Shown piece by piece: positions 1 to 64,000 of a stretch of DNA of 64,000 bases. Position numbers and translations under genes: made by a program. This DNA comes from Massilia sp. H6. GTDB lineage: Bacteria > Pseudomonadota > Gammaproteobacteria > Burkholderiales > Burkholderiaceae_D. Below the pieces are notes generated by a model. That model was given only the letters and a program-made list of their open reading frames with translations, searched no databases and was not told the DNA's origin. Within the stretch, counting starts at the first letter, position 1; each line of letters opens with the position of its first letter. The stretch covers positions 2,232,001-2,296,000 of the forward strand of contig NZ_CP103371.1 in NCBI RefSeq assembly GCF_024802625.1, read 5' to 3'.

Positions 1-83
1 GCCAGTCTCCGCCACCGGCGCGCTGCGCCCTTGCACAAAACAAGCGGGGGGAAGGAGAAAAGCGGCGGGCGCCAGGCCCGGCG

Positions 84-112
84 AAAAAAATGCCGCGCAG
101 TGCGCGGCATTT
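84..112 (-). terminator. Rho-independent terminator of the Gly-zipper protein gene
   Basis: A perfect 9-bp stem (90-98 with 102-110) and a 3-nt loop are followed on the minus strand by seven T residues (complement of 84-90). It lies 5 nt beyond the stop of the minus-strand gene at 117-728. No gene is visible in bases 1-83. Confidence 0.8.
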
Positions 113-116
113 AAAA

Positions 117-728
117 TCAGCGATCGTAACGGTCGTAGCGGTCGTAGCGGTCGTAACGGTCGTAGCGCTCCCAGTCACGGCGCTCATGGCGATCGCGGCC
201 ATGCTTGACCCAGCCATGATTTCCGACGTAGACAGCGCGCGGCTGCACATACACCGGGCGCGACTGGACGTAAACGGCACGCTGTTCGACGTACACCGGA
301 CGCGGCTCGACGTAGACCTGGCGCTGCTCGACATATACCGGGCGCGGCTGGTGATAGCCACCGGTGCCATAGGCTACCGCTACCTGGCCACGGTTGTCGT
401 AGTAGCCGCGGTTGTCGTGGTTGCCGCGGTAGTTGCCACGGTAACTGTCGCGATAACTGTCGCGATAATTGTCGCCGTAATAGCCGCGGCTGTCGTGATA
501 ACTGCGGCTGCCGTGCCCGGAAGCCGAGTGACCCGATACCGAATTTCCCAGTGCCGCACCGATCGCGCCGCCTACCAGGGCGCCGCCCGAGCCGCCGGCA
601 CTATGGCCGATGGCGGCGCCGATCACGGCGCCAATTGCAGTGTTCACGCCACGGTCGCCAGCATTCGCTGCGGGCGAAACGGCAACCGCGGCCAGCACCA
701 CCGCACCAAAGCATTTAGATTTCAACAT
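117..728 (-). CDS. Exported glycine-zipper protein with VYV repeats and a C-terminal DRY repeat
   Basis: The 203-residue protein has a signal peptide (about 1-23, ending in AANA). A glycine-zipper segment follows (about 28-75, rich in GAxxGxxxG), of the kind found in envelope proteins that embed in or span a membrane. Next come a Gly/Tyr/Asp/Arg-rich stretch, a block of VYVEQR/VYVEPR/VYVQSR repeats (about 130-170) and a tail of DRY units. The start is supported by GAGGAC about 8 nt upstream of the ATG. Family knowledge suggests an outer-membrane-associated or surface protein. The function is unknown, and the repeats look like low-complexity binding or structural elements. Confidence 0.75.
   Translation of the reverse strand: MLKSKCFGAVVLAAVAVSPAANAGDRGVNTAIGAVIGAAIGHSAGGSGGALVGGAIGAALGNSVSGHSASGHGSRSYHDSRGYYGDNYRDSYRDSYRGNYRGNHDNRGYYDNRGQVAVAYGTGGYHQPRPVYVEQRQVYVEPRPVYVEQRAVYVQSRPVYVQPRAVYVGNHGWVKHGRDRHERRDWERYDRYDRYDRYDRYDR
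120..171 (-). repeat. 9-bp tandem repeat encoding the DRY tail
   Basis: About five imperfect copies of a 9-nt unit (ggtcgtagc/ggtcgtaac on the plus strand) encode the repeated Asp-Arg-Tyr at the protein C-terminus. The unit is a multiple of three, so copy-number changes would stay in frame. Confidence 0.8.
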
Positions 729-977
729 GGCATAGTCCTCGTGGCCTGGGCGGGGATCAGGATGATCGTATCGTCGCCAAGCATGGATGCACTATAGGGC
801 CAGGTATCCGGCGCGCCACAGCTATATACAGATTATTACAAATGGACATGTTTCGGTAACAGGTAAGGCATGGCCCTTGCAGTGCGGGCAGGCTGCCCCA
901 TCTGATCAGTGCTGAACTTCAGCCGCGCGCCCGGTACCTTGTATCGTGCTAATACATGTGTTTCGACAGGGCCCTGT

Positions 978-2129
978 GTGAACCGTTCCTTTGCCGCCGT
1001 GCTGTCCCTGCTGGTCCTGTTGCAAATTTACGTAGGCATGCGCCTGTTGCCGGACCTGGCGCCGGGCGCTCTCGGCATGCTTTTGGCCGTGCTGGCTCTG
1101 GTTGTGCTGACCCTGCTGGTGCCGGTCGGGCTGATGTCGGCGTCGCTGCGCCGCCGCCGGTGGCCGCAGCCCCTTGCCTGGGCCGGGCTGCTGTCGATGG
1201 GGCTGTTCTCGTCGCTGCTGGTGGCGACGCTGGCACGCGACCTTGTATTGCTGGCACTGCATCTGGGGGAGCTGGCTGGCCTGCCCGGCATCACCTTCAC
1301 GCCCACTGCCATGCAGGCCAGCGCGCTGGCGGTGCCGCTGGTGGCGCTGGGCGTGACCCTGCTCGGTTTTGTCAATGCGCGCCGCCTGGCGCGGGTGGTG
1401 ACAGTGAACGTGCCGATCGCCGGCCTGCCGCCCGCGTTGCAGGGCTATGCGATCGCCCAGGTATCCGACATCCACGTCGGCCCCACGATCGGCCGCTCCT
1501 ACCTCGAGGCCATCGTCGGGCGCGTCAACACGCTCGGTGCCGACGCGATTGCGATTACCGGCGACCTGGTGGACGGCAGCGTGCAGCGCCTGGCCGCGCA
1601 GGTTGCGCCTCTGGCGCACCTGGCGGCCCCGGACGGGGTGTTCTTCGTGACCGGAAACCACGAATATTACTCAGGGGTCGAGGAGTGGGTCGCGCAGCTG
1701 CGCCGGCTCGGGATCACCGTGCTGATGAACCAGCACGTGATCCGGCGCCGCGGCGCTGCCGCCCTGATGATTGCCGGCGTGGCCGACTATGGCGCCCACC
1801 ATTTCCATCCGGCGCACAAGAGTGATGCGCGTGCTGCCGCGGCGAATGCCCCGGCGGACCTTGGCGTGCGCGTGCTGCTCGCGCACCAGCCGAGAAGCGC
1901 ACCCGACGCCGCCGCCGCCGGCTTCGACCTGCAGTTGTCCGGCCACACCCATGGCGGCCAGTTCTTCCCATGGAATTTATTGGTGCCATTGCAGCAGCCT
2001 TTCGTTGCCGGCCTGCACCGCGTGCGTGGCATGTGGTTATACATCAGCCGCGGTACCGGATACTGGGGACCGCCGAAACGCTTCGGGGCACCGTCCGAGA
2101 TTACGCTCGTACGGCTGGTCGCCGCCTAG
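978..2129 (+). CDS. Membrane-anchored metallophosphoesterase
   Basis: The N-terminal third is hydrophobic, with about four transmembrane segments. It is followed by a calcineurin-like metallophosphoesterase domain. The dimetal motifs are all visible: VSDIHVGP, ITGDLVDG, GNHEYY and GHTHGGQFFPW. This arrangement matches YkuE/YaeI-like phosphoesterases, some of which act on lipid-linked substrates; the substrate here is unknown. The frame opens at a GTG at 909, but the GTG at 978 (VNRSFAAVLS) places the hydrophobic segment at the N-terminus and follows an AGG, so it is preferred. Length from there is 383 residues. Confidence 0.85.
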   Translation: MNRSFAAVLSLLVLLQIYVGMRLLPDLAPGALGMLLAVLALVVLTLLVPVGLMSASLRRRRWPQPLAWAGLLSMGLFSSLLVATLARDLVLLALHLGELAGLPGITFTPTAMQASALAVPLVALGVTLLGFVNARRLARVVTVNVPIAGLPPALQGYAIAQVSDIHVGPTIGRSYLEAIVGRVNTLGADAIAITGDLVDGSVQRLAAQVAPLAHLAAPDGVFFVTGNHEYYSGVEEWVAQLRRLGITVLMNQHVIRRRGAAALMIAGVADYGAHHFHPAHKSDARAAAANAPADLGVRVLLAHQPRSAPDAAAAGFDLQLSGHTHGGQFFPWNLLVPLQQPFVAGLHRVRGMWLYISRGTGYWGPPKRFGAPSEITLVRLVAA

Positions 2130-2219
2130 CGTATTGTAAATACGACACTTTTTTGCGGCGGGCAGCGGCTGCATGCGCTAAGCTGCGTGTCCTGTTCTCA
2201 TCGCCCAAGGATTCCACGC

Positions 2220-3677
2220 ATGATCCGCAGTGTTCGCCATATTCACCATATTCGCCGGCTTCCCGTCCTGTCCATGCTTGCTGCCGTGCTGATCGCGGGT
2301 CCGGCCACCGCCGCCAGCCCTGGCAACGATCCAGCAGCGCTCGCCAAGATTCGCGATACGGCCATGAGCAGCGATTACGCCTGGGAGCGGCTGGCGGACA
2401 TGACCGACCTGATCGGCCCTCGTTTGTCCGGCTCGGCCGGGGCGGCGGCGGCAGTGACTCAGGTGGCCGATGCGATGCGCAAGCTCGGCGCCCGGGTTAC
2501 GCTGCAGCCGGTCAAGGTTCCGCACTGGGTACGTGGCCAGGAAACGGGCGAGCTGGTGGATTACCAGGGCCGTCCGGCCGGCCTGTCGCAGCGCGTGGTG
2601 GTGACCGCGCTCGGCGGCTCGGGCGCGACGCCGGCTGGCGGCTTGACCGCGCCGGTGCTCATCGTCGGGAGTTTCGATGAACTCAAGGCGCGCAGCGCTG
2701 AGGTAAAGGGCAAGATCGTGTTGTTCGATGTGGCTTTCGACCAGGCCATGGCCGACCGCGGCTTGGCGGGGCCGGCTTATGGCCAGGCCTCGGCCTACCG
2801 CCGCGACGGCCCACGCCTGGCGGCGGAGATGGGCGCGGCCGCGGCGCTGGTGCGCTCGGTGGGCGGCGCCAATTACCGCCTGCCGCACGCTGGCAGCACC
2901 GCCCTGGCGGACGGCGCACGGATCCCGGCCGCGGCCGTGACGGCCGAAGACGCCATGCTGATGGCGCGCCTGTCGCGGCGCGGTCCGGTGCGCATGCGCC
3001 TGCTGCTGACCCCGCAGACCCTGCCGGACGCCGACAGCTACAACGTCATCGCCGACCTGCCAGGCACCGACAAACCGGACGAAATCGTGATCGTGTCGGG
3101 TCACCTCGATTCGTGGGACCTGGCGACCGGCGCCCATGACGACGCCACCGGTGTCGCCAGTGCGATGGCGGTGCTGGCAACGCTGAAGCAACTCGACTAC
3201 CGTCCGCGCCGCACCATCCGCATGATTGCCTGGATGAACGAAGAAAACGGCATGCGTGGTGCGCGCGGCTATCTGGCAGCCGAGCAGGCCAATGTCGACA
3301 AGCATATTGGCGCGATCGAAAGCGACAACGGCGCCGGCCGGCCGTTTGGCGTGCGCGCCAGCGTGCCGGCCGCGTCGAACAAACTGTTCGCGCCGCTGCA
3401 GGCGGCCTTGCTGCCGATAGGCGCCGGCGTGTTCCAGCGCCAGGATGCCTTGTCGACCGGGGATTTGTCGGGGCTGGAACGCGCTGGCGTGCCGAGTTTT
3501 GCGCCGCTGCTCGACACCTCGCGGTATTTCGATTACCACCACACAGCGGCCGATACCCTGGACAAGGTCGACCCTGACCTGCTGCGCCGGCATGTGGCAT
3601 TGATGGCGGCGACCAGCTGGTTCCTGGCCAATATCGAACAGCCGATCGGGCGCGCGAACGTTCCTGGGGCCAACTGA
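2220..3677 (+). CDS. Secreted M28-family zinc aminopeptidase
   Basis: The protein is 485 residues with an N-terminal signal peptide ending near GPATA. A PA-like insertion in the middle is followed by an M28 catalytic domain. Zinc-binding and catalytic motifs are visible: GHLDSWDLATGAHDD, the glutamate pair in MNEENG, the aspartate in ESDNGAG and the histidine in DYHHTAADT. This matches carboxypeptidase Q/aminopeptidase-like M28 enzymes that act on peptides in the periplasm or outside the cell. The ATG at 2220 is preferred over the upstream in-frame start because CCAAGG lies about 9 nt before it and it begins the signal peptide. Confidence 0.9.
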   Translation: MIRSVRHIHHIRRLPVLSMLAAVLIAGPATAASPGNDPAALAKIRDTAMSSDYAWERLADMTDLIGPRLSGSAGAAAAVTQVADAMRKLGARVTLQPVKVPHWVRGQETGELVDYQGRPAGLSQRVVVTALGGSGATPAGGLTAPVLIVGSFDELKARSAEVKGKIVLFDVAFDQAMADRGLAGPAYGQASAYRRDGPRLAAEMGAAAALVRSVGGANYRLPHAGSTALADGARIPAAAVTAEDAMLMARLSRRGPVRMRLLLTPQTLPDADSYNVIADLPGTDKPDEIVIVSGHLDSWDLATGAHDDATGVASAMAVLATLKQLDYRPRRTIRMIAWMNEENGMRGARGYLAAEQANVDKHIGAIESDNGAGRPFGVRASVPAASNKLFAPLQAALLPIGAGVFQRQDALSTGDLSGLERAGVPSFAPLLDTSRYFDYHHTAADTLDKVDPDLLRRHVALMAATSWFLANIEQPIGRANVPGAN

Positions 3678-3728
3678 CCCGCGCCTGCGCGGCGCGTGGC
3701 CTCGGGCGGTAGCTAAGATGACGCCGGC

Positions 3729-4097
3729 TTACGGCACCATGATGCGCCTGACTGCGCGCGCGTGTCCCCGGTACGGTCGCCCGTAGATGGTCTGGATGCC
3801 GCTGGCGAAATTCTGGCCCCAGACCAGTTGCGAGCGGGTCTCGTGCGGCTCGCAGGACCAATACCAGTTGCGCTCGAAGCCTTCGCGCTGGTTGGCAAAC
3901 AGCAACGCCAATTCGCGCCGCGTCGGCAAGGCGCCGCCGCGCGCGCCAGCCCATTCGGTGGCGCTGGGCCAGCTGACGTCGGCGGCTTCGCCAGGCAGCA
4001 GGATCAGGTGGTAGTCAGAGTCGTCCTTGCCCAGGATCAGACCCGCATAAGCCTCGCCTTCTTGCAGCATGGCCCGCACTTGCATGAACTCGCCCAT
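3729..4097 (-). CDS. Small DUF1566-like protein
   Basis: The 122-residue protein has the Trp/Gly pattern of DUF1566-type domains (WPSATEWAGARGG, LPTRRELALLF, FERNWYWSCE), often seen in phage or surface-associated proteins. The frame is open further upstream to 4199. However, GAGGAAA sits 8 nt before the ATG at 4097, a much better start than the weak GTG at 4199. There is no signal peptide. It is an isolated gene, convergent with the M28 peptidase. The function is unknown. Confidence 0.65.
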   Translation of the reverse strand: MGEFMQVRAMLQEGEAYAGLILGKDDSDYHLILLPGEAADVSWPSATEWAGARGGALPTRRELALLFANQREGFERNWYWSCEPHETRSQLVWGQNFASGIQTIYGRPYRGHARAVRRIMVP

Positions 4098-4315
4098 ATA
4101 AAATTTCCTCGTGGTTGGTAGCGTTCCATTAAGACCGTGCGGATTCGGCTTTGGTTGCGTCCACTGTTCGATTTGGCTCATACAAGTGTTTAATTTCACT
4201 CAGGAATCACACTTGGGGCTTTGTCACGTTGCGCAGGTATTTTTTCAAAAAGTTGAACTAAGGCAGTTTCCACGTCTCAAAGTTATTCATTCATTTGATG
4301 ATGTAAGGAACTTGC

Positions 4316-4735
4316 ATGAAACAATATGACAGGCTCGCGCGCTTAGGTTTGAATACGGCGTTCTGCTGCGCCGCTGCTGCTTTGCTGTCCGCCTGTGGCG
4401 GCGAGATGACCGAGGATGCGGGGCTCGGGCAAACGACCAGCATGGCGCACGTCAGCAGCGTACCCGGCTCCGCCGCCGCCGCGGTCGCCGAGGCTGAGAC
4501 GCGCCTTGATCGCGCTGCAGAATCGGTGCCAGCGCAGACGCCAGTGCAGGCGCCAGTGCCGGAGCCTGCCGGCGCTACGGTCGATTCGCCGCTCGAGTAC
4601 GATGTGGGCCAGCAAGACAATCAAGCCGGACCCGATGGCGAGGCCGGTGATGGCGGCGGCATGCCGGCGTCCACCAACGAGCCCGAAGTCGGCATGCCGA
4701 CCGAGGGCATGGAAGCGCCGCTGCCCGCAAATTGA
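4316..4735 (+). CDS. Small putative lipoprotein, Ala/Pro/Glu-rich
   Basis: The 139-residue protein has a lipoprotein signal (hydrophobic AAAALLSAC, Cys about 27). The remainder is low-complexity, rich in Ala, Pro, Glu and Gly, with no recognisable domain. AAGGA precedes the ATG at suitable spacing. The 218 nt between this gene and the divergent 3729-4097 gene probably holds both promoters, but no clear consensus is visible. The function is unknown. Confidence 0.65.
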   Translation: MKQYDRLARLGLNTAFCCAAAALLSACGGEMTEDAGLGQTTSMAHVSSVPGSAAAAVAEAETRLDRAAESVPAQTPVQAPVPEPAGATVDSPLEYDVGQQDNQAGPDGEAGDGGGMPASTNEPEVGMPTEGMEAPLPAN

Positions 4736-4768
4736 ACGGGTCGGTAAATTTTTACAGTTGGCAAAAAT

Positions 4769-5440
4769 TTAGTCGAGCAGTGGTACAGCCATCTGCGGGT
4801 CTTGATTTCCGGCGCGGTTAACCGCAGTACTGACCTTGTACCACTCGAAGGCTGCCGGGGGCAGGGCGGCGCGCCGGGCCAGGTCGAGCGCTTCTTCGGG
4901 CGAGCGCGCCGGGTCGAGCCACAGTTGCGCGTCGGCGGCCTCGAGTACTACCGGGCGTCGGTCGTGGATATCGAGCATGCCGTCCTGCGCATCGTCGGTC
5001 ACCAGCACGAAACCGGCTTCGGCCCGGTTCTCGGTAAAGCCGCCGAAATTCGCCAGCGCCAGCAAGAACAGCGGTGCGCGATCCTTACGGTGGATATGCC
5101 ACGGCTGCTTGGCGCCTTTCTCGCCGGTCCATTCGTACCAGCCCTCGGCCGGAACGATCGCCCTGCCCGACTTGAGCAGGGGCTTCCAGTAGCGGTTGGT
5201 CAGCTTGTCGATGCGCGCATTGACCACGATCGGCACCTTGCCTTCGGCCCAGCGCGCCCGATAGCTCCAGAACACGTCGTCGATACGGTGCTCGCCATCC
5301 TGGACGTGCATCAGCGGCCGGTAGCTGCCGGGAGCTACGTTCCACGCAGGTGAGGCCTCGCTGTCGAACACCGCGTCGGGCCAGCCAAACACGCTGGCGT
5401 AATAGCGAGCCGTCTGGCTCTGGTCAAATCGTCCGCACAT
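4769..5440 (-). CDS. SOS response-associated peptidase (SRAP/YedK family)
   Basis: The 223-residue protein begins MCGRF. After Met removal Cys2 is the nucleophile that forms a thiazolidine crosslink with abasic sites in single-stranded DNA, as shown for YedK and HMCES. Other family motifs are present: NARIDKL, AEGWYEW and the histidine in DIHDRRPVVL. The length is typical. Its role is protection of abasic sites at replication forks. It is convergent with the lipoprotein gene. No LexA box was identified. Confidence 0.92.
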   Translation of the reverse strand: MCGRFDQSQTARYYASVFGWPDAVFDSEASPAWNVAPGSYRPLMHVQDGEHRIDDVFWSYRARWAEGKVPIVVNARIDKLTNRYWKPLLKSGRAIVPAEGWYEWTGEKGAKQPWHIHRKDRAPLFLLALANFGGFTENRAEAGFVLVTDDAQDGMLDIHDRRPVVLEAADAQLWLDPARSPEEALDLARRAALPPAAFEWYKVSTAVNRAGNQDPQMAVPLLD

Positions 5441-5557
5441 GGGCGCATGGTAGCGCAGTCGCGGGCAGGGCGCGGTACGCCTGCGCTACTACGGTGCCCG
5501 CCCGTCACCGCGCGCGGTGGTATGCTCGTGGATGAATTGATAACAGGAGAAGACGGT

Positions 5558-5962
5558 ATGGCAACTGGCTGGTGGAGTGTTTTAAGGACCGTGCCCTGGA
5601 GCGAAGTGATCAACGCCGCGCCGCAGGTTGCGACCGGCGCGCGCAGGCTGTGGGACACGGTGGCGCGCAAGTCCGGCACGGCGCCTGGCACGGCGCCCGG
5701 CGCCTACGTGGATGACGCGCCGCAGGACGATGTGTTTGGCACGCTGGTCAATCGCGTCGAAAGGACCGAATCGACCCTGGCCGACTTGCGCAACCAGATG
5801 CTGCAGGCATCCGAGATCATCGCCAACCTGGCCGACCAGAACGCCCAGCTGATCGCCAAGATGGAACTGGCGCGCACCCGGCTGCTGTGGCTGGGCGTAG
5901 CCACCGGCGTCTCGTCGGTGTTCGTGCTGGTGGCCCTGGCGCTGGTACTGGCCCGCACCTGA
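5558..5962 (+). CDS. Coiled-coil protein with C-terminal transmembrane segment
   Basis: The 134-residue protein has a central heptad-like region (RVERTESTLADLRNQML and beyond) and a hydrophobic C-terminal helix ending ALALVLART, so it is probably tail-anchored in the inner membrane. The ATG at 5558 is chosen because ACAGGAGA lies just upstream; the frame is open back to 5447 without a good ribosome site. The neighbour at 5979 encodes another tiny membrane protein 16 nt away, probably in the same transcript. The function is unknown. Confidence 0.7.
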   Translation: MATGWWSVLRTVPWSEVINAAPQVATGARRLWDTVARKSGTAPGTAPGAYVDDAPQDDVFGTLVNRVERTESTLADLRNQMLQASEIIANLADQNAQLIAKMELARTRLLWLGVATGVSSVFVLVALALVLART

Positions 5963-5978
5963 CCACCCCGGGAACAAC

Positions 5979-6176
5979 ATGAAATTCGTGCTGATCGTGG
6001 CGACGCTGTTCGTGTTCGTCTGGATGCTGATGAACGCGGCGCGCCGCCGCGGCAAGCTCGACGCCAACGCCAATCGCGCGGTGGCGGGGCTGGCGTCGTC
6101 GATGCGGATCTTCGTCTACGGTCTGCTGGCCTTCGTCGGGGTGGTGTGCCTGGCGGTGGCGTACCAAAGCCTGTAA
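5979..6176 (+). CDS. Small two-helix membrane protein
   Basis: The 65-residue protein has two hydrophobic segments (about 3-18 and 43-62) separated by a basic loop (NAARRRGKLDAN). GGGAACA precedes the ATG. It probably sits in an operon with the coiled-coil membrane protein upstream. It matches no family I can name. Confidence 0.6.
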   Translation: MKFVLIVATLFVFVWMLMNAARRRGKLDANANRAVAGLASSMRIFVYGLLAFVGVVCLAVAYQSL

Positions 6177-6189
6177 GCCGTGGGCATTA

Positions 6190-6389
6190 CGGGCTGTACA
6201 CGCGTGAGAGACATTGATTTGAGTTTGTGCGACCAGACTGACAGCGCGGCGAGCCGATTCGGCGCTTGAAGACCGGATTGGCGACCTTATCTGCAGAAGG
6301 TCCTTCGATGGATAGTCTTACCTCTCCGTGTGTCTCCAGCTCGGCTGCAACCGAGTGATTTGCCGCTGCCCTCAGGCAGCGGCTTTTTT
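6190..6389 (+). ncRNA. Possible small RNA or long structured 3' UTR
   Basis: The 351-nt gene-free stretch 6177-6527 contains several stem-capable segments. These include GCCG-ATT-CGGC near 6250, a CTCGG/CCGAG hairpin at 6340-6355 and a strong terminator at 6362-6389. The paired 3' hairpins resemble the end of a stable RNA. No clear -35/-10 pair was found, so this may simply be the 3' UTR of the upstream operon. No known RNA family was recognised. Confidence 0.25.
6362..6389 (+). terminator. Strong Rho-independent terminator
   Basis: A perfect 9-bp GC-rich stem (6362-6370 with 6375-6383) and a CTCA loop are followed by six T residues. It lies 186 nt after the small membrane protein stop and ends either that transcript or an independent small RNA. 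Confidence 0.9.
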
Positions 6390-6527
6390 ACGTGCCTGAC
6401 TGTGTCGACATTCTTTACATACGTATCGGCGCACACCTGCCTGCCGAGTAAATTTCGCAAGAATACAAGGTCTTACATTCAGGCATAAATCTTGCTCTCC
6501 CAAAGTGCACCATAACAAGGGATTGCC

Positions 6528-7172
6528 ATGAAATCTATTCAAAGTCTGATCGCCTGCATGTTGCTCATGTTGTCGGGCTCGGCAAACGCTGGTGTCTGGT
6601 ACCAGTGGCACGCAACCAACGATGTCACCCCGCTGGGTATCACGCTTTCACTCGAGTTCGACACGGCCGTGGTGCAATCTGGCGCATTCCAGATGAATAT
6701 TGCGATACAAAATAATGGACCCTGGCTGGACACGATCTTTCCGCAATCCGGGCTATTAAATTTCAGTTACGGCACCGGCACTGGCGGGGGAATTCATTAC
6801 GCGCCACGTCAAGGCATCAGCAGTCCAGGGCCGGTCATTCTCGACATGAGTGTCGCGTTCGGCCCTGGCAACCACCTGACCGGGCACATCCATGCCCACA
6901 ATTTCGATAGTCAATTCCGTATGGCTACGAGCGGCGAAACCGGACCGAACTTTACCATCTACGAAGCCGAAAGCGATGCCGGTATGCGGGGCTGTGGATG
7001 GGCGGCACCAGGCAAGCTTCCATGCTTCGGCGCCAGCGGTCAAATTCGGCGAATTCCCGAGCCTGCCTCGATCGCCCTGCTCGGACTTGGCGCCCTTGGC
7101 ATCATCACTGTCCGTCGCCGAACAGCGCAAAGAAAAGCCCGCGACCTTTCGGGGCGGGCTTCGGGCTTTTGA
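6528..7172 (+). CDS. PEP-CTERM sorting domain protein
   Basis: The 214-residue protein has a signal peptide (about 1-21, ending SANA) and a beta-rich body. Its C-terminal PEP-CTERM signal consists of IPEPASIALLGLGALG followed by a basic cluster (RRR). In this system an exosortase recognises PEP and processes proteins tied to exopolysaccharide or the cell envelope. Unusually, about 16 residues follow the basic cluster; they are encoded by DNA that also forms the terminator of the convergent tRNA gene. The specific function is unknown. Confidence 0.85.
   Translation: MKSIQSLIACMLLMLSGSANAGVWYQWHATNDVTPLGITLSLEFDTAVVQSGAFQMNIAIQNNGPWLDTIFPQSGLLNFSYGTGTGGGIHYAPRQGISSPGPVILDMSVAFGPGNHLTGHIHAHNFDSQFRMATSGETGPNFTIYEAESDAGMRGCGWAAPGKLPCFGASGQIRRIPEPASIALLGLGALGIITVRRRTAQRKARDLSGRASGF
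7128..7161 (-). terminator. Terminator of tRNA-Leu, overlapping the PEP-CTERM gene end
   Basis: A perfect 8-bp stem (7135-7142 with 7154-7161) is followed on the minus strand by a T-rich tract (TTTTCTTT including the last two stem bases). It begins about 26 nt past the 3' end of tRNA-Leu and lies within the last codons of the PEP-CTERM gene. Confidence 0.7.
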
Positions 7173-7186
7173 CCCATCTTGAATGG

Positions 7187-7273
7187 TGGTGCCCCGAGCC
7201 GGAATCGAACCGGCACGCCCTTGCGAGCACGGGATTTTAAGTCCCGGGTGTCTACCAGTTTCACCATCGGGGC
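7187..7273 (-). tRNA. tRNA-Leu (anticodon UAA)
   Basis: The minus strand folds as a class II tRNA. The acceptor stem is GCCCCGA paired with TCGGGGC, the D-arm includes GGTAGACAC, and the anticodon loop is CTTAAAA giving UAA. There is a long variable arm, a T-arm with GGTTCGATTCC, discriminator A and an encoded CCA (7187-7189). The UAA anticodon and long variable arm identify leucine. Confidence 0.95.
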
Positions 7274-7282
7274 AGCGCCGGA

Positions 7283-7288
7283 ATTCTA
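7283..7288 (-). promoter_or_regulatory. Possible -10 element for tRNA-Leu
   Basis: TAGAAT on the minus strand lies about 10 nt upstream of the mature tRNA 5' end. No convincing -35 is seen at standard spacing, so this is weak. Nothing else is seen in the intergenic stretch 7274-7449. Confidence 0.3.
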
Positions 7289-7449
7289 ACATATGCTGCT
7301 ATACAACACGGTTAAAATGCAACTTTCCTCCTGTTGCGCACTGCTTGTGGGCGCCAGTCTAGGGGCTCGGGCTTTGGTCCGGATGGCGCGATGGTGTAGC
7401 ATGCCGGACGGCGTGCCGCACCGGGTGCGCCGCAGCAAGAGGACCTATT

Positions 7450-8241
7450 TTGAACATCATACTCAACGACGACTTGCGCGCCTTTGTCGACCCGCTCACT
7501 CCTGTTGAACATGCTGCGCTCGAGCGCAGCCTGCTTGCCGAGGGCTGCCGTGACGCGCTGGTTCTCTGGGGCGAGACCCTGATCGACGGCCACAATCGCT
7601 ACGAAATTTGCCGCAAGCATGGCATCGAATTCCGCACGGTCCAGAACAACAGCTTTGCATCCATCGATGACGTGATGCTCTGGATGATCGACAACCACCT
7701 GGCGCGCCGCAGCGTGTCGGATTTCCAGCGTGGCGTGCTGGCGCTCAAGAAAAAAGACATCGTCAGCGCCCGGCTGGCCGAACAGCTGGCATCGAGCCCG
7801 CCGCAGCCGGAAGCCGACGACATGGACGCGCGTCCGCCACCACCCTGGAATACCCGCGAAGACGTGGCCAAGGCCGCGCGCGTGTCGAGCAATACCATCA
7901 GCCAGATCGAACGCATCCAGAAAGCGGCGACGCCGCAGCTGCGCGAAGCCGTACGCAGTGGCACCATTTCAATCAATGCCGCCGCCAACGTGGCCCAGCT
8001 GCCGGACGAATTGCAGATTGCCGCCGTGGCCGGCGGACGCAAGCAATTGCAGCAGGCCGCGCGCGAAGTGCGCGAGCAGAAGATGGCCAGCCGCCCCCGA
8101 AAAGAGGGCGCGGCGCTCGATCCGTCCGACCAGATGGCCGCCCTGAAGGCCGAGCTCGCGTCGCTCAAGGACCGCGTGGCGACCTTGCTGACCGAAAACG
8201 AAGTGCTCAAGCAGCGTCTGGTGCACGCCGGCGTGGCCTAG
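7450..8241 (+). CDS. ParB/KorB-like DNA-binding regulator (orphan)
   Basis: The 263-residue protein has an N-terminal ParB/Srx-like domain (LIDGHNRYEICRKHGIEF, about 43-60). A helix-turn-helix region follows (TREDVAKAARVSSNTISQIE, about 135-155), then a C-terminal coiled coil (about 225-258). No ParA ATPase is adjacent, so it is more likely a chromosomal regulator or a mobile-element relic than an active partition protein. The start is TTG with AGAGGAC 6 nt upstream; no better ATG exists. It sits next to a tRNA gene, a common integration site, though no attachment repeat was found. Confidence 0.75.
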   Translation: MNIILNDDLRAFVDPLTPVEHAALERSLLAEGCRDALVLWGETLIDGHNRYEICRKHGIEFRTVQNNSFASIDDVMLWMIDNHLARRSVSDFQRGVLALKKKDIVSARLAEQLASSPPQPEADDMDARPPPPWNTREDVAKAARVSSNTISQIERIQKAATPQLREAVRSGTISINAAANVAQLPDELQIAAVAGGRKQLQQAAREVREQKMASRPRKEGAALDPSDQMAALKAELASLKDRVATLLTENEVLKQRLVHAGVA

Positions 8242-8293
8242 ACGAAACCGATCGACAAGCACCGACCGCAGACCCTTCACCAGGAGACACCGC

Positions 8294-10549
8294 ATGCCCG
8301 TATTTCGCCTGTTCGCCCCTGCCATCCTCGGCGCCGCCTTGTGTGGCGCCGTCCTGCCGGCAACCGCCGCGCCGCTTGCGGCGGCCGTGCCGGGACAGCC
8401 CGGGGCCAGGCCGGGCGCCACTGCCGCCGAGCTGGCGCGCTGGAAGAAAACGGCAGAGCAGGTAACGATCATGCGCGACAAGTGGGGCATTCCCCACGTC
8501 TTTGGCAAGACCGACGCCGACGCCGTCTTCGGCCTGCTGTACGCGCAGGCCGAGGACGACTTCAACCGCGTCGAGCTCAACTACATTAACGCGATGGGCC
8601 GCCTGGCCGAAGTCGAGGGCGAGCAGGCCATCTGGCGCGACCTGCGCATGAAGATGTACATCACCCCGGCCGACCTGCAGGCCAGGTATGCCGCCAGCCC
8701 GGCCTGGCTCAGGCAGCTGATGGACGGTTTTGCGGACGGCCTGAACTATTACCTGCATACCCACCCCGAGGTGAAGCCCAGGTTGATCTCGCGCTTCGAA
8801 CCGTGGATGGCGCTGAGCTTCAGCGAAGGCAGCATCGGGGGCGACATCGAGTCGATCGACCTGAAGGAGCTGGAAGCTTTCTACAGTAAGCCGAGGACAG
8901 CGGCGACTTCGTCGGCCAGATCGGCGGCGCCCGTCAAGCAGCTCGATGCCGAACCGCGTGGCTCGAATGGCTTTGCGATCGCGCCCAAGCTGTCGGCCTC
9001 GGGCAATGCGCTGCTGCTGATCAATCCTCATACCTCGTTTTATTTTCGCCCGGAAGTACACATGGTCAGCGAGCAGGGCTTGAACGCCTATGGCGCCGTG
9101 ACCTGGGGCCAGTTTTTCATTTACCAGGGTTTCAACGAAAAAACCGGCTGGATGCATACTTCGGGCGGCGGCGACGTCATCGACGAATATCTGGAAACGG
9201 TGCGCGAGCGCGGCGGCAAGCTGTATTACCGCTATGGCGAGCAAGAGCGCCTGATGAAATCCAGAACGGTGAGGCTGCCCTACAAGACGCCGTCCGGCGC
9301 CATGGCCAGCAAGACCGTCACCGCCTATTTCACCCACCACGGCCCGGTTGTCCGCGAGCAAGGCGGAAAATGGGTGTCCGTCAAGATGATGGACGAGCCG
9401 CTCAAGGCGCTGATCCAGTCGTACACCCGCACCAAGGCGCGCGACTACAGCGACTTCTACAAGACGATGGAGTTGCGCACGAATTCTTCGAACAACACCG
9501 TGTATGCCGATGCCAAGGGCAATATTGCCTATTTCCACGGAAATTTCATCCCGAAGCGCGATCCGCGTTTCAACTGGAGCCAGCCGGTGGACGGCAGCCT
9601 GCCTGCCACCGAGTGGCAGGGCCTGCACGCCATCAAGGACACCATTACCTTGCTTAATCCCGCCAGCGGCTATATCTCGAACACCAACAACTGGCCGTTC
9701 AGTGCCTCTGGACCCAGCAGCCCGCGGCGCCAGGACTATCCCGACTATATGTGGTCGTTGCCGGAGAACGCGCGAGGCCGCCATGCCGAGCGGGTGCTGG
9801 GCGATGCCGGAGGCTTCACGCTCGAAAGCCTGATCGCCGCCGCCTACGACAGCCACCTGACCGCCTTCGAGCCGCTGCTGCCACAACTGCTGCAAGACCA
9901 TGACGCGCTGCCCGCGGCCGATCCGCGCAAGGCGGCGTTGGCGGCCCAGCTTGCCGCGTTGCGCGGATGGGACCTGCGCTCGGGCGTCGGCTCGGTGCCG
10001 ACTTCGCTGGCCGTCTATTGGGGCCAAGAACTGTTGGCCCAACACGCGCCGCGTGCCCGCGCCGCGGGCGTGCCGACGGTCGACTTCATCACGGCCAGCC
10101 TGACTGCAAACGAGCGCCTCGATGCGCTGGCACGCGCCTCGGACAAGCTGGTGGCAGATTTTGGTTCCTGGCAGACCCCGTGGGGCGAGATCAACCGCTT
10201 CCAGCGCATCAGCGGCGAGATCGACCAGCAATACGACGACAGCAAGCCGAGCTGGCCGGTTGGCTTCGCCTCGGCCAACTGGGGTTCGCTGGCGTCGTTC
10301 GGCATGGTGGCCAAGCAAAAGACCAAGCGCATCTACGGCGACCGTGGCAACAGTTTTGTTGCGGTGGTGGAATTCGGACCGCGCCTGCGTGCCAAGAGCA
10401 TCCTGGCCGGCGGCAATAGCAATAACCCGGCCTCGAAGCATTTTGCCGACCAGGCCGAAATGTACAGCCGCGGCGAGTTCAAGGATGTGCTCTTCTACAA
10501 GGAGGATATCGAGAAGCAGCTCGGCCGCAAATACCATCCGGGACAATGA
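8294..10549 (+). CDS. Penicillin acylase-family N-terminal nucleophile hydrolase
   Basis: The 751-residue protein has a signal peptide (about 1-26) and the penicillin-acylase fold. Members are processed autocatalytically into alpha and beta subunits. The predicted nucleophile is Ser224 in PRGSNGFAIAPK, preceded by Gly223 as expected for the cleavage site. Further motifs include INPHTSF and a TSSNNTVYADAKGNIAYFHG-type segment downstream. Family members hydrolyse beta-lactam side chains or acyl-homoserine lactones in the periplasm; the substrate here cannot be read from sequence. AGGAGA lies 8 nt before the ATG. Confidence 0.88.
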   Translation: MPVFRLFAPAILGAALCGAVLPATAAPLAAAVPGQPGARPGATAAELARWKKTAEQVTIMRDKWGIPHVFGKTDADAVFGLLYAQAEDDFNRVELNYINAMGRLAEVEGEQAIWRDLRMKMYITPADLQARYAASPAWLRQLMDGFADGLNYYLHTHPEVKPRLISRFEPWMALSFSEGSIGGDIESIDLKELEAFYSKPRTAATSSARSAAPVKQLDAEPRGSNGFAIAPKLSASGNALLLINPHTSFYFRPEVHMVSEQGLNAYGAVTWGQFFIYQGFNEKTGWMHTSGGGDVIDEYLETVRERGGKLYYRYGEQERLMKSRTVRLPYKTPSGAMASKTVTAYFTHHGPVVREQGGKWVSVKMMDEPLKALIQSYTRTKARDYSDFYKTMELRTNSSNNTVYADAKGNIAYFHGNFIPKRDPRFNWSQPVDGSLPATEWQGLHAIKDTITLLNPASGYISNTNNWPFSASGPSSPRRQDYPDYMWSLPENARGRHAERVLGDAGGFTLESLIAAAYDSHLTAFEPLLPQLLQDHDALPAADPRKAALAAQLAALRGWDLRSGVGSVPTSLAVYWGQELLAQHAPRARAAGVPTVDFITASLTANERLDALARASDKLVADFGSWQTPWGEINRFQRISGEIDQQYDDSKPSWPVGFASANWGSLASFGMVAKQKTKRIYGDRGNSFVAVVEFGPRLRAKSILAGGNSNNPASKHFADQAEMYSRGEFKDVLFYKEDIEKQLGRKYHPGQ

Positions 10550-10710
10550 GCCTGGCGGGGTAGGCAAATTCCGAAAACCGACGCACCTTATAGGCAGCTC
10601 AAGCTAACGAAAAAACAAGATTCATGACATGGTAGCGCGTGACAGACGCAGGTCTACTGGAGGCGGCAGTACCCACGTCCCGATCGACTTCCCTCTACCG
10701 GAGTGCAATC

Positions 10711-11355
10711 ATGTCTACCCGCCTGAATACCTTGACGATGGCCGCAATGCTGTGCTGCGCGCTGTTCACCCATCAGCGGGCTCACGCCCAAATCACTGTC
10801 TTTACCGACCGCGCGGCCTTCCTGGGGGCGGTCGGCGCGGCCGGTGTCGACACCTATGACGACCTGTCCGTCGAGTTGTACGCGCCGACCCTGCAGCGGA
10901 TGGCTGGCGCATTCGACTACACCGTATCCGCCGGGCAGGGCCTGTACGGCGCCGGCGCCGAGGGCGATGGCTGGTTGTCCAGCAATTCGCCTTTTGATAG
11001 GATTACCTTCAGTAACTTTTCATCTGGTGTGGTCGGGTTGGGCGGCGAGTTTTTCGGCAGTAACCTGCTTGGGCAGTTCACACCGGGTACCACCATCATC
11101 CTGACGGCGCTGGACGGCAGTTCGATCACCTGGGTATTGCCCGAAAGCGAGATCAGCAGCTTCGTCGGCTTCGTCTCGCCCTCGCCCCTGCAGTCGGTGG
11201 TGGTTGGAACCTTCGGCGAAGGCTATTGGCCTACCGCGAACAACCTGACCCTGGCCGCGGCCGTGCCCGAACCTGGCGCCTATGGCATGATGCTGGCCGG
11301 CCTGGGCGTGGTGGGGTGGTGCCGCCGCCAGCGCCGTGCCCGCGTCCAGGCATGA
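10711..11355 (+). CDS. PEP-CTERM sorting domain protein
   Basis: The 214-residue protein has a signal peptide (MSTRLNTLTMAAMLCCALF onward, ending about HAQ) and an N-terminal ITVFTDRAAFLGAVG segment typical of secreted PEP-CTERM proteins. The C-terminal signal is VPEPGAYGMMLAGLGVVG followed by RRQRRAR. The ATG at 10711 follows CCGGAGTG; the frame is open to 10639 but that extension would bury the signal peptide. The function is unknown. Confidence 0.85.
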   Translation: MSTRLNTLTMAAMLCCALFTHQRAHAQITVFTDRAAFLGAVGAAGVDTYDDLSVELYAPTLQRMAGAFDYTVSAGQGLYGAGAEGDGWLSSNSPFDRITFSNFSSGVVGLGGEFFGSNLLGQFTPGTTIILTALDGSSITWVLPESEISSFVGFVSPSPLQSVVVGTFGEGYWPTANNLTLAAAVPEPGAYGMMLAGLGVVGWCRRQRRARVQA

Positions 11356-11402
11356 CACCCTGCCGCCGGCGCCGCGCCTGGCGCCGGCGCCTGGGCCCTT
11401 GC

Positions 11403-11408
11403 TATAAT
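11403..11408 (+). promoter_or_regulatory. Consensus -10 element upstream of tdk
   Basis: An exact TATAAT lies 48 nt upstream of the tdk GTG. The expected -35 position (around 11380) is GC-rich and poor, so only the -10 is supported. GGCGCC-rich inverted repeats lie just upstream (11366-11390). Confidence 0.4.
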
Positions 11409-11455
11409 CGCGCCATTTTCAGGCAGCGATTTTCACCAGCTTACGGGGCAGGGTA

Positions 11456-12007
11456 GTGGCAAAACTATATTTCAGGTATTCGGCAATGAACGCCGGCAAA
11501 TCGACCGCCCTGCTGCAGGTCGCGCACAACTACGAAGAGCAGGGCCAGGCAGTCAAGCTCTACACGGCGGCGATCGACAACCGCTACGGAGTCGGGATGA
11601 TCACCTCGCGCCTGGGCCCGCAGCGCGAGGTCGATACCTTCGAGCGCGATACCGATTTCCTGGCGGCGGCGCAACCGGTTGCGTGCATCCTGGTCGACGA
11701 AGCCCAGTTCTTGAGCACAGCCCAGGTGCAGCAACTGCACCAGGTTGCCCAGGTGCGCGGCATCCCCGTGATCTGCTACGGCCTGCGCAGCGATTTTCGG
11801 GGCGCCCCGTTTCCCGGCTCGGCCTACCTGCTGGCGCTGGCCGACGATATCGAAGAAATCAAGAACATCTGTAGCTGCGGCAAGAAGGCGACCATGAATA
11901 TCCGCGTCGATGCCAACGGGCGGCGCATCCGCGAAGGCGAGCAGGTCAGCATTGGGGGTAACGAAAGCTACCGCCAGGCCTGCGGGCGCTGCTTTTACGC
12001 GGCTTGA
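11456..12007 (+). CDS. tdk: Thymidine kinase, type II
   Basis: The 183-residue enzyme phosphorylates thymidine to dTMP with ATP in the salvage pathway. It carries the P-loop (SAMNAGKST), the DEAQF Walker-B-like motif, the RSDFRG segment and a zinc-type cysteine pattern (CSCG and CGRC). The start is GTG with GGGGCAGGG upstream; no alternative ATG precedes the P-loop. The next gene begins at or just after this stop. Confidence 0.95.
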   Translation: MAKLYFRYSAMNAGKSTALLQVAHNYEEQGQAVKLYTAAIDNRYGVGMITSRLGPQREVDTFERDTDFLAAAQPVACILVDEAQFLSTAQVQQLHQVAQVRGIPVICYGLRSDFRGAPFPGSAYLLALADDIEEIKNICSCGKKATMNIRVDANGRRIREGEQVSIGGNESYRQACGRCFYAA

Positions 12008-12030
12008 GCCTGGCGCCGGCAGCCGGCGGT

Positions 12031-12576
12031 ATGCTCGACATGCTGCTCTACCTGGCGCCGTCCGCCGCGCTGGCGCTGCTGCTGTGGATCGCCTCGGGTG
12101 CCCATCCTTTCTTTTTCGTGTTCACCGCAGCCGGCACACTGTGCCATGAACTGGCCCACTTCTCGGTCGGCCTGCTCACGAATGCCGAGCCGGTCGCGCT
12201 GAGCGTCTGGCCGCGCCGCATCAAGCGTTCTAGCAGGGGAAGCAGGCGCGGCGAGCGCGGGGGGCATAACTGGGAACTCGGCTCGGTCAGCTTCGCCAAC
12301 TTGCGCTGGTACAACGCTGCCCCCAGCGCGCTGGCGCCCTTGACCATCCTTGCACTGCCGTTTGCCGTAGCCTGGTGGCGCACCCGGCACGGCTGGGTAT
12401 TCGAACCGTTCGACCTGTTGCTAGCGGTTTTGCTGGCGCCGCAATTCCTGTCGTTCTGGCCGTCGCCGGTCGATTGGCGCCTGGCGGCGCGCTCCTGGCC
12501 GTGGATTCCGATTCTGCTTGTTGCCTGGCTGGCCATGGGATACGGCATGCAACTGCTCCAGCTTGTCAAAGGGTGA
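12031..12576 (+). CDS. Polytopic membrane protein with HEXXH motif (M50-like)
   Basis: The protein is about 181 residues with four or five hydrophobic segments. A zinc-metallopeptidase-type HELAHF motif lies in the second predicted helix, as in site-2-protease (M50) families. No clear NPDG-like third ligand motif was found, so catalysis is uncertain. The start is the ATG at 12031; an in-frame TTG at 12004 would overlap the tdk stop. It is probably co-transcribed with tdk. Confidence 0.6.
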   Translation: MLDMLLYLAPSAALALLLWIASGAHPFFFVFTAAGTLCHELAHFSVGLLTNAEPVALSVWPRRIKRSSRGSRRGERGGHNWELGSVSFANLRWYNAAPSALAPLTILALPFAVAWWRTRHGWVFEPFDLLLAVLLAPQFLSFWPSPVDWRLAARSWPWIPILLVAWLAMGYGMQLLQLVKG

Positions 12577-12732
12577 ACACCAGGCTTATGGCAGCCTTAA
12601 AACGGCGCGGGAAATGCATGCAAGCTGGCTGTGACTGCTTGCGCCTTACTGTAGAATGGACTGCATAGGGCGTACTGACCGGCATGCCTCGCCGGTCTCG
12701 CCGAAGCAACACACGTTTCGGAGAAACGACGA

Positions 12733-15003
12733 ATGAAAAAGCACCATCTGATCATGGCCGCCATGGCCTTTGCCATGTCGGCCCATGTGGTTACCGCCCA
12801 GCCCGAAAAGGCTGCCTCCGTCCAGCCGGCCAAGGTCGCCGGCTCAATGCAGATGAAGCCGCTTGCGGAGCAGACCCAGGCTGCGCTGTGGGCATCGCGC
12901 GTGCTCGGTCGCTATCACTACAAGGCGACGCCGCTCGATGATGCGATGTCGCAAAAAATCTTCGACAACTACTTCGATACGCTCGATGGCGAGAAGCTGT
13001 ATTTCAGCCAGTCCGATGTCGACCAGTTCGCATCGATGCGCACCAAGATGGACGACGCCATCAACAACGAGAACCTGACGGTGCCGTTCGCGATCTACAA
13101 TCTCTACCAGCAGCGCTTTGGCGAGCGCATGGCCTATGCGCGCCAGTTGCTCAAGACCACGCCTGATTTTTCGCTCAACGAAACGCTCCAGCTCGACCGT
13201 GAGAAGGCGCCATATGCCAAGTCCGAAGAAGAAATCCGCGAGCTGTGGCGCAAGCGCGTCAAGAACGACTGGTTGCGCCTGAAACTGGCGGGCAAGGACG
13301 ACAAGGGCATCCGCGAGACGCTCGACAAGCGCTACGATAATTACGTCGGCCGCATTCGAAAGCTCAACAACGAAGACGTGTTCCAGATGTTCATGAACGC
13401 GTATGCCACCGCGATCGAGCCGCATACCAATTACCTTGGTCCGCGTTCGGCCGACAATTTCGACATCGCCATGCGCCTGTCGCTCGAAGGCATCGGTGCC
13501 GTGTTGCAAACGCGCGACGAATACACCATCATCCGCGAGATCGTGCCGGGCAGCCCGGCCGCCATGTCGGGCAAGCTGAAGGTGGGCGACCGCATCGTCG
13601 GGGTGGCGCAGGGCGGCGGTGTATTCACCGACGTGCTCGGCTGGCGTCTCGACGACGTGGTCCAGCTGGTGCGGGGCCAGAAGGGTACTACCGTGCGCCT
13701 GGACGTGCTGCCGGGCGACGCCGGCCCCGATGCCAAGCCGGTGGCCGTGTCGATGGTACGCAAGAAAATCAGCATGGAAGAACAGGCCGCGAAGAAGTCG
13801 ATCATCGAAGTCAAGGATGGCGGCGTCAAGCGCCGGGTCGGCGTGATTTCGCTGCCGACCTTCTATCTCGACTTCGAGGCGCGCCGCCGCGGCGACAAGG
13901 ACTTCCGCAGCGCGACCCGCGACGTGGCCCGCATCCTTGCCGAGCTCAAGAAAGATAAGGTCGACAACGTCCTGATCGACCTGCGCAACAACGGCGGCGG
14001 TTCGCTCACCGAGGCAATCGAGCTGACCGGCCTGTTCATCGACAAGGGCCCGGTAGTGCAGCAGCGCGACGCACAAGGCCGTATCGAGGTCGAATCCGAC
14101 ATGCAGGCCGGCCTGTCCTGGGATGGCCCGATGGGCGTGCTGATCAACCGTGGCTCGGCATCGGCATCCGAAATCTTTGCTGCGGCGATCCAGGATTACG
14201 GCCGCGGCCTGGTCATCGGCGAACCGAGCTTCGGCAAGGGCACGGTCCAGACCCTGATCGACCTCGATCGCTTCGCGCCGGGTGAAAAGGTGCGTTACGG
14301 CGAACTCAAAATGACGATTGCACAGTTCTTTCGCATTAACGGCGGCACCACCCAGCTGCGCGGCGTAACGCCGGACATCAAGCTGCCAGTGCTGTCCGAT
14401 GCCGACAGCTTTGGCGAATCGTCCTTCGATAATGCCTTGCCCTGGGTGGCAATCAAGCCAGCGACGTATGCCGCGGCGGGCGACCTGAAAGAGCTGATCG
14501 CGCCGCTGCAAAAACGCCACGAGGCGCGCATTGCCAAGGATAAGGAGTTTCAGTTCTTGCAAGAAGACATCGCGGAAGTCATGAAGCTGCGTAAGGAAAA
14601 CGCGATCTCGCTTAACGAAACCGTGCGCCGCAAGGAGCGCGATGCCCAGGATGCACGCTCCAAACTGCGCGAGGCACGTCTGGCTGCGGCAGGCGGCATT
14701 ACCAGCGACGAGCCGGCGAGTGGCCCGGCCGCCAAGGAAGCGCGCGGCAAGGTGCCGGCCTCGACTAAACCGCAAAAACCGGCGGTGGCAGTACGTGGCA
14801 CGCCACGCCAGGACGACGGCCTGCAGTTCGACGAGCGCGACTTGAAGGCAGAACTGGCGGCGGAGAAAGCAGCCAAGGACGCAAAGGACATCATGCTGCA
14901 AGAAGCGGCCAATATCCTGGCCGACGAGGTTGGAATGCTGCGCACGGATACCCGCATGGCTTCGCGCACAATGCCTTACATGGTGGCGCCGCGCAGTAAT
15001 TGA
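12733..15003 (+). CDS. prc: Carboxy-terminal processing protease Prc/Tsp (S41)
   Basis: The 756-residue periplasmic protease degrades tagged or misfolded proteins and trims envelope proteins. It has a signal peptide (about 1-23) and an N-terminal helical domain. A PDZ domain follows (about 240-330, IVPGSPAAMSGKLKVGDRIV), then the S41 catalytic domain. Aligning with E. coli Prc (Ser452, Asp463, Lys477) predicts Ser477 in SASASEIF, Asp488 and Lys502 in FGKGTVQ. A C-terminal charged helical region completes it. GGAGAAACGACGA precedes the ATG. Confidence 0.94.
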   Translation: MKKHHLIMAAMAFAMSAHVVTAQPEKAASVQPAKVAGSMQMKPLAEQTQAALWASRVLGRYHYKATPLDDAMSQKIFDNYFDTLDGEKLYFSQSDVDQFASMRTKMDDAINNENLTVPFAIYNLYQQRFGERMAYARQLLKTTPDFSLNETLQLDREKAPYAKSEEEIRELWRKRVKNDWLRLKLAGKDDKGIRETLDKRYDNYVGRIRKLNNEDVFQMFMNAYATAIEPHTNYLGPRSADNFDIAMRLSLEGIGAVLQTRDEYTIIREIVPGSPAAMSGKLKVGDRIVGVAQGGGVFTDVLGWRLDDVVQLVRGQKGTTVRLDVLPGDAGPDAKPVAVSMVRKKISMEEQAAKKSIIEVKDGGVKRRVGVISLPTFYLDFEARRRGDKDFRSATRDVARILAELKKDKVDNVLIDLRNNGGGSLTEAIELTGLFIDKGPVVQQRDAQGRIEVESDMQAGLSWDGPMGVLINRGSASASEIFAAAIQDYGRGLVIGEPSFGKGTVQTLIDLDRFAPGEKVRYGELKMTIAQFFRINGGTTQLRGVTPDIKLPVLSDADSFGESSFDNALPWVAIKPATYAAAGDLKELIAPLQKRHEARIAKDKEFQFLQEDIAEVMKLRKENAISLNETVRRKERDAQDARSKLREARLAAAGGITSDEPASGPAAKEARGKVPASTKPQKPAVAVRGTPRQDDGLQFDERDLKAELAAEKAAKDAKDIMLQEAANILADEVGMLRTDTRMASRTMPYMVAPRSN

Positions 15004-15033
15004 GTTGTCACGGCAACGCGTTGTCATCTGACG

Positions 15034-15071
15034 ATGGCCGGACCTGCATGAGCAGGCCGGCCATTTTTTTT
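15034..15071 (+). terminator. Rho-independent terminator after prc
   Basis: A long stem (ATGGCCGG 15034-15041 with CCGGCCAT 15057-15064, plus inner CCTGC/GCAGG) is followed by eight T residues. It begins 30 nt after the prc stop. Confidence 0.92.
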
Positions 15072-15298
15072 ACTGATGCTCGATACGAATAATTGCGTAC
15101 CGATAAGTAAAACAGCGTAGTTATGTTAGTTAGCGAACAAACGGAGTAAGATTAATCCTACTCCAAGACGGCCATTTATCTGAAATTCATACCCCGCGCA
15201 CGCTTGAGTTACACAATTGCTTATCTTTTTTTTATTTATGTTAGGATATCTCTACGTTGCAAGAACAACAATTGAAACTCAACCTAGGAGTATATTCC

Positions 15299-15994
15299 AT
15301 GACAATTCGTCACCTCGTCGTTGCTGCACTGCTGGTCGGTGCAGGTGCCGCCCAAGCTGATACGATCCCGTCGAGCACTGCGCCGACCTTCCTGTCCGGC
15401 TGGTCTGCCGGCAACGGGGTCGATGTACTCGGTTCCGGCGTTCTGCAGGGTAACTATAAATTGATGGGCGGCGTGGCCCACTCGTCCGGCGCATCGTCGG
15501 AAGCTACCCTGGCCGACATTGTCGGCGGTAAGGCGGCCGCAACTATCTCCCAAGACAACGGCCAAACCACGATGCTGTTCAAGCGTGGCATCGCCGGCGA
15601 CTACCTGCTGAGCTCTAACATGGCGATCATGGCGGTGTCGATGGGCACCACCGTGTCGTTGGTCAACTCGGCTGACGGCGCCAAGGTTCAGGCAGGCAGC
15701 GCCGGTGCAGCGCCAGCAGTGCGCTCGACTTCGGGCGGCGGCGCGGCTAGCGGTCCGATCGGTTCGGGTAGCAGTTCGGGCAGTGGCTCGGCTGGCACGT
15801 CAAACGGTAGCGGCGCCAGCGCATTCATTCCTGGCGCGGGCAATAGCGCGGTCCAGCCGAATGCCGGCGTCGGTGCTGGCGTAGGCGGTGGCAGCGCCAG
15901 GCTTGCCGCGGTCGACGTGCCAGAGCCAGCCAGCCTGGCGCTGATGTTGGCCGGTATGCTGGGTGTTGGCGCACTGCGCCGCCGCTCACGCTAA
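15299..15994 (+). CDS. PEP-CTERM sorting domain protein with Gly/Ser linker
   Basis: The 231-residue protein has a signal peptide (about 1-20, ending AQA) and a small folded domain. A long Gly/Ser/Ala-rich linker follows (about 135-200) before the sorting signal VPEPASLALMLAGMLGVG and RRRSR. The ATG at 15299 follows CTAGGAG at good spacing. The AT-rich 227-nt upstream region (15072-15298) probably holds its promoter, but no strong -35/-10 pair was found. The function is unknown. Confidence 0.85.
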   Translation: MTIRHLVVAALLVGAGAAQADTIPSSTAPTFLSGWSAGNGVDVLGSGVLQGNYKLMGGVAHSSGASSEATLADIVGGKAAATISQDNGQTTMLFKRGIAGDYLLSSNMAIMAVSMGTTVSLVNSADGAKVQAGSAGAAPAVRSTSGGGAASGPIGSGSSSGSGSAGTSNGSGASAFIPGAGNSAVQPNAGVGAGVGGGSARLAAVDVPEPASLALMLAGMLGVGALRRRSR

Positions 15995-16030
15995 TCCGGA
16001 GTACGCGGGGCGGCACTGTCCGTCCCGCAA

Positions 16031-16056
16031 GACCGCAAGTGTTCCACTTGGCGGTC
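16031..16056. repeat. Near-perfect inverted repeat upstream of the acyl-CoA dehydrogenase pair
   Basis: The left arm GACCGCAAGTG (16031-16041) pairs with CACTT-G-GCGGTC (16045-16056) around TTC, with one bulged G. It overlaps the -35 side of a TACAAT-containing promoter, so it could be an operator; no T run follows. Confidence 0.6.
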
Positions 16057-16075
16057 AGTCCAGTTGCGGTACAAT
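16048..16075 (+). promoter_or_regulatory. Possible sigma-70 promoter for the acyl-CoA dehydrogenase operon
   Basis: TTGGCG (16048-16053), a 16-nt spacer and TACAAT (16070-16075) lie about 48 nt before the first gene. The -10 is good and the -35 moderate. It overlaps the inverted repeat at 16031-16056. Confidence 0.4.
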
Positions 16076-16123
16076 CTTGTGAACGGTCGTGCTTTTTCAA
16101 GCGACCCCTAACAAGGAGACCAC

Positions 16124-17326
16124 ATGGACCTGCACTACTCGGATGAAGACCTGGCGTTTCGCGACCAGGTCCGCGCCTTTCTCGATTCCCACCTCCCCAA
16201 AGATCTGCAAGCCAAGGTACTCCAGCACCTGCGCCTGGATAAGGACGACTTCGTGCGCTGGCACCGGATACTTGCCCGGCAGGGGTGGGTAGCACCGGCC
16301 TGGCCGCGCGAATTCGGCGGCCCGGGCTGGACGGCGCTCCAGCGCCACATCTTCGAAGAAGAATGCGCGCGTGCCGGCACCCCGCGCATCATGCCGTTCG
16401 GCATCGACATGGTGGCACCGGTGATCATGGCATTCGGTAGTCAAGAGCAGAAGGCACGTTTGCTGCCGCGTATCTTGTCCTGCGAGGATTGGTGGTGCCA
16501 GGGGTATTCCGAACCGGGCGCCGGTTCCGATCTTGCCTCGGTCAAGACCACGGCAGTGCGCCATCTCGACGCCGATGGCGAACACTATATCGTCAACGGC
16601 CAGAAGACCTGGACCACCCTGGCCCAGCATGCCGACATGATCTTCTGCCTGGTGCGCACCGACGCGTCGGTGCGCAAGCAAGAGGGCATTTCATTCTTGC
16701 TGATCGACATGCACGCGCCGGGAGTGACCGTGCGCCCGATCATCATGCTCGATGAAGACCATGAAGTGAACGAAGTGTTCTTTGATAACGTGCGGGTGCC
16801 GGCCGCCAACCTGGTGGGCGAGGAAAACCGTGGCTGGACCTATGCCAAATATTTGCTCGGACATGAACGCACCGGCATCGCCGCCGTTGGCCGCAGCAAG
16901 CGCGAACTGGGCTTGCTCAAGCGCCTGGCGCGCCGCGAACACAAGAACGGCCGTCCGCTGCTGGAAGACCCGCTGTTCGCGGCCAAGGTGGCCGCGCTCG
17001 AAATCGAGCTGATGGCGCTCGACATGACGGTGCTGCGAGTACTGGCGCAAGCTGGCAAGGCTCCCGGCCCGGAAGCGTCGGTGCTCAAGGTGCGCGGCAC
17101 CGACATCCAGCAGATGCTCACCGAACTCATGCTCGAGGCCGCGGGGCCGATGGCGCTGCCCTTCGACGCGGCCTATCTCGAGGGTGAACAGGAGCACAGC
17201 GTGGCCGGCGACGACGCGGCCGCGCCGCTGGCTTCGTACTATTTTAACTATCGCAAGACCTCCATCTACGGGGGCTCGAACGAAATCCAGCGCGGAATCA
17301 TCAGCCAGATGATCCTGGGCCTGTAA
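16124..17326 (+). CDS. Acyl-CoA dehydrogenase, PimC-like large subunit
   Basis: The 400-residue FAD enzyme has the N-terminal helical domain and the central beta domain (QGYSEPGAGSDLA, a typical ACAD FAD/substrate segment). The C-terminal domain ends NYRKTSIYGGSNEIQRG. With its partner starting 10 nt downstream it resembles pimeloyl-CoA dehydrogenase large/small subunit pairs, which work as heteromers on long-chain or dicarboxylic acyl-CoAs. AAGGAGACCAC precedes the ATG. The exact substrate is unknown. Confidence 0.88.
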   Translation: MDLHYSDEDLAFRDQVRAFLDSHLPKDLQAKVLQHLRLDKDDFVRWHRILARQGWVAPAWPREFGGPGWTALQRHIFEEECARAGTPRIMPFGIDMVAPVIMAFGSQEQKARLLPRILSCEDWWCQGYSEPGAGSDLASVKTTAVRHLDADGEHYIVNGQKTWTTLAQHADMIFCLVRTDASVRKQEGISFLLIDMHAPGVTVRPIIMLDEDHEVNEVFFDNVRVPAANLVGEENRGWTYAKYLLGHERTGIAAVGRSKRELGLLKRLARREHKNGRPLLEDPLFAAKVAALEIELMALDMTVLRVLAQAGKAPGPEASVLKVRGTDIQQMLTELMLEAAGPMALPFDAAYLEGEQEHSVAGDDAAAPLASYYFNYRKTSIYGGSNEIQRGIISQMILGL

Positions 17327-17336
17327 GGAGAACCAG

Positions 17337-18476
17337 ATGCACTTCAATCTCAACGAAGAACAGGTCCAGTTCGCCGATGCACTGAAACGCTGGATTGGCC
17401 GTGACTACAGTTTCGAGCAGCGCCGCGCCATTATTGCCAGCCCCGAGGGAACGTCAAGCCAGGCCTGGGCCAGGCTGGTGGAGCTGGGCATGACGGCCTT
17501 GCCGGTGCCGCAAGAGCAGGGTGGCTTTAGTGGCGGCGCAACCGACATGTTCGTGGTGATGCGCGAACTCGGACGCGCGCTGGTAGTGGAGCCCTACCTT
17601 GCGACCGTGCTCGGCGCGCAATTTCTCAAGCTCGGCGGCGGGCATGGCGCCCTGCTCGAAGCGGTGGCCACGGGCGAGCTGAAAATGGCTTGCGCGCTGG
17701 GCGAGCGCCAGTCCCGTCACGATCTGCGCGACATTCTCACCCGTGCCGAGCGGGACGGTGCTGGCTGGCGCCTGGACGGTGAAAAAAACGTGGTGATCCA
17801 TGGCGCCGAAGCCGGTGTGCTGGTGGTGTCGGCGCGAACCGGCGGCGCGCAACGCGATGAAGACGGCATTACCCTGTTCGCGGTGCCGGCCGACGCACCC
17901 GGGCTGAGGCAGACCGCCTACCGCGGCCTCGACGGGCTGCGCGCGGCCGACCTGCGCTTCGATGGCGTGGTTCTACCCCCGGATGCTGTCATCGGCCAGG
18001 CCGGCAATGGCTGGGAGTTGCTCGAACACGGCGCCGATTACGGCGCTGGCCTGCTGTGCTTCGAGGCGCTCGGCGCGATGGAAGCCCTGTTTGACGCTAC
18101 GCTCGAGTACCTGAAGACGCGCCAGCAGTTCGGCGTCCCGATCGGCAAGTTCCAGGCGCTGCAGCACCGCATGGCCGACATGTACATCCACCTGGAACAG
18201 GCGCGCTCGATGGCCTTGCTGGTCGCCGTCAAGCTCGACGGCGCGGATGCGGCCGAGCGGCGCCAGGTCGCGGCCGCAGCCAAGTACCGGGTTGGCGAAG
18301 CGGCGCGTTTCATTGGCCAGCAGGCGGTGCAGCTGCACGGTGGCATGGGCGTGACCGACGAACTGGCGGCTTCGCACTACTTCAAGCGCTTGACTACCAT
18401 CGACCTGACGCTGGGCGACCGCGACCACCACCTGGCGCGCTTCATGGCGCAGCCGGGCTTCCAAAGGGCGCCGTAA
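17337..18476 (+). CDS. Acyl-CoA dehydrogenase, PimD-like small subunit
   Basis: The 379-residue ACAD-family protein lies immediately downstream of the large subunit, with AAGGAGAACCAG before its ATG. Conserved features include the C-terminal QLHGGMGVTDE segment and the final DRDHHLARF region. The central GSD-type FAD motif of the partner is less clear here, consistent with a heteromeric complex. Predicted role: alpha,beta-dehydrogenation of a CoA thioester. Confidence 0.86.
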   Translation: MHFNLNEEQVQFADALKRWIGRDYSFEQRRAIIASPEGTSSQAWARLVELGMTALPVPQEQGGFSGGATDMFVVMRELGRALVVEPYLATVLGAQFLKLGGGHGALLEAVATGELKMACALGERQSRHDLRDILTRAERDGAGWRLDGEKNVVIHGAEAGVLVVSARTGGAQRDEDGITLFAVPADAPGLRQTAYRGLDGLRAADLRFDGVVLPPDAVIGQAGNGWELLEHGADYGAGLLCFEALGAMEALFDATLEYLKTRQQFGVPIGKFQALQHRMADMYIHLEQARSMALLVAVKLDGADAAERRQVAAAAKYRVGEAARFIGQQAVQLHGGMGVTDELAASHYFKRLTTIDLTLGDRDHHLARFMAQPGFQRAP

Positions 18477-18535
18477 CGGCGGCGCCTTGCTACTGGTGAG
18501 CCTGGCCAGGCTGGCGGGCCGCGTGGCCGGCAGGC

Positions 18536-19771
<1,236 letters not shown>

Positions 19772-19831
19772 GTGGGGTCCTTGTCTGTGTTCGGGTGCGG
19801 TGGCGGCGGTGCATTGCAGCTCATGCGCGGC

Positions 19832-20917
19832 TCAGGCGCGACTACGCGAGGCGAACTGCCATGCCATCTCGGCCATTGGCCGCGCCGCCTTGCCGTTTTC
19901 CAGGGCCTGGGCGCTGGCGGCGGTACCGTCCACGTAGCGCTTCATGATGCCTTGCATGATGCCGGCCAGGCGGAACATGTTGTAGGCGAGGTAGAAGTCG
20001 AAGTCCTGGGTGCGGATAAGCTTGCCGGTGCGCTCGCAATAGCGCGCTATATAGTCCTGCAGCGACGGAATACCCAGTTGCGCCAGGTCCAGTCCCGCGA
20101 TGCCGCGCAATTTTCCGGGGGGGATATGCCAGCTCATACAGTGGTAAGAGAAATCCGCGAGCGGATGGCCGAGCGTCGACAACTCCCAGTCGAGCACGCC
20201 GATGATGCGCGGCTGCGTCGGGTGGAAGATCAGGTTGTCGAGCCGGTAGTCGCCGTGCACGATGGCCGTGTCTTCGCCGGGCGGAATGTTCTGCGGCAGC
20301 CAGTCGATCAGGCGGTCCATCGCCTCGATCGATTCAGTGCAAGAGGCCTGGTACTGCCTCGTCCAGCGCTCGATCTGGCGCGCAAAGTAATTACCAGGCT
20401 TGCCGTAGTCGCCCAGGCCGATGGTGGTGTAGTCGGTCGTATGCAGCAGGGCGATCACGCGGTTCTGCTCGTCGTAAATGGCGGCGCGCTCGCCCGGGCT
20501 CATGCCCGGTAGCGACTGGTCCCACAGTACCCGGCCCGCGACGAATTCCATCACGAAGAAAGCGCGCCCGATGATGGATTCGTCGGTACACAGGGCCAAC
20601 TGGCGCGGCACCGGGAAGCCGGCGCCATGCAAGGCTTGCATCACGCGGAACTCGCGCTCGATTGCATGCGCGGAGGGCAGCAGCTTGGCCGCGGGGCCGG
20701 GCTTGGTACGCAGTACGTAATGGCGCTGGCCGGCGCCGCTGCCGGCGGTGAGCTTGAATGTGGGATTCGACTGGCCGCCCTTGAATTGCTCGGCCGTGAG
20801 CGTGCCCGGGCCGCCGGCATAGCCGTCGACGTGGCCGCTGAGCCAGGCGTCGAGCACGTCGACATCGAACTTCTGGCGTTCGGACACCGGCTTGGTGCCC
20901 ATCATTTCCTCGAACAT
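19832..20917 (-). CDS. APH-family phosphotransferase (ACAD11/LvaA-like kinase)
   Basis: The 361-residue kinase-like protein has an N-terminal GGQSNPTFKL glycine-rich nucleotide segment and an internal lysine in YVLRTKPG. Catalytic and metal motifs are visible: VHGDYRLDNLIFH (catalytic Asp) and GVLDWELSTLGHPLADF (the DxD-type metal aspartate). Members phosphorylate hydroxyacyl-CoAs rather than antibiotics when linked to ACADs. It lies 60 nt upstream of the ACAD11-like gene and is probably in the same operon. Confidence 0.86.
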   Translation of the reverse strand: MFEEMMGTKPVSERQKFDVDVLDAWLSGHVDGYAGGPGTLTAEQFKGGQSNPTFKLTAGSGAGQRHYVLRTKPGPAAKLLPSAHAIEREFRVMQALHGAGFPVPRQLALCTDESIIGRAFFVMEFVAGRVLWDQSLPGMSPGERAAIYDEQNRVIALLHTTDYTTIGLGDYGKPGNYFARQIERWTRQYQASCTESIEAMDRLIDWLPQNIPPGEDTAIVHGDYRLDNLIFHPTQPRIIGVLDWELSTLGHPLADFSYHCMSWHIPPGKLRGIAGLDLAQLGIPSLQDYIARYCERTGKLIRTQDFDFYLAYNMFRLAGIMQGIMKRYVDGTAASAQALENGKAARPMAEMAWQFASRSRA

Positions 20918-21011
20918 CGCGTCTCCATCGGTATGGTTGTTCAGGTGAAGCCGCAGCCATTCTAGCGCGCCCGAGCAGAAAATTGTACGTGCGTGCTATT
21001 TTTCTGGGGCT

Positions 21012-21734
21012 TCAGCGGCCTTTGCGGTATTGCTCGAATAATTGTTCCATCGTGGTGGTGCGGGCGCCCGGCTGCAGTGGCCCGGGCGGCACGTAGTTGA
21101 CGAAGCGGACCACCCAGTCGCGCGGCTCGTCGCCGACGTCGAGCGCGTTGATGCACCCGGGCGCCTGTGCCAGTCCGCCCAGGAACAGGCGCTGTCCGGT
21201 CAGTGCCAGCGACAGGATCGCGCAGTTGACGCCGCCGTGCAGTACCAGCAGGACCGTGTCCCAGTCGGGCTGGGCGCGCAGGCGTCCGATCGCCGGATGC
21301 ACCCGGTCCATCAATTCGCCGACCGACTCGCCGCCAAGGAAGCGCTGGTCGTGCTCGACCAGGCCTTCGAACGCACCGGTGAAGGCGCGCCGCAGCGCAT
21401 CTGGCGGGATCGCCGACAGGCGCCCGCCGCGGATCTCTTGCAGCTCCGGCCACGGTTCGGGTTCCGGCACGGCTTGGGCGTCCTGGGCATACGCGGCCAG
21501 CACCTGCTGCGCCGTTTCGATGGTGCGCGGCAGGCCCGAGGTGATCACGCGGTCAAAGCGCACGCCGGCGTCGAACAAGGCGCGGCCGGCGGCCTCGGCC
21601 TGGGCCAGGCCGGTGTCATTGAGCGACACGCTCTCGGGCAGATGTGGTTTTCCGCTGTCGTCGAAATAGGTCACGCTGCCATGTCGCATCAGGTAGATGC
21701 GGCGGCGCTGCGGACGGGCTCCGGGCTCGGTCAT
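21012..21734 (-). CDS. Histidine phosphatase family protein
   Basis: The 240-residue protein has the catalytic RHG near the N-terminus (YLMRHGSVTYF), the TSGLPRTIETAQ segment and a second catalytic-type histidine in LLVLHGGVN. It belongs to the phosphoglycerate-mutase-like phosphatases. The ATG at 21734 is chosen because AAGGAGCGAGC precedes it. It lies upstream of the APH kinase and ACAD genes on the same strand, so a role in the same pathway is possible but unproven. Confidence 0.85.
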   Translation of the reverse strand: MTEPGARPQRRRIYLMRHGSVTYFDDSGKPHLPESVSLNDTGLAQAEAAGRALFDAGVRFDRVITSGLPRTIETAQQVLAAYAQDAQAVPEPEPWPELQEIRGGRLSAIPPDALRRAFTGAFEGLVEHDQRFLGGESVGELMDRVHPAIGRLRAQPDWDTVLLVLHGGVNCAILSLALTGQRLFLGGLAQAPGCINALDVGDEPRDWVVRFVNYVPPGPLQPGARTTTMEQLFEQYRKGR

Positions 21735-21914
21735 GCTCGCTCCTTGTTGTTTTGGTGCATTACTGTGCATTGCCTTGCTGGCCGGCCGATCTTACACGCG
21801 ATGCTATTGTGGCGAGGCCAAACAGCGACACTCGCAGCGTCAAAACAATTCCAGCAGTCAATTCTTGCGCGTTCTGGCATAAAATGTTCGTTGCAATAGT
21901 TAAAGAGGAAATTC

Positions 21915-23618
21915 ATGGCAAGGCCGGAGAAAATTCGACTGGGAGAAGTGCTGATCCAGCAAAAGCTGCTGTCCGAAGAGCAGCTGATGCAGGCCTTGGC
22001 GGACCAGAAGCGCACCGGACGCAAGCTCGGGCGTGTATTTGTCGAGAGCGGCTTCGTCACTGAAGAGCAGATTTCCGGCGCCCTCGCACGCCAGCTCAAT
22101 ATCCCCTATATCCACCTCAAGTTCTACAACATCAATGCCGAGCTGGTGCGCCTGCTGCCAGAAACCGCGGCGCGGCGCTTTCGCGCGCTGGTGCTGGAAG
22201 ACCGGCGCGAAACCATGCTGGTGGGCGTGTCCGACCCGACCGACCTGTTTGCCTACGACGAGATTGCGCGCCTGCTGAAAAAAGGCATCGAGCTGGCGGT
22301 GGTCAACGAGACCGAAGTGCTGGCAGCGATCGACCGCATCTACCGCCGCACCGGCGATATCACCGATTTCGCGCGCGAGGTCGAGGCCGACCTGGGCGAT
22401 ACCTCGATCGACTTCGGCGCGCTCGCTGCCAATCCGGGCCTGGAAGAAGCGCCGATCGTCAAGCTGCTGCAATCGGTGTTCGACGACGCGGCCCAGGTGC
22501 GCGCATCCGACATCCACATCGAACCGCAGGACGGCCGCCTGCAGATCCGCTTCCGCATCGACGGGGTGCTGCACCTGCAGACCGAAGCCGACATCAAGGT
22601 CGCCACGCCGCTGGCGCTGCGCCTGAAGCTGATGGCCGACCTCGACATTTCGGAAAAGCGCCTGCCGCAGGACGGCCGCTTTGCGGTCAAGGTGCGCAAC
22701 CAGCGCATCGACGTGCGTATTTCGACCATGCCCACCCAGTACGGCGAATCGGTGGTCATGCGCCTGCTGAACCAGGGCGGCACCCGGCTGGGCCTGGACG
22801 CGATCGGAATGCCACCGCGGATCGTCGAGCGCTTCCGGATGCTGGTACAGCGTCCCAACGGCCTGGTGCTGGTTACCGGCCCTACCGGCAGTGGCAAGAC
22901 CACGACCTTGTACAGCGCGCTGTCCGAACTGAACTCGGTCGAGAAAAAACTCATCACGGTCGAAGATCCGGTCGAATACCGGCTGCCCGGCATCAACCAG
23001 GTGCAGGTCAACGAGAAAATCGAGCTGTCGTTCGCCCGCGTGCTGCGCTCGGCGCTGCGCCAGGATCCGGATATCGTGCTGGTGGGCGAGATGCGCGACC
23101 AGGAAACCGCCCAGATCGGCCTGCGCGCCGCCATGACCGGCCACCTGGTGCTGTCGACGCTGCACACGAACGACGCCGCCAGCACGCCGCTGCGCCTGAT
23201 GGACATGGGGGTGCCGCGCTACATGGTGGGCGGCTCGCTGCAAGCGGTGCTGGCCCAGCGCCTGGTGCGCGTGATCTGCGAGAGCTGCGCCGAACCGCAT
23301 CCGGCCACGCCGGCCGAAGTGACCTGGCTGCAGGCCGAGCTCGGTGAGCTCGCCGCCAGCACCAGTTTCTTCCACGGCAAGGGCTGTTCGCACTGCAACG
23401 GCACCGGTTTTCGCGGCCGTACCGGGGTCTACGAGCTGCTCGAGATGACGCGCGCCGTCACCGACGCCGCGAATCACCCGGACCCGGCGCATTTCCTGAA
23501 AGTGGCGCAGGCCCAGATGGAAGGCGAGACCCTGCGCCGCCACGGCGTGAGCCTGGCGGTGCAGGGGCGCACCACCATCGCAGAAGCGATGCGCATCAGT
23601 AATCAGCTCGACGACTGA
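21915..23618 (+). CDS. mshE: MSHA pilus assembly ATPase MshE
   Basis: The 567-residue GspE/PilB-type ATPase powers pilus extension. The N-terminal MshEN domain has two tandem motifs, RLGEVLIQQKLLSEEQLMQ and KLGRVFVESGFVTEEQI, the family pattern that binds c-di-GMP. The ATPase core has Walker A GPTGSGKTTT, the Asp box, Walker B DPDIVLVGEMRD, the His box and a CxxC zinc pair of tetracysteine type (CESC, CSHC). AGAGGAAA precedes the ATG. First gene of the mshE-G-F-A block. Confidence 0.95.
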   Translation: MARPEKIRLGEVLIQQKLLSEEQLMQALADQKRTGRKLGRVFVESGFVTEEQISGALARQLNIPYIHLKFYNINAELVRLLPETAARRFRALVLEDRRETMLVGVSDPTDLFAYDEIARLLKKGIELAVVNETEVLAAIDRIYRRTGDITDFAREVEADLGDTSIDFGALAANPGLEEAPIVKLLQSVFDDAAQVRASDIHIEPQDGRLQIRFRIDGVLHLQTEADIKVATPLALRLKLMADLDISEKRLPQDGRFAVKVRNQRIDVRISTMPTQYGESVVMRLLNQGGTRLGLDAIGMPPRIVERFRMLVQRPNGLVLVTGPTGSGKTTTLYSALSELNSVEKKLITVEDPVEYRLPGINQVQVNEKIELSFARVLRSALRQDPDIVLVGEMRDQETAQIGLRAAMTGHLVLSTLHTNDAASTPLRLMDMGVPRYMVGGSLQAVLAQRLVRVICESCAEPHPATPAEVTWLQAELGELAASTSFFHGKGCSHCNGTGFRGRTGVYELLEMTRAVTDAANHPDPAHFLKVAQAQMEGETLRRHGVSLAVQGRTTIAEAMRISNQLDD

Positions 23619-24856
23619 TGCCCTTCTTTGCCTACAAGGCGCGCGACGCGCGCGGCGAACTCCTGCAGGGCATCCTCGAAGGCGCCGACAGCGCCGCCGT
23701 GGCCGACCAGTTGTTCGGCAGCGGCGCCACGCCGATCGACATCCATCCCAGCCGCAAGGGGCCGGCCGCGAAGGACGGGAGCGCAGGCCTGTGGGCACGC
23801 CTGACCGACAAGCGCGTCACCTCGATGGACGTGCAGCTGTTCAGCCGCCAGATCTACACCCTGCTCAAGTCCGGCGTGCCGATCATGCGCGGCCTGGCGG
23901 GTCTGCAGGAATCGGCCATCAACAAGACCTTTGGCCGGGTCATCAAGGACTTGCGCGAATCGCTCGATGCCGGGCGCGAACTGTCGGCTTCGATGGCGCG
24001 CCATCCGACAGTGTTCAATACCTTCTACCTGTCGATGGTGCGGGTAGGCGAGATGACCGGCCGCCTGGAAGAAGTCTTCCTGCGCCTGTTCGACCACCTG
24101 GAATTCGACCGCGACATGCGCGAGCGGGTCAAGACGGCGCTGCGCTACCCGAGCTTCGTGATTGCCGCCATGGTCATTGCGATGGTCATCGTCAACATTT
24201 TCGTCATCCCGAGCTTTACCTCGGTGTTCAAGCAGTTCGGCTCCGAACTGCCCTTGATGACCCGCATACTGATCGGCACCTCGAAGTTCACCGTCGATTA
24301 CTGGCCCTTGATCGCGGGGCTGGCTGCCGGCGCCGTGCTGGGATTCCGCAAATGGACCGCGACCGCCCGGGGCCTGCTGGCCTGGGACCGCTACAAGCTG
24401 CGCTTGCCGATCGCCGGGAAGATCATCCACAAGGGAACCATGGCCCGCTTCGCCCGCAGTTTCGCGCTCGCGATGCGTAGCGGCGTGCCGATCGTCCAGG
24501 CACTGACGGTGGTATCGCAGACGTCCGATAATGCCTACCTGAGTTCGCGCATCGAGCAGATGCGCGACGGCGTCGAGCGCGGCGAGAGCATCACGCGCAC
24601 GGCCACTGCCGCCAATGTATTCACGCCGATCGTGCTGCAGATGATCGCCGTCGGCGAAGAATCCGGTTCGCTCGACGACCTGATGGACGAAATCGCGCAG
24701 ATGTACGAACGCGAAGTCGACTACGAGCTCAAGACCTTGTCGAGCCAGATCGAACCGATCCTGATCACCTTCCTGGGGGCGATGGTGCTCGTGCTTGCGC
24801 TGGGCATTTTCCTGCCGATCTGGGATTTGGGCGAAGCGGCCCTTGGTCCGAAATGA
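23618..24856 (+). CDS. mshG: MSHA pilus inner-membrane platform protein MshG (GspF/PilC)
   Basis: The 412-residue GspF-type protein has two repeats of the T2SSF domain (about 70-190 and 270-395) and three transmembrane segments (about 170-190, 220-245 and 385-405). It forms the inner-membrane base that couples MshE to pilin assembly. Its ATG overlaps the mshE stop (TGATG), indicating translational coupling. Confidence 0.93.
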   Translation: MPFFAYKARDARGELLQGILEGADSAAVADQLFGSGATPIDIHPSRKGPAAKDGSAGLWARLTDKRVTSMDVQLFSRQIYTLLKSGVPIMRGLAGLQESAINKTFGRVIKDLRESLDAGRELSASMARHPTVFNTFYLSMVRVGEMTGRLEEVFLRLFDHLEFDRDMRERVKTALRYPSFVIAAMVIAMVIVNIFVIPSFTSVFKQFGSELPLMTRILIGTSKFTVDYWPLIAGLAAGAVLGFRKWTATARGLLAWDRYKLRLPIAGKIIHKGTMARFARSFALAMRSGVPIVQALTVVSQTSDNAYLSSRIEQMRDGVERGESITRTATAANVFTPIVLQMIAVGEESGSLDDLMDEIAQMYEREVDYELKTLSSQIEPILITFLGAMVLVLALGIFLPIWDLGEAALGPK

Positions 24857-25395
24857 CGCCCGAGGCACGCATGAGGGCAAGGGCAGGGCGCGGGAACGGC
24901 TATAGCTTGATGGCCCTTGCCGCGTGCGCCTTGGTGGCGGCGCTGCTGGCGGGATTGCTGCTGGCCAGGATGCTGGAATACCGCGCCTTGCTCGAGCGCG
25001 CAGCCGCCATGCAAGTGGTGTCGGCAGCGCGCACCGCCATGGCCGTGCGGGTGGCGCGCCTTGCCGGCCACGGCGGGCAAGAAGCCCTGGAGGCGTTGGC
25101 ACAAGAAAATCCGGTCACCTGGCTGGCGTCTTCGCCAAAAAATTACCAGGGCGAGTTTTACCGCCCGGATGCTGGCGCGATCAAGCCTGGACACTGGTAT
25201 TTCGACCGGGCCGACAAAACCATCAATTTTTTGCAAAGTAGCGACACTTTTTCTCCTGAGACATCAAAATTGCTCAAGTTCAAGGTAGAATTGTTGCGTG
25301 AGCTCGAGCCGGCCGACAACCAGGGACGGAACGAAGCAATTCTCGGGTTGGTGCTTGGTCAGGTGGTCGACCGGGTAGCCTCCAATCACCACTGA
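24853..25395 (+). CDS. MshF-like single-pass membrane protein
   Basis: The 180-residue protein has one N-terminal transmembrane segment (about 20-42) and a soluble region likely to face the periplasm. Its position between the platform protein and the major pilin matches mshF in MSHA loci. Sequence similarity is hard to judge by eye, so mshF is assigned by position. The start overlaps the mshG stop (ATGA). Confidence 0.65.
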   Translation: MTPEARMRARAGRGNGYSLMALAACALVAALLAGLLLARMLEYRALLERAAAMQVVSAARTAMAVRVARLAGHGGQEALEALAQENPVTWLASSPKNYQGEFYRPDAGAIKPGHWYFDRADKTINFLQSSDTFSPETSKLLKFKVELLRELEPADNQGRNEAILGLVLGQVVDRVASNHH

Positions 25396-25434
25396 AAACG
25401 CGGGTCGTCCGCACCTTATTTAACGGAGAGCTTC

Positions 25435-25923
25435 ATGAACAAGAATTTCAAGGCTGGCAAGCAAGGCGGTTTTACCCTGATCGAACTGATCGTCGTGATT
25501 GTGATCCTGGGCATTCTGGCGGCGACCGCGCTGCCGCGCTTCGCCAACCTGGGCGGTGATGCCCGCGAGGCAAGCCTGCGCGCGGCGCGCGGCGCGCTCG
25601 CTTCGACCTCGGCCATGGTGCACTCGGAAGCCCTGGTCAACGGCATCGTCACCGGCAACGTGGTGCTCGAAGGTGCAACCGTGGCCCTGTTCAACGGCTA
25701 TCCCGCAGCAGCGAGCCTGGCTCAGGCACGTCAGTTCGCCACTGCCGCCGGCCTGGGTGCAAACGACTACACCATCACGCAAGCCAACGGTGGCCTGACG
25801 GTCTCCCCGGTAGGCACGGCCACCCCGCTTACCTGCGCGGTGATCTACCGTCCGGCAACCGCAGTGAACACGGCGCCAGTGTTTGCGACCCTGCCAGCCA
25901 ACGGCAATTTCGTCTGCGACTAA
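25435..25923 (+). CDS. mshA: MSHA-type major pilin MshA
   Basis: The 162-residue type IVa pilin has a short leader ending in GG followed by FTLIELIVVIVILGIL, the prepilin peptidase site and hydrophobic N-terminal helix. Glu5 of the mature protein is conserved. Two cysteines near the C-terminus (TCAVIY and FVCD) could form the usual D-loop disulfide. GGAGAG precedes the ATG. It is the last gene before a strong terminator, consistent with high expression. Confidence 0.92.
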   Translation: MNKNFKAGKQGGFTLIELIVVIVILGILAATALPRFANLGGDAREASLRAARGALASTSAMVHSEALVNGIVTGNVVLEGATVALFNGYPAAASLAQARQFATAAGLGANDYTITQANGGLTVSPVGTATPLTCAVIYRPATAVNTAPVFATLPANGNFVCD

Positions 25924-25967
25924 ACCGATGTGCCAGGCCCGGCGTTGCCGGGCCATCGACGCAACGC

Positions 25968-26025
25968 CCTGCCTGCCAGGCCGACTTCCTCCGGGTGGAT
26001 CGGGTCTTGCAGGCAGGTTTTTTTT
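25968..26025 (+). terminator. Terminator after mshA
   Basis: The 9-bp arms CCTGCCTGC (25968-25976) and GCAGGCAGG (26009-26017) are followed by eight T residues. An additional perfect 8-bp hairpin, GGCCCGGC-GTT-GCCGGGCC, sits just before it (near 25936-25954). Confidence 0.85.
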
Positions 26026-26158
26026 CGGGCTGATCAAGACCTCATGTGCTGCGCTGAGCAGGCCCCTGCATGCATCAGCCACGAAAGACGGTCCCCGGCA
26101 TGTCCAGCGCGGATCTTTTCATTGGTGAGCGTTTTTTTTATACGCTGATACGACGAGT

Positions 26159-26174
26159 CTTGAATATAATCAAG
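26159..26174. promoter_or_regulatory. Palindrome over the -10 of the mshI-N operon
   Basis: CTTGA and TCAAG flank ATATAA, and the sequence contains an exact TATAAT (26165-26170) about 54 nt upstream of the mshI ATG. No good -35 is seen at 17 nt. An AGCGT/ACGCT inverted repeat lies just upstream (26128-26146). This is probably the operon promoter with a possible operator. Confidence 0.45.
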
Positions 26175-26223
26175 CGTTTGCAGCATAAAGCTTTTTCTTC
26201 TCCGACAGGACATTCGCCGCTTG

Positions 26224-27159
26224 ATGCGCTTTTTTAGAAGAACTAAAAAGAAAGACGGGTGGTTGACACTTGCCATTCAGCGCGATGGCATCGTTGCGTG
26301 CAGCGTCGAGCGCGCCGGCGACGGCAAGCCCTCGGTGCGCTTTGCGCATTTTCTGCCTGGACAGCCCGAAGACGTTCTGGAAAAAGCGGGCCGCGATGGA
26401 CAGGCTGGGGCAATGCATTGCGTGACCCTGCTGGCCGGCGGCGAATACCAGGTCATCAGCGTGGAGTCGCCCAATGTGCCGAAAGAAGAAATGCGCACGG
26501 CGATCAAGTGGCGCCTCAAGGACATGCTGGACTTTCCGGTAACCGAGGCGACCGTCGACGTGCTCGATATTCCGCTCGACCAGGCTTCCGGCGCACGCTC
26601 CCAGCAATCGCTGTTCGCCATCGCCGCTCGCAACAGCGTGATTGCGCCGCGCCAGAAACTGTTTCTCGACGCCAAGATCGACCTGTCCGTGATTGACATC
26701 CCCGAGATGGCCCAGCGTAATATGTCGGCAATGCTCGAACCCGAAGGCCGGGGCGTGGCAATGCTTTCGTTCGAGGCTGAAGGCGGCTTGCTGACCGTAT
26801 CCTTCCGTGGCGAACTCTACCTGTCGCGCCGTTTCGATGTCAGCTTCGAGCAATTGCTCGAAGTTGAACACGAACGCAAGCACGCGGCCTTCGACCGCAT
26901 CACGCTCGAACTGCAACGTTCGCTCGACAACTTCGAGCGGCAGTTTTCCTTCATCAGCGTCTCGAAACTGCTGCTCGCGCCTTCGCGGGCGACCGGTCTG
27001 GACGACTACCTGTCGAGCAACATGTACATGCCGGTCGAGACGCTCGATCTGGCCAGTGTATTCGACTTCACGCGCACTCCTGAACTTGCCGACATGGCAC
27101 AGCAGGCAAGGTTCTTCCTGCCGCTGGGCGCGGCCCTGCGCACCGAGGCGCTGACATGA
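26224..27159 (+). CDS. mshI: MSHA biogenesis protein MshI (PilM-like)
   Basis: The protein is about 311 residues, an actin-fold PilM/GspL-type protein that forms part of the inner-membrane assembly complex. No transmembrane segment is evident, consistent with PilM-like cytosolic members. The frame also offers a TTG one codon earlier. Its stop overlaps the start of the PilN-domain gene (ATGA). Confidence 0.82.
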   Translation: MRFFRRTKKKDGWLTLAIQRDGIVACSVERAGDGKPSVRFAHFLPGQPEDVLEKAGRDGQAGAMHCVTLLAGGEYQVISVESPNVPKEEMRTAIKWRLKDMLDFPVTEATVDVLDIPLDQASGARSQQSLFAIAARNSVIAPRQKLFLDAKIDLSVIDIPEMAQRNMSAMLEPEGRGVAMLSFEAEGGLLTVSFRGELYLSRRFDVSFEQLLEVEHERKHAAFDRITLELQRSLDNFERQFSFISVSKLLLAPSRATGLDDYLSSNMYMPVETLDLASVFDFTRTPELADMAQQARFFLPLGAALRTEALT

Positions 27160-27821
27160 GCAAGCTGTCGCGCCAGCAGGTCAACCTGTTCAATCCGGCT
27201 TTCCAGCCGCAGAAGAAACGCCTGAGCGCGCCGATGATGGGGATCGCGCTGCTGGTGCTGGCGTGCGGAATCGCAGGCTTGAGCGTCTTGCTGCGCGCGC
27301 AGACCGCGCGCATGCAGGCAGAGGCCGATGCGGGCGCCGCCGAACTGGCGCGCAAGCAGGCGCGCCTGACATCGGTGAACGCCCAGTTTTCTCCGCGCAG
27401 CAAGTCTGCCGAGATCGACATGCAGATACGCGAGGCCGAGACCGCGCTTGCGGCCATGCGCCGCATCTCGGATGTGCTTGAACGGGGCGAACTGGGCGAC
27501 ACGGGCGGCTACTCCCGCTATTTCCAGGCCTTTGCACGCCAGAGCGTAGCTGGCCTATGGCTCACCGGTGTGAGCATCGCCGGCAGGGACATCGGCCTCG
27601 AAGGCCGCACGACCGACCCGGCATTGGTGCCCGGCTATATCAACCGCCTGACGCGCGAACCGCTGTTGCAGGGCAAGTCCTTCACCAGCCTGCAGATCGG
27701 CCAGGCCGAAGCCTTGAGCCGCCTCGATGCCGACGGAAAACCGGTGAAGACGCCCGCACCGTACGTGGCTTTTAGCCTGCAGGCAGTTCCTGTGGCAACC
27801 CCGGTTACGGTGAGCCCATGA
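27156..27821 (+). CDS. PilN-domain pilus assembly protein
   Basis: The 221-residue protein has one transmembrane segment (about 28-48) followed by a coiled-coil/PilN-type periplasmic domain. It pairs with the MshI and MshJ neighbours to form the PilM-N-O-like inner-membrane platform. The start overlaps the mshI stop and its own stop overlaps the next start. Confidence 0.8.
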   Translation: MSKLSRQQVNLFNPAFQPQKKRLSAPMMGIALLVLACGIAGLSVLLRAQTARMQAEADAGAAELARKQARLTSVNAQFSPRSKSAEIDMQIREAETALAAMRRISDVLERGELGDTGGYSRYFQAFARQSVAGLWLTGVSIAGRDIGLEGRTTDPALVPGYINRLTREPLLQGKSFTSLQIGQAEALSRLDADGKPVKTPAPYVAFSLQAVPVATPVTVSP

Positions 27822-28519
27822 AACAGCGCCTGATCGAGCTTGGCGGCCGCATCGACGCACTGACCCTGCGCGAGCGGGCTCTCATGTTCGCCGCCGCCGT
27901 GGCGGTGTTCACCTTTGTGGGATTCCAGCTGGTGCTGTCGCCGATCTATCGCCAGCAAGATGCCTTGCTCGAGCAGATTCTCCAGCAGCGTAACAACATG
28001 ATGGGCATCGATGGCGAGATCATTGCCAGGCTCGAGGCCTATCAGGTGGATCCGGATGCGCCGGCGCGCACCCGTCTCGATTCCTTGAGGCAAGACAACG
28101 CCCGGCTGGGTGAATCGCTGCTGGCGATGCAGCATGGCCTGGTCCCGCCCGAGCGCATGGCGCCGCTGGTCGAGGCGATCTTGCGTGCCAATGGCCGCCT
28201 GCAGCTGGTGAGCCTGCGCACGCTCCCGGTCGAGACGATCGGGGCAGACGCGCAGGCAGTTGGCACGGCGCCGCCCGCGGCGGCTGCTCCCGCAACGATT
28301 GATTCAGACAAGCCTGCCGGCTTGCTGTACCGCCACGGCGTCGAAGTGACTGTCCGCGGCAATTACCTTGACATGGTCAACTACATGAGCGCTCTCGAAG
28401 CGATGCCCACCCAGCTGTTCTGGGGCAGGGCGCAGCTCGACGTGGAGGAGTACCCGGCCTCCCGCCTGACGCTGACACTCTATACCCTGAGTCTCGACCG
28501 GAAATGGATGAAGCTGTGA
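27818..28519 (+). CDS. mshJ: MSHA biogenesis protein MshJ (PilO/GspM-like)
   Basis: The 233-residue protein has one transmembrane helix near the N-terminus (about 24-42) and a PilO/GspM-like ferredoxin-fold periplasmic domain. Gene order (after the PilN gene, before mshK and mshL) supports MshJ. ATGA overlap with the upstream gene indicates coupled translation. Confidence 0.82.
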   Translation: MKQRLIELGGRIDALTLRERALMFAAAVAVFTFVGFQLVLSPIYRQQDALLEQILQQRNNMMGIDGEIIARLEAYQVDPDAPARTRLDSLRQDNARLGESLLAMQHGLVPPERMAPLVEAILRANGRLQLVSLRTLPVETIGADAQAVGTAPPAAAAPATIDSDKPAGLLYRHGVEVTVRGNYLDMVNYMSALEAMPTQLFWGRAQLDVEEYPASRLTLTLYTLSLDRKWMKL

Positions 28520-28911
28520 ATACCTTGATGACACTGACCGTGGCCGCCGCGGTGCTGGCCTGCCCCTTGATGGTCGCCAGCGCGCACGCGCAGGCACTAC
28601 CCGACCCGACCCGGCCATCGGGAACACTCTCCGCCCACGCGAACCCGGGGGCCGCCGAAGGCGAGCTGCCGCGGCTGCAATCGGTGCTGATCGCACCGCG
28701 CCCGGGTGGGCGCCAGGTAGCCGTGATCGACGGCGAGACCGTGCTTCTTGGCGGCAGTTTCAAGGGTGCGCGCGTGGCCCGCATCACCCAGGCCGAGGTA
28801 GAACTGGTGCGCGGGCGCGAGCGCCAGGTGCTGCGCCTGTATCCAGCAACAACGCCGGCAACATCGCCTGCAACATCGCCTGCCGATGCCGGCGCCGCGC
28901 TGGCCAACTGA
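28504..28911 (+). CDS. mshK: MSHA biogenesis protein MshK (PilP/GspC-like)
   Basis: The 135-residue periplasmic protein has a signal sequence (about 9-29, ending ASAHA) and a body with PDPTRP and SVLIAPRPGGRQVAVIDGE typical of MshK/PilP-like proteins. It is probably an inner-to-outer membrane connector to the MshL secretin. The start is ATG at 28504, or GTG at 28516 directly over the mshJ stop. Confidence 0.8.
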   Translation: MDEAVNTLMTLTVAAAVLACPLMVASAHAQALPDPTRPSGTLSAHANPGAAEGELPRLQSVLIAPRPGGRQVAVIDGETVLLGGSFKGARVARITQAEVELVRGRERQVLRLYPATTPATSPATSPADAGAALAN

Positions 28912-28921
28912 CGGGAACACG

Positions 28922-30727
28922 ATGCGCACTTTCCTGTTCATTCCCGGGGCCCTTGCCGGCGCCTTGCTGCTCACCGGCTGCCAGAGCGCGCCGAAGCACG
29001 ATACCTATGCTGCGATCGGCCGCGAAATGGCGCGCGCCAATACCCAGCCGGCCAGCGCGCTTCCCGTGAACGATGCCGTGGCCAACGCCCTGTTGCCGCC
29101 TGCGGCTGCCCTGGCCAGCACGCTGCCCAAGGCCCGTCCGGCACTGGAAGAGCGTTTCAACGTCGCCTTCAACAACGTCCCTGCGCAGCAGTTCTTCCGC
29201 TCGATCGTCGCGGGCACCCGCTACAACATGCTGGTGCACCCTGAGGTGGGCGGCAACATCAGCGCCCACCTGAAAGACGTCACGCTGACCGAGACGCTCG
29301 AAGCAGTGAAGGAGATGTACGGCTACGATTACCGTATCGACGGCACCCGCATCACGATCCGGCCGCTGACCATGCAGACCCGCATGTTCCAGGTGAACTA
29401 CCTGACCGCCCAGCGCCGCGGCAGTTCGAACCTGCGCGTGACTTCCACGTCGGTCCAGAACGCCGGTAACAGCGGCAGCGGCGGTGGCCAGAACGGCGAC
29501 CAGCCCAATAACGGCAATACCGGGAATAACAGCGGCCAGAACGGGGGCAATGCCCAGGTCGAGAGTACCGACGTCAACACCACCTCGGTCAATGATTTCT
29601 GGGGCGACCTGCGGGCCGCCGTGGAAGCCATCGTTGGCTCCAAGGAGGGCGGGCGCAGTGTGGTCATGAGCCCGCAATCGGGCGTGCTGGTGATCCGCGC
29701 CATGCCGGACGAACTGCGCAACGTCGACATGTATCTGAAAGCCACCCAGTTGTCGGTCGACCGCCAGGTGATCCTGGAAGCCAAGATCCTCGAGGTGGAA
29801 CTGAACGACAGTTTCCAGAGCGGCATCAACTGGGCCTCGTTCGCCTCGTTCCGCGGTGGGCATGCCAACCGGGTGTCGGCCGGCATCATCTCGCCGGGGG
29901 CCAACCTGGCGCCGCTGCCCTTTAACGGCGGCCAGCCAGCGCCGATCAATAACGGCGACGGCTTGAGTGCCAGCACCGGTTTCTCGCTGTCGCAGGCGGC
30001 CAATGCCGCCGGTTCGCTGTTCGGTTTTGCCTTCCAGACGAATAATTTCGCGGCCTTGATTAGTTTCCTCGAGTCGCAGGGAACCGTGCACGTGCTGTCG
30101 AGCCCACGGGTGGCGGCAATGAACAACCAGAAGGCTGTGCTCAAGATCGGCACCGACGAATTCTTTGTCACCGGCATTACCACGACCACCGACACCACCG
30201 CCGCCGGCAGCAGTACCACTCCGAGCGTCACGCTGCAGCCCTTCTTCTCGGGCGTGGTGCTCGACGTGACGCCGCAGATCGACGACAAGGGCAACATCTT
30301 GCTGCATGTGCACCCATCGGTGAGCCAGGTCACGACCGTCAACAAGGGGGTCAACCTGGGCAGCGCCGGCACGCTCAACCTGCCGCTGGCCTCGTCGTCC
30401 ACCAGTGAACTGGACAGCATCGTGCGCGGCCAGAACGGGCGCGTAGTCGCCATCGGCGGCCTGATGCGCCAGGCTTCCAGTGGCGACACCGACCAGTTGC
30501 CGGGCGCCGACCGGGTGCCGTTGCTGGGCGCGCTGCTGAGCAACAAGAAGCGCGTCAACCAGAAGCGCGAGCTGGTGGTGCTGATCAAGCCGACCATCGT
30601 CGAAGGCGCCAGCGACTGGAGCCAGGACCTGCTCGACACCAGCCGCCGCATCGATAGCCTGAACCCGACCCAGGGCGCGCTGGCGCCTGTCGAGCCGCCG
30701 CGCCCAGCGCAGCCGGGCCGCCGGTAA
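28922..30727 (+). CDS. mshL: MSHA secretin MshL
   Basis: The 601-residue outer-membrane secretin is a lipoprotein (LLTGC, Cys about 20). It has N-terminal STN and secretin N domains, an Asn/Gly-rich linker (about 180-225) and a C-terminal secretin domain including VHVLSSPRVAAMNNQKAVLK and RGQNGRVVAIGGLM. It forms the channel through which the pilus passes. The ATG at 28922 follows a GGGAAC site; the upstream in-frame ATG at 28886 overlaps mshK and lacks support. Confidence 0.93.
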   Translation: MRTFLFIPGALAGALLLTGCQSAPKHDTYAAIGREMARANTQPASALPVNDAVANALLPPAAALASTLPKARPALEERFNVAFNNVPAQQFFRSIVAGTRYNMLVHPEVGGNISAHLKDVTLTETLEAVKEMYGYDYRIDGTRITIRPLTMQTRMFQVNYLTAQRRGSSNLRVTSTSVQNAGNSGSGGGQNGDQPNNGNTGNNSGQNGGNAQVESTDVNTTSVNDFWGDLRAAVEAIVGSKEGGRSVVMSPQSGVLVIRAMPDELRNVDMYLKATQLSVDRQVILEAKILEVELNDSFQSGINWASFASFRGGHANRVSAGIISPGANLAPLPFNGGQPAPINNGDGLSASTGFSLSQAANAAGSLFGFAFQTNNFAALISFLESQGTVHVLSSPRVAAMNNQKAVLKIGTDEFFVTGITTTTDTTAAGSSTTPSVTLQPFFSGVVLDVTPQIDDKGNILLHVHPSVSQVTTVNKGVNLGSAGTLNLPLASSSTSELDSIVRGQNGRVVAIGGLMRQASSGDTDQLPGADRVPLLGALLSNKKRVNQKRELVVLIKPTIVEGASDWSQDLLDTSRRIDSLNPTQGALAPVEPPRPAQPGRR

Positions 30728-31617
30728 TGTACGCGGCACATTTCGGCCTGCGCGAGCTGCCGTTCGGGATCACGCCCGACACCAGTTTCTTCTTCGGCAG
30801 CCCGCGCTCGCAGGAAGCGCTCAACACGCTACTGATCGCCGCCCGCAGCGGCGAAGGCTTCATCAAGATCACCGGCGAAGTCGGCACCGGCAAGACGCTC
30901 CTGTGCCGCAAGTTCATGGCCACGCTGGGCGATGGTTTCGTGACCGCCTATATCCCGAATCCCTACCTGGAACCGCGCACGCTGATGCTGGCGCTGGCGG
31001 ACGAACTCGAGATCGGGCTGGCGCGTGATGTCGATCAGCACCAGCTGCTCAAGGCGATCAATGGCCGCCTGCTGGAGCTGGCCGGGTACGGCTTGCAGGT
31101 GGTGCTCTGCCTCGACGAGGCGCAGGCGATCCCGGTCGAGAGCCTGGAAGCGCTGCGCCTGCTGACCAACCTCGAGACCGAAAAACGCAAGCTGCTGCAG
31201 ATCGTGCTGTTCGGCCAGCCGGAACTGAACCGCAAGCTGGCACTGGACCAGATCCGCCAGCTGGCCCAGCGCATCACCTTTCATTACCATCTCGGCCCGC
31301 TCTCGCGTGACGACCTGGACTATTATGTGGCGCACCGCCTGCGCGTGGCCGGCTACGGCGGTGCGCGGCTGTTTTCGCGCGCCGCGATCCGGCGCCTGTT
31401 CAAGAGCAGCGGCGGGGTGCCGCGCCTGGTGAACATCCTGGCGCACAAGTCGCTGATGCTGGCCTATGGCCAGGGCAAGCAGCAGGTCGGCGGCGGGCAT
31501 GTCTTGACGGCCGCGATCGATACTGTCGGCGCGCGCCGCCGCTACTGGCCATGGCTGGCCGTCGCTGGCGTCCTGGCCGGCGCCGCGGGCGGCGTTGCCT
31601 GGACCTTCGTTCGATGA
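30727..31617 (+). CDS. mshM: MSHA biogenesis ATPase MshM (ExeA-like)
   Basis: The 296-residue AAA ATPase has Walker A GEVGTGKTLL and Walker B VVLCLDEAQ, then a C-terminal transmembrane segment (about 272-292). It is similar to ExeA/GspA proteins thought to help secretin assembly. The start overlaps the mshL stop (TAATG). Confidence 0.92.
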   Translation: MYAAHFGLRELPFGITPDTSFFFGSPRSQEALNTLLIAARSGEGFIKITGEVGTGKTLLCRKFMATLGDGFVTAYIPNPYLEPRTLMLALADELEIGLARDVDQHQLLKAINGRLLELAGYGLQVVLCLDEAQAIPVESLEALRLLTNLETEKRKLLQIVLFGQPELNRKLALDQIRQLAQRITFHYHLGPLSRDDLDYYVAHRLRVAGYGGARLFSRAAIRRLFKSSGGVPRLVNILAHKSLMLAYGQGKQQVGGGHVLTAAIDTVGARRRYWPWLAVAGVLAGAAGGVAWTFVR

Positions 31618-31624
31618 GTTTGCG

Positions 31625-32695
31625 ATGAGCTTAATTAACAAGATGCTGCAAGACCTGGACGCGCGCGGCAGCCAGCCAGGCGCGGGCGCGGTCTCGCCCG
31701 AGATCCGCACCGTGCTGGCGCCGGAGCGCGCTTTTCCGCGCGGGCGCACGGCGCTGCTCGGCGCTGTCGTGGTGTTGCTGGGCGCGGGTGCCTACCTCGC
31801 CTGGAACGTGCAGCAGTCGGCCGCGATCGTGGCCTTGCCGGTCGAACCGCAGCCTGCGGTAGCGGTTGCCGAGCCACTGGTTCCTGCTGCTGCTGCTGCC
31901 GCTGCTGCTTCTTCTGTTACTGCTGCCGCTGTTACTGCTGCTGTTACTGCTGCGCCAGCAGCGCCGCCGCCAGCGCCGCAAGCGCTGCCGGAAGCAGTCG
32001 CGCCGGCACCCGAGGCAGCGCCGCCCGAGCCGGTCAAGCCGGCACCCGCCCGCCAGCGCGCGCCGGTGCAGCCCGTGTCCGCGCGCGCCGAGGTCCCCGC
32101 CAGGGTGGCTGGGGCACGCGTGGAAACCACCTCGCAAAGCGCGGAGAACAGCTACCGCCGCGCGCTCGCCAGCCTGGAGCAGGGCCGCGTCACCGAAGCC
32201 ATCTCACAGTTGCAAAACGCGCTGCGCGCCGACCCGCGCCACGACGCTGCGCGCCAGACCCTGGTGAGCCTGCTGATCGAGGCCAGGCGTCCGGACGAAG
32301 CAGCGCAGCAGTTGCAGGCGGCCTTGGCGCTCGATCCGCGCCAGCCGGCGCTGGCGATGCTGCTGGCGCGGCTGCAGATCGAGAAGGGTGGCCCCGGCAT
32401 CGAGACCTTGCAGCGCAGCTTGCCGTACGCCGCCGGCAATGGCGACTACCATGCCTTGCTGGCTGGCGCGCTGCAGCGCGAACAGCGCCACCGCGAGGCG
32501 GCCGAGCATTACCAGGCGGCGCTGCGCAGCGCGCCGCACAACGGCGTGTGGTGGATGGGGTTGGGAATGTCGCTGCAGGCGCAGGATCGGCCGGCCGAGG
32601 CGGCGGTGGCATATGCCAAGGCCCGTGCCAGCGGAACCTTGTCTGCGCAATTGCAGGCGTTCGTCGATGACAGGCTCAAGGGGCTGGCCTGGTAG
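31625..32695 (+). CDS. mshN: MSHA biogenesis TPR protein MshN
   Basis: The 356-residue protein begins MSLINKMLQDLDARG, the canonical MshN start, so the upstream extension of the frame was rejected. One transmembrane segment (about 42-62) is followed by a long Ala/Pro-rich linker and C-terminal TPR-like repeats (about 175-350). Last gene of the mshI-N operon. The linker DNA contains a CTG-rich triplet tract. Confidence 0.87.
   Translation: MSLINKMLQDLDARGSQPGAGAVSPEIRTVLAPERAFPRGRTALLGAVVVLLGAGAYLAWNVQQSAAIVALPVEPQPAVAVAEPLVPAAAAAAAASSVTAAAVTAAVTAAPAAPPPAPQALPEAVAPAPEAAPPEPVKPAPARQRAPVQPVSARAEVPARVAGARVETTSQSAENSYRRALASLEQGRVTEAISQLQNALRADPRHDAARQTLVSLLIEARRPDEAAQQLQAALALDPRQPALAMLLARLQIEKGGPGIETLQRSLPYAAGNGDYHALLAGALQREQRHREAAEHYQAALRSAPHNGVWWMGLGMSLQAQDRPAEAAVAYAKARASGTLSAQLQAFVDDRLKGLAW
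31884..31955 (+). repeat. CTG-rich trinucleotide tract in mshN
   Basis: About 24 triplets, mostly CTG with interspersed CCG, CTT and TTA, encode the Ala/Ser/Val/Thr-rich linker in another frame. Gain or loss of repeat units would change linker length without a frameshift. Confidence 0.7.
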
Positions 32696-32708
32696 TGCGG
32701 CGCCGCCG

Positions 32709-33866
32709 TTACAGCCGCGCCAGGCGCTCGAGCGCGCTGGCCAGCGTAGCGTCCTGCTTCGCAAAGCAAAATCGCACCACCCCCGATTCGGTCGGCTGGC
32801 TGTAAAAGGCCGACACCGGGATCGCGGCCACCTTGGCCTCGGCAGTCAGCCACGCCGCGAATTGCGCGTCGGGCAGATTCGAGATGGCGCCATAGCGCAC
32901 GCACTGGAAATAGGTTCCGTCGCAGGGTAGCAGTTCGAAGCGCGAGTTGGCCAGGCCAGTGCGGAACAGGTCGCGCTTGCGCTGGTAAAAGGCGGGCAAC
33001 CCAAGGTAGGGGCGGGGGTCGGCCATGTAGGCGGCGATCCCATGCTGCATCGGCGTGTTCACCGTGAATACGTTGTACTGGTGAACCTTGCGAAACTCGT
33101 CCATCAGGGCGGCGGGCGCGGCGACATAGCCGACTTTCCAGCCGGTGACGTGATAGGTCTTGCCGAAGCTCGAAATCACAAACGCGCGTTCGGCCAGTCT
33201 CGGCTCGCTCGCCACCGACGCATGCTGCTCGCCGTCGAACACCATGTGCTCGTACACTTCGTCGGACAAAATCAATATGCCGGTGCCGTCGACGATGCGC
33301 GCCAGCGCTTCCAGGTCGGCGCTGCGCAAGATAGCGCCAGTCGGGTTGTGCGGCGAGTTGATCACCACCATGCGCGTGCGCGGGCCGACCGCGGCGGCCA
33401 CCGCCGCCCACGGCACGCTGTAGCCGGCGGCGCCGATCTGCATCGCCACCGGCACCGCCACGCCGCCCGCCAGGGCGATCGCCGGCAGATAACAGTCGTA
33501 GGCCGGTTCGATGACGATGACTTCGTCGCCCGGATGCACGCTGGCCAGAATCGCGCTCTGGATCGCCTGCGAGGCACCGGTGGTGACCGTGATCTCGCTC
33601 GCCACGTCATAGCGGCGGCCGTACAGGGCCGCGATCTTGGCGGCGATGGCGGCGCGCAGCGCCGGCACGCCGGCCATCATCGGATACTGGTTATGCCCCG
33701 CGCGCATCGCCTCGCTGACCAGCCCGACCAGCGCCGGGTCGCAGTCAAAGTCGGGGAAGCCCTGGCCCAGGTTGACGGCCTGGTGCTCGGCGGCGAGCTG
33801 GGACATGCGGGTAAATACCGTGGTGCCGACCGCGGGCAGGCGTGATTGGAGTACCGGTGTGGTCAT
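32709..33866 (-). CDS. Fold-type I aminotransferase (methionine aminotransferase-like)
   Basis: The 385-residue PLP enzyme has NLGQGFPDFD near the N-terminus and NSPHNPTG for substrate and cofactor contacts. The Schiff-base lysine is in SSFGKTYHVTGWK, and a conserved arginine lies near the C-terminus. The pattern is closest to YbdL/kynurenine-aminotransferase-like methionine aminotransferases. It is convergent with mshN. Confidence 0.88.
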   Translation of the reverse strand: MTTPVLQSRLPAVGTTVFTRMSQLAAEHQAVNLGQGFPDFDCDPALVGLVSEAMRAGHNQYPMMAGVPALRAAIAAKIAALYGRRYDVASEITVTTGASQAIQSAILASVHPGDEVIVIEPAYDCYLPAIALAGGVAVPVAMQIGAAGYSVPWAAVAAAVGPRTRMVVINSPHNPTGAILRSADLEALARIVDGTGILILSDEVYEHMVFDGEQHASVASEPRLAERAFVISSFGKTYHVTGWKVGYVAAPAALMDEFRKVHQYNVFTVNTPMQHGIAAYMADPRPYLGLPAFYQRKRDLFRTGLANSRFELLPCDGTYFQCVRYGAISNLPDAQFAAWLTAEAKVAAIPVSAFYSQPTESGVVRFCFAKQDATLASALERLARL

Positions 33867-33893
33867 GGGCGAAGTGGCAGGTGAACGATGCCG

Positions 33894-34346
33894 CTATTCT
33901 AGCGCGGCGGCCCGGGCCTTGAGCCAGGCTTCGGGCAGCAGGATCGTGAACATGCCATCACGCACCGTGCGCCGGTTCAGCTTGAGCAAGGCCCTGTCCT
34001 TGGTGATCAAGGCAGCGGCGCCGGCGTCGCGCGCCAGTTCCAAAAATTTCTGGTCGTCGCGATCGGTGCATACCGGCAGCCGCACTTGCCTGGCGTCGGG
34101 CGCGACCACTTTGAGCAGGGCATCGAAGCGGGCCGCGGCTTGGGCGCGCGTGGTCTCGTCCAGCGGCAAGTGAGGATAGCGCAGCACCGCCAGGTATTCG
34201 TCGCGGCAGTCGGCGCGCGTGACGGCTACCACTTCGCCGGCTTCCAGCGCCAGCAGGAGTGCGTGCCAGCGCGGGTCGCGAAACACGAACAGGTCGAGCA
34301 GCACATTGGTGTCGATGACGATGGGTTTGCTGGGAACGGGTATCAT
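33894..34346 (-). CDS. PIN-domain protein (putative toxin or RNase)
   Basis: The 150-residue protein has PIN-domain acidic residues in VIDTNVLLDLFV near the start and in DRDDQKFLELA and ITKDRALL near the C-terminus. It matches the family annotated as putative toxin-antitoxin toxin component. No antitoxin is adjacent, so a chromosomal RNase role is as likely. The ATG at 34346 places the first acidic motif about 10 residues in; the longer frame to 34442 is not supported. Confidence 0.8.
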   Translation of the reverse strand: MIPVPSKPIVIDTNVLLDLFVFRDPRWHALLLALEAGEVVAVTRADCRDEYLAVLRYPHLPLDETTRAQAAARFDALLKVVAPDARQVRLPVCTDRDDQKFLELARDAGAAALITKDRALLKLNRRTVRDGMFTILLPEAWLKARAAALE

Positions 34347-34393
34347 GGCGGAAATATTTTCTCTGAATTCACTGCGTAAAGCTGTTTGAAACA

Positions 34394-35164
34394 ATGCTGA
34401 TAGTCCTGTCGCCCGCCAAATCCCTCGATCTCGATACGCCACCCACCACCCGCAAGCATTCGCTGCCTGAGTTCATCGGGCAGGCCAGCGAACTGGTCGA
34501 CGTGCTGCGGGCCTGTTCGCCCGCCGCGATCGCCGAACTGATGGACCTGTCCGACAATCTATCCATGCTCAACGTCGCGCGCTATGCGCACTGGAGCGAA
34601 GACCACGCCAAGGCGCGCCAGGCCATCATGTCGTTTGATGGCGACGTGTATGGCGGCCTCGACGCGCGCAGTCTCGCCGCACGAGAAATCGACTATGTCC
34701 AGCGCCACCTGCGCATCCTGTCGGGCCTGTATGGTGTATTGCGCCCACTCGACCGCATGCATCCCTACCGGCTGGAGATGGGCACGCGCCTGGCGAATCT
34801 GCGCGGCGCCAACCTGTATGCCTTCTGGGGCGACACTGTAAGCGATGCACTGAACCGGCAGATCGTGGAGACGAAGGCGAAAGTGCTGCTCAACCTGGCC
34901 TCGGAAGAATACTTCAAGTCGGTCAAGCCCAAGCTGTTGAAGGCGCCAGTCATCACGCCGGTGTTCGAGGACTGGAAGAACGGCCGGTACAAGATCATCT
35001 CGTTCTTCGCCAAGCGCGCGCGCGGACTGATGGCGCGCTATGCGGCGCAGCACGCGATCAAGGACCCGGAGCGGCTCAAGGGTTTCGACCTGGATGGCTA
35101 TGCCTTCGATGCCGCGGCATCAGGCGAGCGCAACTGGGTATTCCGGCGCAGGCAGGTCGAATAG
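34394..35164 (+). CDS. yaaA: Peroxide stress protein YaaA
   Basis: The 256-residue protein begins [12 protein letters not shown] and carries the conserved [17 protein letters not shown] and LNLASEEYF segments of the YaaA (DUF328) family. In E. coli YaaA limits iron-driven oxidative damage by peroxide. It is divergent from the PIN gene, with a 47-nt gap, and ends just before a hairpin. Confidence 0.93.
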
Positions 35165-35173
35165 GACGGTGCA

Positions 35174-35195
35174 GCGCGGCAGAGGCTTGCCGCGC
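35174..35195. terminator. Hairpin between convergent yaaA and bamD
   Basis: A perfect 8-bp stem (GCGCGGCA/TGCCGCGC) with a 6-nt loop sits between the two stops. There is no T tract on either side, so termination efficiency is uncertain. Confidence 0.35.
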
Positions 35196-35202
35196 CGCGC
35201 CA

Positions 35203-36039
35203 TTACAGCGCGTCTTTCGGGGAAGGCTTGGGGCCGGACTTGGACCAGAATCTCCACCATGGCGCGTCGCCGGTTGCATTCGGGTTGAGGAAGCGGCTGT
35301 TGGGATAGTTCGCCACAAACACGCGCTGGGCGTCGTCGCGCAACACCGGCATGCCGAGCTTGTCGTAGGCGCGGATCATGAGAAACAGTGCTTCCTCGCG
35401 CGCCGGCGCGTCGCTGTAGTCCTTCACCGCAGCCTGGGCCCGGTTGAGCGAGGCGAGGAAGGCGCCGCGGCGGTAGTAATAATTCGCCACGTGCACTTCG
35501 TACTGCGCCATCGCATTGACCAGGTAGCTCATGCGCGCAACGGCATCCGGCGTATACTGGCTGTTCGGGAACTTGTCGACCAGGGCCTTGAAGGCGGCAA
35601 AGGCTTCACGCGTAGCGCGCGGGTCGCGCTCGGTCGGGTCTTGAGAATAAATAAAGCTCAGGAAACCCAGCTGGTCATTGAAGTTGATCAGGCCACGCAG
35701 GTAATACATGTAGTCGACCTGCGGATGGTTCGGATGCAGCTTGATGAAGCGCTCGACCGCGGCCAGGGCCTCGGCCTGGTCCTGGGCCTTGAAATGGGCG
35801 TAGGCGATTTCCATCTGCGCCTGCGCGGCATAGGTGCCGAACGGATAGTTAGATTCCAGGCGCTCGAACAGCTTGATTGCCGATTCATAGTGGCCGCCAT
35901 TCATTTCATCGCGCGCCTCAGCGTATAATTTCTCCGCTGACCATTTTTTGGTTTCATCGGACCGTTCGGGCAACATACTGCACGCGGACAGGCCGACCAG
36001 GGCGCAAGCGGCGACCAACACAGACAATTTTTTTTGCAT
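35203..36039 (-). CDS. bamD: Outer membrane assembly lipoprotein BamD
   Basis: The 278-residue lipoprotein (lipobox LSAC, Cys about 20) has five TPR-like repeats. It shows typical BamD segments such as LFERLESNYPFGTYAAQAQ, RLIKLHPNHP-type, and SQYTPDAVARMSYL. It bridges the Bam complex that inserts beta-barrel proteins into the outer membrane. The ATG at 36039 with AAAGAG upstream is preferred over the in-frame start at 36072. It is divergent from rluD. Confidence 0.94.
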   Translation of the reverse strand: MQKKLSVLVAACALVGLSACSMLPERSDETKKWSAEKLYAEARDEMNGGHYESAIKLFERLESNYPFGTYAAQAQMEIAYAHFKAQDQAEALAAVERFIKLHPNHPQVDYMYYLRGLINFNDQLGFLSFIYSQDPTERDPRATREAFAAFKALVDKFPNSQYTPDAVARMSYLVNAMAQYEVHVANYYYRRGAFLASLNRAQAAVKDYSDAPAREEALFLMIRAYDKLGMPVLRDDAQRVFVANYPNSRFLNPNATGDAPWWRFWSKSGPKPSPKDAL

Positions 36040-36103
36040 AGCTCTTTGCAAGAAAGTTTTACCTAGATTCAACGAACGGCTGATTATAGCCGATGGGACT
36101 CAC

Positions 36104-37171
36104 GTGATATTAACTCCTGCGCCGAATTCGGCGGAAATGCCTTTTGACCCTGACCTGGAGACGCTCCTCGACGATGACCTCGAGGGCGGGCTCGAGCTCG
36201 CCCCGCAAGGCATCGACGCCTCGCCGATCACCCTGCACCTGACGCCGGAGGTGTGTGGCCAGCGGCTCGACAAGGTGATCGCCGGCCTGGTGCCGCAATT
36301 CTCGCGCGCCAGGCTGCAGCTGTGGTTCGAGGCTGGCTTCGTCAAGGTCGACGGCAAGCCGGCGCGCGGCAAGGACACTGCCTATGGCGACGAACTGGTC
36401 GTGATCGAGCCGCAAGCCGCGCCCGAAGACACCGCCTTTACGCCAGAAGCGATGACGCTCGACATCGTCTACGAAGATCACGATATCCTGGTGGTCAACA
36501 AGCCGGCCGGGCTGGTCGTGCACCCGGGCGCGGGCAACTGGTCGGGCACATTGCTCAACGGCCTGTTGCACCATGCGCCGCAACTGGTGGGTGTGCCACG
36601 CGCAGGCATCGTGCACCGCCTGGACAAGGACACCAGCGGCCTGATGGTGGTCGGCAAGACCCTGGCCGCGCAGACCGACCTGGTGCGCCAGCTGCAGGCA
36701 CGCACGGTCAAGCGCGAATACTTTGCGCTGGTCTGGGGCACGCCGAAACTGCGCGGCACCATCGACGCCGGCATGGGGCGCCATCCGAAAGACCGGATCA
36801 AGATGGCGGTGTCGTCGAGCCCGTTCTCCAAGCCGGCGATCACGCACTACAAGCTGGTATCGACCGGCAACCTGGACCGCCGTCCGGTGTCGCTGGTGCG
36901 CTGCAACCTGGAAACCGGCCGCACGCACCAGATCCGGGTGCACATGCAGCACCTCGGCTTTGCACTGGTGGGCGACTCGACCTACGGCAAGCAGCACCTG
37001 GTGCCGGTCTTCCATCGCCAGGCGCTGCAGGCGCGCCGCCTCGGCCTGGTACACCCGGCTACCGGCGAGCCTTGCGAATGGACGGTGCCGCTGGCGCCCG
37101 ACTTCGCCGAGCTGATCGCCACGGCCGGGATTCCGGAGCCGGGCGACCTCAACGCCGACGACCAACAATGA
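36104..37171 (+). CDS. rluD: 23S rRNA pseudouridine synthase RluD
   Basis: The protein has about 355 residues. An S4 RNA-binding domain (QRLDKVIAGLVPQFSRARLQ) precedes the catalytic domain with HRLDKDTSGLMVV, whose Asp is the catalytic residue. It makes pseudouridines in helix 69 of 23S rRNA. The start is uncertain: GTG at 36104 (GGGA upstream) or ATG at 36137. The frame is open to 35948, but that would overlap bamD. The stop overlaps pgeF. Confidence 0.92.
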   Translation: MILTPAPNSAEMPFDPDLETLLDDDLEGGLELAPQGIDASPITLHLTPEVCGQRLDKVIAGLVPQFSRARLQLWFEAGFVKVDGKPARGKDTAYGDELVVIEPQAAPEDTAFTPEAMTLDIVYEDHDILVVNKPAGLVVHPGAGNWSGTLLNGLLHHAPQLVGVPRAGIVHRLDKDTSGLMVVGKTLAAQTDLVRQLQARTVKREYFALVWGTPKLRGTIDAGMGRHPKDRIKMAVSSSPFSKPAITHYKLVSTGNLDRRPVSLVRCNLETGRTHQIRVHMQHLGFALVGDSTYGKQHLVPVFHRQALQARRLGLVHPATGEPCEWTVPLAPDFAELIATAGIPEPGDLNADDQQ

Positions 37172-37956
37172 TGGTGGACCTGGCGCGCGCGGACCTGGTC
37201 TGGCCGGATTGGCCCGACCTGCCGGCGTCGGTGGGCGCGCTGGCCACCGGTCGCAGCGGTGGCGTCAGCGTCGGCCCCTATGGCGATGGCCAGGGCGGGG
37301 GCGGCCTGAACTTGGGCTTGCACTGCGGCGACGACCCGCAAGCGGTGCGCGTCAACCGCGAGCGGCTGCAGGCGTGGCTGCCGGGCAGGCCGGCCTGGAT
37401 CGCGCAGGTGCATGGCGCCGACGTGGTCGATGCCGCCACGGTAGGCCCGGACCAGCCGGTGCGTAGCGGCGACGCCAGCATCGCGGCGCAGCCCGGCCTG
37501 GTGTGCACGGTGATGACGGCCGATTGCCTGCCGGTGCTGTTCGCCGACCTGGAAGGCAAGGTGGTGGGCGCAGCGCACGCCGGCTGGCGCGGGCTGGCCG
37601 CCGGCGTGCTGGGCGCGACCGTGCGCGCGATGCGACTGGCCGGCGCCGGCGAGATCACAGCCTGGCTGGGTCCGGCGATCGGGCCCACGGCTTTCGAGGT
37701 GGGCGAGGATGTGCGCGCCGCCTTCGCCGCGGCGCTGCCCGGCGCGGCAACCTTGGCCGCGTTCGCTCCAAAATCTGACCAACCGGCAAAATTTTTGGCG
37801 GACATGGGCGCCCTGGCGCGTCTGATGCTCGCGCAAGATGGCATTACCCGCATCCACGGCGGCGGCCTGTGCACGGCCACCGCGCCGGAGCGCTTTTATT
37901 CCTACCGCCGCGACGGCGTCACCGGACGCCAGGCCAGTTTGATCTGGATTAAATAA
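37168..37956 (+). CDS. pgeF: Laccase-domain peptidoglycan editing factor PgeF (YfiH)
   Basis: The 262-residue YfiH-family protein carries the metal-site pattern: HGADVVDA, TADCLPVL and AHAGWRGL. In E. coli YfiH/PgeF removes misincorporated residues from peptidoglycan precursors; older annotations call it a polyphenol oxidase. The start overlaps the rluD stop (ATGA, next ATG at 37171), indicating coupled expression. Confidence 0.92.
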   Translation: MMVDLARADLVWPDWPDLPASVGALATGRSGGVSVGPYGDGQGGGGLNLGLHCGDDPQAVRVNRERLQAWLPGRPAWIAQVHGADVVDAATVGPDQPVRSGDASIAAQPGLVCTVMTADCLPVLFADLEGKVVGAAHAGWRGLAAGVLGATVRAMRLAGAGEITAWLGPAIGPTAFEVGEDVRAAFAAALPGAATLAAFAPKSDQPAKFLADMGALARLMLAQDGITRIHGGGLCTATAPERFYSYRRDGVTGRQASLIWIK

Positions 37957-37991
37957 CTTGGATCGGGCTGGGCGATAATCTTGAGCCGCGT

Positions 37992-38219
37992 TCAGCCGCC
38001 GTCCGGAGCGGACGCCGAAGCCTCAGCCTTGGCGCGCGCTTCGGCTGCGGCCTGGGCTGCACGCCGCGCACGCCGCCGTTTTGACCCCGTGAGATAAAAA
38101 ACAAGGGATAATGGCAGCGCGCAATAGAACAGGAAAGTCATCAACGCATGGACGATGCTCGGTTCGGTCGCTGCCATCAGCACGACGACATAGATCCAGG
38201 CCACGGCGACTATCCACAT
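37992..38219 (-). CDS. Small two-helix membrane protein with basic tail
   Basis: The 75-residue protein has two transmembrane segments (about 2-18 and 25-43) followed by a basic tail (TGSKRRRARRAAQ). GAGGAA precedes the ATG. It lies between pgeF and phaC, divergent from phaC. The function is unknown. Confidence 0.65.
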   Translation of the reverse strand: MWIVAVAWIYVVVLMAATEPSIVHALMTFLFYCALPLSLVFYLTGSKRRRARRAAQAAAEARAKAEASASAPDGG

Positions 38220-38268
38220 ATTGCTTCCTCATTGACGTATTACGCTGATTCTACCAACGGACGCTCAC

Positions 38269-40023
38269 ATGAACATGCCTGACCCCCAAGCTTTTGCCGC
38301 AACCTGGATGTCGCAGTTCGCCGACCCGACGCTCTGGCAGGGCTGGATGACGGCGCCACAGGCCATGGCGCCCATGGCGCCGGCGCTGGGCGGCGCCAAT
38401 CCGCTGGCCGCCATCCTGAAGGACGCCGGGGCCGGTATTCCGGCCGACAAGCTCGAAGCGATTCGCCTGGATTACCTCAAGCAAGCCGGCCAATTGTGGC
38501 AAGATTTTGTCGTTGGCAAACGGCCTGCGCTGCAGGACAAGCGCTTCTCGGCCCCCGAATGGCAGGATAATCCGCTGTCGGCATTCTCGGCTGCTTCCTA
38601 CCTGCTGAACTCGCAGTTCATGCTGGCCCTGGCCGACGCAGTCGATGCCGCCCCGCGTGAGCGCCAGAAGATCCGCTTCGCGGCGCAGCAGCTGGTCGAT
38701 GCCATGTCGCCTGCCAACTTCTTTGCCACGAATCCAGAAGCCCAAAAGAAATTGATCGAGACCAAGGGCGAAAGCCTGGCCAAGGGCTTGAGCAATATGC
38801 TGGCCGACATGCAGAAGGGCCGCATTTCGCAGACCGACGAATCGGCCTTCGAGGTCGGCCGCAATGTCGGCAACTCGGCCGGCCAGGTGGTGTTCGAGAA
38901 CGAATTGTTCCAGCTGATCCAGTACACCCCGACGACCCCCACCGTGAAAGCGGTGCCGCTGTTGATGATTCCGCCGTGCATCAACAAGTTCTACATCCTC
39001 GACCTGCAGCCGGAAAATTCGCTGGTGCGCTACGTGGTGGAGCAGGGCAATACCGTGTTCATGGTGTCGTGGCGCAATCCCGACAGCTCGATGGGCAATA
39101 CGACCTGGGACGACTTCGTCGAGACTGGCGCAATCAAGGCGATCGAGGTGGTGCGCGAGATCACCGGCCAGGAAAAGACCCATGTGTTCGGCTTTTGCGT
39201 CGGCGGCACCATCGCCGCCACCGCGCTGGCGGTGCTGGCGGCGCGCGGCCAGCAGCCCGCGGCCAGCGTCTCGCTGCTGACCACGCTGCTCGACTTCAGC
39301 GATACCGGCGTGCTCGAGGTGTTTGTCGACGAAACCCAGGTGGCGCAGCGCGAGCAGAAACTGGCCAAGGGCGGCCTGATGCCGGGCCGTGACCTGGCTA
39401 CCACCTTCTCGGCCCTGCGCCCGAACGACCTGGTGTGGAACTACGTGCAGCAGAACTACCTGAAAGGCAAGGAGCCGCCGGCCTTCGATTTGCTGTACTG
39501 GAATGCCGACAGCACCAATCTGCCGGGTCCGATGTTCTGCTGGTACCTGCGCAACACCTATCTCGAGAACAAGCTGCGGGTGCCGGGCGCGCTTACGGTC
39601 TGCGGCGTGCCGGTCGACCTGGGCGCGATCGAGGCGCCCGTGTTCCTGTACGGTTCGAAAGAAGATCACATCGTGCCATGGGAGGCAGCATTTGCCTCGA
39701 TGGAACTGCTCAATCCGAAGAACCCCAAGGCCAACCGCTACGTGCTGGGCGCCTCGGGTCATATCGCCGGTGTGATCAATCCGGCCTCGAAGGGCAAGCG
39801 CAGCTATTGGGTGAACGAGAAGGGCGGCAAGGGCCGGCCCAAGACGGCGGCGGCCTGGATGGCTGGTGCGACCGAGCACAAAGGGAGCTGGTGGCCGGAG
39901 TGGGCCAAGTTCCTGGCGCAGCATGGCGGAGCCGAGGTGGCGCCACCTGAGGTGGCAGGCAACGAGCGCTACCAGCCGACCGAGCCGGCGCCGGGGCGCT
40001 ATGTCAAGGCGCGCGCGGACTGA
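38269..40023 (+). CDS. phaC: Class I poly(3-hydroxyalkanoate) synthase PhaC
   Basis: The 584-residue enzyme polymerises (R)-3-hydroxyacyl-CoA, mainly 3-hydroxybutyryl-CoA, into PHA granules. The lipase-like box FGFCVGG contains the nucleophile Cys310; Asp466 (KEDHIVPW) and His498 (ASGHIAGVIN) complete the predicted triad. Length fits class I rather than the shorter class III enzymes. phaR follows 217 nt downstream. No phaA or phaB is in the window. Confidence 0.95.
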   Translation: MNMPDPQAFAATWMSQFADPTLWQGWMTAPQAMAPMAPALGGANPLAAILKDAGAGIPADKLEAIRLDYLKQAGQLWQDFVVGKRPALQDKRFSAPEWQDNPLSAFSAASYLLNSQFMLALADAVDAAPRERQKIRFAAQQLVDAMSPANFFATNPEAQKKLIETKGESLAKGLSNMLADMQKGRISQTDESAFEVGRNVGNSAGQVVFENELFQLIQYTPTTPTVKAVPLLMIPPCINKFYILDLQPENSLVRYVVEQGNTVFMVSWRNPDSSMGNTTWDDFVETGAIKAIEVVREITGQEKTHVFGFCVGGTIAATALAVLAARGQQPAASVSLLTTLLDFSDTGVLEVFVDETQVAQREQKLAKGGLMPGRDLATTFSALRPNDLVWNYVQQNYLKGKEPPAFDLLYWNADSTNLPGPMFCWYLRNTYLENKLRVPGALTVCGVPVDLGAIEAPVFLYGSKEDHIVPWEAAFASMELLNPKNPKANRYVLGASGHIAGVINPASKGKRSYWVNEKGGKGRPKTAAAWMAGATEHKGSWWPEWAKFLAQHGGAEVAPPEVAGNERYQPTEPAPGRYVKARAD

Positions 40024-40207
40024 TCGCGCACAAGACAGCTGCCCCGTTGGCAAAACATCCACGACCGTGAGCAGTCTAATAATTGCTGCACCTGCGCGCG
40101 GGCCGTGGTATCGTTAGGTTCTACTCGTCCCGCAGGGCAACATCTTGCCCTGCGGCTGACACCAATCCAGTTTTTTGGGCACCAGTCAAAAAAAATAGCG
40201 CGCGGTA

Positions 40208-40226
40208 TTGCTACTGCAGCGCACAA
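40208..40226 (+). promoter_or_regulatory. Possible PhaR operator upstream of phaR
   Basis: The TGC-rich sequence TTGCTACTGCAGCGCACAA lies just before phaR and resembles TGC/GCA-rich PhaR binding sites described in PHA producers. It sits where autoregulation of phaR would be expected. Assigned by similarity only. Confidence 0.35.
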
Positions 40227-40240
40227 CGAAGAGACATGAG

Positions 40241-40807
40241 ATGAGCAGTACGAAAAAGAGTGCAGAACGCCTGATCAAGAAGTATCCGAATCGCCGGCTC
40301 TACGATACCCAGACCAGTTCCTACATCACCCTGACGGACGTAAAGCAGCTGGTACTTGATGCCGATGAGTTCACCGTGGTCGATGCCAAGAGCAATGAAG
40401 ACCTGACCCGCGCGATCTTGCTCCAGATTATCCTGGAAGAAGAAGCCAACGGCGCGCCGATGTTTTCGAGCGTCGTGCTGTCGCAAATCATCCGCTACTA
40501 CGGCCATGCCATGCAGGGCATGATGGGTTCTTACCTCGAGAAGAACGTACAGGCTTTCACCGACATCCAGAACAAGTTCACCAGCAGCGCCGCCGGCGCC
40601 GTCGAGGGCAAGCCCTTCAGCCCGGAAATGTGGACCCAGTTCATGAACGTCCAGGGCCCGATGATGCAGGGCATGATGAACAGCTATATCGACCAGTCGA
40701 AGAACCTGTTCATCCAGATGCAGGAACAGATGCAAAACCAGAGCAAGGCCATGTTCGGCGCCTTCCCGTTCCCCGGCATCGTGCCGCCGCCGACCGACAA
40801 GACCTGA
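40241..40807 (+). CDS. phaR: PHA synthesis regulator PhaR
   Basis: The 188-residue protein has the N-terminal PHB/PHA-accumulation regulator DNA-binding domain (KKYPNRRLYDTQTSSYITL) and PHA-associated C-terminal segments. It binds PHA granules and represses phasin and its own promoter when polymer is absent. The ATG at 40241 matches the family start; the upstream in-frame TTG at 40208 is not supported. Confidence 0.94.
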   Translation: MSSTKKSAERLIKKYPNRRLYDTQTSSYITLTDVKQLVLDADEFTVVDAKSNEDLTRAILLQIILEEEANGAPMFSSVVLSQIIRYYGHAMQGMMGSYLEKNVQAFTDIQNKFTSSAAGAVEGKPFSPEMWTQFMNVQGPMMQGMMNSYIDQSKNLFIQMQEQMQNQSKAMFGAFPFPGIVPPPTDKT

Positions 40808-40890
40808 TTCTGTGAAACTGGCCGGGCCGCGCTGTGTTGCGCAGGCCCGCGAAACCTCCCGGCCCGTTCCCTTCGGTTACCTGCTTCGGG

Positions 40891-40896
40891 TACAAT
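40891..40896 (+). promoter_or_regulatory. Possible -10 element for rimO
   Basis: TACAAT lies 31 nt upstream of the rimO ATG. The -35 position is a weak TTCCCT, so confidence is low. Confidence 0.3.
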
Positions 40897-40927
40897 CGCG
40901 GATTGCCCAGAATGTTTGCAACCGCCC

Positions 40928-42394
40928 ATGACTGAACTCCGCCGTAATCCGATCCTCGATTCCGCCAGCGCCAATGCGGCTGCCGTATTCGCTCCCGCCA
41001 CCGATGCGACGCTCGTGATCCCGAGTCCGGCCGCCGGCGTTGTGGCGCCGAAGGTCGGCTTCGTCTCGCTTGGCTGCCCGAAGGCGCTGGTCGATTCCGA
41101 GCAGATTCTGACCCAGCTGCGCGCCGAAGGTTACCAGACCGCCAATTCCTATGACGGCGCCGACCTGGTGATCGTCAATACCTGCGGCTTCATCGACGCC
41201 GCGGTGCAGGAGTCGCTCGATGCGATCGGCGAAGCGCTGGCCGAAAACGGCCGGGTCATCGTCACTGGCTGCCTGGGCGCAAAGAAGGATGCGGCGGGCG
41301 ACGACATCATCACCAAGGTGCACCCCAAGGTGCTGGCCGTGACCGGCCCGCATGCCATGGCCGAGGTGATGGAATCGGTCCATCTGCACCTGCCCAAGCC
41401 CCAACACAACCCCTTCCTCGACCTGGTGCCCGATCACGGCGTCAAGCTGACCCCGAAGCACTACGCCTACCTGAAGATTTCCGAAGGCTGCAACCACCGC
41501 TGCAGCTTCTGCATCATCCCGTCGATGCGCGGCGACCTGGTCTCGCGCCCGATCCACGAGGTGCTGCAGGAAGCCGAAAACCTGTTCAAGGCGGGCGTCA
41601 AGGAACTGCTGGTGATCTCGCAAGACACCAGCGCCTACGGCGTGGACGTCAAGTTCCGCCTGGGATTCTGGAAAGGCCGCCCGATCAAGACCCACATGAC
41701 CCAGTTGGCGGAAGCGCTGGGCCAGATGGCGCGCGAGCATGGCGCCTGGGTGCGCATGCACTATGTGTATCCCTACCCGCACGTGGACCAGGTGATTCCG
41801 CTGATGGCCGACGGTCACCTGCTGCCTTATCTCGACATTCCGATGCAGCATGCGCACCCGGATGTCCTCAAGCGCATGAAGCGCCCGGCCAGCGGCGAGA
41901 AAAACCTCGACCGCATCCTTGCCTGGCGCAAGATGAATCCGGACCTGACCATCCGTTCGACCTTCATTGCCGGCTTCCCGGGCGAGACCGAAGAAGAATT
42001 CGAATACCTGCTGGCCTTCCTGCGCGAAGCGCAGATCGATCGCCTTGGCTGCTTCGCCTATTCGCCGGTCGAGGGCGCAACCGCCAACGCACTGGACAAC
42101 CCGGTGCCGGAAGCGGTACGCGAAGAGCGCCGCGCCCGTGTAATGCTGCTGCAGGAAGAAATCTCGCTGGCGCGCATGCAGGCCAAGGTCGGCCGTACCA
42201 TGCGCGTGCTGGTGGACGAAGTCGGTGCGCGCGAGGCGATCGCCCGTTCCGCCGCGGATGCCCCGGAAATCGACGGCGTGGTCCACATCAAGCGCTCGCT
42301 CACTCCGGGCAAGGCCAAGCCGACGGTGGGGCAGTTCATCGACGTCGTGATCACCAGGGCCGATGCCCACGACCTGTGGGCCAGCGTCGCCTGA
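40928..42394 (+). CDS. rimO: Ribosomal protein S12 methylthiotransferase RimO
   Basis: The 488-residue radical-SAM enzyme has an N-terminal UPF0004 domain ([23 protein letters not shown]) with [4Fe-4S] cysteines. The radical-SAM CxxxCxxC is in CNHRCSFC, followed by the IPSMRG-type segment, and a TRAM domain forms the C-terminus. It methylthiolates Asp89 of S12. The ATG at 40928 (MTELRR) is chosen over the TTG four codons earlier. Confidence 0.95.
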
Positions 42395-42430
42395 ACCATC
42401 CTTGACACCCAGCCGCGGGGGCGCAGTCAC

Positions 42431-43597
42431 ATGAAGAAAAAGTCGGTCCAGACCTGCCTGATCCATAGCGACTACACCCCGCCCGGCGGATTTGGCGCAT
42501 TCTCGCCGGGCATCCATCACGCCTCGACCGTGCTGTTCGAGAACGTGGCTGCGATGAGGTCGAGCCAGTGGAAAGACAAGAGCGGCTATACGTACGGCCT
42601 GCATGGCACCCCGACCACGTTCACGCTCGAAGCGCGGCTGGCCGCGATCGAGGGCGGTAGCCACTGCCTGCTGGCGCCGTCGGGACTGGCGGCGATCGCG
42701 ATGATCGACTTCGCGCTGCTCAAGAGCGGCGACGATGTGCTGTTGCCGGATAACGTCTATAACCCGAACCGCGAACTCGGACGCTGGCTGTCGCAAGACT
42801 TCGGCGTCACGGCGCGTTTCTACGACCCGATGATCGGGGACGGCATCGCGCAGTTGTTCCAGCCGAACACGAAACTGGTCTGGGCCGAGGCGCCCGGTTC
42901 GGTGTCGATGGAAGTGGCAGACCTGCCCGCAATCTGCCGCGCCGCCAAAGCGCACGGCGTGCTGGTCGCGCTGGACAATACCTGGGCCGCCGGCCTTGCC
43001 CTGCGTGGCTTCGACGTCGGCGCCGATATCGTCATGCACGCACTGACCAAGTACCAGTCGGGCGGGGCCGACCTCTTGATGGGCGCGGTGATCACGCGCG
43101 AGCGCGCGCTCAATGACCGGCTGGCGCAGGCGCACATGCGCCTTGGCTACGGCGTCGGCGCCGACGATGCCTGGCTGGTCATGCGCGGGCTGCCGACCAT
43201 GAAGCTGCGGTTCGAGGCGCATGACGCCTCCGCGCGCCGCGTCGCGGCCTGGCTCAAGGCGCGTCCGGAAATTGCCAAGGTGCTGCATCCGGCGTTCGAA
43301 GACTGCCCGGGACACGCCACCTGGAAGCGCGACTTCAGCGGCGCCGGCGGGCTGTTCTCGGTGGTGTTCGACGCGCGCTACACGCAAGCGCAGATCGACG
43401 CCTTCGTGGACGCACTGGCGCTGTTCGGCATCGGCTATAGCTGGGGCGGGCCGAATAGCCTGGTGATGCCCTACAGCATGAAAGCCATGCGCAGCCGCTG
43501 GGACGATGCCGGGCTGCTGGTACGACTGAACATCGGGCTCGAAGACAGCGGCGAGCTCATCGCCGACCTGGAGCAGGCGCTCGCCAGGCTCGCCTGA
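42431..43597 (+). CDS. metC: Cystathionine beta-lyase MetC-like PLP enzyme
   Basis: The 388-residue gamma-family PLP enzyme has the lysine that binds PLP in ALTKYQSGGADL and cofactor contacts YGLHGTPTTFTLE. The pattern fits cystathionine beta-lyases, which split cystathionine to homocysteine, pyruvate and ammonia in methionine synthesis. A related C-S lyase activity cannot be excluded. Confidence 0.87.
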   Translation: MKKKSVQTCLIHSDYTPPGGFGAFSPGIHHASTVLFENVAAMRSSQWKDKSGYTYGLHGTPTTFTLEARLAAIEGGSHCLLAPSGLAAIAMIDFALLKSGDDVLLPDNVYNPNRELGRWLSQDFGVTARFYDPMIGDGIAQLFQPNTKLVWAEAPGSVSMEVADLPAICRAAKAHGVLVALDNTWAAGLALRGFDVGADIVMHALTKYQSGGADLLMGAVITRERALNDRLAQAHMRLGYGVGADDAWLVMRGLPTMKLRFEAHDASARRVAAWLKARPEIAKVLHPAFEDCPGHATWKRDFSGAGGLFSVVFDARYTQAQIDAFVDALALFGIGYSWGGPNSLVMPYSMKAMRSRWDDAGLLVRLNIGLEDSGELIADLEQALARLA

Positions 43598-43642
43598 GCG
43601 CTTGCCCCTGCCAGCCTAGGGTCAAGGCCGGCCCTGATTGAA

Positions 43643-44005
43643 TCAGCCCGGCATCGGCTTGTTGTTGTTCAGGTCCAGGAAGCCGCGGATGATGCGATAG
43701 GCCATCCACAGCCAGGCCAGACCCCAGATCAGCATGGCCACCGGGATCCCGATCAGGGTGACCCAGACAATACCGCCGGCAACCATCCAGACCAGATACC
43801 ACCAGAACGACCTGATCATCCAGCTATGGTGCGAATAGACGATGGTTCCCTGCGTATCCGGGCGCTTGATGTAATTGACGATCAGGACCAGGATCGACAG
43901 CGTTCCGACCGAGAAGAAGAAGGTCAGTGCATGCACGATGTACAGGATGCGCGCAAACTGCTTGGCATCCTCGGCGTTGCGATCTAGTACAAGCTGTTGA
44001 GACAT
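43643..44005 (-). CDS. DUF4870-like membrane protein
   Basis: The 120-residue protein has about three transmembrane segments and the DUF4870-like segment NYIKRPDTQGTIVYSHHSWM. GGAGAACGCC precedes the ATG at 44005. It lies downstream of trxC on the same strand with an 87-nt gap, possibly co-transcribed. The function is unknown. Confidence 0.75.
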   Translation of the reverse strand: MSQQLVLDRNAEDAKQFARILYIVHALTFFFSVGTLSILVLIVNYIKRPDTQGTIVYSHHSWMIRSFWWYLVWMVAGGIVWVTLIGIPVAMLIWGLAWLWMAYRIIRGFLDLNNNKPMPG

Positions 44006-44092
44006 GGCGTTCTCCAATGAGGTAAGGGGGGTGAGACGACGAACCCGCCAACGGGCAGGCTGCCCTGTTGCTTTAATGATAACCTATCCGCG

Positions 44093-44536
44093 CTAAACGT
44101 GGGATAGATGCGTGCCGACCCAGGCGACGATGGCGCGGGCATCCATGGCGCCGGGCTGGCGCGCGATCTCGCTGCCGCCACGAAACAGCGCGATGGTCGG
44201 AAGACTGCGGATCGCAAAGCGCGCCGCCAGCTCCTGGTTCTGTTCAGTGTCCACTTTCAGCAGCCGCACCGAGGGCTCGAGCTGGGCGGCCGCGCTGGCA
44301 AAGTGTGGCGCCATCATCTTGCATGGCCCGCACCAGGCGGCCCAGAAGTCGACCAGTACCGGCAGGTCGTTGCGCGCGATATGTTTGGCAAAGCGGGTGC
44401 CGTCGACCTCGAACGGCTTGCCCGAGAACAGCGCCGTGCCGCACTTGCCGCACACCGGCGCGTCGCGCAGCCTGGCCTGCGCCAGGCGGTTGACGGCATC
44501 GCAATGCGGGCAGACGACATGGATCGGGTCGGTCAT
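44093..44536 (-). CDS. trxC: Thioredoxin 2 (TrxC)
   Basis: The 147-residue protein has an N-terminal zinc domain with two CxxC motifs (CPHC and CGKC), which distinguishes TrxC from TrxA. The thioredoxin fold with WCGPCK follows. It is a cytosolic disulfide reductase linked to oxidative stress. AAAAGGAGTTTCCG precedes the ATG at 44536. Confidence 0.95.
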   Translation of the reverse strand: MTDPIHVVCPHCDAVNRLAQARLRDAPVCGKCGTALFSGKPFEVDGTRFAKHIARNDLPVLVDFWAAWCGPCKMMAPHFASAAAQLEPSVRLLKVDTEQNQELAARFAIRSLPTIALFRGGSEIARQPGAMDARAIVAWVGTHLSHV

Positions 44537-44665
44537 CGGAAACTCCTTTTGTGGTGATGGCACAATTGTAAGCCGATCGTGACCGGCGCGCCGGCCGCTA
44601 CGCCCAGGGGGCCAGAACCTGGCACCTGAGTCCAGCGCTGGGCGTGCATGCCACTGATGTAAAAT

Positions 44666-44680
44666 TGGGAATGGTTCCCA
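44666..44680. repeat. Inverted repeat in the trxC/hypothetical divergent region
   Basis: TGGGAA and TTCCCA flank TGG as perfect 6-bp arms. A TAAAAT-like element lies just before it. It may be part of a regulatory site for the divergent genes. Confidence 0.4.
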
Positions 44681-44711
44681 GACCCGAGCTCAACTTTCGA
44701 CCCGTGACAGC

Positions 44712-45131
44712 ATGAGCAATTCCCTGACTCCAGCGCCGTTCCCGATTCGCACCGAGTGCCCACCTGGCGCCTGTGTCTGCGACCGCGGCCGTGTGCTGGC
44801 CGACCCCGAGGCCGACCAGCGTCCGCTGGCCCTGACCCGTTTGCAGGAGCAAAAACTGGTCGAGCGCATCGAGCGCATCGACAGCTACGCAGACCTGCGC
44901 CATGTGCAGGCCCTGATCCTGAAGAACCTGGGCGCCGAACTGCGCATCGAGCCGGGCCCGAATGAGGTACGCACGGTGCGCGGCATCATTGTCGTGCTCG
45001 AGGACCGTCCGGGGCTGTGCAAGAAGACGCGCCAGAATGTCCCGGCGGCGGTGCGGCGCTGCCTGAACGCGCGGCCCGAAATCGCGTATGCAGTACTCGA
45101 CGCGCACGACCTGTTCGGCGCGCGCGGTTGA
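44712..45131 (+). CDS. Uncharacterised protein with N-terminal CPPGACVC cluster
   Basis: The 139-residue protein has a cysteine cluster (Cys16, Cys21, Cys23) near the start. An alpha/beta region with VRTVRGIIVVLEDRPGLCKKT and two further cysteines follows. It lies divergent from trxC. The cysteine spacing suggests metal or Fe-S binding, but this is inference; I do not recognise the family. Confidence 0.6.
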   Translation: MSNSLTPAPFPIRTECPPGACVCDRGRVLADPEADQRPLALTRLQEQKLVERIERIDSYADLRHVQALILKNLGAELRIEPGPNEVRTVRGIIVVLEDRPGLCKKTRQNVPAAVRRCLNARPEIAYAVLDAHDLFGARG

Positions 45132-45171
45132 GCGCATCGTAGTCCGGCCGGAGCAGCGCGTTTCGTCGCGC

Positions 45172-45621
45172 TCAGCGGCGGTAATGGAAAGGGTAGCGCG
45201 TCCCGATGTGGCCGCCCCAGCCGCGGTGGTGTCTCCAGCCGTGGTGGTGTCCCCATCCACGGCCAAAATTGAAGCCAAGGCCGATCGACACCGGCGGATA
45301 AACATAGCGCGGCCGGTACACGGGCTCCGGCACCACCGTCCACGGCGAGCCATAGATGGGCGCGGCGCCATACACGGGCTGCTGGACGTAGACCGGCTGC
45401 TGGACGTAGACCGGGGCGTTGCGATAGGTGACAGTATTGGTGGCACCCGACTGGGCGGCACGGGCGCCGGTGCCAAGTGGCACTGGTGTAACCGACACAA
45501 CGCGCCATCCGTTCGGATCGGCAGGCTGTTGATAGGCACGGCTGCCGTAGGGCCCGGCTCCCGGCGCGGCGCATCCGGCCAGCACGGCCAGCGATGCGCT
45601 AAGAATGACGAGTTGTCTCAT
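45172..45621 (-). CDS. Putative lipoprotein with VYVQQP repeats
   Basis: The 149-residue protein has a lipobox LAGC (Cys about 17). A repeat region YVQQPVYVQQPVY follows, then a His/Gly/Trp-rich tail (GWGHHHGWRHHRGWGG). The repeat type resembles that of the Gly-zipper protein at the start of the window. The function is unknown; metal binding by the His-rich tail is a guess. Confidence 0.65.
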   Translation of the reverse strand: MRQLVILSASLAVLAGCAAPGAGPYGSRAYQQPADPNGWRVVSVTPVPLGTGARAAQSGATNTVTYRNAPVYVQQPVYVQQPVYGAAPIYGSPWTVVPEPVYRPRYVYPPVSIGLGFNFGRGWGHHHGWRHHRGWGGHIGTRYPFHYRR

Positions 45622-45740
45622 GGCGGCTCTCCTGGTGCCTCCATCATAGAAAACATCCCGCTTGGGCGGCGCCCGGTATTACAGCTTGTTACATTGGGCG
45701 CGGTAATGGCTGCCCCGCGCCAATGCCATGCGCAGCGGCA

Positions 45741-47057
45741 TCAGCGCAGCAGGGCCGCCAGTTGCTCGAGTGGCACGGCGTTGGCCATCGTCTGATAGCC
45801 CAGGTCGTTCGGATGGAGCCAGTCGCGGCTGTTGAAAATGGTGTTCAAGCGTGCGGGGGAGGCCGGATCGCGCAGGATCAGGTCCCAGTCGAGTACCAGG
45901 TCGAAATCGTCCGATGAGCGCAGCCAGCTGTTCACGCCCAGGCGCACCGCTTCGCGCGCCGGGGTGTAGTAGACGAAGCCCTCCATCGGCGGCATGGTCG
46001 CTACGACCACGGCAATGCCGCGCGCATGGGCGCGGGCAATCAGCTGGCGCAGGCCGGCGACCAGGTCGTCGACCCGTACCAGGCTGGCGCCAGAACTGTA
46101 GACGATATCGTTAATTCCAATGAGCACGATCATCGCCCGCACCCCGGCGGTGGCGAGCACGTCGCGGTCGAAGCGTTCCAGTACTTCGCGCCCGGGCAGC
46201 AGGACGTTCGGGTCGTCCGCCAGCAGGCGGTTGCCGGCAATGCCGCGATTGACCATGCCGATCCGTCCCGACATGCCCAGCTCTGCCTGAAGGCGGCGCG
46301 CCAGGTAGTCCGGCCAGCGCCGGTTCAGGTTAATGGAGCTGCCCTGGCCGTCGGTGATGGAATCGCCGATCGCGACAATGGTTGGCGCGCCCCCATCGAC
46401 ATCGACTTCGGTAAGGAAAGGCCAGGAGGCGATGGTGCGCGCCACGGTAAACGTGCTGCTGGCGGCGAAGTTGCCGGGATGGGACACATAATTGGCTTGC
46501 CAGGCGTCGCGGTGGATCGTGGTGCCGCTAGCAGTGCCCGGAAAATACAGGCTGACCGCCAGGTCGGCAAAGGGCGCAATCTGGAACGACACCGGGTCGG
46601 ACAGCACCGGCGCACCGGCCGTGATGGTGACGGTGCTGCGCCCGCCAAAGCTCAGCGGGTGGTTCGACCCGGCTACCACGGCCGCGCCGCTGCTACGCAG
46701 GCCGACCTGGGCAGCGCCGATGGTCAGCGGGGCGCTGCCCATCTCGTTCGACAGCCGGATCCGCACCCTGTTGCCGCCCACGCTGGCGCGCACGATCAGG
46801 CGCAGGGTTTGCCCGCTGAAGCTCATGGTGCTCGACGATGGCGGCGGCCCGGCCGGCGCGCAGCCCCAGGTTGCGCACCAGCCGTCCGAGCGCCACGCTT
46901 GCGCCGATGCGAGCGAGGGGTGCAGTGCCAGCGCACCGGCCAACGCAGGCAAGCCGAGCAGCACGCGGCGTCGCTGGGGATCGGGCGCGGCCGCGCCGTG
47001 GCAGCCCAGCTGGCTGGCCTCGGCAGTGGGCGAGACGTGGACGGCCGTAATGGTCAT
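45741..47057 (-). CDS. Secreted SGNH/GDSL hydrolase
   Basis: The 438-residue protein has a Tat-like signal (RRRVLLGLPALAGALALH). An N-terminal beta-rich domain is followed by the SGNH hydrolase domain. GDSL Ser lies in AIGDSITDG, block III in GINDIVY and the Asp/His pair in DWLHPNDLGY. It probably removes acyl or acetyl groups from extracellular glycans or lipids. The ATG at 47057 follows CAGGAGCC. Bases 47058-47232 hold no gene. Confidence 0.85.
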   Translation of the reverse strand: MTITAVHVSPTAEASQLGCHGAAAPDPQRRRVLLGLPALAGALALHPSLASAQAWRSDGWCATWGCAPAGPPPSSSTMSFSGQTLRLIVRASVGGNRVRIRLSNEMGSAPLTIGAAQVGLRSSGAAVVAGSNHPLSFGGRSTVTITAGAPVLSDPVSFQIAPFADLAVSLYFPGTASGTTIHRDAWQANYVSHPGNFAASSTFTVARTIASWPFLTEVDVDGGAPTIVAIGDSITDGQGSSINLNRRWPDYLARRLQAELGMSGRIGMVNRGIAGNRLLADDPNVLLPGREVLERFDRDVLATAGVRAMIVLIGINDIVYSSGASLVRVDDLVAGLRQLIARAHARGIAVVVATMPPMEGFVYYTPAREAVRLGVNSWLRSSDDFDLVLDWDLILRDPASPARLNTIFNSRDWLHPNDLGYQTMANAVPLEQLAALLR

Positions 47058-47232
47058 GGCTGGCTCCTGTCGATGGGGCGCGCCCATGGCGCGGTGGCCA
47101 ACCAGCTTAGCCTAGCCGCGCGCGCCATCCAATCGTGCGTGGCACATGGTTTGCGCTGCGTCTGAATGCTTGCTGGGCGAACACCGACATGTCCGTTTCG
47201 TGTTGCCTGCGCCAGGGTGCGCAGGCGAGCCG

Positions 47233-48081
47233 TCAGGCAAGCACGGTCAGCAGGCCATCAAGGCCGGAGAAATTTAGCGCCACGCCGGCCTGCGCGCGCA
47301 CCACTGGCTTGGCGCGGAAGGCTACCGACAAGCCGGCGATGCCCATCATCCTGAGGTCGTTCGCGCCATCGCCCATGACGATCGCCTGGCGCGCGTCGAT
47401 GCCCAGCTCGGCGCAGATTTTTTGCACGGTACGCATTTTTTCTTCCGCATCGACGATGCCCCCGATCACGCGGCCAGTCAGCCTGCCGTTGGCGATCTCG
47501 AGCACGTTGGCGTGGGCCGCATCGAGCGAGAGCCGCTGCTTCAGGCGGTCGGTAAAGAAAGTGAAGCCGCCCGAGACCAGCAGGGTCTTGAGGCCGGCCG
47601 CCCGCACCGCGTCGAGCATAGCCTCGCCGCCCGGCGAGATGCGCAGGCGCTCGTCATACACGCGCTGCAGAGCCGCGGCGTCGAGCCCTGCCAGCAGCGC
47701 CACGCGGCGCTCCAGGCTCTCCGAAAAATCGAGTTCGCCGCGCATCGCCGCTTCGGTGATTTCGGACACCTGCGGCTTGAGCCCCTGCATGTCGGCGATC
47801 TCGTCGATGCATTCGATGGTGATCAGGGTCGAGTCCATGTCCATCGCCACCAGGCGAAAATCGGCCAGCGAGCGGCCCGCCTCGATGAAACAGGCATCCA
47901 CCCCGGCCTCGAAGGCGGCGGCGTCGATGCGCGCCTTCAGGTCCGCGCTAAACGACAGGTCCTCGCAGCGCAGGGCGTGCGCGTGCAGCGGCACGACGCG
48001 CGCGGCCCCCGCTAGCGTAGCGAGACGTTCGAGTGTATCGGGCGCGGCCTGCGGTCCCTGCAGCACCAGGTTCATGGTCAT
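47233..48081 (-). CDS. serB: Phosphoserine phosphatase SerB
   Basis: The 282-residue protein has an N-terminal ACT-like regulatory region and the HAD motif MDMDSTLI, with the nucleophile Asp. Motif II is LLVSGGF and motif III/IV is VMGDGANDLRMM. It makes serine from phosphoserine. It starts 26 nt after the mfd stop, so it is probably in the same transcript. The start could also be two codons in, at 48075. Confidence 0.93.
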   Translation of the reverse strand: MTMNLVLQGPQAAPDTLERLATLAGAARVVPLHAHALRCEDLSFSADLKARIDAAAFEAGVDACFIEAGRSLADFRLVAMDMDSTLITIECIDEIADMQGLKPQVSEITEAAMRGELDFSESLERRVALLAGLDAAALQRVYDERLRISPGGEAMLDAVRAAGLKTLLVSGGFTFFTDRLKQRLSLDAAHANVLEIANGRLTGRVIGGIVDAEEKMRTVQKICAELGIDARQAIVMGDGANDLRMMGIAGLSVAFRAKPVVRAQAGVALNFSGLDGLLTVLA

Positions 48082-48107
48082 GGAAAACTCGCGAATGAAG
48101 CCGGCGA

Positions 48108-51100
48108 TCAAGCCAGCAGTTGTTTAATGGTCAGTTTCAGCTGCGTCACGCGCGCGGCCAGGTCGGGCATGCTGGCGGTGATGCGCAGCTTGTCCTGGCC
48201 GGCCAGCTTGATGTGGCGGTTCTTCTGGATCAGGGTAATGATGCGGACCGGATCGATCGGCGGCTTCTGCATGAACTGCAGGCTGGCCGCTTCGCCATGC
48301 GCGTCGATCTTGATGATGCCGACCGTTTTGGCCGCGATGCGCAGGCGGTGGGTTTCGATCAGGGCTTTTACCGGCTCCGGCAGCTTGCCGAAGCGGTCGA
48401 TCAGCTCTTCTTGCATGCCGTCGACCTGGTCCTGGGTCGCGCAGTTCGCAAGGCGCTTGTAGATCGACAGGCGTTCGTGCACGTCGCCGCAGTAGCTCGC
48501 TGGCAGCAGGGCCGGCACGTGCAGGTTGATCTCGGTCGTACTCGACAGCGGCGCGGCCAGGTCGGGCTCCTTGCCGGCCTTGAGCGAGCGCACCGCTTCG
48601 CTGAGCATGTCCGAGTACAGCTGGAAGCCGATCTCGAGCATCTCGCCGGACTGGTTATCGCCAAGCACCTCGCCGGCGCCGCGGATCTCGAGGTCGTGCA
48701 TGGCCAGGTAGAACCCGCTGCCCAGTTCTTCCATTGCCTGGATCGCGTCCAGGCGGCGCTGCGCCTGTTTGGTCAGGGTCATGACGTCGCTCACCAGCAG
48801 GTAGGCATAGGCCTGGTGGTGCGAGCGCCCGACGCGCCCGCGCAGCTGGTGCAGCTGGGCCAGGCCGAAGCGGTCGGCGCGGTGCATGATGATGGTGTTC
48901 GCGGTCGGCACGTCGATGCCGGTCTCGATGATGGTCGTGCACAGCAAAATGTTATAACGCTGCGCCACGAAGTCGCGCATCACCTTTTCCAGGTCGCGTT
49001 CGTGCATCTGGCCGTGGGCCAGGCCGATGCGCGCCTCTGGCAAGAGCTCTTGCAGCGACGCGCGCCGGTTCTCGATGGTCTCGACTTCGTTGTGCAGGAA
49101 ATAGATCTGGCCGCCGCGCTTGAGTTCTCGCAGGCAGGCTTCGCGGATCACCGAGCCGTCTTCGCTGCGCACGAAGGTCTTGATCGCGAGCCGCTTTTGC
49201 GGCGCGGTGGCGATGATCGAGAAATCGCGCAAGCCCTCCAGCGCCATGCCGAGCGTGCGCGGGATCGGGGTGGCGGTCAGGGTCAGCACGTCGACTTCGG
49301 CGCGCAGCGCCTTGAGCGCTTCTTTCTGGCGCACGCCGAAGCGGTGTTCCTCGTCGATGATGACCAGGCCCAGGCGCGTGAACTTTACGTCTGGCGAGAG
49401 CAGCTTGTGGGTGCCGATCACGATGTCGAGCGTGCCGTCGGCCATGCCCTTGATCGCATTCGTGATCTCCTTGCCGGTGCGAAAGCGCGACAGTTCGGCG
49501 ATGCGTACCGGCCAGTCGGCGAAGCGGTCGGCGAAGGTCTGCGCATGCTGCTCGGCCAGCAGCGTGGTCGGCGCCAGGATCGCAACCTGCTTGCCGCCCA
49601 TGACGGCAATGAAGGCCGCGCGCAGCGCCACTTCGGTCTTGCCGAAGCCGACGTCGCCGCAGACCAGCCGGTCCATCGGGCGGCCCGAGGTCATGTCCTT
49701 GATCACGTTGTGGATCGCTTCGAGCTGGTCCGGGGTCTCGTCGAAACCGAAGCTGGCGGCGAAGTTCTCGTAATCGAGATTGGAATATTCAAAGGCATGG
49801 CCCTGGCGCGCGGCGCGCCGGGCGTACAGGTTGAGCAGTTCGGCCGCGGTGTCGCGCACCTGCTCGGCGGCCTTGCGCTTGGCCTTGTCCCACCTGTCGG
49901 AGCCGAGCGCATGCAGTGGCGCGTCTTCGGGCGTCGTACCCGAGTAGCGCGAAATGACGTGCAGTTGCGACACCGGCACGTACAGCTTGGTGTCCTTGGC
50001 GTATTCAAGGTGCAGGAATTCGGTCTCGCCTTCGCCCAGGTCCATGCTGGCCAGGCCCATGTAGCGTCCGATGCCGTGGTTGATGTGCACCACCGGATCG
50101 CCGATCTTCAGTTCCGACAGGTCGCGCACCATCGAGGCGACCTCGCTGGTTGCTTCCTGCTTTTTCTTGCCGGCGCGCCGGCCCGATCCCGCATACAGCT
50201 CGGTTTCGGTAACGAAGACCAGGCGCCCGGCGCTTTCCTCGTCGAGCTCGAACCCGGCCTGCAGCGGCGCCACCCCCAGCGTTAATTTGGCGCTTGATGC
50301 GCGCAAGCCCTCGAAGCCTTCGACCGGCGCCAGTTCCAGTCCGTATTCATGGAAATACTGCTGCAGGGTCTCGCGCCGCCCGGCGGAATCGGCGCAGATC
50401 ATCACGCGCCCCTCGTTGCGCAGCAGGTAGGCGCGCAGGTTGGCCAAGGGGTCGTCGAGGCGGCGGTTGATCGAAATGTCGGGTACCGGCGCCGACAGTT
50501 CCGATGCCGCCGCGGCAGAATCCTTGCCGATGCTCCAGCGGCCATGCGGCTTGGCGCAGGTAAAGAACTGCTCGGCGCTCAGGAACAGTTCGCGCGGCTC
50601 CAGGATCGGCCGTTCGCGGTCGCTCTTGAGGAATTTGTAGCGCGATTCGGTATCGACCCAGAAGCGCCCGATGGCGGCGTCGATGTCGCCCACCAGCGCC
50701 AGCGACGCATCTTGCGGCAGGTAGTCGAACAGGCTGGCGGTCTGTTCGAAGAACAGCGGCAGGTAGTATTCGATGCCGGCAGAAGCGATGCCGCTACCGA
50801 TGTCCTTGTAGATCGGCGAGCGCGACGGGTCGCCCTCGAAGCGCTCGCGCCAGCGGCCGCGAAAGCTCGCGCGCGCCGCTTCGTCCATCGGGAATTCGCG
50901 GCCCGGCAGCAACCGGACCTCTTTGACCGGGTAGAGCGAACGCTGGGTATCGGCGTCGAAGGTACGGATGGTCTCGATCTCGTCGCCGAACAGGTCGAGC
51001 CGGTAAGGCAGCACGGAACCCATCGGGAACAGGTCGATCAGGCCACCGCGCACCGAGTATTCGCCGGGGGACATCACCTGAGATACGTGCGAATAGCCGG

Positions 51101-51554
51101 CCAGCGTCAGCTGGGCCTTGAGGCGGACCTCGTCGAGCCGCTCGCCCTGGCGGAAAAAGAAGGTGTAGGCCGCCAGGAAGGAGGGTGGCGCCAGCCGCAG
51201 CAGGGCGGTGGTGGCCGGCACCAGCAGCACGTCGCACTGGCCGTTGCGGATTTCGTGCAGCGTCGCGAGGCGCTCCGAGACCAGGTCCTGGTGCGGCGAG
51301 AACGCATCGTAGGGCAGGGTTTCCCAATCGGGCAGCAGGTAGCAGGCCAGCTTGTCCCCGGCGAACCAGGGAATCTCATCGAGCAGGCGCTGGCCGTCGC
51401 TGGCACTGGCCACGATCACGGTCAGCATCTGGCTCCTGGCCTTCAGGGCCAGCGCCGCGGTGGCAAGCGCATAGGCGTCGCTCGAGCCGTGCAGGCTCGG
51501 CAAGGCAAAACGGTTTCCTGGTTTGGGCAGGGTTTTGGTGAGATCGAGGGGCAT
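48108..51554 (-). CDS. mfd: Transcription-repair coupling factor Mfd
   Basis: The 1148-residue protein matches E. coli Mfd in length. It has an N-terminal UvrB-like region, an RNA polymerase-interacting domain and RecG-like helicase motifs (Walker A GDVGFGKTE, DEEH box VIIDEEHRFG). It releases RNA polymerase stalled at DNA damage and recruits UvrA. The ATG at 51554 is chosen over the frame opening at 51614. Confidence 0.96.
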   Translation of the reverse strand: MPLDLTKTLPKPGNRFALPSLHGSSDAYALATAALALKARSQMLTVIVASASDGQRLLDEIPWFAGDKLACYLLPDWETLPYDAFSPHQDLVSERLATLHEIRNGQCDVLLVPATTALLRLAPPSFLAAYTFFFRQGERLDEVRLKAQLTLAGYSHVSQVMSPGEYSVRGGLIDLFPMGSVLPYRLDLFGDEIETIRTFDADTQRSLYPVKEVRLLPGREFPMDEAARASFRGRWRERFEGDPSRSPIYKDIGSGIASAGIEYYLPLFFEQTASLFDYLPQDASLALVGDIDAAIGRFWVDTESRYKFLKSDRERPILEPRELFLSAEQFFTCAKPHGRWSIGKDSAAAASELSAPVPDISINRRLDDPLANLRAYLLRNEGRVMICADSAGRRETLQQYFHEYGLELAPVEGFEGLRASSAKLTLGVAPLQAGFELDEESAGRLVFVTETELYAGSGRRAGKKKQEATSEVASMVRDLSELKIGDPVVHINHGIGRYMGLASMDLGEGETEFLHLEYAKDTKLYVPVSQLHVISRYSGTTPEDAPLHALGSDRWDKAKRKAAEQVRDTAAELLNLYARRAARQGHAFEYSNLDYENFAASFGFDETPDQLEAIHNVIKDMTSGRPMDRLVCGDVGFGKTEVALRAAFIAVMGGKQVAILAPTTLLAEQHAQTFADRFADWPVRIAELSRFRTGKEITNAIKGMADGTLDIVIGTHKLLSPDVKFTRLGLVIIDEEHRFGVRQKEALKALRAEVDVLTLTATPIPRTLGMALEGLRDFSIIATAPQKRLAIKTFVRSEDGSVIREACLRELKRGGQIYFLHNEVETIENRRASLQELLPEARIGLAHGQMHERDLEKVMRDFVAQRYNILLCTTIIETGIDVPTANTIIMHRADRFGLAQLHQLRGRVGRSHHQAYAYLLVSDVMTLTKQAQRRLDAIQAMEELGSGFYLAMHDLEIRGAGEVLGDNQSGEMLEIGFQLYSDMLSEAVRSLKAGKEPDLAAPLSSTTEINLHVPALLPASYCGDVHERLSIYKRLANCATQDQVDGMQEELIDRFGKLPEPVKALIETHRLRIAAKTVGIIKIDAHGEAASLQFMQKPPIDPVRIITLIQKNRHIKLAGQDKLRITASMPDLAARVTQLKLTIKQLLA

Positions 51555-51580
51555 TGAGCGCGCGTGGACGTTTGCAGGAA

Positions 51581-51604
51581 GTTCGCAAAAAGGTTCGCAA
51601 AAAG
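51581..51604. repeat. 12-bp perfect tandem duplication in the mfd leader
   Basis: GTTCGCAAAAAG occurs twice in direct tandem (51581-51592 and 51593-51604), between the mfd -10 element and its ATG. Confidence 0.8.
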
Positions 51605-51612
51605 GGTGGTCC

Positions 51613-51618
51613 ATTATA
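51613..51618 (-). promoter_or_regulatory. Consensus -10 element for mfd
   Basis: An exact TATAAT on the minus strand lies 59 nt upstream of the mfd ATG. No good -35 is visible at 16-18 nt. Confidence 0.45.
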
Positions 51619-51675
51619 GACGAAGGCGCCTGTGGCCGCCGGGCGCCGCTGCTGTCTGCGTGTGCCGCGCGCGGC

Positions 51676-52632
51676 CTAGGGCAGGGCCGGTTGCGGCGCG
51701 CCGGGGCGGCGGTTGGCGACCCCGAAAGGCACGTGTACCATCGGAATGGTACCGCCCGGTCCGGACTGCAGGTGGGTCAGCTGGTCGTCGAAGAAGATAT
51801 GGGGCCGGAAGACCGACAGCACGCGCGCCTTGTCCATCCCGCCCAGGAAAAAGGTTTCGTCGGCCGACACGCCCCAACTGCGCAGCGTGGTGACCACCCG
51901 TTCGTGCGACGGGGCGCTGCGCGCGGTAATGATCGCAATGCGCACGATCCGGCGGTAGCTTGGATCGCGTCGCTGCGCCTGGTCTTCCAGGCGCTGCATC
52001 ATGGCCAGCTTTTGGAACAGGTCAGCCAATGGGCCTGGCTGGTGCGGCCGCGCCATGTGCAATCGTTCGTGCGCATGGAATCCGCTCAGGCCGTCCTGCT
52101 TGAAGACGGTTTCCGATTCGTCGTCGGCCAGCACGCCGTCGAAGTCGAAGGCAACGCGCAGCTCGACGTCGTCCTCGTCGTCCGCGATGCGCGAGGGCAG
52201 CACCAGCCCGGCCGGATAGTCGATGGCGATGGCGCTTTTCACGTCTTCCTCGTGTGCGCTCAGGAACAGCGAAGCATTAAAGGCCGGCAGGTAGGAGTAG
52301 GGCGAGCCACCGTTCATGAAGGCCGCGCGCGAAATATCCAGCCCGTAATGGGCGATCGAGCGCATCACGCGCAGGCCGGTTTCAGGCGAATTGCGCGACA
52401 AGAGCACGACTTCGACCGGCGCCTCTTGCGGGAAGCAGCGGTTGATGTTCAGGAAGCGGCGGATGAACGAAAACGCCACGCCCTTGCCCAGGATAAGGTC
52501 GAGATTGCGCTCCTGGTAGCCGCGGTAGGCATCGGGGCCCTGGTCGATATACACCTGGTGCGATTCGGACAGGTCGAACAGTGCGCTCGAGGCGACCGCG
52601 ATGACCAGTTTCTGCTCGATCTGGAAACCCAT
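51676..52632 (-). CDS. Cytosolic 5'-nucleotidase family protein
   Basis: The 318-residue protein matches the bacterial 5'-nucleotidase family (PF06189 type), with LSRNSPETGLRVM and the HAD-like acidic segment FDFDGVLADDESE. It may dephosphorylate nucleoside monophosphates. Its ATG overlaps the HDOD gene stop (TGATG), so the two are translationally coupled. It is the last gene before the mfd promoter region. Confidence 0.82.
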   Translation of the reverse strand: MGFQIEQKLVIAVASSALFDLSESHQVYIDQGPDAYRGYQERNLDLILGKGVAFSFIRRFLNINRCFPQEAPVEVVLLSRNSPETGLRVMRSIAHYGLDISRAAFMNGGSPYSYLPAFNASLFLSAHEEDVKSAIAIDYPAGLVLPSRIADDEDDVELRVAFDFDGVLADDESETVFKQDGLSGFHAHERLHMARPHQPGPLADLFQKLAMMQRLEDQAQRRDPSYRRIVRIAIITARSAPSHERVVTTLRSWGVSADETFFLGGMDKARVLSVFRPHIFFDDQLTHLQSGPGGTIPMVHVPFGVANRRPGAPQPALP

Positions 52633-53636
52633 CAATCGTCCCCGCTGCGAAGTTTATCGAAGATCTGGCGCTGTTCGGCGCCGAGCGTTGCGGCCAGCGC
52701 CGCGGCGCCCTCGATGCCATTGTCGACCAGCATGCGCAGCTTGGCGAGGCGGTCGCCCCCGTGCAGCGCCCGGGCCAGCGCCAGGGCGTCCGGCTGACCT
52801 GCCTGCATGATTGCCGCCGCCACCGGCGGCGGTAACTCCCACAAGTAGGCGATGCGGGCCGACAGCGTGCGGGCGCTGCCCAGCAGGCCATGGGCAAAAG
52901 CGTCCGAGCGTGGCAGTGCACTGGCGCCAGCAACCTGGTCGACCAGGCGGAAGGCCACGATCAGGCCAACGTTCTGCATCAGCCCCGCGAGATAGGCCTC
53001 GAACGGGTCGGCGCCGAGCGCGGGCGCCGCCATGCCGGCGGCCAGTGCGCATTGTTCCGACTGGGCCCAGAGTTGCGGCGCGACCTGGCGCGCCAGGCGG
53101 CCGGTCTGGGCGCTGATCACGGGGCGAAAGGCCACCCGTGCCAGCAGCATGCGCAGACCGTTCTGGCCCAACAGCATGAGCGCGCCCTCGATCGTGCGTA
53201 CCGGCGCGGTCGGCCGGTAGTACGGGCTGTTTACTTCGCGGATGACCTCCGCGACCAGGGTTACGTCCTGCGACACCTGGCGCGCCAGGTCGGTGGCCGA
53301 CACCCCCTCGTCGCGCAGGCTGCGCAAGAGTTGCGGAATCACGGCAGGCACGCGCGGCACCAGCCCGGCCGCAGCTTCCGGCTGGCGCACGAGACGCTCC
53401 AGCTCATCGAGTATTAATTGCTCCGGCGCTTCGCCTGCGTGGGAAGCCGCGCCGGCAAGCCAGCGATAGTAGACCAGGTCCAGATCGATGGCAGGTGGCG
53501 CCGCATCTGGCTGCGCGCCGGCCTCACCGGTCACGGCCGGCGCGGCCGGCGCGCTCGCGCTGGCTGGCTGTACAGGAGAAGCAGCCTGGCCGGGACGGAA
53601 CGATCCGCCCAGCCAGCGCGTGAACCAATTTTTCAT
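52632..53636 (-). CDS. HDOD-domain signalling protein
   Basis: The 334-residue protein has an N-terminal proline/alanine-rich linker and a C-terminal HDOD domain (about 110-320). HDOD domains are degenerate HD phosphohydrolases usually found in signalling and chemosensory pathways. The ATG at 53636 (MKNWFTRWLGG) is chosen; longer in-frame starts lack a ribosome site. It lies 123 nt downstream of the EAL gene and may share the pyp transcript. Confidence 0.78.
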   Translation of the reverse strand: MKNWFTRWLGGSFRPGQAASPVQPASASAPAAPAVTGEAGAQPDAAPPAIDLDLVYYRWLAGAASHAGEAPEQLILDELERLVRQPEAAAGLVPRVPAVIPQLLRSLRDEGVSATDLARQVSQDVTLVAEVIREVNSPYYRPTAPVRTIEGALMLLGQNGLRMLLARVAFRPVISAQTGRLARQVAPQLWAQSEQCALAAGMAAPALGADPFEAYLAGLMQNVGLIVAFRLVDQVAGASALPRSDAFAHGLLGSARTLSARIAYLWELPPPVAAAIMQAGQPDALALARALHGGDRLAKLRMLVDNGIEGAAALAATLGAEQRQIFDKLRSGDD

Positions 53637-53759
53637 AAGGGGAGCAAGTAAAGCCAGCGGGCAGGACGATTCTACCTGAGGGGGCGGCGGCGTGGGCAGC
53701 CGCGCGCAGATCACCGGGGCAGGCATTGCAGCGGCGCCCACCCGGTTACCCGGGCACAC

Positions 53760-55541
53760 TCAGGCCTGCGCGGCCCGGTGGCTGGCCAGCCAGGCCAGCA
53801 AGTCGGGGGCCGCCAGCGGACGGCTGAAGAAATAGCCCTGGCCCTTGCCGCAGCACTGGGCCCGTACCACATCGGCTTGCGACTGGGTTTCGATTCCTTC
53901 GGCCACGGTCTTCATGCCCAGGCTCTGCGCTACCTTGACGGTGGCCTCGATCAGTACCCGGTGATGCTCGCTGGTATCGGCCTGGCTGACGAAGGAGCGG
54001 TCGATTTTGACAGTGTCGACCGGCAGCAGGTGCAGGCTCGAGAGCGACGAATAACCGGTGCCGAAATCGTCGAGCGCGAGTTCGATGCCGAGGGCCTTGA
54101 GCTCATGCAGGCGTTGCTGGATGCCCTGATCCTGGGCAGCCAGGCTTTCTGTTACTTCAAGCTGCAGTTGCCCTGCCGGCATGCCGGTCAGCTCGAGGAT
54201 GCGGCGCACGTTGTCGATCCAGCCGGGCTGGCCCAGCTGGGCGCGCGACAAATTGACTGCGACCAGGCGCGGCGCGTCCTGGCCCAGGCGCGCGCGCCAG
54301 TCCATGAAGTCACGGCAGGAGCGTTCCAGCACGAAGTCGCCCAGCGCGCCAATCAGGCCGCATTCCTCGGCCACCGTGATGAATTCGATCGGCCCCACGA
54401 CACCGCGCAGCGGGTGGCGCCAGCGCACCAGCGCCTCGACCCCGGCCGAGTAGTCGGTGCCGCCATCGGGCAGCAGGCCGACCACCGGCTGGTAGACGAC
54501 GAACAGCTGTTCTTCGGCGATGGCCTGGCGCAGCTCGGCCTCGATGCCAGCGCGCTGCGTGGCGCGTTCGCGCATGGTCGACTCGAACACGAGGTGGCGT
54601 GCACCGCCGGCCCGTTTGGCCTCGGCCATCGCGATGCTGGCGTCGCGCAGGATTTCATCGGCGTCGCGCGCGCTGTCCTGGCCCCAGGCCAGTCCCAGGC
54701 TGGTGCCGCAGACCACTTCGTGTCCCTGCACGCGAAAGGGCAGCGACAGCGAGTCGAGCAGGCGCCCGGCAACGCGCTCGGCATCTTCGCGCGAGCGGAT
54801 GCCGTCCAGCACGACGACGAATTCGTCGCCGCCGACGCGTGCGGCCAGCTGGCCGCTTCCGCCACGGGTGTCGATGCGGTCGCTCGGAGGTCGCAGGGCG
54901 CCACGGATGCGCTCGCCGATCTGCACCAGCAAGGCGTCGCCTGCGGCCTGGCCGAGCGTGTCGTTGATGCGGCGGAAGCGGTCGCAGTTCATGAACAGTA
55001 CGGCAAAGCTGGCGCCCGACGGTTCTGCGCCCGGAGCGGTGCGTGCGATCAGGCGCTCGAGCTGTTCGCGCACCGCCTCGCGGTTGGGCATGCGAGTGAG
55101 CGCATCGGTGCGGGCGGCGCTGCGCAGGCGGCGCGTGAGCGTCTCCTGTTCGCGCTGGACCTCGAGTGTGGCGTCGGCCACCACCGCCATCAAGCGTTCG
55201 CCGTCGAGCTTCATGAGGCTGATCGCCAATACCTGGGGGGCGCCCGCTGCAGTCATTTCCGGCGGCAGGGTGGCGCGCAGGCCCTCGCAAATCACGCCGG
55301 CGCTATCGGTAAAGTCGCGCGCGAGCTGCGCCAACTGGGGTGCGATCGGCGCCAATACCGCGAACAGGTTGTCCAGGCCGCTGTAGTGTCCATCCGCCGT
55401 CGCCAGCGGCATCAACAGGCTCGAGGCCATCGGGTTGAGCATGTCGACGGTGCCGTCGACGCTCAATTGCGCCAGTCCGATCGGAGCCCGGTACAGAAAC
55501 TGCACCAGGGCTTCGTAGGCTTGGCTAGGGTCAGACTGCAA
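53760..55541 (-). CDS. GGDEF-EAL protein with PYP-operon sensor domain
   Basis: The 593-residue protein has an N-terminal sensor domain (about 8-125) similar to that of the upstream gene. A GGDEF domain follows (RVGGDEF, 236-241, with the D/N residues of CDRFRRIND intact), then an EAL domain (EAL at 369-371, VNLS, DDFGTGYSS 491-499, AEGIE 548). No RxxD I-site precedes the GGDEF. Both enzymatic motifs look intact, so it could make or degrade c-di-GMP. The start is TTG at 55541 with GAAGGAGGA upstream; it overlaps the preceding stop. Confidence 0.85.
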   Translation of the reverse strand: MQSDPSQAYEALVQFLYRAPIGLAQLSVDGTVDMLNPMASSLLMPLATADGHYSGLDNLFAVLAPIAPQLAQLARDFTDSAGVICEGLRATLPPEMTAAGAPQVLAISLMKLDGERLMAVVADATLEVQREQETLTRRLRSAARTDALTRMPNREAVREQLERLIARTAPGAEPSGASFAVLFMNCDRFRRINDTLGQAAGDALLVQIGERIRGALRPPSDRIDTRGGSGQLAARVGGDEFVVVLDGIRSREDAERVAGRLLDSLSLPFRVQGHEVVCGTSLGLAWGQDSARDADEILRDASIAMAEAKRAGGARHLVFESTMRERATQRAGIEAELRQAIAEEQLFVVYQPVVGLLPDGGTDYSAGVEALVRWRHPLRGVVGPIEFITVAEECGLIGALGDFVLERSCRDFMDWRARLGQDAPRLVAVNLSRAQLGQPGWIDNVRRILELTGMPAGQLQLEVTESLAAQDQGIQQRLHELKALGIELALDDFGTGYSSLSSLHLLPVDTVKIDRSFVSQADTSEHHRVLIEATVKVAQSLGMKTVAEGIETQSQADVVRAQCCGKGQGYFFSRPLAAPDLLAWLASHRAAQA

Positions 55542-56913
55542 GACTTCCTCCTTCAGGTTGCGGCAGGTTGGCCGGGTTGGCCGCCAGCGCCGGATGCCAG
55601 CGTTCGACCCGATTGCCGCCGGCGCGCGCGGCAGCGCGCAAGGCCTGGTCGGCGCGCCTGAGCAGCGCGTCGATTCCGCCCGGCGCGCCTTCGCCGGGTT
55701 CGAAACAGGCGACGCCGGCGCTGACGGTATAGCGGGTCGGACTGCCTTCGACGTCCAGCGCTTGCGAGGCCACCGCGGCGCGCAGGCGCTCGGCCTCCAA
55801 CACCGCGCGCTTGAGGTCGGTGGACGGCAGCAGCACGGCAAACTGCTCGCCCCCGATGCGCGCCACGAGGTCGACCGCGCGGAAGGTCTCGGACAGGATC
55901 GCGGCCAGGTGCTGCAATACCTGATCGGTGCCGGCCTGGCCGTGGCGGTCGTGGATGCCCTCGACGAGGTCGGCGTTAATGCTGATGACGGAGGTGGCGC
56001 GCGGCGCTGACTGGCCGCGCGCGAGTTCTACTCCGGCCGCGTCGACAAAGGCGCGGCGCTCGGCCAGGCCGCTCAGGTAGTCGCTGAAAATATCGCCCCG
56101 GCGCCGTTCGCTCGCTTCGCGCTTGTCGCTGATGTCGCGCAGGATCAGGCAATAGGCTGGACCGTCGGCCTCGCGCTCCGGCAGCGGGGCGATCAGGGCG
56201 CTGCCCCAGAATCTGCTGCCATCGGCGCGCAGGCACTCGCCTTCGTCCAGGCTCCAGCCATCGCCGTCGGCATTGCCCAGGCGCTCAAGCAGGCGCTCGG
56301 GCGTCAGCGCGCCGGGCGGATAGAAGATCGAACAGGGTTGCCCCACCGCTTCACTGCCATGACCGGTGACGCGTCCGATACTCGGATTCCATTTGGTGAT
56401 GGCACCACGAACATCGATTTCAGCCAGCGCGTAATCGGTAATCCCGGTGAGAATGGCATCGCGCCAGGCGTCGTTCTGGCGCAGCTGGCGCTCGCGGCGT
56501 ACTTGCACGGTGATGTCGTCGATGACCGCCATCAGGCGTTGATCGTCGAGTTTGAGCAAGGTAATCGCCAGGATTTGCGGTGCGTCCTTGGCCGACGGGC
56601 CCGGGTTCAGGCGCACGCGCATGCCGTCGCAGATCTTGCCGCTCGGGCGGTCGAAGCTGGCGCACAGGTGCCGCAGCTCCGGTGCGATGCTTTCCAGCGC
56701 GGTAAACAGGTTATCGAGCCCGCCGTCACGCGATAGCGGCATCAGCAGCTGGGCCGAAATCGGGTTCATCATGGCGATGACGCCATCGAGGTCGGCCTGC
56801 ACCAAGCCCACCGGTGCCAGGTAGAGAAATTGAATCAGCGCTTCGTGCTCGGCGCGCAGCTGCGCTGTCTCATCGACCAAGTCGTGTTCCGAACCGTCCA
56901 GGTGGGAGCGCAT
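55531..56913 (-). CDS. PAS-GGDEF protein with degenerate active site and intact I-site
   Basis: The 460-residue protein has an N-terminal sensor domain like that of the downstream GGDEF-EAL protein, then a PAS domain (about 150-260) and a GGDEF domain. The active-site motif is GGEQF (354-358). The metal Asp is kept (Asp315), but the guanine-contact Asn is His321 and the FK pair is VE. The I-site RxxD is present (RAVD 345-348). It is predicted to be a c-di-GMP-binding regulator rather than an active cyclase. It starts 5 nt after the PYP stop. Confidence 0.85.
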   Translation of the reverse strand: MRSHLDGSEHDLVDETAQLRAEHEALIQFLYLAPVGLVQADLDGVIAMMNPISAQLLMPLSRDGGLDNLFTALESIAPELRHLCASFDRPSGKICDGMRVRLNPGPSAKDAPQILAITLLKLDDQRLMAVIDDITVQVRRERQLRQNDAWRDAILTGITDYALAEIDVRGAITKWNPSIGRVTGHGSEAVGQPCSIFYPPGALTPERLLERLGNADGDGWSLDEGECLRADGSRFWGSALIAPLPEREADGPAYCLILRDISDKREASERRRGDIFSDYLSGLAERRAFVDAAGVELARGQSAPRATSVISINADLVEGIHDRHGQAGTDQVLQHLAAILSETFRAVDLVARIGGEQFAVLLPSTDLKRAVLEAERLRAAVASQALDVEGSPTRYTVSAGVACFEPGEGAPGGIDALLRRADQALRAAARAGGNRVERWHPALAANPANLPQPEGGSLAV

Positions 56914-56918
56914 GGGGC

Positions 56919-57311
56919 TTAGCGCACTTGGCGCTGCACGAGTACGTAGCTGGTGCTGCTGCCGGGCGCGGCCAGCAAGCGCAGCTTGACTTTCACCGGG
57001 CGCATGCGCAGGGTCAGCACGTAATCGATGGTGTCGTCCAGCGTCGCGCCATCGTCGGCGGCGTCTTCGAAGCGCTGCGCGACCATGAAATTATTCAGGC
57101 AGGGCGCGACATTGGTAAACAAGGGCTGGCCCAGCACACGTTGCGGCGAGAGCCCCGCGGCCTCCGATTCAAAGGCGTTATAACGCTGAACATTGGTGTC
57201 GGCATCGAAGCCAATCACGCCAAAATCGAGCTGATCGAGCTGTTCAGATGTGCATTTTTCGAGCTGCAGGGCCAGGTCCGCGGCCGAAAACGACGTGGTC
57301 GCTGGATTCAT
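56919..57311 (-). CDS. pyp: Photoactive yellow protein homologue (blue-light sensor)
   Basis: The 130-residue PAS protein aligns along its length with the 125-residue PYP of Halorhodospira. The chromophore cysteine (Cys71 = Cys69, in NVAPC) is conserved, as are Tyr44 (= Tyr42) and Glu48 (= Glu46). In PYP the cysteine binds p-coumaric acid through a thioester. Thr50 and Arg52 equivalents are Ala52 and Leu54, so the spectrum or photocycle may differ. The start at 57311 has GGAG 7 nt upstream. First gene of an operon with two c-di-GMP proteins. Confidence 0.88.
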   Translation of the reverse strand: MNPATTSFSAADLALQLEKCTSEQLDQLDFGVIGFDADTNVQRYNAFESEAAGLSPQRVLGQPLFTNVAPCLNNFMVAQRFEDAADDGATLDDTIDYVLTLRMRPVKVKLRLLAAPGSSTSYVLVQRQVR

Positions 57312-57348
57312 TGCAAGCTCCAGTGAGATTGTTGATTTGAGGAAATTG

Positions 57349-57377
57349 ATGATGGCACAGTGCATGCTCCTTGTCAA
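57349..57377 (-). promoter_or_regulatory. Sigma-70-type promoter of the pyp operon
   Basis: A perfect TTGACA (-35, 57377-57372), 17-nt spacer and CATCAT (-10, 57354-57349) on the minus strand lead to a 30-nt leader with the GGAG ribosome site. Confidence 0.65.
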
Positions 57378-57489
57378 TAAAAGGGCCGGGTACTGACACG
57401 GTGCATTGTCTGTTTTCACATTGCCAGCCAGACCAGCGACCCAGTTAGCAGGCCGGGGCAGGGTGCACGCGCGTCAGCCTTCGACTACC

Positions 57490-58809
57490 ATGTGCGCCAT
57501 GATACCAATTACCGAGATCAATGCACTGGATGCCATTCCTGCGCCGTGGTGGCGCGACCGTGCTACTTTGCTACGGGTGGTCGCCGACCTGCTGGCCGCC
57601 GAGCTGGCCTTGATGCGGCCCGGCCTGCCCCGCCGCCGCATGCCCTGGTCCGCCGATCTCGACCTGGCCTCCGATCTCGGTGCAGATTCGCTCGAGCTGC
57701 TGGGACTGGCCAGCGTCTTGGAGCAGATGCTCTCGATCGGCTGCATTGGCCAGGAGCGCGTGCTGGCGCATCCGCGCCTGGGGGCCTGGGCCGACGCCGT
57801 TGCGGCCGGGCTCGAGGGTGGGGCCGAGCTTGTCAATTTCCGCACTTCCGGCAGTTCGGGGGCGCCCAAGACCTGTCGCCATGCGCTCGCCGAGTTATGG
57901 CAGGAGAGCGTCGCACTGGCGCGCCTGTTTCCCGGGACGCGCCGCATATTGAGTATGGTGCCGTCGCACCATATTTACGGTTTTCTATTTTCGGTCTTGC
58001 TGCCGCGTGCACTCGGACTGGAACCCGGGCTCGACGGCGACATCGAGTTGGCCACCGTGGCCGACCTGCGCGCCGAGTCGCCCGGGGCCGTGGCCCGGCA
58101 GCTGCGCCCGGGAGACCTGGTGATCGGCCATCCCGATTTCTGGCGTGCCTTTGCGGCGGCAGCCACCCACCTGCCCGACGACGTGGTGGGCGTGAGCTCG
58201 ACCGCGCCGTGCCCGGCCGACGTGGCCAACGCGGTCGCGGCGGCGGGCGTCGCGCGCCTGGTTCAGGTGTATGGCAGTTCGGAGACGGCTGGCGTCGGCT
58301 GGCGCGACAGCCCGGACGAGGATTACCGATTGTTTCCCTACTGGGAAGCCGGAGCGGAGCCCAAACGAGCAGCGGGCGCCTCGCCGGGCCCTGCCGTACT
58401 GACGCGCCGCTGCGCCGACGGCAGCCGCCGCTCTTATCCGCTGCAGGACAGCCTGGTCTGGTCCACGCCCGGGCGCTTTCGTCCAGCCGGCCGGATCGAT
58501 CATGCGGTGCAGGTGGGCGGCACCAATGTCTACCCGGGCTATGTGGCAGAGGTGCTGGGCATGCATCCGCAGGTCGCGCAAGCGGCCGTGCGCCTGATGC
58601 GTGCGGACGAAGGCCAGCGGCTGAAGGCCTTTGTGGTGACGCATGCCAGCTCGACGGGCGACATGGCCAGCCTGCGTGCCGGACTGGGCGAATGGATGGC
58701 CCAGCGGCTGTCCACGCCCGAATGCCCGGCAGCGTATTCGTTTGGCCCAGCGCTGCCGCGCCAGGCCAACGGCAAGCTGTGCGACTGGATCATCGAGGCC
58801 TGGGAATAA
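57490..58809 (+). CDS. 4-coumarate:CoA ligase of the PYP-activation family
   Basis: The 439-residue adenylate-forming enzyme has A3 motif TSGSSGAPK (about 119-127), A5 YGSSETAGVGWRD, A7/A8 GRIDHAVQVGGTNVYPG and A10 LPRQANGKL. Divergent from pyp, it fits ligases that convert p-coumaric acid to p-coumaroyl-CoA, the donor for the PYP chromophore. The N-terminal segment (about 24-108) has DLGADSLELLG (Ser about 67), the phosphopantetheine-type motif of carrier proteins. No good ribosome site is visible; the ATG at 57499 is an alternative start. Confidence 0.82.
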   Translation: MCAMIPITEINALDAIPAPWWRDRATLLRVVADLLAAELALMRPGLPRRRMPWSADLDLASDLGADSLELLGLASVLEQMLSIGCIGQERVLAHPRLGAWADAVAAGLEGGAELVNFRTSGSSGAPKTCRHALAELWQESVALARLFPGTRRILSMVPSHHIYGFLFSVLLPRALGLEPGLDGDIELATVADLRAESPGAVARQLRPGDLVIGHPDFWRAFAAAATHLPDDVVGVSSTAPCPADVANAVAAAGVARLVQVYGSSETAGVGWRDSPDEDYRLFPYWEAGAEPKRAAGASPGPAVLTRRCADGSRRSYPLQDSLVWSTPGRFRPAGRIDHAVQVGGTNVYPGYVAEVLGMHPQVAQAAVRLMRADEGQRLKAFVVTHASSTGDMASLRAGLGEWMAQRLSTPECPAAYSFGPALPRQANGKLCDWIIEAWE

Positions 58810-58841
58810 CAAGCTATCGGGCCAAGCCAGCCTCACTAAGC

Positions 58842-61244
58842 TTAGAACAGCGGTGACGGCGCCGGCGGTGGCGGCACCGCAACAGGAGCGTGCGGTGCCC
58901 ACGCCGCGTCCGGCTCGTCGGCCTCGTCGGCGTCCCCGGAAAGCGCCGTGTCTTCTGGCGCCGGCTCGATGTCGATGACGCGCAGGTCGGGGCGTTGCGC
59001 GAACTCGGCATAGATCCAGTCGTCGTCTTCGCGCATCACGCCCGCGGGTTCCACTGGTGCGGCTGCTGGCGGCCGTGGCGCCAGCGCGACGCGCATATAG
59101 TCGATCCAGATCGGCAGCGCCAGGGTGGCGCCGAACTCGCGCCGCCCCAGCGAACGCGGTTCGTCATAGCCCATCCAGGCCACCGCCACCACCTTGCCGC
59201 CATAGCCGGCGAACCAGCCATCGAAGGCGTCGCTGGTGGTGCCGGTCTTGCCGGCGATATCGTTGCGACCCAGTTTCTGCACCGAGGCGGCGCCGGTGCC
59301 GTAGCGGGTCACGTCGCGCAGCATGGTGTCGATGATAAAGGCATTGCGCGCGTCCAGCACCCGCTCGCTGTCCTGACTGGCCGGCTGCGGCCGGTGTTCC
59401 AGGATGACGCTGCCGTTGCCGTCGCGAATCTGCGCAATCAGGTAGGGCTTGACCCGGTAGCCGCCGTTGGCGAACACCGCATAGGCGCCTGCCAGCTGCA
59501 GCGGAGTCACCGCTCCGGTGCCCAGGGCCAGGGTCAGGTTGCTGGCGTGGCGCGCCGGATCGAAGCCGAAGCGGCCCAGGAAATCGTGCGTGTAGTGCAC
59601 CCCGATGGCGCGCTGCAGGCGCACGGTGGTGACGTTCTTGGAATGGGCCAGCGAATGGCGCATGGTAATTGGCCCGCTATAGACGCCATCGTCATTCTGC
59701 GGCGACCAAGTGGCGCCGGCATTTTCGCCCGGCATGTCGAGCGGTGCGTCGAGGATGCGGGTGCCCGGCGAATACCCCTTGTCGAGCGCTGCCGCGTACA
59801 CGAAGGGCTTGATCGCGGAACCTGGCTGGCGCCAGGCCTGGGTCACATGGTTGAACTTTTGCAGGTTGTAGTCGAAACCGCCGACCAGCGCATGGTAGGC
59901 GCCGGTGTCGGCATCGATGGCGACAAACGCGGCGGCCACCTGCGGCACCTGGACGATTGCCCAGGCATGCTGTGCGCGCCTGCTGATGCGAATCACCGCG
60001 CCCGGGGTGAGAGCAAGGGCTTGCCTGGCCCCCGGCGCCAGCGCGCGTGCCGCGAACTTCAGGCCGGCGCCCTCGATCGTGATCTCCTCGCCGGCCAGGG
60101 TTGCGACGCGCACCGTTGTGGCGGAAGCAGCCAACACCAATGCCGGCACCAGGCCGTCGCTGGCCGGGCGTTTCTGCAGCGCGTCGGCGATGGCCTGGTT
60201 GCGTTCGGCCGGCTGCTGCGGCAGGTCGATGCGCGCCTCCGGGCCGCGGTAGCCGTGGCGCTGGTCGTAGTCGAGCACATTGCGGCGCACCGCCTCGTAG
60301 GCCGCATCCTGCTGTGCCTTGAAGATGGTGGTGATCACGACAAGGCCGCGCTCGTAGGCCTGCTCGCCGAACTGGGCGAACACGGCCTGGCGCGCCAGTT
60401 CGGCCACATAGTCGGCCCTGGTGTCTAAATCCGGGCGGCCGCGCCGGATGCGCAGGGGTTCGTCGAGCGCCTTGCGGTAACTGCTTTCGGTAATGTCGCC
60501 CAGTAGGTATAGACGTTCCAGCACCGCATGCTGGCGCAAGCGCGCGCGTTCCGGGTTGACCACCGGGTTCTGGCGCGACGGGTTCTGCGGCAGGCCGGCC
60601 AGCATGGCCATCTCGGCCAGGCTCAATTCGTCCAGCGATTTGCCGAAATAGCTGCGCGCCGCGCTCGAAAACCCGTAGGAGCGGTTACCCAGGAAGACCT
60701 GGTTCATGTACAGCTCGAGGATCTGGTCCTTGGTGAGGGCGTCCTCGATCCGGTAGGCGAGGGCGATTTCGGTGAGCTTGCGCGAGATGCGCTTCTCGCG
60801 CGACAGGAAAAAATTGCGCGCCACCTGCATGGTGATGGTCGAGGCCCCCTGGCGGAAGCCGCCGCGCAGGTTCGATCTGGCCGCGCCGGCCGCACGCCTC
60901 CAGTCGATGCCACCGTGCTCGTAGAAGCGCGCGTCCTCGATTGCCAGCAGCGCTGTTTTCATCATGGGAGGGATATTCGCGATCGGCACGAACTCACGGT
61001 GCTCGACGCCGAACTCACCGATCAGGACCTGGTCGGCGGTGTAGATACGCAAGGGAATCTTGGGCCGGTAGTCGGTGACGGCGTCGATTCGGGGCAGCTT
61101 CGGCAAGATCGCCGACATCAGGTAGACCAGGGCGCCGGCGCCGAACAGCACGATCGCAGCCAGGAGCATGAGAAAAGCCTGGCGCACGAAACCGCGGGCA
61201 GGGTGGCGCCGGCTTGCGCGATGCGGGGTCGGATGCTTGCTCAC
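58842..61244 (-). CDS. mrcA: Penicillin-binding protein 1A (bifunctional)
   Basis: The protein has about 800 residues, with an N-terminal transmembrane anchor. The GT51 glycosyltransferase domain carries EDARFYEHGGID and QGASTITMQVARN. The transpeptidase domain carries SxxK (PGSAIKPF), the SKN-type motif and KTGTTSD. It synthesises and crosslinks peptidoglycan. The GTG at 61244 is chosen over the longer frame to 61343, which would overlap the divergent OPT gene region. Confidence 0.93.
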   Translation of the reverse strand: MSKHPTPHRASRRHPARGFVRQAFLMLLAAIVLFGAGALVYLMSAILPKLPRIDAVTDYRPKIPLRIYTADQVLIGEFGVEHREFVPIANIPPMMKTALLAIEDARFYEHGGIDWRRAAGAARSNLRGGFRQGASTITMQVARNFFLSREKRISRKLTEIALAYRIEDALTKDQILELYMNQVFLGNRSYGFSSAARSYFGKSLDELSLAEMAMLAGLPQNPSRQNPVVNPERARLRQHAVLERLYLLGDITESSYRKALDEPLRIRRGRPDLDTRADYVAELARQAVFAQFGEQAYERGLVVITTIFKAQQDAAYEAVRRNVLDYDQRHGYRGPEARIDLPQQPAERNQAIADALQKRPASDGLVPALVLAASATTVRVATLAGEEITIEGAGLKFAARALAPGARQALALTPGAVIRISRRAQHAWAIVQVPQVAAAFVAIDADTGAYHALVGGFDYNLQKFNHVTQAWRQPGSAIKPFVYAAALDKGYSPGTRILDAPLDMPGENAGATWSPQNDDGVYSGPITMRHSLAHSKNVTTVRLQRAIGVHYTHDFLGRFGFDPARHASNLTLALGTGAVTPLQLAGAYAVFANGGYRVKPYLIAQIRDGNGSVILEHRPQPASQDSERVLDARNAFIIDTMLRDVTRYGTGAASVQKLGRNDIAGKTGTTSDAFDGWFAGYGGKVVAVAWMGYDEPRSLGRREFGATLALPIWIDYMRVALAPRPPAAAPVEPAGVMREDDDWIYAEFAQRPDLRVIDIEPAPEDTALSGDADEADEPDAAWAPHAPVAVPPPPAPSPLF

Positions 61245-61396
61245 TGCTTTGCTCTCATGATAAGGCCGATACTGCCAATGGCCGCGAATGCCGATTCTAC
61301 CCCTGCATTCGGGCGATGCCGCGCTTTCATTCCATTTCGGCATGTGCGATAGTCACGGATTCAGCCCCTCCCAAGACTGTATTCCGAAGGAAGCCC

Positions 61397-63676
61397 ATGC
61401 CTTACGATCCACCGCCCGATCACGCAACAGCCACATTCAAACCCTATATTCCAGCCGACGCGCAACTGCCCGAAATGACGCTGCGCGCCCTGCTCATGGG
61501 CGTGGTGCTTGGCATGATATTCGGCGCTTCGTCGCTCTACCTGGTACTGAAGGTCGGCCTGACCGTCAGCGCCTCGATTCCGGTGGCCGTCATCGCGATC
61601 ACGCTGTTCCACACCGCCAGGAAATTTGGCGCGCGCGAGTCGACCATCCTGGAAAACAGCATCACCCAGACCGCCGGTTCCGCCGGCGAATCGCTTGCCT
61701 TTGGCCTGGGGGTGACAATGCCGGCGATCCTGATCCTTGGCTTCGACCTGGAGATTTCGCGCGTGATGCTGGTGGGCGTGCTCGGTGGCCTGCTGGGCAT
61801 CCTGATGATGATCCCGATGCGCCGCACCATGATCGTGGACGCCCACCGCGAGCTGAAATATCCGGAAGGTACCGCCTGCGCCGAAGTGCTCAAGGCCGCC
61901 GCCACCGAAACCTCGCGCGCAGCCGCCGGCGAAGTGCGCGAAGCCGGCTCGGACGCCGCGCGCGACGCCAAGCGGCGCGCCATGATCATCTTCGGCGGCT
62001 TCGGCATCGGCCTGCTGTACAAGACGCTGAGCGTGTCGTTCAAGGGCTGGCGCGACTACGTCAACTTTGAATTTTCCGCGCCGCTGCGGGGCGGGTCGGC
62101 CGGCGCCGAAGTCTCGCCGGAACTGCTGGGCGTCGGCTACATCATCGGCCCACGCATCGCCTTCACCATGGCGGCAGGCGGCGTGCTGTCCTATCTCCTG
62201 ATGATACCGATGATCAGATTCTTCGGCGAGCTGCTGACCGTGCCGCTGTCGCCGGGAACGATCCTGATCCGCGACATGGGCCCGGACGACATTCGTAACG
62301 CCTATGTACTGTACATCGGTGCCGGCGCGGTGGCAGCGGGCGGCCTGATCTCGCTGGCGCGCTCGATGCCGACCATCTGGAAAGGCCTCACCGGCGGCCT
62401 GGCTGGCCTGGGTCGGGGCAAGGTCGCCGCCGCGGCCAGCGGCCCATCCCTGCGCACCGACCAGGATATTCCACTCAAATGGGTAGTCATCGGCTGCCTG
62501 GCCATCATCGCCATCATCACGGTGGCTACTCCCCTGCATATGAACCTGCTCGGCGCGCTGCTGATCCTGGTGTTCGGCTTCCTGTTCGCTACCGTGTCCT
62601 CGCGCCTGACCGGCGAGGTCGGCTCGTCGTCGAACCCGATCTCGGGGATGGCGGTGGCAACGCTGCTGTTTACCTGCCTGATCTTTCTGCTGATGGGATG
62701 GACCGGCGGCCAGTATTACGTCACCGCGCTGTCGGTCGGCGCGATCGTCTGCATCGCCGCCAGCAATGCCGGCACCACCTCGCAAGACCTCAAGACCGGC
62801 TACCTGGTCGGCTCCACGCCACGCATGCAGCAATACGCGATCCTGTGCGGCGCATTTGCCTCGGCATTGGTACTGGGGCCGATCCTGCTCAAGCTCAATG
62901 ACGCGGGCACGGTCTATGTGCCGGCGGCCCAGGTCGCACCTGGGCTGAGCGTCGACGCATCGACGCTGACCGAGACCGCTCAGCTGCAAGGCCCGCAGGC
63001 GGCAACCGACGCCAATACCTACAAGGTCTGGCAAAAACGCGACACCGTCGGCGGCCCGGCTGGCAAATACCTGGTAACTAACGAGGGACAGCTGGCCTAC
63101 CTGGTCGACCCGGGCATCAACGGCACCCACAAGACCCGTCCGGACGGTACCGAGGTAAAGAAATACGATGCGCCGAAGGCGGTGCTGATGTCGTACATCA
63201 TCAAGGGCATTCTCGACCAGGAATTGCCATGGACGCTGGTGCTGTTCGGCGTGATGATCTCGGTGGTGCTGGAGATGGCCGGCGTGCATGCGCTGGCGTT
63301 TTCGGTCGGCGTCTACCTGCCGCTGATCTCGACGCTGCCGATCGCGGTCGGCGGCACGGTGCGCTGGCTGGCCGACCGCGGCAACCGCAAGCTGCCGCAA
63401 TACCAGAAATTCAATGAAGAAGAACGGCAGGCCGCGGGCGACCGCAGCTCCGGCACGCTGCTGGCGTCGGGCTATATCGCCGGCGGCGCGCTGGCTGGCA
63501 TCATTATCGCCATCACGGCCGGCGTGCTGACCGACTTCGACAGCACCATGGTCGAGTGGGCCGAGGCATCCAACCCGTTCTTCGCGGGAGACAGCGCGAA
63601 CGTGCTGACCTTGATTCCGTATGCGCTGATTATCATTGTGCTGTATTGGGTAGCGCGCGAGAAAGCCAGGCGTTAA
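61397..63676 (+). CDS. OPT-family oligopeptide transporter
   Basis: The 759-residue polytopic membrane protein has about 14-16 transmembrane segments and the OPT-family pattern of early conserved helices (GASSLYLVLKVGLTVSASIP). It probably imports oligopeptides or metal-chelates driven by proton motive force. The ATG at 61397 follows CGAAGGAAGCCC; the frame is open to 61214 without support. It ends before a strong terminator. Confidence 0.9.
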   Translation: MPYDPPPDHATATFKPYIPADAQLPEMTLRALLMGVVLGMIFGASSLYLVLKVGLTVSASIPVAVIAITLFHTARKFGARESTILENSITQTAGSAGESLAFGLGVTMPAILILGFDLEISRVMLVGVLGGLLGILMMIPMRRTMIVDAHRELKYPEGTACAEVLKAAATETSRAAAGEVREAGSDAARDAKRRAMIIFGGFGIGLLYKTLSVSFKGWRDYVNFEFSAPLRGGSAGAEVSPELLGVGYIIGPRIAFTMAAGGVLSYLLMIPMIRFFGELLTVPLSPGTILIRDMGPDDIRNAYVLYIGAGAVAAGGLISLARSMPTIWKGLTGGLAGLGRGKVAAAASGPSLRTDQDIPLKWVVIGCLAIIAIITVATPLHMNLLGALLILVFGFLFATVSSRLTGEVGSSSNPISGMAVATLLFTCLIFLLMGWTGGQYYVTALSVGAIVCIAASNAGTTSQDLKTGYLVGSTPRMQQYAILCGAFASALVLGPILLKLNDAGTVYVPAAQVAPGLSVDASTLTETAQLQGPQAATDANTYKVWQKRDTVGGPAGKYLVTNEGQLAYLVDPGINGTHKTRPDGTEVKKYDAPKAVLMSYIIKGILDQELPWTLVLFGVMISVVLEMAGVHALAFSVGVYLPLISTLPIAVGGTVRWLADRGNRKLPQYQKFNEEERQAAGDRSSGTLLASGYIAGGALAGIIIAITAGVLTDFDSTMVEWAEASNPFFAGDSANVLTLIPYALIIIVLYWVAREKARR

Positions 63677-63681
63677 GTGAA

Positions 63682-63709
63682 AATGGCCCGGATCTCCGGG
63701 CCATTTTTT
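63682..63709 (+). terminator. Terminator after the OPT transporter gene
   Basis: A perfect 10-bp stem (AATGGCCCGG 63682-63691 with CCGGGCCATT 63696-63705) and an ATCT loop are followed by T residues. Bases 63710-63846 hold no recognised gene. Confidence 0.92.
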
Positions 63710-63846
63710 CATCGCGCCCTCGCCCCAGGCGGCGCCTCGCGGTGCGGCGCAAGCTGGCGCAGTGCCTGTCAGGCGTTGCAGCCGCGTGGCAAGGACGGCC
63801 CGCCCGATACCGGGAGCGTACGCCTAACGCACCCGTAACGCACCAA

Positions 63847-63879
63847 TAAAAAACGGCGGCCCCAAAGGACCGCCGTTTT
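63847..63879 (-). terminator. Bidirectional hairpin terminating the minus-strand gene at 63898
   Basis: A perfect stem (AAACGGCGG 63851-63859 with CCGCCGTTT 63870-63878) has A/T runs on both sides, so it can terminate transcripts from either direction. It lies 19 nt downstream of the minus-strand stop. Confidence 0.75.
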
Positions 63880-63897
63880 GATTGGTGCGCGAGACGC

Positions 63898-64000
63898 TTA
63901 TTTCACGCCGTGCATCAGTTTCTGGATCAGCGGTGCGAGCAGGAACAGCAGCACGCCGCCCACCAGCAGAATCCAGAAGCCCGAGGTGTAGCCGTCCAGC
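63898..64000 (-). CDS. C-terminal end of a probable membrane transporter (partial)
   Basis: Only the last 34 residues are in the window: a hydrophobic helix (GFWILLVGGVLLFLLAPLI) and a short basic tail (QKLMHGVK), ending in TAA. This resembles the C-terminus of POT/MFS peptide transporters, but the fragment is too short for a firm call. Confidence 0.45.
   Translation of the reverse strand, partial: LDGYTSGFWILLVGGVLLFLLAPLIQKLMHGVK

Follow-up and report, generated by a model that had tools for sequence, protein, structure and literature searches.

A PYP-family locus in Massilia with a probable c-di-GMP phosphodiesterase as likely output and a carrier-like domain in its ligase

Genes of the locus and the PYP-family protein

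The window, by which we mean the whole stretch of 64,000 nucleotides analysed here, is part of the main contig of a 4.5 Mb genome of the Massilia group (Massilia sp. H6). The locus consists of three genes on the minus strand and one divergent gene on the plus strand, with a promoter-like match between them:

56919..57311, minus strand: PYP-family gene (pyp), 130 aa, recognised by PDB matches and residue equivalents
55531..56913, minus strand: second gene, GGDEF protein, 460 aa, with its ATG at 56913
53760..55541, minus strand: third gene, GGDEF-EAL protein, 593 aa, starting with TTG at 55541
57499..58809, plus strand: divergent PYP-type 4-coumarate ligase, 436 aa, with a carrier-like domain and an ANL core
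57349..57377, minus strand: sigma-70-like promoter match upstream of pyp (TTGACA, 17 nt, CATCAT after TG), a consensus match only

The original prediction had described a tight operon with a 5-nt gap and a 10-nt overlap. The gap between pyp and the second gene is indeed 5 nt, while the overlap of the second and third genes is 11 nt rather than 10; the TTG start of the third gene is preceded by GGAGG. The PAS-GGDEF and GGDEF-EAL proteins expected after pyp were both found in place. The degeneration of the first GGDEF domain, the carrier-like domain of the ligase and the failure of a search to find a tyrosine ammonia-lyase went unremarked in that prediction. On the other side, 187 bases separate pyp from the ligase gene on the opposite strand, whose likeliest start is the ATG at 57499. 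A consensus scan gave 1 promoter-like match for pyp where 0.2 were expected. Downstream of the operon lie an HDOD gene and then a 5'-nucleotidase gene, and a PBP1A gene is found on the far side of the ligase.

The expectation of a PYP homologue with the chromophore Cys conserved is borne out. The protein gave 33 matches in the PDB, all of them PYP entries or relatives such as Ppr and FAST, the best with an E-value of 2.9e-17. The equivalents of Tyr42, Asn43, Glu46 and Cys69 are present; Thr50 is replaced by Ala and Arg52 by Leu. A search of 62 genomes of the genus found 53 to be PYP-positive (window included) and 9 PYP-negative, and all four residues are kept in 53 of the 53. Is the window protein then a true PYP? 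Against the NCBIfam equivalog model TIGR02373 it scores 82.2 bits, below the curated cut-off of 143.05, and by that cut-off it would not rank as an equivalog of the Halorhodospira halophila PYP. Note that this model was built from only four seed PYPs, according to the available text of PMC9664959. The same text defines the PYP family by the conserved Cys69, with Tyr42 and Glu46 as chromophore contacts, and under this definition the protein can be assigned to the family. Chromophore binding is predicted from its residues. It is also stated there that PYP proteins are frequently misannotated as "phosphonate transporter", a misnaming which we encountered among the records of relatives too. Eight genomes of the genus have a second PYP of the classical type, 31-34% identical to that of the window.

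An eroded cyclase and a conserved EAL protein

The second protein consists of an N-terminal domain shared with the third protein, a PAS S-box (residues 160-270) and a GGDEF domain, and the third of an N-terminal domain, a GGDEF domain and an EAL domain:

56464..56856, minus strand: shared N-terminal domain of the second protein, 0 of 54 near-invariant positions changed
55594..56091, minus strand: degenerate GGDEF domain of the second protein, 13 of 68 near-invariant positions changed
55152..55541, minus strand: N-terminal domain of the third protein (the EAL protein), a homologue of the one in the second protein
54603..55112, minus strand: GGDEF domain of the third protein, with its signature retained but an Asn where the first metal Asp would be
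53817..54539, minus strand: EAL domain, with EALVRW, VNLS, EVTES, DDFGTGYSSL, KIDRSF, AEGIE and QGY intact

Near-invariant positions are those at least 97% identical among 42 relatives in the genus. For the PAS domain of the second protein the figure is 3 of 40, lying between the other two. The GGDEF substitutions include D313N, K318E, N321H and E357Q, at positions which we take to be the metal Asp, two residues of the FKxxND stretch (its Lys and Asn) and a residue of the signature. The catalytic positions are canonical in the 42 relatives (23 of 23 in an overlapping set) and altered in the window. The window domain is only 66% identical to that of ten close relatives, which are 89% alike among themselves, and its dN/dS (Nei-Gojobori) is 0.43-0.54 in four pairs with the window, against 0.18-0.23 in four pairs of relatives only. 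An active diguanylate cyclase has the metal Asp, the substrate-binding Asn and the GG(D/E)EF signature; D313N, N321H and E357Q remove each of these from the first partner protein, which is predicted to be a non-catalytic relative of diguanylate cyclases. A sequencing artefact is an unlikely source of the erosion, for the frame is open across 460 codons and the changes are clustered in one domain.

In the EAL protein the motifs of the phosphodiesterase domain are intact in 53 of 53 genomes of the genus, one of which (G038) has a frameshifted gene, and Asn replaces the first metal Asp of its GGDEF domain in 52 of 52 scorable genomes. The EAL signature, the metal ligands and the loop-6 motif are all present in the third protein, at positions to which we presumptively assign these roles. 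It is therefore probably a c-di-GMP phosphodiesterase. The locus had been pictured as holding paired c-di-GMP proteins, that is, a working cyclase and a working phosphodiesterase. Such a pair is unlikely here because of the erosion at the catalytic positions in the first GGDEF domain; with the EAL motifs intact, the light output is likely to be a change in c-di-GMP breakdown. Could light still balance a working diguanylate cyclase against a phosphodiesterase in a self-sufficient locus? The 42 relatives with a canonical cyclase would fit, as would the gene order and the overlap. However, the first GGDEF domain of the window has lost its catalytic residues, and no tyrosine ammonia-lyase was found by a PF00221 search of the host genome, so that we consider this balance improbable.

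What happened to the two arms in the rest of the genus? In the 52 other PYP-positive genomes, up to 6 kb was taken on either side of pyp. All 52 have the EAL gene downstream of pyp (in G038, in two frames). In 42 of the 52, pyp and the EAL gene are separated by a complete cyclase gene whose residues are canonical. Of the 52 scorable genomes, the window's included, 10 have an absent or dead cyclase arm; the pieces of the frameshifted G038 are counted for PYP and the EAL protein and excluded from the cyclase counts. Four genomes, all of one clade, lack the GGDEF domain and retain both N-terminal domains directly before the EAL gene; one genome retains solely the first N-terminal domain, also directly before the EAL gene, and four have no such gene at all. 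A quick tree built from the EAL protein (G038 excluded) requires, by parsimony, at least 5 changes for the loss of the cyclase, and the EAL gene is never lost. The output that the locus has conserved is, we infer, EAL activity. Repeated loss of the cyclase arm, together with an EAL gene that is always kept, suggests that this PYP branch acts in the genus chiefly through control of the phosphodiesterase, and it gives the branch a defined candidate for its signalling partner.

Then what might the leftover domains do? The N-terminal domain of about 125 aa is common to both partners (51% identity, hhalign E-value 2.1e-52). Searched against the PDB up to E 1, the profile of this domain matched nothing, and the window's copy has no Pfam match; PAS_4 matches weakly in 1 of 15 members (E 0.047). 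These results also speak against its being PYP-like, for which hhalign gave probabilities of 0.1 and 0.4%. The leftover domains, which share this homology with the N-terminal part of the EAL protein, may serve as a docking partner.

The ligase and the supply of chromophore

The divergent gene was predicted to encode a PYP-type ligase, and its best NCBIfam match is indeed TIGR02372. The score of 310.9 bits is under the cut-off of 334.7, with positions 4-385 of the 386 in the profile matched. The ligase can therefore be called PYP-type by its full-length match and its position adjoining pyp, which it shares with most relatives in the genus, and it would not rank as a TIGR02372 equivalog. Its parts are as follows:

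57532..57831, plus strand: acyl-carrier-protein-like domain, from PDB profile matches, an AlphaFold model, PDB fold matches and Pfam PP-binding
57688..57690, plus strand: codon for the Ser of DSL, which opens helix II and is predicted to bear phosphopantetheine
57832..58809, plus strand: adenylating core, beginning just before the P-loop (FRTSGSSGAPK), with a conserved C-terminal Lys

The carrier-like domain is modelled by AlphaFold with a pLDDT of 92 and has both fold matches and sequence-profile matches in the PDB. The predicted model and the profile together give it the features of the acyl carrier protein fold, namely a helix bundle and a Ser that opens helix II within DSL. Positions 4-91 of TIGR02372 align with this domain, and the name of the model is silent on a carrier. 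With E-values up to 1 allowed, Pfam PP-binding (PF00550) matches 24 of 26 members, the best at 3.5e-5. The Asp-Ser of the attachment motif is found in 239 of 239 best-listed relatives, the window's own included; these are the best 120 of 2303 and the next 119 of 2223 and so lean to close relatives. It is also found in 8 of 8 plasmid loci from six genera (8 of the 10 plasmid records that hold most of the ligase) and in all six ligases examined beside the second PYP. The host genome has a match to the phosphopantetheinyl transferase family (PF01648). Carrier function, and phosphopantetheine modification of the Ser, are predictions from sequence and model. Over 398 genomes of the phylum, TIGR02372 gave no match above its cut-off. 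The 30 best phylum matches with loci include 3 that span the carrier region (G000, G012 and G436), of which G436 is without the Ser; in the other 27 the match begins no earlier than model position 89.

What would such a domain be for? The PYP ligase reportedly goes back to an original description in Kyndt 2003. Among the titles and abstract openings listed by literature searches, none reports a carrier domain in a PYP ligase. Chromophore attachment is described, in the available text of PMC12826048, only as a reaction with a free CoA thioester. We propose tentatively, at a little short of an even chance, that PYPs are charged by a dedicated carrier-protein enzyme: p-coumarate would be tethered to the ligase's own phosphopantetheine arm and the thioester handed directly to the Cys, and free p-coumaroyl-CoA would be no physiological intermediate in this enzyme family. 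The published account may be right instead; that the ligase yields ordinary free p-coumaroyl-CoA, with the carrier-like domain as a scaffold replacing the missing N-terminal subdomain, is a serious possibility to which we give somewhat less than even weight. CoA-ligase activity is ascribed to PYP ligases in the accessible part of PMC12826048, and the flexirubin ligase FlxY, likened here by activity and not by kinship, gives 4-coumaroyl-CoA in vitro (PMC3992019, as far as its available text goes). The window domain has also diverged, scoring 19.7 bits against PF00550 where the gathering cut-off is 20.8. On the other hand, an Asp-Ser kept throughout the listed relatives, with the Ser opening helix II, is hard to fit with a mere scaffold, and the relative L102, which was found by TIGR02372 but is without the Ser, has by eye a decayed P-loop as well. 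The carrier route rivals the free-CoA account, and a simple assay can separate them; with its conserved Ser, the carrier-like domain of PYP-linked ligases in Alpha- and Betaproteobacteria makes this other route testable.

There is a further question, where the p-coumarate comes from. The PF00221 search of the host genome found one lyase, HutH in a hut operon, at 671.8 bits against a cut-off of 539.15. The locus had been called self-contained, a description not supported here because the sole aromatic lyase found is HutH. Within the genus a further PF00221 match turns up in 27 of the 53 genomes with a PYP and in 0 of the 9 without one (p 0.004 without kinship correction); two of the 27, in G014 and G057, are partial. 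One of these further lyases, L106, scores 387 bits, below the HutH cut-off (539), and its PDB matches include tyrosine aminomutase and phenylalanine ammonia-lyase, and also histidine ammonia-lyases. The remaining 26 of 53 have no match beyond the HutH-scoring one (one of them, at 87% completeness, has none), and 19 of these 26 keep the PYP-type ligase.

A ligase match at E 1e-40 is absent in 10 of 53 PYP-positive genomes, with a fragment retained in G028; in G014 and G057 the sole ligase is the one beside the second PYP. Loss of the ligase shows no linkage with a further lyase (median p 1). Set against the residue after Cys69 (Leu/Met), ligase loss is concordant in 5 of 7 independent pairs and opposite in 0 (p 0.06), from which we claim no linkage.

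One explanation is that the PYP is photoactive only when plants or soil provide p-coumarate, none being made by the strain, so that it would sense blue light and p-coumarate jointly. HutH as the sole lyase found and the 19 genomes that keep a ligase with no further lyase argue for it, and uptake of p-coumarate is also considered in the available text of PMC12826048. But the further lyase in 27 of the PYP-positive genomes suggests that an own supply is common, if those enzymes make p-coumarate, and a side activity of HutH or another route could serve the window strain; we regard the joint sensor as possible, with rather more doubt than belief. Another explanation is that the protein responds to a different signal, such as redox state via its Cys, and has no more need of p-coumarate. 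Seven PYP-positive genomes have neither a ligase nor a further lyase and still keep the Cys. Yet Tyr42 and Glu46, which serve the chromophore, are kept as well in 53 of 53, and the ligase gene is still open in the window, which leaves this second explanation with a slim chance.

Proposed mechanism and comparison with known systems

Taken together, the reading we favour, with slightly better than even confidence, is that blue light changes the breakdown of c-di-GMP, that the dead cyclase is an adaptor only, and that the carrier-fused ligase loads p-coumarate onto the PYP. In this scenario p-coumarate, external or from a side reaction, would be adenylated by the ligase, pass to the phosphopantetheine arm of its carrier domain and from there to the PYP Cys. 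The light-altered PYP would then contact the N-terminal domains of both partners, which are homologous to each other, and EAL activity would rise or fall, the sign not being readable from sequence. The analysis itself shows the gene layout, the residue losses, the conservation and, by profile and model, the carrier-like domain; the contacts and the light effect on EAL activity are predictions. PYP is among the best-studied photoreceptors.

The arrangement had been thought unusual, which does not stand: the EAL gene is beside pyp in 53 of 53 genomes of the genus, the same four genes occur in Caballeronia sp. M1242, and PYP operons with GGDEF and EAL genes have been published (PMC12826048, in its available text). 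In the Caballeronia strain the ligase, PYP, cyclase and cyclase/phosphodiesterase are consecutive, and plasmids of Methylobacterium, Sphingomonas and Rhizobium have PYP, cyclase, ligase and EAL protein. Among 113 PYP operons in PMC12826048, 29 hold GGDEF and 22 EAL genes, and TAL and pCL are present in 7 and 42 of them, so far as its text is available. The published PYP operons with GGDEF or EAL genes (clade C PYPs, PMC9664959; PMC12826048; Idiomarina loihiensis, with biofilm control) likewise have, in the parts available, a single-domain PYP beside c-di-GMP proteins, often with pCL nearby. A term search of the main texts of PMC12826048 and PMC9664959, as available, found neither Massilia nor Oxalobacter named. 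What sets the window apart from these operons is a cyclase that seems to have lost catalysis, together with an intact EAL protein as the likely output.

In the pyp-pCL-TAL operon of H. halophila, PYP and a PYP-type ligase are adjacent as in the window. Unlike there, the PF00221 search found no tyrosine ammonia-lyase in the host genome, and Thr50 and Arg52 are replaced. Within the genus, the second PYP of classical type (8 genomes) comes nearer to the H. halophila system. For the ligase, the likeness is to NRPS A-PCP modules and to fatty acyl-AMP ligases with holo-ACP, which also combine an adenylating core with a phosphopantetheine carrier fold. In contrast to these, the carrier-like domain of the window ligase is N-terminal, where it takes the place of the subdomain that the core would itself have there, and a photoreceptor Cys is proposed as the acceptor.

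Partner domain and downstream gene

The relative of a diguanylate cyclase encoded beside PYP has an N-terminal domain in common with the EAL protein; its conserved pattern is EALxQFLYxAPxGL...LLMPL...NLF. A Pfam search with the two copies of this domain in the window gave no match, and its profile found none in the PDB up to E 1. The gene next after the EAL gene encodes an HDOD domain and lies on the same strand.

56464-56856, minus strand, conserved N-terminal domain in the cyclase relative
55152-55541, minus strand, conserved N-terminal domain in the EAL protein
52632-53636, minus strand, HDOD-domain gene

Given an HDOD start at 53636, the gap between these two genes is about 120 bases. Many relatives also have the HDOD gene downstream, at a greater distance than in the window.

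PYP in genomes without the ligase

Seven PYP-positive genomes (G005, G010, G019, G021, G054, G059 and G061) have no match to the PYP-type ligase and no lyase other than one that scores as histidine ammonia-lyase (HutH). Tyr42, Glu46 and Cys69 are retained in the PYP of all seven. Is the residue directly after Cys69 associated with absence of the ligase? Across the PYP rows, including L111-L162, it is Met in 11 of the 12 genomes without a pyp-linked ligase and in 4 of the 41 with one; 5 of 7 independent pairs point this way (p 0.06). Met at this position also predominates in more distant relatives of the clade.

Other ligases and the second PYP

L102 (genome G436) is a remote relative of the TIGR02372 ligases; its P-loop, judged by eye, is degenerate, and the Ser of the DSL motif is absent. 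No PYP match was found among the fetched ORFs of this locus. Eight of the 62 genus genomes carry an additional, classical-type PYP, followed immediately by its own ligase gene. DSL is present in all six fetched ligases of this kind (L100, L101, L105, L107, L108 and L109). Some of the eight genomes also have an aromatic lyase there, the match being split into pieces in G020 and G057. This second PYP shows 31-34% identity to that of the window.
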